From: an uncultured Algibacter sp. | GTDB taxonomy: Bacteria > Bacteroidota > Bacteroidia > Flavobacteriales > Flavobacteriaceae | Direction of reading: 5' to 3' | Assembly: GCF_947487575.1 (NCBI RefSeq) | Contig: NZ_CANKXG010000016.1 | Span: 1 to 35,099 of the forward strand | DNA: 35,099 nucleotides | Part shown: piece after piece, positions 1 to 35,099 of the stretch | How positions within the stretch are numbered: the first letter of the stretch is position 1 | How the letters are laid out: every line of letters begins with the position of its first letter | Position numbers and translations under genes: made by a program | The notes under the pieces: model-generated | The model's database searches: none | Told to the model about the DNA's origin: nothing | Seen by the model: the letters and a program-made list of their open reading frames with translations, nothing else

Positions 1-92
1 AATCATATGATTGTTCAGTTTTAATTAATAAATTTAATCCTTTAATAATCTGTATCGACTATTTAGGACTAGACATTTAGAACTTTAGTTGA

Positions 93-788
93 TTACTTCT
101 GGTTTTTTATTTCTTCAATAAAAGCTTCCAGCTCTTTTCCATATTTAGAATCTTTAACTTTATGAGTTAATGATTTATTTATAGTATCTAATAAATCAAT
201 CCTGGCATTATAAATTTCAGTTAGTGCTAGGTAAGGTGCAACTTCACTATCATTATTGTTTAATGCAAAGTTTACAGTATATAAGTATTTGCGTTTAATG
301 CTGTTATCAGCTTCCTTTTTTAATTTAATATATTGTGCAGTATCTTTATCTTTTTGAGCTTCAAATTGTGCTTTAATCAACTCTAAATTTCTATTATTCA
401 TTTTAGAAATGAGTGTCTTATAATCATCCAGCACTTTTTGTTGTTTAGAACCTTTGATATCAGCATCAAAAACAAAATTTTTCAATGTTGTATTAATTTC
501 GGTAATACCTTTATCAGCAAAAAAAGAGATTCTATCTTTTTCTGCACTGCGTTTATCTAGATATAAATAGAAAATTTCTGGAGCATCTAAATCACTATGT
601 AACTCAATATTTGAATTACCATTAACAACTAATGAGTCAACCGTAACTACTATAGTGTCTTCAACTTTTTTTAGATAAAGTGTTCCTTTTTTTAACCCCT
701 CTATATTGACTTTTACTGTTAAGTCATTTTGGTCTTTACCACAAGCCATAAAAAATAGAGCTATAAATAAGAATGATATTTTTTTCAT
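93..788 (-). CDS. DUF4369-type lipoprotein
   Basis: Predicted lipoprotein of 231 residues. I start it at the ATG at 788 rather than an in-frame ATG 12 codons upstream, because from 788 the protein opens with a Lys-Lys n-region, a hydrophobic core and a cysteine at residue 16 (FFMAC) followed by Lys-Asp, as in Bacteroidota lipoproteins. The N-terminal third resembles DUF4369, a small beta domain (here about residues 25-110) usually found ahead of thioredoxin domains in Bacteroidota. Here no CxxC or thioredoxin fold follows. The rest is a charged, helical, Lys/Glu-rich stretch, so this is a DUF4369-only member. It stands alone, with no same-strand gene upstream in the window. The cellular role is unknown; attachment to a periplasm-facing or outer membrane is inferred from the signal. 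Confidence 0.75.
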   Translation of the reverse strand: MKKISFLFIALFFMACGKDQNDLTVKVNIEGLKKGTLYLKKVEDTIVVTVDSLVVNGNSNIELHSDLDAPEIFYLYLDKRSAEKDRISFFADKGITEINTTLKNFVFDADIKGSKQQKVLDDYKTLISKMNNRNLELIKAQFEAQKDKDTAQYIKLKKEADNSIKRKYLYTVNFALNNNDSEVAPYLALTEIYNARIDLLDTINKSLTHKVKDSKYGKELEAFIEEIKNQK

Positions 789-915
789 TGAGATTTTAGA
801 TGTTTTAAGAAACACAAATATCAAACAATTAAATGTCTTTTGCTAGTAGCTTATTATTAATTTGCTTTAAGGTTTACTTGTTAAATAATTCTTAAAATGA
901 ATTAGATTTAGTTTT

Positions 916-931
916 TGGCACGAGGATTGTA
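916..931 (+). promoter_or_regulatory. Sigma-54-like -24/-12 promoter
   Basis: TGGCACG-AGGA-TTGTA matches the sigma-54 consensus TGGCACG-N4-TTGCW at all but one key position (GT instead of GC at -12). The first G of the -24 GG (917) and the G of the -12 element (929) are 12 bases apart, as RpoN promoters require. The predicted start is near 942. No protein gene follows; a hairpin terminator lies about 90 bases downstream. No rpoN or enhancer-binding protein gene is in the window. Confidence 0.5.
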
Positions 932-941
932 ATATACTACC

Positions 942-1054
942 TGTAGTTACATTCGTTATAAAAGTTTGTTGTGTGGTTACTTCAAACTTAAGAATTGTAA
1001 TTCATATTTTGGTTGGTTAGTTAGAAAAAGGCACCCTTTTTAGGGTGCTTTTTC
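942..1054 (+). ncRNA. Candidate small RNA behind sigma-54-like promoter
   Basis: The segment between the predicted sigma-54 start and the T-run of the 1031-1053 hairpin is about 113 bases and contains no ATG, so it does not look like a leader for a small peptide. Promoter, short body and rho-independent terminator together give the layout of an intergenic small RNA. No known RNA family was recognised. The RNA itself is inferred; only the promoter-like and terminator-like signals are visible. Confidence 0.35.
1025..1053 (+). terminator. Rho-independent terminator
   Basis: GCACCC (1031-1036) pairs with GGGTGC (1043-1048) around a six-base loop. Flanking A5/T5 runs extend the stem with one bulged G. 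It ends the candidate RNA that starts near 942, as no gene on either strand ends here. Confidence 0.75.
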
Positions 1055-1101
1055 ATGTATTTACGCTAATTTTTATTTAAATTTATTCTTCTAAAAAGTG
1101 T

Positions 1102-1201
1102 ATTTCATCGATAATATTAATATATTCATCCATATATGTTAAATTTTTATGCATTTCATCGATTTTAAGTGTATTTAGTCGTTAAAATATATTTCATAAT
1201 T
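1102..1201 (+). promoter_or_regulatory. Direct repeats, LytTR-like operator array
   Basis: ATTTCATCGAT occurs at 1102-1112 and 1153-1163. Related copies are an ATTCATCCAT at about 1124-1133, ATTTAGTCGTT at 1173-1183 and ATTTCATAATT at 1191-1201. The CATC cores sit at 1106, 1127, 1157, 1177 and 1195, so most steps are 18-21 bases, close to two helical turns. Tandem short direct repeats about 21 bases apart are the usual operator layout of LytTR response regulators; that assignment is inference. They lie immediately upstream of a TAnnTTTG -7 box. Confidence 0.4.
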
Positions 1202-1202
1202 A

Positions 1203-1210
1203 TATATTTG
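1203..1210 (+). promoter_or_regulatory. Bacteroidota -7 box TATATTTG
   Basis: TATATTTG is an exact match to TAnnTTTG, the -7 element of the Bacteroidota primary sigma factor. No TTTG is visible at the -33 position. That is expected for a promoter dependent on an activator bound at the repeats just upstream. Confidence 0.4.
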
Positions 1211-1216
1211 GAGAGT

Positions 1217-1358
1217 ACTAAATAACACACTTTTTAGTTCAATGGATTAATTAATTAATATTTGCATTATGTTGTTAAAAACGGAAACCCCAAATCTAGC
1301 ATCATAATATAAAAAGCAAATTGAAAGAAAACCGAGTTTGAGGGAACTCGGTTTTTTT
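1217..1358 (+). ncRNA. Candidate orphan short transcript, possibly encoding a 12-residue peptide
   Basis: From the start predicted by the 1203-1210 box to the terminator is about 140 bases with no recognisable gene. The only ATG reading frame of note is at 1269-1307 (peptide MLLKTETPNLAS then stop), without a clear Shine-Dalgarno or other support. Either a small RNA or a tiny-peptide message would fit. The convergent alkB gene ends inside the terminator, so an antisense effect on its 3' end is also possible. Confidence 0.3.
1328..1358. terminator. Bidirectional terminator
   Basis: AAAACCGAGTT (1328-1338) and AACTCGGTTTT (1345-1355) form an 11-bp perfect stem with loop TGAGGG and a T-run on the plus strand. 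The A-run on the other side would serve the minus-strand gene, whose stop codon (1357-1359) abuts the hairpin. Confidence 0.8.
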
Positions 1359-1950
1359 ATGCAATAATTCTAAATGTTAAATTAATTCTTTTTTCAATAA
1401 TTTTTTTAGTTTTTGGTATTTGATGCAGCCAATTGTTTTGAGTTTCTCCTTGCATTAATAATAGGCTTCCATGTTGTAAAGTAAGTTTGGCTTTTAGTGC
1501 TTTATCAGATTTATGTTTAAGGTGAAAGGCTCTTTCTGCCCCAAATGAAACCGAAGCTATAATGGGGTTTTTGCCTAATTCTTTTTCATTGTCAGCATGC
1601 CAGCCATTACTGTCAGTTCCATGGCGATATAAATTGGCTAAGCAGCTTGTGAATTTTGTTTTTAATTCAGCTTCAATCTTATCTTTAATTTTTAATAGAT
1701 CATCTTCAAAAGTATATGGCTGCATTATAATATTGCTATACTTGTATGTGTTCTTGTTGTCTGCATAAAAGGCCGTTAATCGAGGTTGTAAATGAATTTT
1801 TCCAAAAACTGTTATGGATTCCTGCTTCCATTTTATGTTCTTAAGAAGGTTTTTATAATAATTATCTGCCTCAGCAATGTTAAAGAAGTTAGGATAATAA
1901 GTGATTTTGGCACCTTTCAAGTTTAAATTTATTGAACTTTCAAAAAGCAT
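1357..1950 (-). CDS. AlkB-like Fe(II)/2-oxoglutarate dioxygenase
   Basis: A 197-residue protein of the AlkB superfamily, which removes alkyl groups from nucleic-acid bases by oxidative demethylation. The iron-binding facial triad is visible: H118 and D120 in GWHADNE, and H176 in NNWLHQIPK. The 2-oxoglutarate-binding arginines R188 and R194 lie in the C-terminal RINLTFR motif. Length and the QPRLTAFY segment near residue 55 fit the short bacterial AlkB-like/ALKBH2-type members common in Flavobacteriia. It is a single gene, divergent from the dipeptidase gene at 1989 with only 38 bases between them. The substrate (DNA or RNA adducts) is inferred from the family. Confidence 0.9.
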   Translation of the reverse strand: MLFESSINLNLKGAKITYYPNFFNIAEADNYYKNLLKNIKWKQESITVFGKIHLQPRLTAFYADNKNTYKYSNIIMQPYTFEDDLLKIKDKIEAELKTKFTSCLANLYRHGTDSNGWHADNEKELGKNPIIASVSFGAERAFHLKHKSDKALKAKLTLQHGSLLLMQGETQNNWLHQIPKTKKIIEKRINLTFRIIA

Positions 1951-1988
1951 GTTCTTTTATTTTCTAAATTAGCGTAATTCAAAATGAA

Positions 1989-2654
1989 ATGAAGTATACT
2001 TTAGCTTTTTTATTTAGTCTTACTTTTACAAGCATGCATTGTCAATTACCTGAAGGGTTTGTATATGTTGAGGATATTATTCCAGATATAGAAATTGAGC
2101 TGCGCTATTTTACTACAAACAATTTTGTTGGAAAATCTATTGAAGGTTATCATTCCAATAAACTTATTTTAACTAAAGAATCGGTGCAAGCTTTAAAAAA
2201 AGTTCATGAAACATTACAAGAGCAAAACCTATGTTTAAAAATTTACGATGGGTATAGGCCACAAAAAGCAGTTAATCACTTTATAGAATGGGCAAGAGAC
2301 TTAAATGATACAATTAATAAGCAAAAGTTTTATCCTCATGTAAATAAAATAAATTTATTTAAAGCAGGATATATAGCTTCTAGGTCTGGACATAGTAGGG
2401 GTAGTACAGTCGATTTAACAATTATAGATGGAAATACTGGGAAACCTTTAGATATGGGAAGTCCTTATGATTTTTTTGGTCAAGAATCTTGGGTGAATTT
2501 TGAAAATATTACAGACAAACAGAAAGCTAATCGACAATTACTTCAAACCTTTATGTTAAAATTTGGTTTCAGGAATTATCCAAAAGAGTGGTGGCACTTT
2601 ACGCTTCGAGGCGAGCCATTTCAAGGTATTTATTTTAATTTTGATGTAAAATAA
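1989..2654 (+). CDS. D-alanyl-D-alanine dipeptidase (M15D, VanX/DdpX-like)
   Basis: A 221-residue zinc dipeptidase that cleaves D-Ala-D-Ala. All M15D signatures are present: YDGYRP with R90, SGHSRGSTVD supplying zinc ligands H135 and D142, and EWWHF supplying catalytic E200 and ligand H203. The first 19 residues look like a signal peptide (hydrophobic core LAFLFSLTF); the MHC that follows is not a convincing lipobox. A periplasmic role in peptidoglycan dipeptide turnover is therefore more likely than glycopeptide resistance, and no vanH or vanA homologue is nearby. A weak hairpin (2654-2682) follows directly. Confidence 0.9.
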   Translation: MKYTLAFLFSLTFTSMHCQLPEGFVYVEDIIPDIEIELRYFTTNNFVGKSIEGYHSNKLILTKESVQALKKVHETLQEQNLCLKIYDGYRPQKAVNHFIEWARDLNDTINKQKFYPHVNKINLFKAGYIASRSGHSRGSTVDLTIIDGNTGKPLDMGSPYDFFGQESWVNFENITDKQKANRQLLQTFMLKFGFRNYPKEWWHFTLRGEPFQGIYFNFDVK

Positions 2655-2682
2655 AAACGACCTTCATTTTGAAGACCGTTTT
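2654..2682. terminator. Weak hairpin terminator
   Basis: AAAACG (2654-2659) pairs with CGTTTT (2677-2682), and inside it CTTC pairs with GAAG around a short T-rich loop. An internal mismatch separates the two helices. It lies between two converging genes and could serve both. Confidence 0.5.
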
Positions 2683-2708
2683 AGTATTTAATTGATTTGT
2701 ATTTTTTT

Positions 2709-3056
2709 TTATTCCTTATCTAAGTTTTTAGTCATGTTAAAACCAATAAATAAGCCAATACCTGCCATTAGGAATATAGTTGCTGGATAAACTGCGTCTT
2801 CATCTAGAGACGAATACTGTTCTAAAATAGAAGCTATAAATACACCAATACCAATACCCATTAATAATAAGGCTAAGTTTAAAATAAGTACTTTCCATAT
2901 AGGCGCTGTATGTCCTTTGCCTTTAATAAAAATGCTAGCATCTGCTCCTTTTTCTATAAGCGCTAAGCGCTCTTTATTTCTTGTAGAAAAATATAAATAA
3001 AATACTCCGAAAATTGCACCAAATATAATTGGTATAATGATTAATTCTGATCCCAT
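2709..3056 (-). CDS. Small membrane protein, DUF6249-like
   Basis: 115 residues with three apparent membrane segments (about 4-24, 56-78, 90-108). A short basic stretch follows the first, with the motif NKERLALIEKGAD. That motif (ER-ALIEKG) and the topology match the DUF6249 proteins often found beside ECF sigma factors in Bacteroidota. No enzymatic motif is visible. It is divergent from the sigma gene at 3202 and has its own ECF-type promoter (3103-3129), so it is probably part of that sigma factor's regulon. The function is unknown. Confidence 0.75.
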   Translation of the reverse strand: MGSELIIIPIIFGAIFGVFYLYFSTRNKERLALIEKGADASIFIKGKGHTAPIWKVLILNLALLLMGIGIGVFIASILEQYSSLDEDAVYPATIFLMAGIGLFIGFNMTKNLDKE

Positions 3057-3102
3057 AATTGTTCGTTTTTAATTGATTATTTTTATTGTTTACATAGCTT
3101 AT

Positions 3103-3129
3103 GACGATGCACATTTCATTTAGGTTACA
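3103..3129 (-). promoter_or_regulatory. ECF-type promoter for the DUF6249-like gene
   Basis: On the minus strand TGTAACC (3129-3123), a 16-base spacer and CGTC (3106-3103) form an ECF sigma promoter. Motifs and spacing are identical to the promoter of the divergent sigma gene. The start would fall near 3098, leaving a leader of about 40 bases. Confidence 0.7.
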
Positions 3130-3163
3130 CTTTTGCTTATTTTTTTTATTTTTTTGAAAGATA

Positions 3164-3190
3164 TGTAACCTTATAAGTTAGTTTGTCGTC
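3164..3190 (+). promoter_or_regulatory. ECF-type promoter of the sigma factor gene
   Basis: TGTAACC (3164-3170), a 16-base spacer and CGTC (3187-3190). The AAC/CGTC pair with this spacing is the classical ECF promoter. The start would be about 3195-3197 while the ATG is at 3202, so the message would be almost leaderless. Autoregulation is inferred. Confidence 0.7.
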
Positions 3191-3201
3191 TTACCTTAAA
3201 A

Positions 3202-3789
3202 ATGACCACTAACGACCAACACTATATTAACTTAATTATTAATGGAGATACTAATGCTTTTGCTGTATTGGTAGACCGTTATAAGGATTTAGTGTATACG
3301 TTAACATTACGGATGTTGAAAAATAGGGAAGAGGCTGAAGAAGTATCTCAAGATACTTTTATAAAAATTTATAAATCTATAAATCGATTTAAGGGCGATT
3401 CTAAATTTTCAACTTGGATTTATAGAATAGCCTATAATACAAGTTTAGACCGATTAAAAAAGAATAGAAAACACTTAAATAATGTTGCCATTGATGAATT
3501 TACAGAACATCAAGTAAAAACTATTGATAATGCTTTAAGTCAATTAGAAACCGAAGAGCGTAATCAAGCTATTCAAAAATGTATAGCGCAATTACCAAGT
3601 GATGATGCTTTTTTATTAACTTTATATTACTTTGAAGACCAATCTTTAGATGAACTTTCAAAAGTTGTAGGATTAACACCAAATAATGTAAAAGTGAAGT
3701 TGTTTAGAAGCCGAAAGAAGTTGGCAACTATTATGAAGGCACAATTAGAACCAGAAATTATTGAACATTATGGAGGAGAAAGAAACTAA
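3202..3789 (+). CDS. ECF-family RNA polymerase sigma factor
   Basis: A 195-residue sigma-70 family factor with only regions 2 and 4. Region 2 spans about residues 20-90 (VDRYKDLVYTLTLRMLKN, then EEAEEVSQDTFIKIY and FSTWIYRIAYN). Region 4, a helix-turn-helix, spans about 125-180 and ends in NNVKVKLFRSRKKL. It directs RNA polymerase to a subset of extracytoplasmic-response promoters. The sequence supports autoregulation: TGTAACC-N16-CGTC lies 12-38 bases before the ATG, with a matching divergent promoter. The downstream membrane-protein gene overlaps its 3' end by 20 bases, the usual arrangement for a sigma factor and its membrane partner. Confidence 0.93.
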   Translation: MTTNDQHYINLIINGDTNAFAVLVDRYKDLVYTLTLRMLKNREEAEEVSQDTFIKIYKSINRFKGDSKFSTWIYRIAYNTSLDRLKKNRKHLNNVAIDEFTEHQVKTIDNALSQLETEERNQAIQKCIAQLPSDDAFLLTLYYFEDQSLDELSKVVGLTPNNVKVKLFRSRKKLATIMKAQLEPEIIEHYGGERN

Positions 3790-4183
3790 ATACTTAGATA
3801 GTTTATCAAGAAAGGTTATTGAAGAAGCTTCAGTTGAAAGCCCTTCTTTTAATTTTACAAATGCTGTAATGTCAAAAGTTAACGCATTGCAAGAAAGTAA
3901 AGCAACGGTTTATAAACCACTTATTTCAAAAACAAGTTGGATTTTAATTAGCTTAGGAGCTATAGCGTTAGTTTTATATGTTTTGTTTTTTGGATCTAAC
4001 GAGGCCAGTTCTAATTGGGTGAAATCTATAGATTTTGGAGCGCTATCTAATATAAACTTGAATATTATACCTAGCGTATCTCTGTCAAAAACATTTACTT
4101 ATGCTGTTTTGTTTTTTGGGTTGATGATTTGTATACAAATACCATTACTTAAAAATCATTTTGATAAACGGTTTGATGTTTGA
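3770..4183 (+). CDS. Membrane protein co-transcribed with ECF sigma factor (possible anti-sigma)
   Basis: 137 residues from the ATG at 3770; an in-frame TTG at 3761 would add three residues. The N-terminal 50 residues are soluble and charged, followed by membrane segments at about residues 56-73 and 113-130. No zinc-binding anti-sigma motif (HxxxCxxC) and no recognised family are visible. Translational overlap with the sigma gene and the one-soluble-domain-plus-membrane layout suggest it holds or tunes the sigma factor at the inner membrane. That role is inference from position. Confidence 0.7.
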   Translation: MEEKETKYLDSLSRKVIEEASVESPSFNFTNAVMSKVNALQESKATVYKPLISKTSWILISLGAIALVLYVLFFGSNEASSNWVKSIDFGALSNINLNIIPSVSLSKTFTYAVLFFGLMICIQIPLLKNHFDKRFDV

Positions 4184-4232
4184 ACCTATTATATCTAAAT
4201 AGTCTTGCAATCTGGTTTTCTAAAAGTTTAGA

Positions 4233-5474
4233 TTAGTACCAACGTTTCTTTTTCTTTTTTGAAGCTTCGCTTTTTCGACCTTTTCTATGTTTACTACCTG
4301 TTTTGTTAGACTTGTGAACAATAGGTTTTGCTTTAGGATCAAGAGGGTAAGGGTGGTCTTCAATAATATTTAATTGAAGTAGAATAAGTTGTTGAATTGA
4401 TTTTATATAAGGCTTTTCATCAGCAGAACAAAAGGAATACGCCATTCCTTTATTACCTGCTCTTGCTGTTCTACCAATTCTATGTACATAGGTTTCTGGT
4501 ACATTGGGTAAATCAAAATTTACAACGGCATCTAAATCATTTATATCAATACCTCTTGCAGCCACATCGGTAGCAATTAGAATATTTACGGTTCCCTTTT
4601 TAAATTTTGTTAAAGCATCTTGTCTTGCAGTTTGACTTTTATCACCATGAATACTATCTACCTTGTAGCCATTTTTTAAAAGTGTTTTCTCTAATTTATC
4701 AACTCCAAATTTTGTGCGTCTAAAAATGATAATGTTTCCTTTGATGGTGTTTCTAAGTAAATGCAAACACAATTCAATTTTATTACGCTTTGGGACATAA
4801 TATAAAAGTTGTGCTACATTTTTTGACGTAGAAGAGTTTTGAGCTACTTCAATACGTTCTGGTGTATGTAAGATAGAGTTTGCTAATTGCTCAACCTTAT
4901 GAGGAATAGTTGCTGAAAATAAAAGAATCTGTTTTTCTTTGGTACACAAACGCTCAATTTTTCTAACATCATCAATAAAACCCATATCTAACATCAAATC
5001 GGCTTCATCTAAAACTAAGGTTTCAACATAATCTAAATTGATAATGTCTTGTTTATGTAAATCCAATAGACGACCAGGAGTAGCTATTAAAATATCAATA
5101 CCTTTTTTAAGAACCTCTTTTTGAGGTTCAATAGATGCGCCTCCATAAACAACAGTAGATCTTAGGTTTGTATAAGTATTGTAAGTTTTAAAATTATCTT
5201 CAATCTGTATAGCTAACTCTCTTGTAGGGCTTACAATCAGTGCTTTTATAGTTTTTCCTTTTTTTGGGGCGTCTTGTTTGTCTAATAACGATTGGAGAAT
5301 TGGAAGCGCAAAAGCGGCTGTTTTCCCTGTTCCTGTTTGCGCAGAAACAATAATGTCTCTTTTCTCTAAAACAAGAGGAATGGTTTTTTCTTGGACTAGA
5401 GTAGGGTTATCGTATCCGGCTTCTGCAACAGCGCGTAAAATAGGTTTACTTATTTTTAAATCTTTAAAAGACAT
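4233..5474 (-). CDS. DEAD-box ATP-dependent RNA helicase (RhlE-like)
   Basis: 413 residues with the full DEAD-box motif set: Q-motif region near 27 (PTLVQEK), Walker A AQTGTGKT (45-52), PTRELA (83-88), DEAD (156-159), SAT (187-189), and the C-terminal RecA domain with ATDVAARGIDI and HRIGRTARAG. It ends in a basic Lys/Arg-rich tail (last 25 residues) likely to bind RNA non-specifically. Such helicases unwind short RNA duplexes in ribosome assembly, cold adaptation or mRNA decay. Length and the short tail fit the RhlE group common in Bacteroidota; the exact substrate cannot be told. It converges on the sigma operon. Confidence 0.93.
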   Translation of the reverse strand: MSFKDLKISKPILRAVAEAGYDNPTLVQEKTIPLVLEKRDIIVSAQTGTGKTAAFALPILQSLLDKQDAPKKGKTIKALIVSPTRELAIQIEDNFKTYNTYTNLRSTVVYGGASIEPQKEVLKKGIDILIATPGRLLDLHKQDIINLDYVETLVLDEADLMLDMGFIDDVRKIERLCTKEKQILLFSATIPHKVEQLANSILHTPERIEVAQNSSTSKNVAQLLYYVPKRNKIELCLHLLRNTIKGNIIIFRRTKFGVDKLEKTLLKNGYKVDSIHGDKSQTARQDALTKFKKGTVNILIATDVAARGIDINDLDAVVNFDLPNVPETYVHRIGRTARAGNKGMAYSFCSADEKPYIKSIQQLILLQLNIIEDHPYPLDPKAKPIVHKSNKTGSKHRKGRKSEASKKKKKRWY

Positions 5475-5516
5475 CTATAAAAGTTTGATGCAAAGATATG
5501 GTAAAGTAGTAGAATG

Positions 5517-6151
5517 TTATTTTAAAAAAGATTTCAGTTTATCTCTTTTTCTTTTAGGCAAAGCGTTATTATCCATTATAAGTTTAATATGATTTTGATT
5601 CTTTTCTTTTTTGTACAATAAATCAAAAAAATCGGATATACTTATACTGTCTTTTGCTTTGGTAACCAAATTTAAAGTGTCTCCAGCTTTAACGTAACCT
5701 TCTTTTAAAACTCTCACATAAGTTCCTGGAAATCCATGGTTAATAAATTGAGTTAAAACCTCTTGAGTTCCAAATTTTATACCAAACTTAAAACAAGGTT
5801 CTCTAGGTTGTGTTATTTGCACTAAGGTTGAACCAATTTTAAAAATATCGCCAATATAGATGTCTTTTTCATTTAAACCAGAAACAGTCAATTTTTCACC
5901 AAACATGCCCCAATTCCAATCTAGGTTTGGATATAGGTTTTCCAATAACCATATTGATTTTCTGAAAATAAATAGCACGCCTTAAACTCCCCGCCATGTA
6001 CTTTTCTATCTGAGACTTCATCATTTTTAACGATTTCTTTTCCTAAAAACATAGCTTGATTAATAGGTTTTTTGTAAATACCTGTTGTTACTTCTTTACC
6101 ATTCCAGATGATAGTAACTGGTTTTGCTATGTTTGTAGAGGTTATTTTCAA
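5517..6151 (-). pseudogene. MOSC-domain protein (YiiM-like), frameshifted
   Basis: Two reading frames together encode one YiiM-type MOSC protein. 6151-5921 gives the N-terminus (MKITSTN..., RKVHGGEFKACYLFS, QYGYWK). The other frame continues from about 5945 with NLYPNLDWNWGMFGE, QITQPREPCFK and a C-terminal helical 3-alpha domain. The frames join if one A is restored in the run of four at 5938-5941 (T on plus strand), giving YWKNLYPNLDW. The N-terminal frame has no ATG, only a TTG at 6151 a few bases from the cassette boundary. The family binds molybdenum cofactor and handles N-hydroxylated bases. It may be a real pseudogene or carry a sequencing error; a programmed shift is unlikely because no slippery heptamer is in frame. 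Confidence 0.8.
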
Positions 6152-6158
6152 ATGGTTC

Positions 6159-6289
6159 GTTTAACGTTGAGTATAAGAATGGTAGCCGACTGCGTGGCTA
6201 CTTTACTGTCAAGTTGCAAGATAGTTGAAGCGGGCAACAACCCTTGAATTTACTGCTGTCTCGGCTATTATTTTTATACATTGTTATGC
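6159..6289 (-). repeat. attC-like recombination site (131 bp)
   Basis: The ends are GTTTAAC (6159-6165) and GTTATGC (6283-6289). Inner arms GTATAAGAATGGTAGCCGA (from 6171) and TCGGCTATTATTTTTATAC (ending 6279) pair with few mismatches, leaving a less-structured centre. This is the R''-L''...L'-R' plan of integron attC sites: an imperfect stem with GTT/AAC outer boxes. Read on the minus strand it begins GCATAAC, the exact complement of the box at the head of the upstream gene, and ends in GTTAAAC (perfect GTTRRRY). Its length is within the known attC range. Confidence 0.65.
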
Positions 6290-7847
6290 ATTGGGCTTTG
6301 TTGGGTTTATAATAGTTGGTTAATTATTTTTTCAGTTTCAACGTGTGCTGGTCTAAAGCTACTACCAGTTCTAATTATCTGACCTTTTCTGTCAATAATT
6401 GAATATGTTGGGTATCCACTTATTTTAAGAACCTTCACAAAATATGCACTCTGTTTATCGTTCAAGAAATAATGCTTCCCTTTTAATTTTTTATCTGCTA
6501 AAATAGTCTTCCATTGTTTCTCTTTTGATTTTAGACATAAGTAGACAAAAGCAACATCTTTATCCTTGTACTCCTCCATCATTTTATTAGAATTAGGAAA
6601 CTCTGATATACAAGCACCGCACCATGTCGCCCAGCAATCAATATATATCACTTTGTCCTTGTTGTCATTTAGAATGTTTTTCCAAATCTCTATGGCTGAT
6701 TTGTCAGTTGTCCCATTTACTTCTATTTCCGAAGCTAATACTGGCTTTTCTATTATTTTTTTAGTCTCGTAATAATGATTGTTAATTGGCTCAATTAGAA
6801 AGTTTTTGGTAATAATAGTTTTTATCAAGTTCTCATTTTTTTCATAAAGAGCAACTTCATACTTTGTCAGTCTTGAATTTACAAACTCATTTAAGGTAAT
6901 TTGCTTTATTAATCCATTATTTGGAGAAAGTTCAATTATCTGATGGAAGATTAATGAATCTGCATTTCTTTTTGAAATTGAATCAGCATGATTCCACGCA
7001 ATTTCCCAAATGTAATCATTTAAAAAACGGTTAATGAACCAACGTGTATCAGAATAAATTAAGTCTTCAATTCCAAGGGGTTTAATGTTTGAGATAAAAT
7101 CAAAATATTCCTCTTCAATTCTCCAATCACGTGAAAGTTTGTTATATCTTTTATGTCGGTCTGGGTAATCCAATAATTTCTCATAATAAGAACATTGAAT
7201 ATCAGAATTTATCCAATTTATTAGTTCTTTGTCTGGTTTATGACTAGTAATAAAATCATCCCTAAATGCTTCTCGTGCAATTCGAATACTATCTTGGAAT
7301 TTTATGTAATTTGCTGCATTAAGTATTTTTTCCTTTTCGTGAATTATTTTACTACTTGGTCTGGTCTCAAAGTAGTTTTTTAAGTATTTGGCTAATTTTG
7401 AATTAAGTTCAGCCGCATCTCCTGAGTACTTTACTGTTTCAAATATTTTTGTCCGTTGTCTGGTATTCCCATTAAATTCAACATAAAGACTGTCACCAGG
7501 ATGCACGATTATTCTAAAGTTTGTTTTGTAAGCAATCATTACATCTTGAGGATAATATCTGTCAAATTTGACGTGGAAATTTCCTAAGGAGTCAACTTTT
7601 GTAGGATAATTTAATTGTGTCGCTCTGCCATTGTCATTTATATAAATTGTCAAAATGTTCTTTCCAGAGTTTCTATCAAAATTGATAATCTTTCCTGCAA
7701 TAATAATAATATCTTTCTTTTCATGAATTACTGTCGGGTTATTACATGAACTCAGTAGAGTTAAAATTGAAATAGTAAAAAATAAAATGGTTCTCATAAA
7801 TATATAATTTTGTTTGTTTGCAGAATGTCTTTTTGCCTTATGCATAA
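6165..7847 (-). mobile_element. Integron-type gene cassette (TlpA-like gene), no integrase seen
   Basis: If recombination falls after the G of GTTRRRY, the cassette runs on the minus strand from 7847 to 6165 (1,683 bp) and carries one gene plus its own attC at the 3' end. The diagnostic feature is that the cassette's 5' end (G^TTATGC) is the exact complement of its attC outer box (GCATAAC). The outer junctions match each other (GTTTAAC/GTTAAAC). No integrase, attI or further cassette is in the window, so it would be a solitary cassette or a cluster of attC sites lacking an integrase. Confidence 0.55.
6307..7797 (-). CDS. TlpA-like thioredoxin-fold lipoprotein
   Basis: 496 residues from the ATG at 7797. 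An upstream in-frame ATG at 7845 lies inside the attC-like box and would put 16 polar residues before the signal, so I reject it. The start gives a clean lipoprotein signal, MRTILFFTISILTLLSSC, with C18. An N-terminal beta-rich domain is followed by a long alpha region (about 130-360) and a C-terminal thioredoxin domain with WCGAC (C393, C396) and the cis-proline segment ISGYPTY. Such proteins are membrane-anchored thiol-disulfide reductases in the periplasm. The gene is the sole cargo of an attC-flanked cassette inserted between the alcohol dehydrogenase and MOSC genes. Confidence 0.88.
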   Translation of the reverse strand: MRTILFFTISILTLLSSCNNPTVIHEKKDIIIIAGKIINFDRNSGKNILTIYINDNGRATQLNYPTKVDSLGNFHVKFDRYYPQDVMIAYKTNFRIIVHPGDSLYVEFNGNTRQRTKIFETVKYSGDAAELNSKLAKYLKNYFETRPSSKIIHEKEKILNAANYIKFQDSIRIAREAFRDDFITSHKPDKELINWINSDIQCSYYEKLLDYPDRHKRYNKLSRDWRIEEEYFDFISNIKPLGIEDLIYSDTRWFINRFLNDYIWEIAWNHADSISKRNADSLIFHQIIELSPNNGLIKQITLNEFVNSRLTKYEVALYEKNENLIKTIITKNFLIEPINNHYYETKKIIEKPVLASEIEVNGTTDKSAIEIWKNILNDNKDKVIYIDCWATWCGACISEFPNSNKMMEEYKDKDVAFVYLCLKSKEKQWKTILADKKLKGKHYFLNDKQSAYFVKVLKISGYPTYSIIDRKGQIIRTGSSFRPAHVETEKIINQLL

Positions 7848-7895
7848 CTTATGCGGATATGAAAACGTTTTAATGTTTTATATCCGACGTTAAAC
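7842..7895 (-). repeat. attC-like recombination site (54 bp)
   Basis: The boxes are GCATAAC (7842-7848) and GTTAAAC (7889-7895). Between them a strong hairpin forms from CGGATAT...AAAAC and GTTTT...ATATCCG (about 7854-7886). On the minus strand it reads GTTTAAC...GTTATGC, the same outer boxes as the site at 6159-6289. It is at the short end of known attC sizes. A further GGTAGCCGA (7899-7907), also found in the arm of the other site, lies just outside. Confidence 0.55.
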
Positions 7896-7942
7896 GAAGG
7901 TAGCCGAAATTTTTTACAAAATCAAGTTTCAATCCAAACAAA

Positions 7943-7968
7943 AACCACCTCGTTTTCACAAAGTGGTT
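7943..7968 (-). terminator. Hairpin terminator
   Basis: AACCAC (7943-7948) pairs with GTGGTT (7963-7968); on the minus strand a TTTGTTT run follows. It sits just after the alcohol dehydrogenase gene. The TTTCACAAAGTGGTT half is identical to that of the terminator at 9354-9425. Confidence 0.65.
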
Positions 7969-7990
7969 AATTATTTTTAATACTATTAAT

Positions 7991-9145
7991 TTACATAGCT
8001 GATTTGTAAATAGCTATAGTGTCCTCTAGAGTTACTTCTCTTGGGTTTCCACCAGTACAGACATCTGCTAGTGCATTTTTAGCCATTTCTTCAAAATCCT
8101 TTTCTTTTACACCTAATTCTTTTAATCCTGAAGGTATACCAACTGATTTTGATAAGGCTTTTATTGCTTCTATTGCAGCATTGGCACCCTGAGTATCGCT
8201 CATTTCTAAAACACCAACACCCATAGCTCTTGCAACTTTTTTTAGTTTGTGTGCACATGCAGGGATATTAAACTGTTCTACATGAGGTAGTAATATAGCA
8301 TTCGCAACACCATGCGGTAAGTCGTACATGCCACCTAATTGATGTGCCATAGAGTGTACATATCCTAAACCTGCATTAGAAAATGCCTGTCCTGCTATGA
8401 ATTGACCCCATGCCATTTTGCTTCTTGCTTCAAGATCTTTACCGTCTACAACGGCCTTTTCTAAACTTTGCGAAATTAATTTAATAGCTTCTAGAGCTAA
8501 AGCATCAGACCACCCAAAAGCACCTTTTGTAACATAAGTTTCTATAGCATGAGTTAAGGCATCCATTCCAGTAGCAGCGGTAAGTCCTGGTGGTTTTCCT
8601 AGCATTAATTTTGGATCGTTTACAGCAATTTTAACTAAACAGTTTTTATCTACCATAACCATTTTTATATGGCGTTTTTCATCTGTAATAACATAGTTTA
8701 TAGTTACCTCACTAGCAGTACCTGCTGTAGTATTTACAGCTATAATTGGTAGCGATGCATGTTTTGATAAATGAATGCCTTCATAATCTTCTATATTACC
8801 TCCGTTAGTGGCTAAAATACCAATTGCTTTACCACAATCTTGTGGTGATCCACCACCTAGCGTTATTATAAAATCACAGTTGTTTTTTTTTAATAATTCT
8901 AAACCGTCGTTAACATTTTTTACTGTAGGATTTGGGTGCACATCATCAAATAAAACTGCTTCAATATTAGAAGATTTGATAACCTTTAAAACTTCCTGAG
9001 CAACTCCTAATTTTACTAATATTTTATCAGTAACGAATAGCGCCTTTTTATAAGGAAGTGTCTTCAGTTCTTCTCCTAAATCGTCTAATGCACCTGGGCC
9101 TATTAAGCTTAAAGGTGGTAAATATATTCTTCTGTTTTGTAACAT
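7991..9145 (-). CDS. Iron-containing alcohol dehydrogenase
   Basis: 384 residues, the usual length of group III (metal-dependent) alcohol dehydrogenases such as FucO, YiaY and Zymomonas AdhB. The NAD-binding GGGSPQD loop is at 97-103. Metal ligands are visible: D195 and H199 in GMDALTHAIE, H264 in GYVHSMAHQLGG, and H278 in LPHGVANA. It interconverts primary alcohols and aldehydes with NAD(H) in the cytoplasm; the exact substrate cannot be told. It appears monocistronic, with its own terminator and a 200-base AT-rich upstream region. The TlpA cassette now separates it from the MOSC gene downstream. Confidence 0.93.
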   Translation of the reverse strand: MLQNRRIYLPPLSLIGPGALDDLGEELKTLPYKKALFVTDKILVKLGVAQEVLKVIKSSNIEAVLFDDVHPNPTVKNVNDGLELLKKNNCDFIITLGGGSPQDCGKAIGILATNGGNIEDYEGIHLSKHASLPIIAVNTTAGTASEVTINYVITDEKRHIKMVMVDKNCLVKIAVNDPKLMLGKPPGLTAATGMDALTHAIETYVTKGAFGWSDALALEAIKLISQSLEKAVVDGKDLEARSKMAWGQFIAGQAFSNAGLGYVHSMAHQLGGMYDLPHGVANAILLPHVEQFNIPACAHKLKKVARAMGVGVLEMSDTQGANAAIEAIKALSKSVGIPSGLKELGVKEKDFEEMAKNALADVCTGGNPREVTLEDTIAIYKSAM

Positions 9146-9353
9146 TTTTGTAAGTATTAAAAGGTTAATTTTAATTAATTAGGTATAAAGGACTAAAATA
9201 ATAGCTACCTTTTTTATGATTTTTATCATCTTACATAAAATGACAAGAGTATTAGTATATTTTGAGTTATTGAGTGTCTTTTAAAATTGTATATTGAACT
9301 TAATAAGTGTATTTTTTAATTACAATTAATGGTGAATGTTTAAGATATGTGTT

Positions 9354-9425
9354 AAAAAAACTTTATTTAATAAAAAAACCACTCTGCTTTCACAAAGTGG
9401 TTTTTTTATTAAATAAAGTTTTTTT
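9354..9425 (-). terminator. 30-bp perfect inverted repeat terminator
   Basis: 9354-9383 and 9396-9425 are exact inverse complements (30 bp) around the 12-base loop CTGCTTTCACAA, with A7/T7 ends. The right arm overlaps the stop codon of the FKBP gene by two bases, so it should end that minus-strand message. The core ACCACT/AGTGGT is shared with the terminators at 7943 and 11230. Confidence 0.85.
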
Positions 9426-10245
9426 AATTCACAGAAATGAGCTCTACGTCAAAAATAAGTACAGCACCTCCGGGGATCCCTGATCTTCCATTATTACCAT
9501 AAGCTAAATGTGATGGAATATATAGATTACCACTATCACCTTCTTTGAAATATGTAAGACCTTTTGAGAATCCTTCAATTAAGTTTTGTAAATCAAAGCT
9601 AATATTTTCTGAGCCTTCATCAAAGAAATTATCATCAGTAAAATAGCCTTTATATGCTACAGTAACATTGTCGGTAATTGTGGGTTGTTTACCTTCTCCT
9701 AATCCATCAGTTACGTAATATAATCCCGATTCAGTTTTTTCTGCGGTAATGTTATTCTCGGTTAAATATGCTTGAATCTGTTCGTCATTTTCAGTAGCAT
9801 AATTCACGTAAATAAGTTCTATATCAAAAATTAGAACTGCTCCAACGGGAATGCTTGCAGGTGGGTTATTTCCATATGCCAAGTGGGCAGGAACTAAAAG
9901 TTTGCCGCTACCACCTTCATTAAAGTATGTCATCCCTTCTGTCCAGCCTTTTATGACATTTTGTAAGTTGGTATCATATCCGCTAGTGTTTTCGTCAAAA
10001 ACTGAACCATCAGTTAAATACCCTTTGTAAATTACTTTAACCCTGTCTGTTATAGTGGGGTTATCTCCTGTTCCTGGGTTATCAATAACGTAGTACAATC
10101 CAGAATTGGATTTTTGTGCTGTTAAATTGTTGTTAGCAATGTATGCTTGAATTTCTTCGTCATTTTCTGCTCTATAATCTTTAACTTCATCTTCAGAACA
10201 TGATGAAAAAAGAATAAGGGCTAATACAATTGTTAAATATTTCAT
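9424..10245 (-). CDS. Tandem FKBP-type peptidyl-prolyl isomerase lipoprotein
   Basis: 273 residues. A lipoprotein signal ends LILFSSC (C16). Two homologous halves follow (about 17-148 and 149-273), each opening with a linker (ENDEEIQAYIANNN / ENDEQIQAYLTENN) and containing an FKBP domain: VKVIYKGYLTDGSVFDE, then LVPAHLAYGNNPPASIPVGAVLIFDIELI, and the corresponding second copy. FKBPs catalyse cis-trans isomerisation of proline bonds and help fold exported proteins. The second copy differs at the YKGYF-TDDNFFDE loop, so the two domains may not be equally active. The internal duplication is visible directly. Its location in the cell envelope is inferred from the lipobox. Confidence 0.92.
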   Translation of the reverse strand: MKYLTIVLALILFSSCSEDEVKDYRAENDEEIQAYIANNNLTAQKSNSGLYYVIDNPGTGDNPTITDRVKVIYKGYLTDGSVFDENTSGYDTNLQNVIKGWTEGMTYFNEGGSGKLLVPAHLAYGNNPPASIPVGAVLIFDIELIYVNYATENDEQIQAYLTENNITAEKTESGLYYVTDGLGEGKQPTITDNVTVAYKGYFTDDNFFDEGSENISFDLQNLIEGFSKGLTYFKEGDSGNLYIPSHLAYGNNGRSGIPGGAVLIFDVELISVN

Positions 10246-10394
10246 AGTAAGGTTTTAAGGCAACAAATATAAAAAGCTAAAACGTTTAACAATTAGTTTT
10301 GTTGTTAAAATAACTGATTAAAAATTGATTTTTTCGTTAAACTTATAATCAAAGCTATTTAAAGGTGTGTTGCATTGTGTTAGGGGTTAGTTTT

Positions 10395-10477
10395 AAAACA
10401 AAAAAAAGCGTATGAGTTTAGGCATACGCTTATTTGCTATTAATCAACAAGATAACAATTGAAGTATTATGCCTTGT
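10395..10477 (-). ncRNA. Candidate minus-strand small RNA between crp-like and FKBP genes
   Basis: On the minus strand a TATCTTTG -7 box (10490-10483) is followed by a potential 5' hairpin: AACAAG/CTTGTT on the plus strand at 10446-10451 and 10473-10478. Next come the single-stranded stretch GATTAATAGC and a strong terminator, stem AAGCGTATG/CATACGCTT (10406-10414 / 10423-10431) with an A8 tract that becomes a T8 tail. This gives an RNA of about 80 bases. The GTTGATTAATAGC before the terminator recurs at 14574-14586 in the same orientation and position. No -33 TTTG is clear and no known family was recognised. Confidence 0.35.
10399..10431 (-). terminator. Rho-independent terminator
   Basis: Nine-bp stem AAGCGTATG/CATACGCTT with an eight-base loop. 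The A-run at 10400-10407 gives a T-tail only on the minus strand. It ends transcription coming from the crp-like gene or the candidate small RNA before the FKBP gene. Confidence 0.8.
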
Positions 10478-10531
10478 TATTGCAAAGATATATGGGTTGT
10501 TCTTTAAAAAAAATGATGTATGATAATAAAT

Positions 10532-11116
10532 TTAATTATGAGAAAGCTCTTTTCTAATTCTGCTTAAGCTTTCTGTAGTGATTCCTAAATAGGATGCAAT
10601 GTGATAGTTTTTTATATATTTTTGAATGTTTGGATAGGATTTAACAAAATTGACATAACGCTCGGTTGCGGTTAAAGATAGCTCAGATAAAATTCGCTTT
10701 TGAAAAGCCGAAAATGCTCTTTCCAATTTTTTTCTAAAAAAGGATTCTACTTTTGGAATTTGGTTATATAAATATTCCTTATGCTCTCTAGTGATTCTAT
10801 ACAACGTTGTATCTTGTAGCACTTCAATATTCAAAATAGCTTGTGAGTTTGAGAAGAAAGCAGTGAAATCGCTCATCCACCAATCTTTAATACCAAATTG
10901 TACAGTGTATTCTCTGCCTTGAGCATCGGTATGATAAGACCTTAAACAACCCTCTGAAATATAATATTGATTGTTAACAATATCTCCAGCCTTTAGCAAG
11001 TAAGTACCTTTTTTATAAGTTTCTTTAAAAAAAACAGATTCAATAATTCCAATTTCTTCTTTTGAAAAAGAAATATTTTCAAAAATTTTATTATTTATGG
11101 AATTGCCTAAACTCAC
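10532..11116 (-). CDS. Crp/Fnr-family transcriptional regulator
   Basis: 194 residues. An N-terminal cyclic-nucleotide-binding-like beta barrel spans about residues 25-115 (YKKGTYLLKAGDIVNNQYYISEG). A C-terminal region (about 145-190, LTATERYVNF ... HIASYLGITTESLSRIRKEL) carries a helix-turn-helix. The cAMP phosphate-binding cassette (GE-A-RxA) is missing, as in the Bacteroidota Crp/Fnr subgroup that often responds to unknown signals. No four-cysteine iron-sulfur motif of Fnr is present. No target gene can be named. It is followed by a 290-base gap holding a candidate small RNA. Confidence 0.88.
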   Translation of the reverse strand: MSLGNSINNKIFENISFSKEEIGIIESVFFKETYKKGTYLLKAGDIVNNQYYISEGCLRSYHTDAQGREYTVQFGIKDWWMSDFTAFFSNSQAILNIEVLQDTTLYRITREHKEYLYNQIPKVESFFRKKLERAFSAFQKRILSELSLTATERYVNFVKSYPNIQKYIKNYHIASYLGITTESLSRIRKELSHN

Positions 11117-11229
11117 TTTAGCATTTATTTATTTATTTTATTCCTTATAATTTACAAAAAAAACTTGAGAAGCGTGAAATATTATCGATGTCCCTTATAA
11201 AAATTAGTTTATCAGTTAAATATTACAAA

Positions 11230-11259
11230 AAAACCACTTTGTAAGAACAAAGTGGTTTT
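11230..11259 (-). terminator. Bidirectional-type terminator after htpG
   Basis: Perfect 13-bp stem (11230-11242 / 11247-11259) with tetraloop AAGA; A-run and T-run flank it. It lies 40-70 bases beyond the stop of htpG on the minus strand. It has the same ACCACTTTGT core as the hairpins at 7943 and 9354. Confidence 0.85.
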
Positions 11260-11297
11260 ATATATAATTTGATGCCGAATAGTGTCAGCATGTCAAC

Positions 11298-13211
11298 TTA
11301 TTTAATCATCTCATAGCTACGTTTAATGAAGTTTGTTAACTCTTCACCTTTAAGTAGTCCTTGAGATAATCTAGCTAGGTCTAAACTTTGCGTAATTAAT
11401 CGCTCTTGCTTCTTTTTGGTTTTAGTGCCAAGAATTTCTCCAACTAATTCAGAGTTTGTATTTACAACCAGGTTAAACATTTCTGGCATGTTTCCAAACA
11501 TGTTCATACCACCTCCGCCACCAGTAGCTTGCATTTCTTTCATTCTACGCATAAATTCTGGTTGCGTAATCGTGAAAGGAGATTCGTTGCTATCCATAGC
11601 TTCTAACTGAACTGTGAATTTATCAGAAGGAATTACTTCTTTCAATAATTCATCTAAAGCTTTAGTTTGGTCTTCATCTAATTTAGAAATGGTGTTTTCA
11701 TCTTTCTTAATTAAATTATTAACATGGTCGCCATCAACACGCGCAAACGTAATGTTTTCTTTAGTGCTTTCTAATTTTTGGATTAAATGCGAAACAATTG
11801 GAGAGTCTAATAACAGCACCTCATAATCTTTAGCCTTAGCAGATTCGATGTAACTGTGTTGTGCATCTTTATCTGAAGCGTAAAGAATTACTAATTTACC
11901 ATCTTTATCCGTTTGATTTGCTTTTATTTTGTTGAATAACTCTTCGTAAGTATAGTATTTACCATCAACTGTTGGATATAATGCAAAGGCATCCGCTTTT
12001 TCGAAGAATTTTTCTTCAGAAAGCATACCATATTCAATCACGATTTTAATATCGTTCCATTTGGCTTCAAAATCCTCACGGTTATTATTGAATAATGATT
12101 TTAGTTTATCTGCAACTTTTCTAGTAATGTAAGATGAAATCTTTTTAACCGCACCATCAGCTTGCAAGTATGAACGCGATACGTTTAATGGAATATCTGG
12201 CGAATCAATAACACCACGAAGCATTGTTAAAAATTCAGGAACAATACCTTCAACATTATCTGTTACAAAAACCTGGTTTTGATACAGTTGAATTTTGTCC
12301 TTTTGCATTTGCATATCGTTCGACATCTTAGGGAAATATAAAATCCCTGTTAAGTTGAACGGATAATCCACATTTAAATGAATGTTGAATAAAGGCTCTT
12401 CAAATTGCATTGGGTACAACTCTCTGTAAAAACCACTATAATCTTCATCCTTTAAATCTGCTGGTTGTTTTGTCCAAGCTGGATTTGGATTATTGATGAT
12501 GTTATCAACCGTAATTTGTCTGTGCGGTTCAGTTGTTTCTTTACCGTCTTTATCTTTTGTTGTTTCTGGTGTGTGTTCTGGGTCGTTTATTTCCTTAGTT
12601 CCAAATTTAATTGAAACAGGCATAAACTTATTATACTTGTTTAGTAACTCACGAATACGAGATTCTTCAAGAAACTCAGTTGAATCTTCGGCAATATGAA
12701 GAATAATTTCCGTTCCTCTTTCTGTTTTTTCAGAAGGTTCTAATGTGAATTCAGGAGAACCATCACAACTCCAATGCGCAGCTGGTTCATCTTTAAAAGA
12801 TTTTGTGATAATTTCAACTTTTTCAGCAACCATAAATGCTGAATAGAAACCAAGACCAAAATGACCAATAATTCCAGAATCTTTAGCAGAATCTTTGTAT
12901 TTATCTAAAAATTCTTCAGCTCCAGAAAAAGCTACTTGGTTAATGTATTTTTCAACTTCATCAGCTGTCATACCTAAACCTTGGTCAGAGATATGAAGCT
13001 TTTTCCCTTCCTTATCAATTTTAACTTCAATCTGCGGGTTGCCATATTCTACCTTGGCATCACCTACGTTAGTTAAGTGTTTAAGTTTTAATGTCGCATC
13101 TGTAGCATTACTTATTAACTCACGTAAAAATATTTCGTGGTCGCTATACAAGAATTTTTTAATGAGTGGGAAGATGTTTTCTACCGATACATTAATGTTT
13201 CCTTTTGTCAT
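11298..13211 (-). CDS. htpG: Molecular chaperone HtpG (Hsp90)
   Basis: 637 residues, the full length of bacterial Hsp90. The N-terminal GHKL ATPase domain is clear: FLRELISNATDA (about residues 28-39), ISDQGLGMT (73-81) and GHFGLGFYSAFMV (116-128). The middle domain follows, with FNIHLNVDYPFNLTGILYFP and VTDNVEGIVPEFL, then a C-terminal dimerisation domain. A GGGGGMN stretch near residue 567 is a flexible linker. It is an ATP-driven cytosolic chaperone. It is monocistronic, with a hairpin 20-40 bases upstream of the ATG (13231-13250) and a strong terminator downstream; heat-shock control is known for the family but not shown here. Confidence 0.97.
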   Translation of the reverse strand: MTKGNINVSVENIFPLIKKFLYSDHEIFLRELISNATDATLKLKHLTNVGDAKVEYGNPQIEVKIDKEGKKLHISDQGLGMTADEVEKYINQVAFSGAEEFLDKYKDSAKDSGIIGHFGLGFYSAFMVAEKVEIITKSFKDEPAAHWSCDGSPEFTLEPSEKTERGTEIILHIAEDSTEFLEESRIRELLNKYNKFMPVSIKFGTKEINDPEHTPETTKDKDGKETTEPHRQITVDNIINNPNPAWTKQPADLKDEDYSGFYRELYPMQFEEPLFNIHLNVDYPFNLTGILYFPKMSNDMQMQKDKIQLYQNQVFVTDNVEGIVPEFLTMLRGVIDSPDIPLNVSRSYLQADGAVKKISSYITRKVADKLKSLFNNNREDFEAKWNDIKIVIEYGMLSEEKFFEKADAFALYPTVDGKYYTYEELFNKIKANQTDKDGKLVILYASDKDAQHSYIESAKAKDYEVLLLDSPIVSHLIQKLESTKENITFARVDGDHVNNLIKKDENTISKLDEDQTKALDELLKEVIPSDKFTVQLEAMDSNESPFTITQPEFMRRMKEMQATGGGGGMNMFGNMPEMFNLVVNTNSELVGEILGTKTKKKQERLITQSLDLARLSQGLLKGEELTNFIKRSYEMIK

Positions 13212-13230
13212 GATAATAATTTATTTTTTC

Positions 13231-13250
13231 ATTTCCGCAAAGGCGGAAAA
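13231..13250. repeat. Short palindromic hairpin in htpG leader region
   Basis: TTTCCGC (13232-13238) and GCGGAAA (13243-13249) form a 7-bp stem with a four-base loop. The form TTTCCGC-aaag-GCGGAAA resembles the small palindromes scattered through flavobacterial genomes (compare ATTCCTG...CAGGAAT at 27859-27878). If transcribed from an upstream promoter it lies in the htpG 5' leader. Confidence 0.5.
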
Positions 13251-13502
13251 CTGTTTAACTTAAGTTTTAATTTGTTTTATTGTATTAGACAACAAAAATG
13301 CCAATTGATGAAATATGACAAACTGACACGACTTTTTCTTTTGAAAAAGTAAATTCCAAAAGTAAAAATTCTAAAACCCAAAGAATGCATCTCTTCAGCA
13401 TTTGGAATTTAGTATTTGGAATTTGAAACTTTTATTTTGTACTTTGGTTAATCTAATTGAATAGATTTCTGACTTCTCGGAAATAAAAAATAGGTTTATC
13501 TT

Positions 13503-14510
13503 ATGTACAATTCAAAAATAATAGGACTAGGTAAATACGTTCCTGAAAATGTGGTAACAAACCATGATTTGTCAAAAATGATGGATACCAATGATGAGTG
13601 GATTCAAGAGCGTACAGGAATACAAGAGCGTAGATGGATTCCTGAAGGTTCTGAAGACACCTCGGCAGTTATGGGTGCAAAAGCTGCAAGAATTGCTATT
13701 GAGCGCTCTGGTTTAACGAAAGATGATATTGATTTTATTGTATTTGCAACCTTAAGTCCAGATTTTTATTTCCCTGGCTGTGGCGTGCAAATTCAAGATA
13801 TGTTAGATATGCCAACCATTGGCGCACTAGATGTTAGAAACCAATGTTCTGGTTTTGTTTATGCTATATCGGTAGCTGACCAATTTATAAAAACAGGCAT
13901 GTACAAAAATATTCTTGTTATTGGTGCCGAATACCATAGTAACGGATTAGATAAATCTACCCGTGGTCGTGGGGTAACCGTTATTTTTGGAGATGGAGCA
14001 GGCGCTTGCGTTTTATCAAGAGAAGAAGATACCACAAAAGGAATACTTTCAACCCATTTACATAGTGAAGGTAAATACGCCGATAAATTAATTGTTGAAG
14101 GCCCAAGTATAGCGCATTGGGTTCCAGAAATTTTAGCTTCAGAAGAAGAAGACTTGTCATATTTCCCATATATGGATGGTACATTTGTTTTCAAACACGC
14201 CGTAGTACGTTTTAGCGAAGTAATTGTAGAAGGTTTAACAAAAAACGGACTGCAAAAGGAAAATATAGATATGCTAATCCCGCATCAAGCAAACCTTAGA
14301 ATAGCCCAATTCATTCAGAAAAAATTTGGTTTGCGAGACGATCAAGTTTTTAATAATATCATGAAGTACGGTAATACAACGGCAGCATCGGTAATTATCG
14401 CGCTTACCGAGGCTTGGGAAGAGGGTAAAATAAAACCAGGGGATAATGTTGTTCTCGCAGCTTTTGGCAGTGGTTTTACTTGGGCTAGTGCTATTATAAA
14501 ATGGAGTTAA
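13503..14510 (+). CDS. 3-oxoacyl-ACP synthase III family protein (FabH-like)
   Basis: 335 residues of the KAS III thiolase fold, which condenses an acyl-CoA starter with malonyl-ACP. The catalytic triad is intact: C115 in NQCSGFVYA, H261 in IPHQANLRI, and N291 in YGNTTAASV. The N-terminus (GLGKYVPENVVTN, NDEWIQERTGI) is also typical. There is no plsX or rpmF next to it, as there usually is for the housekeeping fabH, and it sits alone between terminators. It is therefore more likely a paralogue, whose starter unit cannot be told from sequence. A strong terminator follows within 30 bases. Confidence 0.9.
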   Translation: MYNSKIIGLGKYVPENVVTNHDLSKMMDTNDEWIQERTGIQERRWIPEGSEDTSAVMGAKAARIAIERSGLTKDDIDFIVFATLSPDFYFPGCGVQIQDMLDMPTIGALDVRNQCSGFVYAISVADQFIKTGMYKNILVIGAEYHSNGLDKSTRGRGVTVIFGDGAGACVLSREEDTTKGILSTHLHSEGKYADKLIVEGPSIAHWVPEILASEEEDLSYFPYMDGTFVFKHAVVRFSEVIVEGLTKNGLQKENIDMLIPHQANLRIAQFIQKKFGLRDDQVFNNIMKYGNTTAASVIIALTEAWEEGKIKPGDNVVLAAFGSGFTWASAIIKWS

Positions 14511-14538
14511 TTAAAAACTTAACGGTCTTTTAAAACAC

Positions 14539-14570
14539 AAAAAACCCGAAACGTTAAGTTTCGGGTTTTT
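14539..14570. terminator. Bidirectional terminator after the fabH-like gene
   Basis: AAAACCCGAAAC (14541-14552) and GTTTCGGGTTTT (14558-14569) form a 12-bp stem around a five-base loop, with an A-run before and a T-run after. It ends the fabH-like message on the plus strand and could also end a minus-strand small RNA. Confidence 0.88.
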
Positions 14571-14608
14571 CTAGCTATTAATCAACTTCAACTAACACTT
14601 GTTTGAAG
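14539..14608 (-). ncRNA. Second candidate minus-strand small RNA with GTTGATTAATAGC motif
   Basis: On the minus strand a hairpin CTTCAA/TTGAAG (plus-strand 14603-14608 and 14586-14591) is followed by TTGATTAATAGC, three bases and the terminator stem. This is the same order as the candidate at 10395-10477. The 13-mer GCTATTAATCAAC is identical at 10436-10448 and 14574-14586, and TTGAAG also follows in both. No good -7 box was found upstream, so the promoter is unknown and the call rests on shared architecture. Confidence 0.28.
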
Positions 14609-14690
14609 AATCTTAACGAATTAGACGTAAAATTGTAAAAACATTACATCAAAATTGTTTAATTTATTTAACTGATTATTAGTGGTTAAT

Positions 14691-14724
14691 AAAAAAAAAC
14701 CCGAAACAGGTTTCGAGTTTTTTA
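14691..14724. terminator. Hairpin terminator, orphan
   Basis: CCCGAAAC and GTTTCGAG pair with one mismatch, flanked by A9 and T6 runs. No gene ends here on either strand: fabH is already terminated at 14570 and the minus-strand outer-membrane gene at 14932. A further short transcript in the 14570-14900 gap is possible, but I see no other support for one. Confidence 0.65.
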
Positions 14725-14902
14725 ATTATACTAATCTTAAACTACGAATTTGTTTTGTGTAGATGACTAACTCTAAATAATTACGACTTCGTTTTTTGGT
14801 TAGATTGTATAATAATTATTAACGTTTTTTTGTTGCATATTATTGTGTTGATTGATAAAATTTAACATAATAATTAACATTTTAAGGCTCATAATAAAAA
14901 CA

Positions 14903-14932
14903 AAACCCCTAAGTATATAAACTTAGGGGTTT
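14903..14932. terminator. Terminator after the outer-membrane protein gene
   Basis: AAACCCCTAAGT (14903-14914) and ACTTAGGGGTTT (14921-14932) form a perfect 12-bp stem with loop ATATAA. On the minus strand a TTTTGTTTTT tail follows, about 60 bases past the stop codon of the gene at 14991. Confidence 0.87.
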
Positions 14933-14990
14933 CTTATTTAATAATTCTACATATACACTAACCATCAAATATAATGTAGGTTATTAAATG

Positions 14991-17465
14991 TTATAGAAAT
15001 CCGCCGCCACCAGATTTGGTGTTACTATCTCTTTGTTTTCTTTTTAATGCACGATATTTTCCGCCACCAAATCTATATGAAAGTGCAATATTCCAAGTGT
15101 TGCTTTCCCAATTAAAAGCGCCAATTCCAGGAAACGGTGTTTTGGCTTCAAATTCAAATTTCATGGTATTTAAAATATCACTATAATTAAAACTCAAAGT
15201 CGCTCTGTTATCTTCTAAGAAATTATAACGCATACCAGTATTAAGCATAAACATAGGTTTTCTTGTAAATTGAATCCCTTCTTCCTCACCACGATACATT
15301 GCAAAAACAGAAAAACTTAATTTTTTAGATACTTTAAAGTTATTAAATGCTCTTAAATTCCAAATGACATTGTCAACTTCGGTTTCTTGTCTAACAATAT
15401 TATCTATAGTTGCATTTGGTATGTCATCAGTATCTAAGATTTCGGTAACACCTCGTTGTCTTTGCGAGTACAAATCAAAACTTGCGTTTATACTCCACCA
15501 TTTTGCTGGGCGATAATTTGTTGATAGTTCCATACCAAACGCCGATGTATTGTCGAAATTACCATAGGATAAAATAACATTTCCAGTGGTTACATCTGTT
15601 CTATCTATGCGAACATATCTACTTATGTTATCTTCAATTATTCTATAAAAAACGCCTGCTGTTATACTACCATTTTTTAATTGTCTTGTATAATTAGTTT
15701 CAACCGAGTTTGTAAACTGGGGTTGTAATTCTGTATTTCCAAAAGAAGATACTCGAGGTGTACTCCATTCTCTTATTGGGTTTACTTGCTGTAAGCCTGG
15801 TCTATCTACACGACGACTAAAACTCAATTGATACGAATTTTTTTCTGATGCGTTATAGGTTAAAAAAGCCGATGGATATAATTGAAAATAATCATTTGTA
15901 AACGGTATTAATTCTGTGCTGTTGTCATCAAATGTTCTCAATGCATCAGCTGTAACATTAACTTGTTCAGCTCTTACACCAAATTGGTAATCCCATTTTT
16001 CAAGGGTTTTGCCATAAGTGAAATATGCCGAATAAATATCTCTATTATAATCAAAATCGGTAGTTGGTGTTGCTATTATGTTTCCTCCGCTTGAATATGA
16101 CTGTCCCGAAGACATGTAAGCTATATCAGAATTAAAAAGTAACGCTTGTAACCCAGCTTCAATTTTAGTTTTCTCATTTATTGGTTTCACATAATCAATA
16201 TTTATAGTTGTTTGATTACGGTCCGTGCCTACATTATCAACAAAACTAGGTGGGAAATCAAAATTAAAATAATCAAAATTAGCGATTTCATCATTTTCAA
16301 AATCATTGTAATCAATTTCAATGTCTAAGGTTTCATCTTCATCTGTAAATTCATGTTTATAAGCTAAATTATATTGTCCAGAATTATTTCCAGAAGTAGT
16401 AGCGTTTAATAGACTTTGAGTAAGTGTATCATATTTTATTATGGTACTACCCCAGCCATTGCCATTAAAACTATTTTGGTTTGTAAAAAATGAAATGGTG
16501 TTTTTATCATTCATATAAAAATCTACACCAACTTTATATAAATGTGAATTGTTTTGGTTTCCAAATTTAAAATCTTGACGCGAATTATCATCGAGCCTAT
16601 CTATGCCTCCAAAGTTATCATATTTACCAATAGTATTTCCGTAGTTGCCGTAAAAATTAAATTTACCATTTCTATAATTCATGTCTATTGAACTATTGAA
16701 TTTTGCAAAAACTTCGTTAGTTACACCAATATTAAAATTTCCATTAAATCCAATTTGTGTGTTTTTATGGAGTTTAATGTTTATAATTCCACTCATGCCT
16801 TCAGGATTGTACTTTGCTGATGGATTGGTAATTAATTCTATTTGTTTGATGGATGTAGATGGTATTTGTTTTAATAATTGTGCAACAGGTACGTTGCTTA
16901 ACTTACCATCAACCATAACACGAACATTTTCGTTACCACGCAAGCTAATATTTCCAGTTTGTTGATCTACACTAACCGAGGGAAGGTTAACCATAATATC
17001 GCTAGCACTTGCTCCTGCAGTGGTTAAGTCTTTTCCAATAGTAATAACTTTCCGGTCTACTTTTTGCTGAATTGTCGACACGTCTGCTACTACTGTAACT
17101 TCGTCTAGCCCTTCAGCTTCTTCCTCAAGTAAAATATTACCCAAATCAACTTTGTAATTTCCTCTGCCGATAGTAATATTTTTGTTAGTTGTTTTGTAAC
17201 CTATGTATTGAATACTAACAATTAAGTCGCCTTCATCTACTTTGTTGATAGTAAACGTGCCATCGTCTAAAGTAATGCTTCCAGTTAGGGTTTTACCAGA
17301 AGTATTTTTAATAATCACATTAACATACGGTAAGGGTTCTTTTAAAGTTGCGTCTAAAACTTTGCCTGATATGGTACCAGTTTTGTCAGATTTGGGGTCT
17401 GGGTCTGTAGCATGTGCTGTTGTAATAGAAAATAAAATAACACACAAATAGAGTAGTTTTCTCAT
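14991..17465 (-). CDS. Outer-membrane beta-barrel protein, TonB-receptor-like with carboxypeptidase regulatory domain
   Basis: 824 residues. A signal peptide (about 1-19, ending THA) is followed by a CarboxypepD_reg-like beta-sandwich (about 30-112: GTISGKVLDATLKEPLPYVNV). A plug-like domain spans about 125-235 (SDIMVNLPSVSVDQQTGNIS, IELITNPSAKYNPEG). A long beta-barrel of the OMP_b-brl_3 type runs to the C-terminus, ending with RFGGGKYRALKRKQR and a glycine-rich tail. I see no SusD partner gene. The family belongs to the TonB-dependent-receptor superfamily, and members often sit downstream of ECF control. Here an ECF-like GTAAC-N16-CGTC promoter lies 38-62 bases before the ATG, matching that of the sigma factor at 3202. 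The substrate, if any, is unknown. Confidence 0.88.
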   Translation of the reverse strand: MRKLLYLCVILFSITTAHATDPDPKSDKTGTISGKVLDATLKEPLPYVNVIIKNTSGKTLTGSITLDDGTFTINKVDEGDLIVSIQYIGYKTTNKNITIGRGNYKVDLGNILLEEEAEGLDEVTVVADVSTIQQKVDRKVITIGKDLTTAGASASDIMVNLPSVSVDQQTGNISLRGNENVRVMVDGKLSNVPVAQLLKQIPSTSIKQIELITNPSAKYNPEGMSGIINIKLHKNTQIGFNGNFNIGVTNEVFAKFNSSIDMNYRNGKFNFYGNYGNTIGKYDNFGGIDRLDDNSRQDFKFGNQNNSHLYKVGVDFYMNDKNTISFFTNQNSFNGNGWGSTIIKYDTLTQSLLNATTSGNNSGQYNLAYKHEFTDEDETLDIEIDYNDFENDEIANFDYFNFDFPPSFVDNVGTDRNQTTINIDYVKPINEKTKIEAGLQALLFNSDIAYMSSGQSYSSGGNIIATPTTDFDYNRDIYSAYFTYGKTLEKWDYQFGVRAEQVNVTADALRTFDDNSTELIPFTNDYFQLYPSAFLTYNASEKNSYQLSFSRRVDRPGLQQVNPIREWSTPRVSSFGNTELQPQFTNSVETNYTRQLKNGSITAGVFYRIIEDNISRYVRIDRTDVTTGNVILSYGNFDNTSAFGMELSTNYRPAKWWSINASFDLYSQRQRGVTEILDTDDIPNATIDNIVRQETEVDNVIWNLRAFNNFKVSKKLSFSVFAMYRGEEEGIQFTRKPMFMLNTGMRYNFLEDNRATLSFNYSDILNTMKFEFEAKTPFPGIGAFNWESNTWNIALSYRFGGGKYRALKRKQRDSNTKSGGGGFL

Positions 17466-17502
17466 TTAATTGGTTTGATTTTTTGATTGATGTTTCTTAG
17501 AA

Positions 17503-17527
17503 GACGCTAAATTTGAATTTCTGTTAC
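17503..17527 (-). promoter_or_regulatory. ECF-like promoter before the outer-membrane protein gene
   Basis: On the minus strand GTAAC (17527-17523), 16 bases and CGTC (17506-17503). In the two promoters at the sigma locus, measured the same way, the gap is 17. Core motifs agree but the base after GTAAC is A rather than C. Membership in the regulon is inference. Confidence 0.45.
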
Positions 17528-17569
17528 TAATTTTAGTAATTATTAACAGTCTTTTAACTTTTTTAACAT

Positions 17570-17932
17570 ATGAATAAAAAAACATTGGTGCTTGGAGCAT
17601 CACTAAAACCTAATAGATATTCTAATTATGCTGTCCAAAGATTGGCAGCTAATAATATTGAAACTGTAGCCTTTGGATTAAGGGCTGGAGATGTATCTGG
17701 TATTAATATTGATACTGAATTGTTACCTTATAAAGATATAAATACAGTAACTTTATATTTAAACTCTAAACGTCAAAAAGAATATTATGACTATATATTG
17801 TCTTTAAAACCAGAACGTGTAATTTTTAACCCTGGAACTGAAAATCCAGAACTATATAAAATTTTAAAAGAAAATAGTATTGATTTTGAAGCTGCTTGTA
17901 CTTTAGTTTTACTTTCTACGAATCAATATTAA
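17570..17932 (+). CDS. CoA-binding domain protein (YccU-like)
   Basis: 120 residues forming one Rossmann-like CoA-binding domain of the succinyl-CoA-synthetase alpha type. It has the nucleotide-binding start KTLVLGASLKPNRYSNYAV, the strand IETVAFGLRAG and the late PERVIFNPGTENPEL. The domain occurs alone in many bacteria and its job is not settled; it binds CoA or NAD in known structures. It starts 105 bases from the divergent outer-membrane protein gene. Its last 24 bases overlap the converging symporter gene, so the two messages are complementary at their 3' ends. Confidence 0.88.
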   Translation: MNKKTLVLGASLKPNRYSNYAVQRLAANNIETVAFGLRAGDVSGINIDTELLPYKDINTVTLYLNSKRQKEYYDYILSLKPERVIFNPGTENPELYKILKENSIDFEAACTLVLLSTNQY

Positions 17933-19363
17933 GCCTATAAAAGTAATTATACCATTTAGGGGTAATATTTCCCAATGAAATTGATATTTTCCAATAATAC
18001 TCTCTGGTAGAGAGGTAATAATAAAGCTAAGTATAATTGATAATAAAGCTATTATCCAAGTGTATTTATCTTTAATTTGATATTTTGTGAGAATACCAAA
18101 GGCAAATAAACCAAGTAATGGCCCGTAAGTAAAAGTTGCAAATTTAAATAAGTTACTAACTACATTTCCTTCTAAATTATTAAATACAATAACAACAATT
18201 ATTAGTAAAACAGAAACTGCTATATGTACTTTTTTACGTAAAGGTTTTTGTAATTCCTTAGGTTTGTTTTGGATGTTTAAAAAGTCTACTGAGAAGGAGG
18301 TGGTTAGTGATGTTAAAGCACTGTCGGCACTAGAGTATGCTGCAGCAATTAACCCAATAATAAATGTTACAGCCAAGGCACTACCAAGGCCTTGGTTCAT
18401 GGCAATTTCAGGAAATAATAAATCTGTTCTTGTTCTTCCATCTACAACAGGAATTTGTAATCCAAATTTGTCGGCATAGATAAACAATAAAGCACCAAGA
18501 GATAAAAATATAAAATTCACAAAAACAACTAATGTTGCCATAGTGAACATGTTTTTTTGAGCTTCGTCTTTGTTTTTACAGGTTAGATTTTTTTGCATCA
18601 TATCTTGGTCTAACCCAGTCATGGCTATTGCTATGAATATACCCCCAATAAAGTACTTCCAAAAATAAGTTTTAGAATTTGGGTCGTCAAAAAAGAATAT
18701 TTTACTTTTTTGAGAGAAGGTTTCAGATTTTAATGCCTCAATAAACGACCAGTCTAGTTTCTCATTAATTAAATAAATTGCTACTAAAACAGATGTTAAC
18801 ATAGCTAAGGTTTGTATGGTATCCGTCCATATAATTGTTTTTATTCCGCCTCTATTTGTGTAAATCCAAATAAGCAAAATTGAAATAACTACTGTAACCC
18901 AAAATGGAACTCCAATTCTTTCAAAAACAATATATTGCATGGCTAAGGCCACTAGAAAAAGCCTAAAAGAAGCCCCTGTAACTCTTGAGAGTAAAAAGAA
19001 AAATGCTCCGGTTTTGTAGCTTACTTTTCCAAAACGCTGTTCTAAATACTCATAGATAGATGTTACATTTAGTTTGTAGTAAAGCGGAAGTAAGGTTGTT
19101 AAAATAAATATATAACCTATAAAAAAACCAAAAACCCCTTGCATATATGCAAATTCTTGTCCTCCAATCATCCCAGGAACCGATATAAAAGTAACACCAG
19201 AAAGCGAAGCGCCTATCATCCCAAATGCTACTAAATACCAAGGTGCAGACTTGTTGGCTTTAAAAAAGGCAGCGTTACTGTCTTCTTTACCAGTAAAATA
19301 AGAAATTAAGATTAAAACAATAAAATAAGCTGCTATAAGAAGCATGATTTGAGTAGAGGTCAT
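17909..19363 (-). CDS. Sodium:solute symporter family transporter
   Basis: 484 residues with about 13 hydrophobic segments, typical of the SSS (SLC5) family of inner-membrane sodium-coupled transporters. Visible family features are FGMIGASLSGVTFISVPG near residues 52-69, SIYEYLEQRFG (102-112), SRVTGASFRLFL and the sodium-site helix AAAYSSADSALTSL (about 341-354). The substrate cannot be deduced; Flavobacteria have many such paralogues for sugars, sialic acid, amino acids and others. No catabolic gene cluster surrounds it. Confidence 0.92.
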   Translation of the reverse strand: MTSTQIMLLIAAYFIVLILISYFTGKEDSNAAFFKANKSAPWYLVAFGMIGASLSGVTFISVPGMIGGQEFAYMQGVFGFFIGYIFILTTLLPLYYKLNVTSIYEYLEQRFGKVSYKTGAFFFLLSRVTGASFRLFLVALAMQYIVFERIGVPFWVTVVISILLIWIYTNRGGIKTIIWTDTIQTLAMLTSVLVAIYLINEKLDWSFIEALKSETFSQKSKIFFFDDPNSKTYFWKYFIGGIFIAIAMTGLDQDMMQKNLTCKNKDEAQKNMFTMATLVVFVNFIFLSLGALLFIYADKFGLQIPVVDGRTRTDLLFPEIAMNQGLGSALAVTFIIGLIAAAYSSADSALTSLTTSFSVDFLNIQNKPKELQKPLRKKVHIAVSVLLIIVVIVFNNLEGNVVSNLFKFATFTYGPLLGLFAFGILTKYQIKDKYTWIIALLSIILSFIITSLPESIIGKYQFHWEILPLNGIITFIGLILIRRK

Positions 19364-19547
19364 AAAAAAACTAATTTTTCAAGTTTTGAAAGTACAAATA
19401 TAAATTGAAAAATGAGGCTCCTGGGTTTTACTGAAAATTATAATCTTCATTAAAAACGAATTTGAAAAATAGATTTGGGATAATGACATTTTAAAAGGAC
19501 AACTTTAAATTAGTGAAATTCATGTCTAAATAGTAATTTCGCAGACA

Positions 19548-20165
19548 ATGGAATTTTCTTCAAAATTATTGGAGCGTGCGGTAAATGAAATGTCGCAATT
19601 ACCGGGTATTGGTAAGCGTACAGCTTTACGTTTGGTATTGCACATGTTAAGACAACCTCAGGAGCAAACGTTAGCATTGTCTGAAGCCTTGCAAAGCATG
19701 CGAAAGGATGTGAAATTTTGTAAGTCTTGCCATAATATAAGTGATGTTACATTATGCGAAATATGTTCTAATCCCAAACGTAATGAAGGGATAATTTGTG
19801 TTGTTGAAGACATTAGAGATGTTATGGCTATTGAGAATACAAGTTCTTTCAGAGGCTTATATCATGTTTTAGGTGGTAAAATTTCACCTATGGATGGTAT
19901 TGGTCCACACGATTTAAATATAGAATCTTTAGTACATAAAGTGAAAGAAGGTAAAGTTTCAGAACTTATTTTTGCTTTAAGTTCTACTATGGAAGGCGAT
20001 ACAACTAACTTTTATATTTTCAAACAAATTAAAGATTATAATGTAACAACGTCAACTATAGCAAGAGGAATTTCTGTGGGCGATGAATTAGAGTATGCAG
20101 ATGAGATTACCTTAGGTAGAAGTATAATAAATAGAATTCCATTTGAATCTTCAATAAAGCTTTAA
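19548..20165 (+). CDS. recR: Recombination mediator RecR
   Basis: 205 residues, the normal RecR length. There is an N-terminal helix-hairpin-helix ([13 protein letters not shown], 17-29), a four-cysteine zinc finger (C58, C61, C70, C73), a Toprim domain (about 80-175, [12 protein letters not shown] and [15 protein letters not shown]) and a C-terminal Walker-B-like tail. With RecO and RecF it loads RecA onto gapped DNA covered by single-strand-binding protein. The glycosyltransferase gene begins 12 bases after its stop and is probably co-transcribed. Confidence 0.97.
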
Positions 20166-20177
20166 AGAAAACATAAC

Positions 20178-21275
20178 TTGAAACTCTCAGTAATAATATT
20201 AAATTATAATGTTCAATATTTTTTAGAATTATGTCTAAGAAGTGTTGAGGCTGCTATTTTAAATATTGATGCCGAAATTATTGTTGTAGATAATAATTCT
20301 GAAGACGATAGTTGTCAGATGGTAAAGAGTTTATTTCCTAATGTAAGCCTAATAGAAAACAAGGATAATTATGGATTTTCAAAAGGGAATAACATTGGTG
20401 TTTTACAGGCTAAAGGCGAGTATTTATGTATTTTAAATCCAGATACGGTTGTAGCTGAAGATACTTTTTTAAAAGTATTAGAATTTTCTGAAAACAAAAA
20501 AAATCTTGGTATTGTTGGGTGTAAATTAATTAACGGAAGAGGTGATTTTTTACCAGAAAGTAAAAGGAAAATCCCGTATGTTAACGCTGCTTTTAAGAAA
20601 TTGGTAGGTAATTCAGATGATTATTATGCTAATGCTATAAATATAAACGAGATTAACCAAGTTGAGATTTTGGTTGGTGCTTTTATGTTTTTAAAAAAAG
20701 CGGTTTATAATGAAATAGAAGGATTTGATGAAGACTATTTCATGTATGGAGAAGATATTGATATTTCCTATAAAGCCTTAAAAAAAGGTTATGTTAATTA
20801 CTATTACGGAAAAACTACAGTATTACATTTTAAGGGAGAAAGTACGTTAAGAGATAAAAATTATGCACGTCGTTTTTATGGGGCTATGCAAATTTTTTAC
20901 AAAAAGCATTTTAAGAAAAATGTTCTATTCGATTTGTTTGTTTGGGGAGGTATTAGAGTTGTTTACTTTTTTAGAAAGCAACCTATTAATAAGGTGAAAA
21001 AAGTATTCAAATACATATTTATCTCCAATAGTGTTCATGAAGAGTTAAAGCGGGTTCTAAATAAAGAAGTTGTTTTAAAATCAGATATTAAAAATATAGA
21101 AAACAATTCAGAAATTATTTTTGATGCAAATGTGCTTAGTTTTAAAAACATTATTAGTTTTATGGAAACTAATCATTTAGATACGTCAGTTACCTTTAAA
21201 ATTTTGCCTAAAAACTCTAAATTTGTAATTGGAAGTGATGATGCAGTGAGTAGAGGAGAGGTTATTAATTTTTAG
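20178..21275 (+). CDS. Glycosyltransferase family 2
   Basis: 365 residues from a TTG start. No in-frame ATG upstream fits, and the first residues KLSVIILNYN form the first strand of the GT-A fold. Nucleotide-sugar binding is shown by VVDNNSEDDS (37-45) and the LNPDT motif (86-90), which replaces DxD. The acceptor region has DYFMYGEDIDISYK (186-199) and H217. This pattern is that of rhamnosyl-/WbbL-like GT2 enzymes making cell-surface polysaccharides at the cytoplasmic face. The last 100 residues are not recognised and carry no membrane anchor. It likely shares a transcript with recR. The sugar donor is not determined. Confidence 0.9.
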   Translation: MKLSVIILNYNVQYFLELCLRSVEAAILNIDAEIIVVDNNSEDDSCQMVKSLFPNVSLIENKDNYGFSKGNNIGVLQAKGEYLCILNPDTVVAEDTFLKVLEFSENKKNLGIVGCKLINGRGDFLPESKRKIPYVNAAFKKLVGNSDDYYANAININEINQVEILVGAFMFLKKAVYNEIEGFDEDYFMYGEDIDISYKALKKGYVNYYYGKTTVLHFKGESTLRDKNYARRFYGAMQIFYKKHFKKNVLFDLFVWGGIRVVYFFRKQPINKVKKVFKYIFISNSVHEELKRVLNKEVVLKSDIKNIENNSEIIFDANVLSFKNIISFMETNHLDTSVTFKILPKNSKFVIGSDDAVSRGEVINF

Positions 21276-21362
21276 TATTATTTTATGAATAATAAATTAA
21301 AATAACTGTTTTTTTAGTAATTTTGTAAAATAAAATTAAAAAATAAGCATTGTATTATTGAT

Positions 21363-22691
21363 ATGGCAAAATTTGAGCTTAAATTACCAAAAATGGGAGA
21401 AAGTGTTGCAGAGGCAACCATAGCATCTTGGTTAAAAGATGTTGGCGATACCATTGAAATGGATGATCCGGTATTGGAAATAGCTACAGATAAGGTAGAT
21501 AGTGAAGTGCCTAGTGAAGTTGATGGTGTATTGGTGGAGCGTTTTTTTAATGTTGACGATGTTGTGCAGGTTGGGCAAGTTTTGGCAATAATTGAGACTG
21601 AAGCAGATAATGATTCTATTGACAATTCAAACGAAGAAGTTTCTGTTAATGTTAAAGAAAGTGAAGATGAAGCTGTTCAGCACGTAGTTCAAACGGTTAA
21701 TATAGCTAAAGAAACTGTTGCTCCTATGATTTCAAGTGGAGACCGATTTTACTCGCCATTAGTAAAAAATATAGCTAAAGCAGAAGGTATTACCCAAGTT
21801 GAGTTAGATGGAATTTCTGGAACAGGAAAAGATGGACGTGTTACTAAAAATGATATTTTAGATTACATTCAGAATAGAGGGCATAGTCAACAACCTGTAG
21901 TAGCGAAAATTGAGTCACCTGCGACTTCAATAAAAACTATTGAAAAACCAATAACAGAAAAACCTACTGTAGTTTCGAGTGGAGAAGATGAGATTATAGA
22001 AATGACTAGAATGGGCAAGCTTATTGCGCATCACATGGTTGAATCTGTACAAACTTCTGCACATGTGCAGAGTTTTATTGAGGCCGATGTTACTAATATT
22101 TGGAACTGGAGAAAGAAAGTTAAGGATGGCTTTATGGAGCGTGAGGGAGAAAACCTAACATTTACGCCTATTTTCATGGAAGTTATTGCAAAAGCATTAC
22201 GAGACTATCCGATGATGAATATTTCTCTTCAAGGAGACACGATAGTTAAAAAGAAAAACATCAATTTAGGAATGGCTGCGGCTCTACCAGATGGAAATTT
22301 AATAGTTCCTGTAATTAAAAATGCAGACCAATTAAACTTGGTTGGTATGGCAAAACAGGTTAATGATTTGGCTAAACGTGCCAGAGAAAACAAATTAAAA
22401 CTAGATGAAATTCAGGGAGGTACTTATACAGTTACAAATGTTGGTACATTTGGAAGCATCATGGGAACTCCTATAATTAATCAGCCCCAAGTTGGTATTT
22501 TGGCACTTGGTGCTATTAGAAAAGTACCCGCTGTAATTGAAACTTCAGAGGGCGATTTTATAGGTATCCGTTATAAAATGTTTTTATCACATTCTTACGA
22601 CCACCGTGTGGTCAATGGTGCTCTTGGAGGACAATTTGTAAAAGCGGTTACAGATTATCTAGAGGCTTGGGATGTTAATAGAGAAATATGA
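21363..22691 (+). CDS. 2-oxoacid dehydrogenase E2 (dihydrolipoyl acyltransferase)
   Basis: 442 residues with the standard E2 order. One lipoyl domain (1-78) has lipoate-bearing K44 in EIATDKVDSEV. An acidic linker follows, then a peripheral-subunit-binding domain (about 128-168, YSPLVKNIAKAEGI ... GRVTKNDIL) and a catalytic acyltransferase domain (about 210-440). It transfers acyl groups from E1 to CoA in a pyruvate, 2-oxoglutarate or branched-chain complex. The single lipoyl domain and solitary gene suggest the branched-chain type found in Bacteroidota. The active-site motif reads H414-R-V-V-N418-G where HxxxDG is usual, so the Asp is replaced by Asn. E1 and E3 are not adjacent. Confidence 0.93.
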   Translation: MAKFELKLPKMGESVAEATIASWLKDVGDTIEMDDPVLEIATDKVDSEVPSEVDGVLVERFFNVDDVVQVGQVLAIIETEADNDSIDNSNEEVSVNVKESEDEAVQHVVQTVNIAKETVAPMISSGDRFYSPLVKNIAKAEGITQVELDGISGTGKDGRVTKNDILDYIQNRGHSQQPVVAKIESPATSIKTIEKPITEKPTVVSSGEDEIIEMTRMGKLIAHHMVESVQTSAHVQSFIEADVTNIWNWRKKVKDGFMEREGENLTFTPIFMEVIAKALRDYPMMNISLQGDTIVKKKNINLGMAAALPDGNLIVPVIKNADQLNLVGMAKQVNDLAKRARENKLKLDEIQGGTYTVTNVGTFGSIMGTPIINQPQVGILALGAIRKVPAVIETSEGDFIGIRYKMFLSHSYDHRVVNGALGGQFVKAVTDYLEAWDVNREI

Positions 22692-22790
22692 TTCTGTTAT
22701 TCCTGCAACCTGTAATTAATTTGTTTAAGTAAGGCCGGAATTTCATTTAAGTAAATCAAAATATTTTTCCTTTCATGGAAGAGAAAAAAG

Positions 22791-22822
22791 AAAAAACCAA
22801 CCTATAAAACGGTTGGTTTTTT
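22791..22822. terminator. Strong terminator after the E2 gene
   Basis: AAAAAACCAACC (22791-22802) and GGTTGGTTTTTT (22811-22822) form a perfect 12-bp stem with an eight-base loop and A/T runs. It lies about 100 bases beyond the E2 stop. A degenerate half of the ATTCCTG palindrome (22699-22705) is in the same gap. Confidence 0.88.
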
Positions 22823-22877
22823 CGCTTATGCACTTTAACAATTTAGTATATTTACAGTTCATTAATAATTAATTTGA

Positions 22878-23654
22878 ATGCAATTAAACCTAACAAAACC
22901 TATCTGTTTTTTCGATTTGGAAACAACAGGAATCAATATTACTAAAGATCGTATTGTTGAAATTTCAATACTTAAAGTGTTTCCAAACGGCACTGAAGAA
23001 AGTAAAACATGGTTGGTGAACCCAGAAATGACTATTCCAAAAGAAGTGATAGAAATTCATGGTATTTCCAATGAAAAAGTAGCGAATGAGCCTACTTTTA
23101 AAGAACTTGCCAAGGATATTTACAACATGATAAAAGATTCTGATTTAGGCGGATTCAACTCTAATCGTTTTGATATTCCGTTATTGGCAGAAGAAATGTT
23201 GCGTGCTGAGGTTGATTTTGATATGAAAAATACCTTAGCTGTAGATGTGCAAACTATTTTTCATAAAATGGAGCAACGTACATTAAGTGCTGCATATAAG
23301 TTTTATTGCGATGAAAGTTTAGAAAATGCACATAGTGCTGAGGCTGATACCAAAGCGACTTATGAGGTTTTAAAAGCGCAATTAGATAAATACGAAGACT
23401 TGGAAAACGACACCAAATTTTTAGCAGAATTTAGCTCACGTAGAAAGTTTGCAGATTTTGCAGGTTTTATATCTTACAATAAAGAAGGTGTGGAGAGTTT
23501 CTCTTTTGGGAAGCATAAAGGGAAGTTGGTAACTGAAGTTTTAGAAAAAGAACCTGGGTATTTTGGTTGGTTGCTAAATGCAGATTTTCCGTTGTACACA
23601 AAGAAGGTATTGACTGCGATTAAATTGAGAAGCTTTAATAATAAGTTGGGGTAG
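22878..23654 (+). CDS. DnaQ-like 3'-5' exonuclease
   Basis: 258 residues. An N-terminal DEDDh exonuclease domain (about 8-170) has D13 and E15 in FFDLETTG, D99 in SNRFDIPLL, H152 and D157 in HSAEADTKAT. A C-terminal module of about 45 residues (208-252, FSFGKHKGKLVTEVLEKEPGYFGWLL) resembles the DUF3820/exonuclease X-type domain. It degrades single-stranded or frayed 3' ends in proofreading or repair. It is shorter than polymerase epsilon fusions and not linked to dnaE, so it is probably an auxiliary repair nuclease. It heads a compact plus-strand run with the FAH-family, HPt and CinA genes. Confidence 0.9.
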   Translation: MQLNLTKPICFFDLETTGINITKDRIVEISILKVFPNGTEESKTWLVNPEMTIPKEVIEIHGISNEKVANEPTFKELAKDIYNMIKDSDLGGFNSNRFDIPLLAEEMLRAEVDFDMKNTLAVDVQTIFHKMEQRTLSAAYKFYCDESLENAHSAEADTKATYEVLKAQLDKYEDLENDTKFLAEFSSRRKFADFAGFISYNKEGVESFSFGKHKGKLVTEVLEKEPGYFGWLLNADFPLYTKKVLTAIKLRSFNNKLG

Positions 23655-23685
23655 TTAACATTTAAATATATAACACTCATATCTT

Positions 23686-24297
23686 ATGAAACTAATTTGC
23701 ATTGGTAGAAATTATACCGAACATATTAAAGAGTTACAAAACGAAAAGCCGACTAATCCTGTTGTTTTTTTAAAACCAGATACCGCTATTTTATTAAAAA
23801 AACAGCCGTTTTTTATTCCAGATTTCTCTGATGATGTACATTACGAAGTAGAGGTTTTGGTTAAGATTAATAGAGTAGGGAAACACATTGACAAAAAATT
23901 TGCACATAAATATTATGAGGAAATTGGTCTTGGTATTGACTTCACAGCACGCGATTTGCAGAGTGCTTTAAAAACTAAGGGGTTGCCATGGGAAAAGGCA
24001 AAATCTTTTGATGGAGCAGCAGTAATTGGCAAATGGATTAATAAATTTGAGCTAGATAATATTGACAATTTTCAGTTTTCTTTGAAAAAGAATGATGAAA
24101 TTGTACAAAATGGAAATACAAGCCACATGCTTTGGAAAATTGATGAATTAATAGAATATGTCTCAAAATATTTTACTTTAAAGATAGGAGATGTTATATT
24201 TACAGGCACACCAGTAGGAGTTGGCAAAGTTGTTGCAAATGATAAATTAAAAGGATTTATAGAAAACAGAGAAATGTTTTCAATAACAATAAAATAA
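23686..24297 (+). CDS. Fumarylacetoacetate hydrolase (FAH) family protein
   Basis: 203 residues, the length of minimal FAH-fold hydrolases and isomerases. The metal-binding acidic triad is visible: E54 and E56 in VHYEVEVLV, and D85 in GLGIDFTARD. Near the C-terminus, GDVIFTGTPVGVGKV is the family's characteristic loop. Members act on acylpyruvates or decarboxylate oxaloacetate; the substrate cannot be assigned. The stop codon is directly followed by the ATG of the HPt gene with no gap, so the two are translationally close. Confidence 0.9.
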   Translation: MKLICIGRNYTEHIKELQNEKPTNPVVFLKPDTAILLKKQPFFIPDFSDDVHYEVEVLVKINRVGKHIDKKFAHKYYEEIGLGIDFTARDLQSALKTKGLPWEKAKSFDGAAVIGKWINKFELDNIDNFQFSLKKNDEIVQNGNTSHMLWKIDELIEYVSKYFTLKIGDVIFTGTPVGVGKVVANDKLKGFIENREMFSITIK

Positions 24298-24639
24298 ATG
24301 GAATTACATTATAAATTATTTAGAGTACGAGAACTGGCTGATAATGACGAGAGTTTTATTGCCGCTTTAGCCGAGGCTTTTTTAGAAGAAGTACCTGTCG
24401 ATGCGGAACGTTTGGAGAAGGCTGTTGCTGCTAAAGATTATCAAGAGGCTTACCAAGCTGCTCATAAAATGAAACCTACGGTAGATTTATTTGAGTTAGG
24501 CGTATTAGATAAATTAATTGAAGTACAAGATTGGGGAAAGTTTACACAAACGGATGTAGATGTTACTGAGCAATTAGAAACTGTTCTTAATGCGGTTAAT
24601 AAGGCTAGTGCTGAAATGAAGTCTGATTTTAATTTGTAA
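24298..24639 (+). CDS. Hpt-domain phosphotransfer protein
   Basis: 113 residues, all helical, forming a single histidine phosphotransfer domain. H56 in QAAHKMKPTVDLFEL fits the HKLKxxxxxLG-type phosphorylation site, followed by a Leu/Gly-rich helix turn (FELGVLDKLIE). Hpt proteins carry phosphate between a hybrid sensor kinase and a response regulator. No kinase or regulator is in the window, so its partners are unknown. The ATG follows the FAH-family stop immediately and its own stop overlaps the cinA start by one base. Confidence 0.85.
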   Translation: MELHYKLFRVRELADNDESFIAALAEAFLEEVPVDAERLEKAVAAKDYQEAYQAAHKMKPTVDLFELGVLDKLIEVQDWGKFTQTDVDVTEQLETVLNAVNKASAEMKSDFNL

Positions 24640-25889
24640 TGTTAGCAGAAATAATCACTATAGGTGATGAGCTTCTTATTGGGCAAGTTGTAGATACCAA
24701 TTCTGCATTTATAGCTAAACAGCTAAATAAAATAGGGGTTTCTATATATCAAATTACTTCTATTCAAGACGACAAGGCGCATATTTTGAAAGCCTTATCT
24801 GATGCCGAAAAGCGAGTAGATATTATTATTTGTACTGGTGGTTTAGGACCTACCAAGGATGATATTACCAAAAAAACCATTGCACAATATTTTAACGATA
24901 TACTTGTAAAAGACGAATCTGTTCTTCAAAACATTGAGACTATCTGGAAACAGCATGTAAGAACAGAATTACTACAAGTAAATAAAGATCAAGCGCTAAT
25001 ACCTTCAAAGTCGAAACCGTTAATGAATAAATTGGGTACAGCACCCGGTATGTGGCTTGAAAAGGGGGATAAAGTTTTTATATCATTACCTGGTGTGCCT
25101 TATGAAATGGAGGCGTTAATTGAATATCAGGTTATTCCGCAGTTAAAAGATAAATATAATTGCCCATTTATTCTTCATAAAACATTACTTGTTTATGGTA
25201 TTGGTGAAAGTGCTTTAGCTGCAAGAATCGAATCTTGGGAAGATGCTTTGCCAAAACATATTAAGTTAGCCTATTTACCCAATTTAGGGAAAATGCGGTT
25301 ACGATTATCTACTAAAGGTTTTGATGAAGCAAAATTAAGGCAAGAGGTACAAGACCAAATAGATAAGGTTATTCCTTTAATAAAAGAAGAATATGCTGGT
25401 TTAGAAGATGAAGATGGCTCAGTTGAAGTCGTTATAGCTAAACAACTTACTAAAGTAGCGCGTACTTTGGCTATTGCAGAAAGTTGTACAGGAGGTGCAG
25501 TTGCAGAACGATTTACCTCGCATTCTGGCGCATCCGCTTTTTTTAAAGGAGGTATTGTAACCTATGCAACCGAGTCAAAAACTAATATTTTAAAGGTTAC
25601 AAAAGCAGATATTGAAGCTCATTCCGTTGTGAGTGCTCAAGTAGCTGAGGCCATGGCTAAAAATGCACAACAATTATTTCAGTCAGATTACGCTATAGCA
25701 ACTACTGGAAATGCAGGGCCAACAAAAGGCGACTCTGATGCTGAGGTAGGAACGGTATTTATTGCTATTGCTACCAAAACTGGTGTTTATTCAGAAGTAT
25801 TTAACTTCGGAAATTCTCGAATAAAAGTCATAAATAAAGCCGTAAATAAAGCACTGGAAATGTTGCTAAAAGAAATTTTTAAAAATTGA
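24639..25889 (+). CDS. cinA: CinA-family protein (molybdopterin-binding plus NMN deamidase-like domains)
   Basis: 416 residues, the full two-domain form. The N-terminal MoCF-like domain (about 1-170) has ITIGDELLIGQVVDTN and CTGGLGPTKDDITK. The C-terminal CinA domain (about 255-412) has LAIAESCTGGAVAERFTSHSG and ATTGNAGPTKGDSDAEVGTV. Known members hydrolyse ADP-ribose at the N-terminus and deamidate nicotinamide mononucleotide at the C-terminus, recycling pyridine nucleotides. An older name links it to competence. Its start overlaps the Hpt stop. A Bacteroidota promoter for rpmB begins 12 bases after its stop. Confidence 0.95.
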   Translation: MLAEIITIGDELLIGQVVDTNSAFIAKQLNKIGVSIYQITSIQDDKAHILKALSDAEKRVDIIICTGGLGPTKDDITKKTIAQYFNDILVKDESVLQNIETIWKQHVRTELLQVNKDQALIPSKSKPLMNKLGTAPGMWLEKGDKVFISLPGVPYEMEALIEYQVIPQLKDKYNCPFILHKTLLVYGIGESALAARIESWEDALPKHIKLAYLPNLGKMRLRLSTKGFDEAKLRQEVQDQIDKVIPLIKEEYAGLEDEDGSVEVVIAKQLTKVARTLAIAESCTGGAVAERFTSHSGASAFFKGGIVTYATESKTNILKVTKADIEAHSVVSAQVAEAMAKNAQQLFQSDYAIATTGNAGPTKGDSDAEVGTVFIAIATKTGVYSEVFNFGNSRIKVINKAVNKALEMLLKEIFKN

Positions 25890-25900
25890 TAAAATTTAGG

Positions 25901-25929
25901 TTGTATAATATAAAGATTTTATATATTTG
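25901..25929 (+). promoter_or_regulatory. Promoter of the rpmB-rpmG operon
   Basis: TTG (25901-25903), 18 bases and TATATTTG (25922-25929) match the Bacteroidota TTTG/TAnnTTTG promoter. The start would fall near 25935, giving a leader of about 35 bases before rpmB. Confidence 0.7.
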
Positions 25930-25970
25930 CACCTCGATTTTAAGCAACAAAGAATTTAAAGTTATATAGA

Positions 25971-26207
25971 ATGTCAAGAGTTTGTGAACTTACAGGAAAG
26001 AAGGCCATGGTTGGAAACAATGTGTCTCATGCAATGAACAAAACTAAACGCAAATTTCATGCGAATTTAGTAAAGAAACGTTTTTACATTCCAGAAGAAG
26101 ACAACTGGATAACTTTAAAAGTTTCTACATCTGCATTAAAAACGATAAACAAGATTGGTATATCTGCAGCAATTAAGGAAGCAAAATCTAAAGGATTTTT
26201 AAAATAA
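25971..26207 (+). CDS. rpmB: 50S ribosomal protein L28
   Basis: 78 residues, normal for L28. It starts MSRVCELTGKKAMVGNNVSHA, the conserved L28 N-terminus (RVCELTGK is C-type with a single Cys), and ends in a basic helix. It is part of the large ribosomal subunit. It is the first gene of an operon with rpmG and a DUF4295 gene, 26 bases apart. Confidence 0.97.
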   Translation: MSRVCELTGKKAMVGNNVSHAMNKTKRKFHANLVKKRFYIPEEDNWITLKVSTSALKTINKIGISAAIKEAKSKGFLK

Positions 26208-26233
26208 TAGCTGTATTTAATAAGTAATAAGAC

Positions 26234-26416
26234 ATGGCAAAGAAAGGTAATAGAATACAAGTAATCTTAGAGTGTACAGAGCACAAGGAGTCTGGACAAC
26301 CAGGAACTTCAAGATACATTACAACAAAAAACAAAAAGAATACGCCAGATAGAATGGAGATTAAAAAATTTAATCCTATCCTTAAGCGTATGACAGTTCA
26401 TAAAGAAATTAAATAA
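26234..26416 (+). CDS. rpmG: 50S ribosomal protein L33
   Basis: 60 residues. [18 protein letters not shown] and [16 protein letters not shown] are the conserved L33 segments. Only one cysteine (C14) is present, so the zinc-binding CxxC pairs are lost; this is the C-minus type. It is a large-subunit protein near the E-site. It follows rpmB closely and precedes the DUF4295 gene by 43 bases. Confidence 0.97.
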
Positions 26417-26459
26417 TTAGAGATTTTATAAAAATCTCAAATAACACCGTTATAGGGTC

Positions 26460-26612
26460 ATGGCAAAGAAATCAGTAGCATCATTACAAACAGGATCTAA
26501 AAGATTAACAAAAGCAATAAAAATGGTAAAGTCTCCAAAAACGGGAGCTTACATGTTTGTTGAATCTATCATGAGTCCAGATCAAGTTAACGACTTTATT
26601 AATAAAAAATAA
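26460..26612 (+). CDS. DUF4295 small basic protein
   Basis: 50 residues beginning MAKKSVASLQTGSKRLTKAI and ending DQVNDFINKK. The family DUF4295 is found in Bacteroidota directly after rpmB-rpmG, which is exactly the position here. Strong basic charge, size and co-transcription with two ribosomal protein genes suggest a lineage-specific ribosome-associated protein. That is inference, and no function is proven. A good terminator follows 22 bases later. Confidence 0.9.
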   Translation: MAKKSVASLQTGSKRLTKAIKMVKSPKTGAYMFVESIMSPDQVNDFINKK

Positions 26613-26634
26613 AGATTTCGTTTTAAGATATTAT

Positions 26635-26665
26635 AAGCTGCTTTCTTCTGAAAGCGGCTTTTTTA
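26635..26665 (+). terminator. Terminator of the rpmB-rpmG operon
   Basis: AAGCTGCTTTC (26635-26645) pairs with GAAAGCGGCTT (26650-26660) with one G-U pair and loop TTCT, followed by T6. Confidence 0.88.
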
Positions 26666-26746
26666 TTTTTATATTTGAGCAACCCAGAGTATTTCTGCCA
26701 TAATAGCAGTAAAATAAATTGGTAAGATATTTGACAATAGTAATTT

Positions 26747-26845
26747 GGGCGTTACCCTAAAGGGTCGGGCTTTCCGCTGTATCTTTTTTGAGAAAAACAA
26801 AAAAGGATGCCGCTACAATCCCTAACGCAGGAGCCGTTACTCCTA
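26747..26845. ncRNA. Structured element upstream of ftsY, probable Bacteroidota repeat RNA
   Basis: Nested helices are visible: GCGTT (26749-26753) with AACGC (26824-26828); ACCCTAAAGGGT as a small hairpin; and ATCTTTTTTG (26781-26790) with CAAAAAAGGAT (26798-26808). A further AGGAGccgttaCTCCT hairpin (26829-26845) ends 32 bases before the ftsY ATG. I recall near-identical elements (GGGCG...GGGTCGGGC...CCGCT...GGAT...ATCCCTAACGC) recurring in many Bacteroidota genomes, possibly one of the Flavobacteria structured-RNA motifs, but cannot confirm the family or strand. It could be an RNA, a leader of ftsY or a repeat. Confidence 0.45.
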
Positions 26846-26877
26846 AACAAATAACAACAAATAAATAAACATTTTTA

Positions 26878-27852
26878 ATGAGTTTTTTTAAAAAAATATT
26901 TTCCTCAGAAAAAAAGGAAACCCTAGATAAAGGATTAGAGAAATCGAAATCAAGTTTTTTTGGCAAGCTAAGTAAAGCAGTAGCAGGAAAATCTAAAGTG
27001 GACGATGAAGTTCTAGATAACCTTGAAGAGATATTAGTCTCTAGTGATGTTGGTGTTAATACAACTTTAAAAGTTATAGAACGCATTGAAGAGCGTGTCT
27101 CAAAAGATAAGTATTTAGGAACCGATGAGTTAAATCAAATACTTCGAGAAGAAATTGCAGCACTTTTAAGTGAAACAAATTCTGGCGAAGAAACTGAATA
27201 CACGATTCCAGAATTACCAAAACAAGAAAACGGAACCAAAACACCTTATGTATTAATGGTAGTTGGTGTAAATGGCGTTGGGAAAACAACAACCATTGGT
27301 AAACTGGCTTATCAATTTAAAAAGCAAGGTTTAAAAGTGGTTCTTGGAGCAGCCGATACCTTTAGAGCAGCAGCCATAGACCAACTTCAAGTATGGGCAG
27401 ATCGTGTAGATGTGCCTATGATCCGTCAAGATATGGGAAGTGACCCAGCATCTGTTGCATTTGATGCTTTAGAATCTGGAGTAAATCAAGATGCAGACGT
27501 TATAATTATAGATACTGCAGGACGTTTACACAATAAAGTAAACTTGATGAACGAACTTACCAAAGTAAAGCGCGTCATGCAAAAAGTAGTTGGCGATGCG
27601 CCACACGATGTATTATTGGTTTTAGATGGATCAACAGGTCAAAATGCATTCGAGCAAGCTAAACAATTTACTGCAGCAACAGAAGTTACATCATTAGCAG
27701 TAACAAAACTTGATGGAACAGCAAAAGGCGGTGTGGTTATTGGTATTTCAGACCAGTTTCAAATTCCTGTAAAATATATTGGAGTAGGCGAGGGTATTGA
27801 AGACTTACAGGTTTTTAATAAGTTTGAGTTTGTAGATTCTTTTTTTAAGTAA
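26878..27852 (+). CDS. ftsY: Signal recognition particle receptor FtsY
   Basis: 324 residues. A short basic N-terminal segment (about 1-35) replaces the long acidic domain of E. coli FtsY. The N domain (36-105) and GTPase G domain follow, with GVNGVGKTTTIGKL (G1, about 130-143), AADTFRAAAIDQL, DTAGRLHNKVNLM, VLDGSTGQNA and TKLDGTAKGGV. It docks ribosomes carrying membrane proteins at the inner membrane with Ffh and 4.5S RNA. The 265-base gap before it holds the rpm operon terminator and a structured element. The conventional ATG is preceded by AT-rich DNA without a clear Shine-Dalgarno, as is usual in this phylum. Confidence 0.97.
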   Translation: MSFFKKIFSSEKKETLDKGLEKSKSSFFGKLSKAVAGKSKVDDEVLDNLEEILVSSDVGVNTTLKVIERIEERVSKDKYLGTDELNQILREEIAALLSETNSGEETEYTIPELPKQENGTKTPYVLMVVGVNGVGKTTTIGKLAYQFKKQGLKVVLGAADTFRAAAIDQLQVWADRVDVPMIRQDMGSDPASVAFDALESGVNQDADVIIIDTAGRLHNKVNLMNELTKVKRVMQKVVGDAPHDVLLVLDGSTGQNAFEQAKQFTAATEVTSLAVTKLDGTAKGGVVIGISDQFQIPVKYIGVGEGIEDLQVFNKFEFVDSFFK

Positions 27853-27855
27853 TTT

Positions 27856-27880
27856 GTTATTCCTGTGAAGGCAGGAATCT
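27856..27880. repeat. Short palindromic repeat after ftsY
   Basis: ATTCCTG (27859-27865) and CAGGAAT (27872-27878) flank a six-base loop, within GTTATTCCTG...AGGAATCT. It is of the REP-like type (TTCCTGC-GAAGGCAGGAA) common in Flavobacteria, and it may double as the ftsY transcription end. Confidence 0.6.
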
Positions 27881-27909
27881 TATTAAATAGAACTTAAATT
27901 TTTAGTGAT

Positions 27910-28239
27910 TTGAAGAATGAGAAAACATTAAGGGTTTTATTAATAATTTCTTTAATATATTCTGTATATCAAGTTGCATATCTTTTATTTACATATATTA
28001 AAGTTCCTTTTGATATCACAAATCCTTTAATTCCAAAATATTTAATAGATTACGTTAGATTTCCAATCTATTTTTTATTCCCAATTTTTTTAGCAATTTC
28101 TATAATCTGCTATAATTTGATTAGAAATAAAGCATATCAACATAAAAGTATTTTGCCAATATTTGGAGTCTTAGTTTTATACCACTTTTTTGAAGTTTTT
28201 ATTTATCAATTTATTCAAAGTTTCAACCCTTATGGTTAA
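27910..28239 (+). CDS. Hypothetical three-helix membrane protein
   Basis: 109 residues from a TTG start preceding MKNEKTLRVLLII-type residues. Hydrophobic segments are at about 8-31, 52-70 and 84-104. No family or motif was recognised. It stands alone after ftsY, 57 bases on, and converges on the serine hydrolase gene with 24 bases between them. Base composition is very AT-rich. It could be real but fast-evolving; the reading frame is uninterrupted and the strand agrees with its neighbours. Confidence 0.6.
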   Translation: MKNEKTLRVLLIISLIYSVYQVAYLLFTYIKVPFDITNPLIPKYLIDYVRFPIYFLFPIFLAISIICYNLIRNKAYQHKSILPIFGVLVLYHFFEVFIYQFIQSFNPYG

Positions 28240-28263
28240 AATAATTCCTTTTGAAGAACGAAA

Positions 28264-29352
28264 CTAATTAATCAACTTATTGATTTCTCCCCAAAGGTCA
28301 TTATCAAAACTGGACGGGCCTAATAAAGCTTCACCAGCATCATCTCCCATTCTTATAATCACTAGGTTTTGACTTGGAACTATATACATTTTTTGGTCAT
28401 TTTTCCCCAAACCAGCAATTAAATCGTTTGGAGCATTAGGAATCAGTTTTCCTTGAAATTCTAATGTTAAACCAGGGCCTCTAAAACTATCTTTACCGTT
28501 TAGCCACCATAAATAACCATAGGCTTTATTTAGGTTTTGTGATGTGTTTGTCATAGCATTAAAATAATCACTGTCATCTAAAATAGTAGTGCCATTCCAA
28601 ACACCATTGTTCAAATTAAGTAATCCAAATCTAGCCATACTTCTGGCATTACTATAGTACAGTTTAAAATACCCAAATGGTATCCACGCACCTTGCATTC
28701 CAATTTTGTTTTTTAGTTTTTCATCAAAATAACTGTTAAAATCGGTATTTGTGGCTCCCGAAATAATGTCGTGTAGTAGGGTATATGTGGCGTTATGGTA
28801 ATACCAAAAACTACCCGATTCATCTTTATAAACCAAACAATCCGGGTCTGTGCAATTATTATTTGGTACTGTATAATCCAAACCAGTAGACATAGTTAAA
28901 TGGTTCCAAACACTTATATTTTTTTCTTGTTCTGTTGTTGCATTAGTCCATGCGTTACCTAAATAGTTTCTTGAAGGATTATTGATATTTAAATAACCTT
29001 CTTCTTGAGCTATACCTGTTGTAAATGCAACAAGGGTTTTTGCAGCAGAATTCCATGGCAAGTTTGAGTCTGCATCGCTACCATTGCCGTACCATTCCAC
29101 AACAATTTTACCATTTTTTAAAACCAGAAAAGCCTTTGTGTCTTTACTTTCTATATAACTTAAAAGAGGCTGTAACTCAGATTCATTCCAACCTAATTCA
29201 GAAGCAGTTGATGTTTCCCAAGTATCAGAATTTATAGGTGGAAAATATAATTCCTCAGAAATAGATTCTTGCTCTTCATTATCATTGCTTTCAGATGAAC
29301 AACTAAAAGCTAATAAAAGAATTAATATTGAGATATAAAATTGGGGTTTCAT
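28264..29352 (-). CDS. Serine hydrolase, beta-lactamase class C/esterase family, lipoprotein
   Basis: 362 residues. The lipoprotein signal MKPQFYISILILLLAFSC has C18. The serine-penicillin-binding fold is shown by S102-A-A-K105 (SxxK nucleophile motif), Y185-H-N187 (YxN) and WWLNG with the later LIAGLGKNDQKMYIVPSQNLVI strand. The canonical KTG is replaced by a GLGKN-type segment, common in esterase and peptidase members rather than resistance enzymes. It probably acts in the periplasm or at the cell surface on peptides, esters or D-amino-acid substrates; none can be named. It is divergent from rimO. Confidence 0.88.
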   Translation of the reverse strand: MKPQFYISILILLLAFSCSSESNDNEEQESISEELYFPPINSDTWETSTASELGWNESELQPLLSYIESKDTKAFLVLKNGKIVVEWYGNGSDADSNLPWNSAAKTLVAFTTGIAQEEGYLNINNPSRNYLGNAWTNATTEQEKNISVWNHLTMSTGLDYTVPNNNCTDPDCLVYKDESGSFWYYHNATYTLLHDIISGATNTDFNSYFDEKLKNKIGMQGAWIPFGYFKLYYSNARSMARFGLLNLNNGVWNGTTILDDSDYFNAMTNTSQNLNKAYGYLWWLNGKDSFRGPGLTLEFQGKLIPNAPNDLIAGLGKNDQKMYIVPSQNLVIIRMGDDAGEALLGPSSFDNDLWGEINKLIN

Positions 29353-29407
29353 AACTATAGGTTTTTAATTTAGGACTATCAAATATATGAAAGGTTTAAT
29401 TAAGTTG

Positions 29408-29415
29408 TATCTTTG
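29408..29415 (+). promoter_or_regulatory. -7 box of the rimO promoter
   Basis: TATCTTTG matches TAnnTTTG exactly, 20 bases before the rimO ATG. No clear TTTG at -33. The leader would be about 15 bases. Confidence 0.6.
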
Positions 29416-29435
29416 CGCCCTGATTTATAGACAGG

Positions 29436-30740
29436 ATGCGTACAAAAACACTTAAGAAAAATAAGATTAATGTTGTAACGCTTGGTTGTAGTAAAAATGT
29501 TTACGACAGCGAAGTGCTTATGGGTCAACTTAAAGCCAATGGTAAAGATGTGGCTCATGAAGAGGAAGGTAATATTGTTGTAATTAATACCTGCGGATTC
29601 ATTAACAATGCCAAGGAAGAAAGCGTCAATACCATTCTAGAATACGTTAAAAAGAAAGATGAAGGCGATGTTGATAAAGTATTTGTTACAGGGTGTTTAA
29701 GTGAACGTTATAAACCAGATTTAGTTAAAGAAATACCTAATGTTGATGAGTATTTTGGTACTACTGAATTACCAGGATTATTAAAAGCATTAGGTGCAGA
29801 TTATAAGCATGAGTTAATAGGAGAGCGTTTAACAACAACGCCTAAAAACTATGCCTATTTGAAAATTGCTGAAGGTTGCGATAGGCCATGTTCGTTTTGT
29901 GCGATTCCAATTATGCGTGGAAAACACAGAAGTACACCAATTGAAGATATTGTTATTGAAGCTGAAAAATTAGCTGCAAATGGCGTTAAAGAATTGATTC
30001 TTATTGCACAAGATTTAACCTATTACGGACTTGATTTATACAAAAAACGAAACCTAGCCGAATTACTTGAAGCCTTAGTAAAAGTGAAAGGTGTGGAATG
30101 GATTCGTTTGCATTATGCATTCCCAACAGGATTTCCATTAGATGTGTTAGACGTGATGAATCGTGAACCTAAAATTTGTAACTATTTAGATATTCCATTA
30201 CAACATATTTCAGATGATATTTTGAAAAGTATGCGCCGTGGAACTACCAAAGAAAAAACAACAAAGTTGATTAGTCAGTTTAGAGAAGCGGTTCCAGAAA
30301 TGACGATTAGAACCACACTTATTGTTGGTTATCCAGGAGAAACAGAAGAGAATTTCCAAGAATTAAAACAATGGGTTTCCGATATGCGTTTTGAACGTTT
30401 AGGTTGTTTTACTTATAGTCACGAGGAGAACACCCATGCCTATAATTTAGAAGATGATGTTCCTGAAGATGTGAAAATTGACAGAGCAAACCAGATTATG
30501 GAAATTCAATCACAGATTTCTTGGGAGTTAAATCAACAGAAAATAGGGCAGGAGTTTAAAGTGGTTATCGATAGAAAAGAAGGTAATTATTTTATTGGAC
30601 GTACCGAGTTTGATTCTCCAGATGTGGATAATGAAGTTTTAATTGATGCTACTAAAACGTATTTAAAAACTGGCGAGTATACTACCGTAAAAATTATAGA
30701 AGCTGAAGATTTTGATTTGTATGGGGAAGTTGTTGCTTAG
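29436..30740 (+). CDS. rimO: Ribosomal protein S12 methylthiotransferase RimO
   Basis: 434 residues, three domains. The N-terminal UPF0004 domain has cluster cysteines C18, C53 and C87. The radical-SAM barrel has C148, C152 and C155 (EGCDRPCSFCAIP). A C-terminal TRAM domain spans about 365-434. The enzyme uses two 4Fe-4S clusters and S-adenosylmethionine to add a methylthio group to an Asp of S12. The LGCSKNVYDSE start and the IRLHYAFPTGFP and YLDIPLQHISD segments separate RimO from the tRNA enzyme MiaB. It is monocistronic with a TATCTTTG promoter box. Confidence 0.96.
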   Translation: MRTKTLKKNKINVVTLGCSKNVYDSEVLMGQLKANGKDVAHEEEGNIVVINTCGFINNAKEESVNTILEYVKKKDEGDVDKVFVTGCLSERYKPDLVKEIPNVDEYFGTTELPGLLKALGADYKHELIGERLTTTPKNYAYLKIAEGCDRPCSFCAIPIMRGKHRSTPIEDIVIEAEKLAANGVKELILIAQDLTYYGLDLYKKRNLAELLEALVKVKGVEWIRLHYAFPTGFPLDVLDVMNREPKICNYLDIPLQHISDDILKSMRRGTTKEKTTKLISQFREAVPEMTIRTTLIVGYPGETEENFQELKQWVSDMRFERLGCFTYSHEENTHAYNLEDDVPEDVKIDRANQIMEIQSQISWELNQQKIGQEFKVVIDRKEGNYFIGRTEFDSPDVDNEVLIDATKTYLKTGEYTTVKIIEAEDFDLYGEVVA

Positions 30741-30787
30741 TATTGAACTCCTTAAACTTTAATTAAAATTCAAATAGAAATGCCGTT

Positions 30788-30876
30788 GTCACCTTGAGCG
30801 CAGTCGAAAGGTCATAAAATTTGCTAATCTAAATAGGTTTCGACTTTAGCTTGTCTTGAGCGAAATAGAAAGGCTC
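30788..30876. repeat. Flavobacterial dispersed repeat pair
   Basis: GTCACCTTGAGCGCAGTCGAAAGGT (30788-30812) is followed by an inverted GGTTTCGACTTTAGC and a related TGTCTTGAGCGAAATAGAAAGGCTC (30852-30876). These CTTGAGCG...GTCGAAAGG units are a familiar intergenic repeat in Bacteroidota. The inverted arms could form a long stem after rimO and act as its transcription end. Confidence 0.65.
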
Positions 30877-30952
30877 AACCAGACATTTTTGGTGTTTATA
30901 AAAATATAGTTGTGCCGAAAATACGTTGAATTAGTTTCTTATTTTTGAAGCT

Positions 30953-31645
30953 ATGAACTCACAAGATTTCGTGAAATTCTTAAATGATATTAGTTTAGAG
31001 CCATTGCGGGTTTTAGATGCATCCATTCCCAATTCAAAATACATCCCTTTAGATTTATCTGAATCCAACCAAACACTAAATACTGTTGATGTGTCTTCAT
31101 CTTCAAAATTAGGAGGTTTTGTAAATAATCATATTTCAAAACAAAATGCTCAAGTGGCTTACGGTGGTTATTTAGAAGTTAGAAATATTTACAAACGAAG
31201 TAATCATTTTAATAGGCAGGCTCAAGATGAACGCAACATCCATTTAGGAATTGATTTATGGTGTGATGCTGAATATCATATTTATACACCTTTAGAAGGA
31301 ACAGTTCACAGCTTTAAGAACAACACAAATTATGGCGATTATGGACCAACTATTATTTTAAAACACACTATTTCTGGAGTTGAATTCTATACACTTTACG
31401 GGCATTTAAGCTTAGCATCCATTCAAGATATTGTAATTGGACAGGAATTTACACAAAATGAAAAAATAGCAACTTTAGGTGATGCTAAGGTAAATGGTGA
31501 TTATCCACCGCATTTGCATTTTCAGATAATAAAAGATATTGAAGATTTTAAAGGTGATTACCCTGGGGTTTGTAGTAATAAAAATTTGAATTTTTATAAA
31601 GCTAATTGTCCTAATCCAAATTTGTTGCTTAAGTTGAAAATTTAG
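30953..31645 (+). CDS. M23-family metallopeptidase domain protein
   Basis: 230 residues with a C-terminal LytM/M23 domain (about 92-195). The zinc ligands are H97 and D101 (HLGIDLW) and H189 in HLHF, with H187 completing the pair. GHLS is at 150-153. M23 enzymes cut peptidoglycan cross-bridges. No signal peptide or membrane segment is present at the N-terminus, so how it would reach the cell wall is unclear; a cytoplasmic or non-wall role is possible. The first 90 residues are not recognised. It is a single gene with the flavobacterial repeat upstream. Confidence 0.87.
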   Translation: MNSQDFVKFLNDISLEPLRVLDASIPNSKYIPLDLSESNQTLNTVDVSSSSKLGGFVNNHISKQNAQVAYGGYLEVRNIYKRSNHFNRQAQDERNIHLGIDLWCDAEYHIYTPLEGTVHSFKNNTNYGDYGPTIILKHTISGVEFYTLYGHLSLASIQDIVIGQEFTQNEKIATLGDAKVNGDYPPHLHFQIIKDIEDFKGDYPGVCSNKNLNFYKANCPNPNLLLKLKI

Positions 31646-31684
31646 GAATTGTATAAGGTTTAGACTATTGTTTAACCATTTTTA

Positions 31685-31720
31685 TAGTCCTAAATAACCT
31701 ATACAGATTGTTTAGGACTA
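31685..31720. terminator. Hairpin between converging genes
   Basis: TAGTCCTAAA (31685-31694) and TTTAGGACTA (31711-31720) form a perfect 10-bp stem with a 16-base loop between the M23 gene and the converging PD40 gene. No strong T-run follows. The decamer TTTAGGACTA also occurs at 62-71 and 29369-29378. Confidence 0.45.
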
Positions 31721-31746
31721 GAGATAGTAGTGAATACTCTATATTA

Positions 31747-33699
31747 CTATTTTGCAACTATTAGTTTTTTTATAAAGCTCTTGCCATTCCAGGCTATACG
31801 AACAAAATATAAGCCTTTACTTAATTGGCTAACATCATGATTAAAAGAAAGACTACCCGATGAGGTACCTGTTGACTCATATAGAGTTTGTTTTCTTCCA
31901 ATCATGTCTATAAGTTCTATTTTAATAGGATATAAATCTGTTTGATTCATTTCTATTTTAAGATTTTTTTTTGCTGGATTAGGATAAAGATTAATAGACT
32001 TTAAGTTATCTAAATTATTGTGTTCAACTGTTAAAGGGTGTGATTCTTCAAATTCTTCTTGAACAGAAAAAACAAGCGCACTTAATTTCCAACCTTCAGA
32101 TGGTGTCGCAATGTAAGTAGCTATAGCTTTGCCTATAGCAAAAGTTTCAGTATTAGATTTTAGTGTAAAATTAGAAATAGATTTAGCTAAAAAGTCATCA
32201 AAAAACTCAAATTCAGAATTATCTATTTCTATTGAAAGATTAAAGTCTTTTGAGAAAAAAAGATCAACAAAATCGGTTACAGTATATTTTAACGGTTCGT
32301 CTGTGTTTAAGGGATTGTTAATTGTAAAACAAGGCGCATTAGTATTTGAAAATAACTCTAAAAACCCTGTGCCATTATCTTGATTTAGCATTAGTTGAAC
32401 ATCGTTCAAGCGGTCTAATGGTGTGTTAGATATAGGTAATGAAGAGTAATCAAAGTTATCATTTAAATCGCTATAGGTGTTGTTTAGTGTTGCGTATTTC
32501 CATCCATTAGTTGTTTTGGTATAAAGAAACAGATCAATACCGTAACCGTTTGGTACATCCCTTTCAACTTCATCAAATCGCGCAATAGATAAAGCTGTGT
32601 TACCGTATAATTCAAATTCAGTTTCAGATATATCTACGCGGTAAGGCCATGGTCTTGAAAAGCTTCTAGACCATCTAAAAGCATCACGTTCAAGAAAATT
32701 AAATGATTCATCTGATTTAGCTAAAATATTAACATTTACATCATTGTTTAAGTATAAGGCAAGATGTTCAGGTACTTTTTTATCTGCCACAGTACTTTCA
32801 AAATCAAGATAAACTATTTTTAATTCATTCAGAGCCAAAGAATCTGGATGTGCATTTACAATACCTTCTATGGATGCCCAATAAATATCAGAACTTGTTC
32901 TTTGTCTATTACTTCTTGTAAACATTATATTTTTTCCATCTGGTGTAACAGTTGGAGCAAAGTCTGTATGTTCAGAATTAATGTTTTGTCCTAAATTAAT
33001 AGGTTCGCTCCAAGTGCAAGAGCTAAGCCAGTATGTTATATACATGTCTGTTCTACCAAAACCACCTGGTTTGCTCGAGCAAAATATCATATAAGAACCA
33101 TTTGGAGCAATAAAAGGGTCGTATTCATTAGAATACGTGTTTATCGTGGCTGGTAATTTAACGATTTCTAGATAACTTCCATTTACAAATTTAGAATAGT
33201 AGATGTCTCCACCTTTAGAAAAGTAAAGTGTTTTATCGTTGCTTAATGTAGGATACCATTCGTCTGAAGATGAGTTAATCATGCCTTCTAAAGGGGTGGC
33301 TAAAGACCACCCTGTATCTGTTTTGACTGACTTGTATATATCTATCGATTCTAGGTTTCTTCCTGAAAAATATAATTCGTTCCCATCTGGACTAAAAAAA
33401 GGATGCCATGCATCTGCAGCATTTTGAAATGTTATGTCTTGAGGTGTGGTCCAAGTGTCATTAATTAGTTCCGTTATTTGAATTTTACCTTCATTCCAAG
33501 CTCTATTGGTAATGCTAAAACAAAACTGCTTTGCATCTGAAGAAAAGTTAGAGTCTTGTTCAAGTCTGTTGTCTAGAGAGATTGAAGAAGGAGCAAATAC
33601 TATAGCTTGTTCGCCAGGAAGCACTTGGTCGTAATAGTTTTGTGCATTTATTGTTATTAAGCTTAGCATAAGCATAAAAATAATAGCATGTTTTTTCAT
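31747..33699 (-). CDS. PD40 beta-propeller protein with type IX secretion sorting domain
   Basis: 650 residues. A signal peptide (1-19, ending NAQ) is followed by WD40/PD40-like propeller repeats (about 60-290: FSPDGNELYFSGRN, PTLSNDKTLYFSKGGD, FIAPNGSYMIFCSSKPGG, PTVTPDGKNIMFTRS). A middle region is unassigned. The last 86 residues form a type A sorting domain (NLYPNPAKKNLKIEM ... SKGLYFVRI ... KKLIVAK). The protein should be exported by the type IX system and anchored or released at the cell surface. Similar TolB-like propellers with this tail are common in Bacteroidota; the function is unknown. It is monocistronic, with 130 bases separating it from the AraC-type gene upstream. Confidence 0.88.
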   Translation of the reverse strand: MKKHAIIFMLMLSLITINAQNYYDQVLPGEQAIVFAPSSISLDNRLEQDSNFSSDAKQFCFSITNRAWNEGKIQITELINDTWTTPQDITFQNAADAWHPFFSPDGNELYFSGRNLESIDIYKSVKTDTGWSLATPLEGMINSSSDEWYPTLSNDKTLYFSKGGDIYYSKFVNGSYLEIVKLPATINTYSNEYDPFIAPNGSYMIFCSSKPGGFGRTDMYITYWLSSCTWSEPINLGQNINSEHTDFAPTVTPDGKNIMFTRSNRQRTSSDIYWASIEGIVNAHPDSLALNELKIVYLDFESTVADKKVPEHLALYLNNDVNVNILAKSDESFNFLERDAFRWSRSFSRPWPYRVDISETEFELYGNTALSIARFDEVERDVPNGYGIDLFLYTKTTNGWKYATLNNTYSDLNDNFDYSSLPISNTPLDRLNDVQLMLNQDNGTGFLELFSNTNAPCFTINNPLNTDEPLKYTVTDFVDLFFSKDFNLSIEIDNSEFEFFDDFLAKSISNFTLKSNTETFAIGKAIATYIATPSEGWKLSALVFSVQEEFEESHPLTVEHNNLDNLKSINLYPNPAKKNLKIEMNQTDLYPIKIELIDMIGRKQTLYESTGTSSGSLSFNHDVSQLSKGLYFVRIAWNGKSFIKKLIVAK

Positions 33700-33829
33700 C
33701 GATGTTAAATTTTAAAGATTAATAAGAATCTTCAAATGAAGTTTTTTTTTACTTCTGTATCGACTGAATAGAGTAAGATTACATAAAGTTGAACGCTTTT
33801 ACTTGTGTATTTCTAGTTAACCTTGAAAT

Positions 33830-34917
33830 TTAGGCTTTTTTTAGAATATCAGATTTATATTTCGAGCGGTATTCTGTAGGTGTTAAACCTGTTTCTTTTT
33901 TAAAAGAAGTGTTAAAAACAGATTTATTGTTATACCCCACGGCGTATAATATTTCTAAAATGGTTTGGTTATTTGTAGGGGTCTCTAAAGCTTTTTTTGC
34001 TTCCGTTATTCGGTAAGAATTAATAAATCCAAAAAAATTCTGATTAAAAACTGAGTTTATAACTTTAGAAATTACGCGTTGGTGGATGCCTATTTCTTGA
34101 GAAAAAAGCTCTAAACTAAGTTCTGGATTTAAGTGTGGCTTATGAGATTCCATAAATTGCTTAATAGCAGATGTGTATTTGTTATAATCTGTATTTGATA
34201 ATTTATAACCACTAGTTTTTTTAATCTTATTTTGAAACTGAAATACAGAAGGGGTGTTTAATGCATACCAAATGATAAGATTGCTACAAATAAATAATAG
34301 TATTAACGCAAAAGTTAAAATTAATCGTTCTACATTTTTATTTATTCCAATAAACCCAGAAATATTTTCTAGAGCAAAAGTAGCCCAAACAATTAAAAAA
34401 CCAATCAGAAAGTTTCTTAACCATTGGTGTTCTTTAGCAAACTCTGTATACTTTTTTTGAGCTTTTAAAGCTATAAGGGACTTTATTAAGAAATAAAACA
34501 TTAATGCATAATAACAAAAATTGAAAACGATGCTTTCTGTTTTTGTAATGTAAGTAGTAATATTATTGCTCTGCCATAAAATAAATTTGATGGACAAGTA
34601 GAAAAGGTAAGCTATTGCAGGAATAAAATTAATTATTATTTCTTTGGTAATAATTGATTTGCTTGGATGTATTAATTTATAGGTATACAACCAGATAAGA
34701 GGGGGTAGATCCAAAAAGAAGTTTCAAAAATTAAGCTAAATACAGGGTATGCTTTAATAAAAGAATTAAGTTGAAAAGATAATAATGCGATGCCTTTAAA
34801 AAGTAAAAATAATGCTAAAATGCGTATGCCTTTTTTAGTTCCTTGCTTACTTAATAGCATTAATAATGCAATCGACAGGAATTGATAAGATAGGATTTTA
34901 ATTAAAATATCATTCAT
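33830..34917 (-). pseudogene. AraC-family membrane transcriptional regulator, frameshifted
   Basis: One gene lies in two frames. 34917-34672 gives MNDILIKIL... with three membrane helices up to FETSFW. The other frame resumes at about 34714 with LDLPPLIWLYTYKLIHP, further membrane helices (to about residue 160 of that part) and a C-terminal AraC helix-turn-helix (last 100 residues, ILEILYAVGYNNKSVFNTSFKKETGLTPTEYR). Restoring one base in the A5 run at 34713-34717 (T on the gene strand) rejoins FETSFLDLPPLIWLYTYK. Intact homologues have 7-8 helices plus the DNA-binding domain. It may be a natural pseudogene or a homopolymer sequencing error. An apparent IS end lies 108 bases upstream. Confidence 0.8.
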
Positions 34918-35024
34918 GGTAAATGCAATATAATAACTAGAACTATAGTATTAAATTTTTTAACAAAATCATAATAAAACAAAAAAATCCAATAGAAACT
35001 ATCAGGGTTTTAATATTATATCTC

Positions 35025-35099
35025 TGTCCCGTCCTGAAATAGCGATACACTAAAACATTAGTGTAATGAAAACATCGGAAAACACTGGGTACGTAAAGC
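35025..35099 (+). mobile_element. Left end of a probable IS3-family insertion sequence (partial)
   Basis: TGTCCCGTCCTGAAATAG (from 35025) looks like a terminal inverted repeat with the TG start of IS3 elements. 41 bases on, the ATG at 35066 opens a frame MKTSENTGYVK that runs off the window. That N-terminus resembles IS3 orfA transposase subunits of Bacteroidota that continue VKRTQ(R/K)DY; this is recalled, not checked. No target duplication or right end can be seen because the window stops. Confidence 0.5.

Follow-up and report, generated by a model that had tools for sequence, protein, structure and literature searches.

A tlpA-like gene of an Algibacter genome in a probable integron-type cassette held in a dispersed, promoter-like slot

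Introduction

Sedentary chromosomal integrons are built from cassettes of a gene and an attC site that join at G^TT junctions, with folded, strand-biased attC sites standing in same-orientation arrays beside a tyrosine recombinase. The canonical R' box of these sites follows the consensus GTTRRRY. An additional domain is given as the hallmark of integron integrases in the accessible text of three studies (PMC9024848, PMC9668308, PMC2426708), and clusters of attC sites without an integrase have been named CALIN elements (PMC8618304, PMC9024848). Integrons are described as particularly prevalent in Proteobacteria, with Bacteroidota among the carrier phyla (PMC8618304). For Bacteroidetes, the accessible part of the IntegronFinder 2.0 study reports one complete integron, in Salinibacter ruber M1, and earlier lone integrases only (PMC9024848). 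Gene-exchange systems of this kind are hardly described in this bacterial group, and the literature on integrons, cassettes and repeats that we covered, a scope outside which most subscription papers fall, describes no such integrons or slots for Flavobacteriaceae.

Here, we analyze a tlpA-like gene in a window of 35,099 nucleotides, by which we mean the whole stretch of Algibacter DNA under study. The gene is carried by an integron-type cassette of 1,683 bp (6165-7847 on the minus strand), and to judge from sequence comparison, this is very probably a single cassette of tlpA gene and 131-bp attC that is held in a resident slot of an integron-like exchange system. The system resembles sedentary chromosomal integrons in its cassettes of gene and attC, its G^TT junctions, its folded, strand-biased attC sites and its same-orientation arrays beside a tyrosine recombinase. 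Unlike in these integrons, the recombinase lacks the additional domain of IntI and has an extra N-terminal part, R' seldom reads GTTRRRY, and recombinase and nearby attC sites are co-directed. As in CALIN elements, cassettes lie away from the integrase; in contrast to them, the cassettes are mostly single, each sits in a copy of a conserved slot with a promoter-like part and a hairpin, and the places of these slots are conserved between species.

Results

The tlpA cassette and its flanking sites

All box letters quoted in an earlier note on this DNA stand in the window where it had placed them (GTTTAAC at 6159, GTTATGC at 6283, GCATAAC at 7842 and GTTAAAC at 7889), and GTTATGC and GCATAAC each occur a single time on the plus strand of the window. 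The match that the note saw between the outer boxes reaches 11 letters, TTCGTTTAACG, read from 6156 on the plus and from 7898 on the minus strand.

Along the minus strand, on which all features lie, the locus begins with the promoter-like core of the slot at 7895-7925, consisting of TTG (7925-7923), 20 nt and TACCTTCG (7902-7895), whose activity is putative. The R''-like 5' outer box of the slot, TTCGTTTAACG (7888-7898), is complementary to 6156-6166 and is followed by the slot hairpin (7854-7886) with the arms CGGATAT (7886-7880) and ATATCCG (7860-7854). The 5' crossover (7847-7848) is placed between G 7848 and T 7847. The mobile cassette beyond it holds the gene for a TlpA-like thiol-disulfide lipoprotein (6307-7797; Pfam Redoxin and Thioredoxin_8) and its own 131-bp attC (6159-6289) with R'' GCATAAC at 6289-6283 and R' GTTAAAC at 6165-6159. 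The 3' crossover lies between G 6165 and T 6164, and the 3' box of the slot, TTAAACGAA (6156-6164), abuts the MOSC gene. The longer tlpA-like open reading frame (6307-7845, minus strand) encodes a TlpA/thioredoxin-like protein; we preferred the start ATG at 7797 over the one at 7845, because it gives a lipoprotein signal with the lipobox LSSC. The TlpA-like lipoprotein is ordinary cargo.

Attribution of an attC-like architecture to both flanks was borne out. However, the earlier reading as two attC sites of unequal length (131 and 54 bp) had to be revised, as the 54-bp site is part of a resident slot, which has many copies in the genome. The left site matches the attC model at 6156-6292 on the minus strand (72.3 bits, E 7e-16), in addition to the covariation of its family and the same attC in genome G473, and the right site matches the slot model with 100.9 bits; since each site is a training sequence of its model, independent support comes from the array attCs and the cassette copy in G473. 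DNA-fold z-scores against shuffles were not notable for the two strands of the left site (-1.23 and -0.32) and were -2.94 and -3.03 for those of the right site. Rfam at gathering cut-offs gave no match at the two flanking sites.

The 12-mer TTCGTTTAACGT is found in 28 exact copies in the 3.5-Mb genome, compared to about 0.8 expected from base composition. These copies often form convergent pairs with a spacing of 57 bp to 2.4 kb, and at least three of them (L057, L063, L070) are unlike slots or cassette ends. With one mismatch permitted, the genome has 69 matches versus 57 for a reversed-pattern control, so that such matches are mostly due to chance and the signal lies in the exact matches and their convergent pairing.

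The same cassette in another genus

A search of 397 genomes of the family at E <= 1e-40 yielded a tlpA homologue in five of them, our own genome counted. In G473, which belongs to a different genus, the same cassette is present with one mismatch (1682/1683 letters, from position 3347 of contig L303). Compared letter by letter, the cassette is thus near-identical in two genera and stops at G^TT on either side, where identity breaks after the G and before the TT; outside it, nothing in the surrounding 4.2 kb matches G473, where the contig offers only some 140 bp past the cassette for comparison. This agrees with the earlier proposal of a cassette of integron type joined at G^TT, and a mobile unit of gene and attC bounded in this way corresponds to an integron cassette. 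On the G473 contig, the attC model matches three times on the same strand, once at the attC of the tlpA cassette, and the slot model gives no match. With an array copy in G473 and a slot copy in the window, the cassette was therefore shared recently between array and slot, directly or via a third source.

No match to the tlpA cassette was found in a phage collection (distant mode), and a plasmid search (near mode) matched nothing but a 115-bp part of its attC, with 93% identity. The matching attC lies on the Persicobacter psychrovividus plasmid pPP2 (L305), from a different order of Bacteroidota, which has 20 attC matches on one strand. An attC of the same family also occurs in Polaribacter phage P12002L (L304, 14500-14631; E 9e-12).

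The attC family

The 131-bp site on the left is the cassette's own attC, one of a family whose stems covary strongly. At the end of most resolved cassettes stands a site of about 126-133 bp whose first box is the first letters of the cassette reversed. Over at least seven letters, the reversed cassette start was found in the cassette's own 3' region in 33/42 filled slots, compared to 103/1710 swapped pairs; the other 9/42 failed this test. The attC model was trained on 25 chosen sites including that of the window, with L050 and L072 (long middles) and sites failing the box test omitted. In these 25 sites, the stem showed 50 double-change cells versus 12.5 in shuffled alignments, and 95.3% of the cells were paired versus 80.8% after shuffling and at most 35.3% after sliding. 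The bottom strand folded better in 24/25 sites, by 2.36 kcal/mol on average. Two A.C oppositions recur in the stem (25/25 and 23/25 sites) and become T.G pairs on the bottom strand; because integrons recombine the bottom strand, they may act as a strand signal.

The sites have the R'', L'', L' and R' arms and the strand-biased hairpin of an attC, with equal arms and no clear extrahelical bases; attC scoring used a model built from the family itself. GTTRRRY was fitted by only 5/42 slot cassettes and 16/189 array boxes, the latter located via their GTT, which 189 of 191 possess. Among up to 54 scored candidates per genome, the attC model matched in at least 42/60 genomes (our own counted) and at least 32/47 genera. 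A survey with up to 11 scored candidates per genome detected the family in at least 90/295 genomes of the class Bacteroidia.

Structure and distribution of the slots

The 54-bp site on the right is part of a resident slot composed of a promoter-like core and a short hairpin. Twenty hand-chosen slot sites, on which the slot model was trained, can be aligned along 80 columns, including an upstream stretch that they share. Conservation begins abruptly 28 nt before the box. Within the hairpin, 88.0% of the cells were paired versus 80.8% after shuffling and at most 42.5% after sliding; the bottom strand was better folded in 12/20 sites and the top strand in 6/20, indicating little strand bias. The core shows TTG at one position in 65/74 parsed sites, and TAnnTTCG in 67/74 or TAnnTTTG in 2/74; in the window slot, 20 nt separate TTG from TACCTTCG. 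It resembles the Bacteroides -33/-7 motifs TTTG and TAnnTTTG, as given in the accessible text of PMC2483708, and is thus promoter-like, with a presumed function as promoter. Where the outer boxes vary, both do so in concert (TTCGTTTACCG/CGGTAAACGAA and TTCGCTAACG/CGTTAGCGAA).

In our own genome, the slot covariance model gave 40 matches at E <= 0.01, 35 of them at E <= 1.3e-5, and in the survey it matched in 13/60 genomes (our own counted) and 5/47 genera. An exact slot pattern, searched for in one genome per species, retrieved 61 stretches from Algibacter, Winogradskyella, Wocania, Flaviramulus, Hyunsoonleella, Lacinutrix, Olleya, Confluentibacter and Gaetbulibacter, as well as from records labelled merely as Flavobacteriaceae, Flavobacteriales or Bacteroidia bacteria. 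No slots were found near 30 recombinase genes or within cassette arrays.

Filled, empty and exchanged slots

We parsed 74 slots, a chosen part of all matches: 30 from our own genome (31 of the 40 model matches, from which L112 was then left out for a divergent box) and 44 from relatives (44 sites in 40 hand-picked stretches, out of 224 matches). The partners of L163 and L174 and the start of L062, which has no slot hairpin, were assigned by hand, and L197 was classed as unresolved. Overall, 42 slots were filled, 13 were empty, with both boxes closing on each other around a short hairpin, and 19 were unresolved. In the filled slots, the base before TT was A (29) or G (13) on the slot side and always G on the attC side (42/42), the latter being somewhat favoured by our rule for picking partners (at most one mismatch to the box). 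Because the slot-side base varies and the attC-side base is G, we placed the exchange before TT.

When both flanks were compared by blastn, 15 groups of slots, assembled by hand from the list of flank matches, were common to different species; a match on both sides was demanded because the downstream flanks of unrelated slots are weakly alike. Contents differed in 14 of these groups, six of which include an empty member. For instance, one slot is occupied in G000 by 2.4 kb that include a cytosine methylase and in G007 by 1.2 kb that include a Fic gene, and is empty in G008. By these flank comparisons, the genomes hold many dispersed slots with contents varying between species. At the tlpA locus itself, the empty site expected between the dehydrogenase and MOSC genes was not obtained in nine other genomes of the genus; empty members were found instead in the six other slots. 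The dehydrogenase was present at E 1e-150 in 3/9 of these genomes, and a MOSC gene followed within 1.5 kb only in G009, with another gene in between. The slot-like stretch of G009 (E 0.48) was equalled or beaten by 8/107 control segments and is not significant.

Where an open reading frame of at least 60 aa was present, the longest one pointed away from the slot core in 35/36 cassettes, and 6/42 cassettes had none of this length. No two of 37 cassette proteins were alike at 1e-8. Among slot proteins compared with Pfam, 9/20 had no match, and slot and array cargo shared five distant matches in four proteins (30-43% identity). Five of ten cassette proteins (of the 37) matched models of a defence-gene library. 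The anti-phage defence models concerned, GajA, PtuA, SoFic, caspase and type II methylase, were matched by the cargo of slots L182, L198, L168, L165 and L069, and L069 has an additional 298-aa open reading frame on the opposite strand. A mini-cassette of some 105-125 bp that lacks a gene occurs at several places in the genome (L055, L061, L062, L086), with similar starts at L111 and L112; L086 seems to be a tandem of two cassettes away from the main array.

Cassette arrays and their recombinase

The earlier note had described the cassette as being without an integrase. None is encoded in the window; genome-wide, however, an integron-integrase-like recombinase and an attC array lie on another contig. 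The 393-aa tyrosine recombinase (C6:249200-250381) adjoins a gene that reads, by eye, like dnaG, and behind it 31 attC matches follow on a single strand from C6:251314 towards the contig end. As attC arrays were found beside the recombinase gene, we dropped the reading of a genome without an integron integrase. In the main array of the same genome, L283 (6710-8512) contains three adjacent open reading frames, the third of which looks like a caspase-type peptidase by eye.

The best NCBIfam model for the recombinase is the integron integrase TIGR02249, with a score of 212.8 bits, which is below the cut-off of 265. It also resembles the XerA-like "site-specific tyrosine recombinase/integron integrase" family NF040815 (205 bits, under the cut-off of 220), from which it differs by its link to attC arrays and its extra N-terminal stretch. 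The nearest solved chains are XerC-like 4a8e and XerA 5hxy, followed by IntI4 2a3v. The SAM-like and Phage_integrase domains assigned by Pfam lie from residue 101 onwards, and no domain precedes this residue at E <= 0.001; relative to integron integrases, the protein has about 95 extra N-terminal residues. Compared to IntI4 (2a3v), 21 aa replace 64 between two aligned stretches, in the region where the additional domain of integron integrases lies. The suggested search for an IntI with this domain therefore led to an integron-integrase-like recombinase from which the domain itself is absent. A search with PF13408 led nowhere.

Ten array stretches from seven genomes (G000, G002, G005, G015, G021, G023, G033) provided 191 attC sites for analysis, all of which lie on one strand as in tandem same-orientation arrays (191/191); 9/200 matches cut by stretch ends, partial or weak were left out, among them one weak opposite-strand match overlapping a forward one. 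At least seven complementary letters were found in 167/180 pairs of neighbouring array attCs, compared to 14/6937 swapped pairs. The expected start of a first cassette was present just 3' of the recombinase in 6/8 stretches that include one, five times exactly and once with a mismatch. These six are candidate attI sites at which recombination may take place, and three of them read ATATAACnA^GTT.

An attC was located within 1.5 kb of 12/30 recombinase genes versus 0/23 control loci, and in all 12 loci it lies downstream on the same strand; one further stretch (G015 C7) has a divergent recombinase. Three or more attC sites were found in 34/37 genomes with the recombinase (E <= 1e-45) and in 3/23 without it, and in the class, attC sites occurred in at least 67/142 genomes with and at least 23/153 without the recombinase, shared ancestry being ignored in both comparisons. 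These results show that the attC family forms tandem arrays beside an integron-integrase-like tyrosine recombinase.

Slot numbers do not follow the same rule, as no direct match with recombinase presence was found across the surveyed genomes. G008 has 36 slots, yet at E <= 1e-30 merely one recombinase match, which covers 195 query residues and contains a stop. G014 and G017 each carry a 55% identical recombinase, and G003 has attC sites and a recombinase match; the slot search found none in these three genomes. Because slot numbers do not track an intact recombinase, slots may be served in trans or may partly be relics.

Discussion

Movement of the units by a hairpin-recognising HUH transposase (IS200/IS605-like, Y1) through single-strand peel-and-paste would account for the dispersed hairpins and the strand asymmetry of the attC sites. 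We consider it very unlikely, as such an enzyme explains neither the same-strand tandem arrays, in which the boxes of nearly all neighbours pair, nor the tyrosine recombinase beside attC sites and the junctions at G^TT. Slightly less probable again is that chromosomal XerC and XerD move the cassettes in the manner of dif modules: the genome does have genes for which XerC and XerD are the best-fitting models, but the hairpins of the sites are long and their self-complementary boxes vary, and an attC within 1.5 kb was found at 0/4 control loci with Xer or other integrases.

The outer boxes TTCGTTTAACG, being dispersed inverted repeats, could also form the ends of a composite or MITE-like transposon, and the slot itself may be MITE-like. 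For the cassette, this origin is already disfavoured by the unit common to G473, which omits the outer boxes, and slots common to different species retain boxes and flanks while their contents change; we give it hardly any weight. The same small weight goes to homologous recombination between repeated hairpins, which would swap slot contents without a dedicated recombinase: slots do have about 80 bp of similar sequence in common, whereas the junctions fall at one dinucleotide and the cassette-specific ends pair with their own attC.

We therefore favour a single integron-type cassette held in a resident slot of an integron-like exchange system. Acting on the folded bottom strand of attC, the recombinase would exchange strands at G^TT and in this way shuttle cassettes between the array beside it, further arrays and the slots, where the promoter-like core would transcribe the captured gene. 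As far as sequence can tell, the system works like an integron, a wording chosen because the missing additional domain and the RRRY part of R' set it apart from the IntI family in the strict sense. It is likely that we are dealing with an integron lineage of the Bacteroidota's own, with a recombinase that lacks the IntI domain but has a new N-terminal part, and an attC family of its own whose polarity is marked by A.C oppositions (T.G pairs on the bottom strand). In addition, the genomes of Algibacter and related genera would contain dozens of promoter-bearing slots at scattered places, which would capture and express single cassettes in parallel and not solely at the head of an array. Such a lineage would be missed where IntI is defined by the extra domain.

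One attC family recurs across the class and forms long arrays in several Flavobacteriaceae. If the reading is true, it would shift where gene-capture systems are sought. It would also raise the question of whether the extra IntI domain is needed for recombining folded attC sites, and dispersed slots would represent an added route for expressing captured genes.

Two further features of the window may be mentioned. The MOSC gene directly after the slot (5517-6151, minus strand) has an apparent TTG start a few nucleotides past the 3' box of the slot and a frameshift in its first third, which is either a real lesion or a sequencing error. A Flavo-1 RNA lies at 26759-26833 on the minus strand (57 bits).
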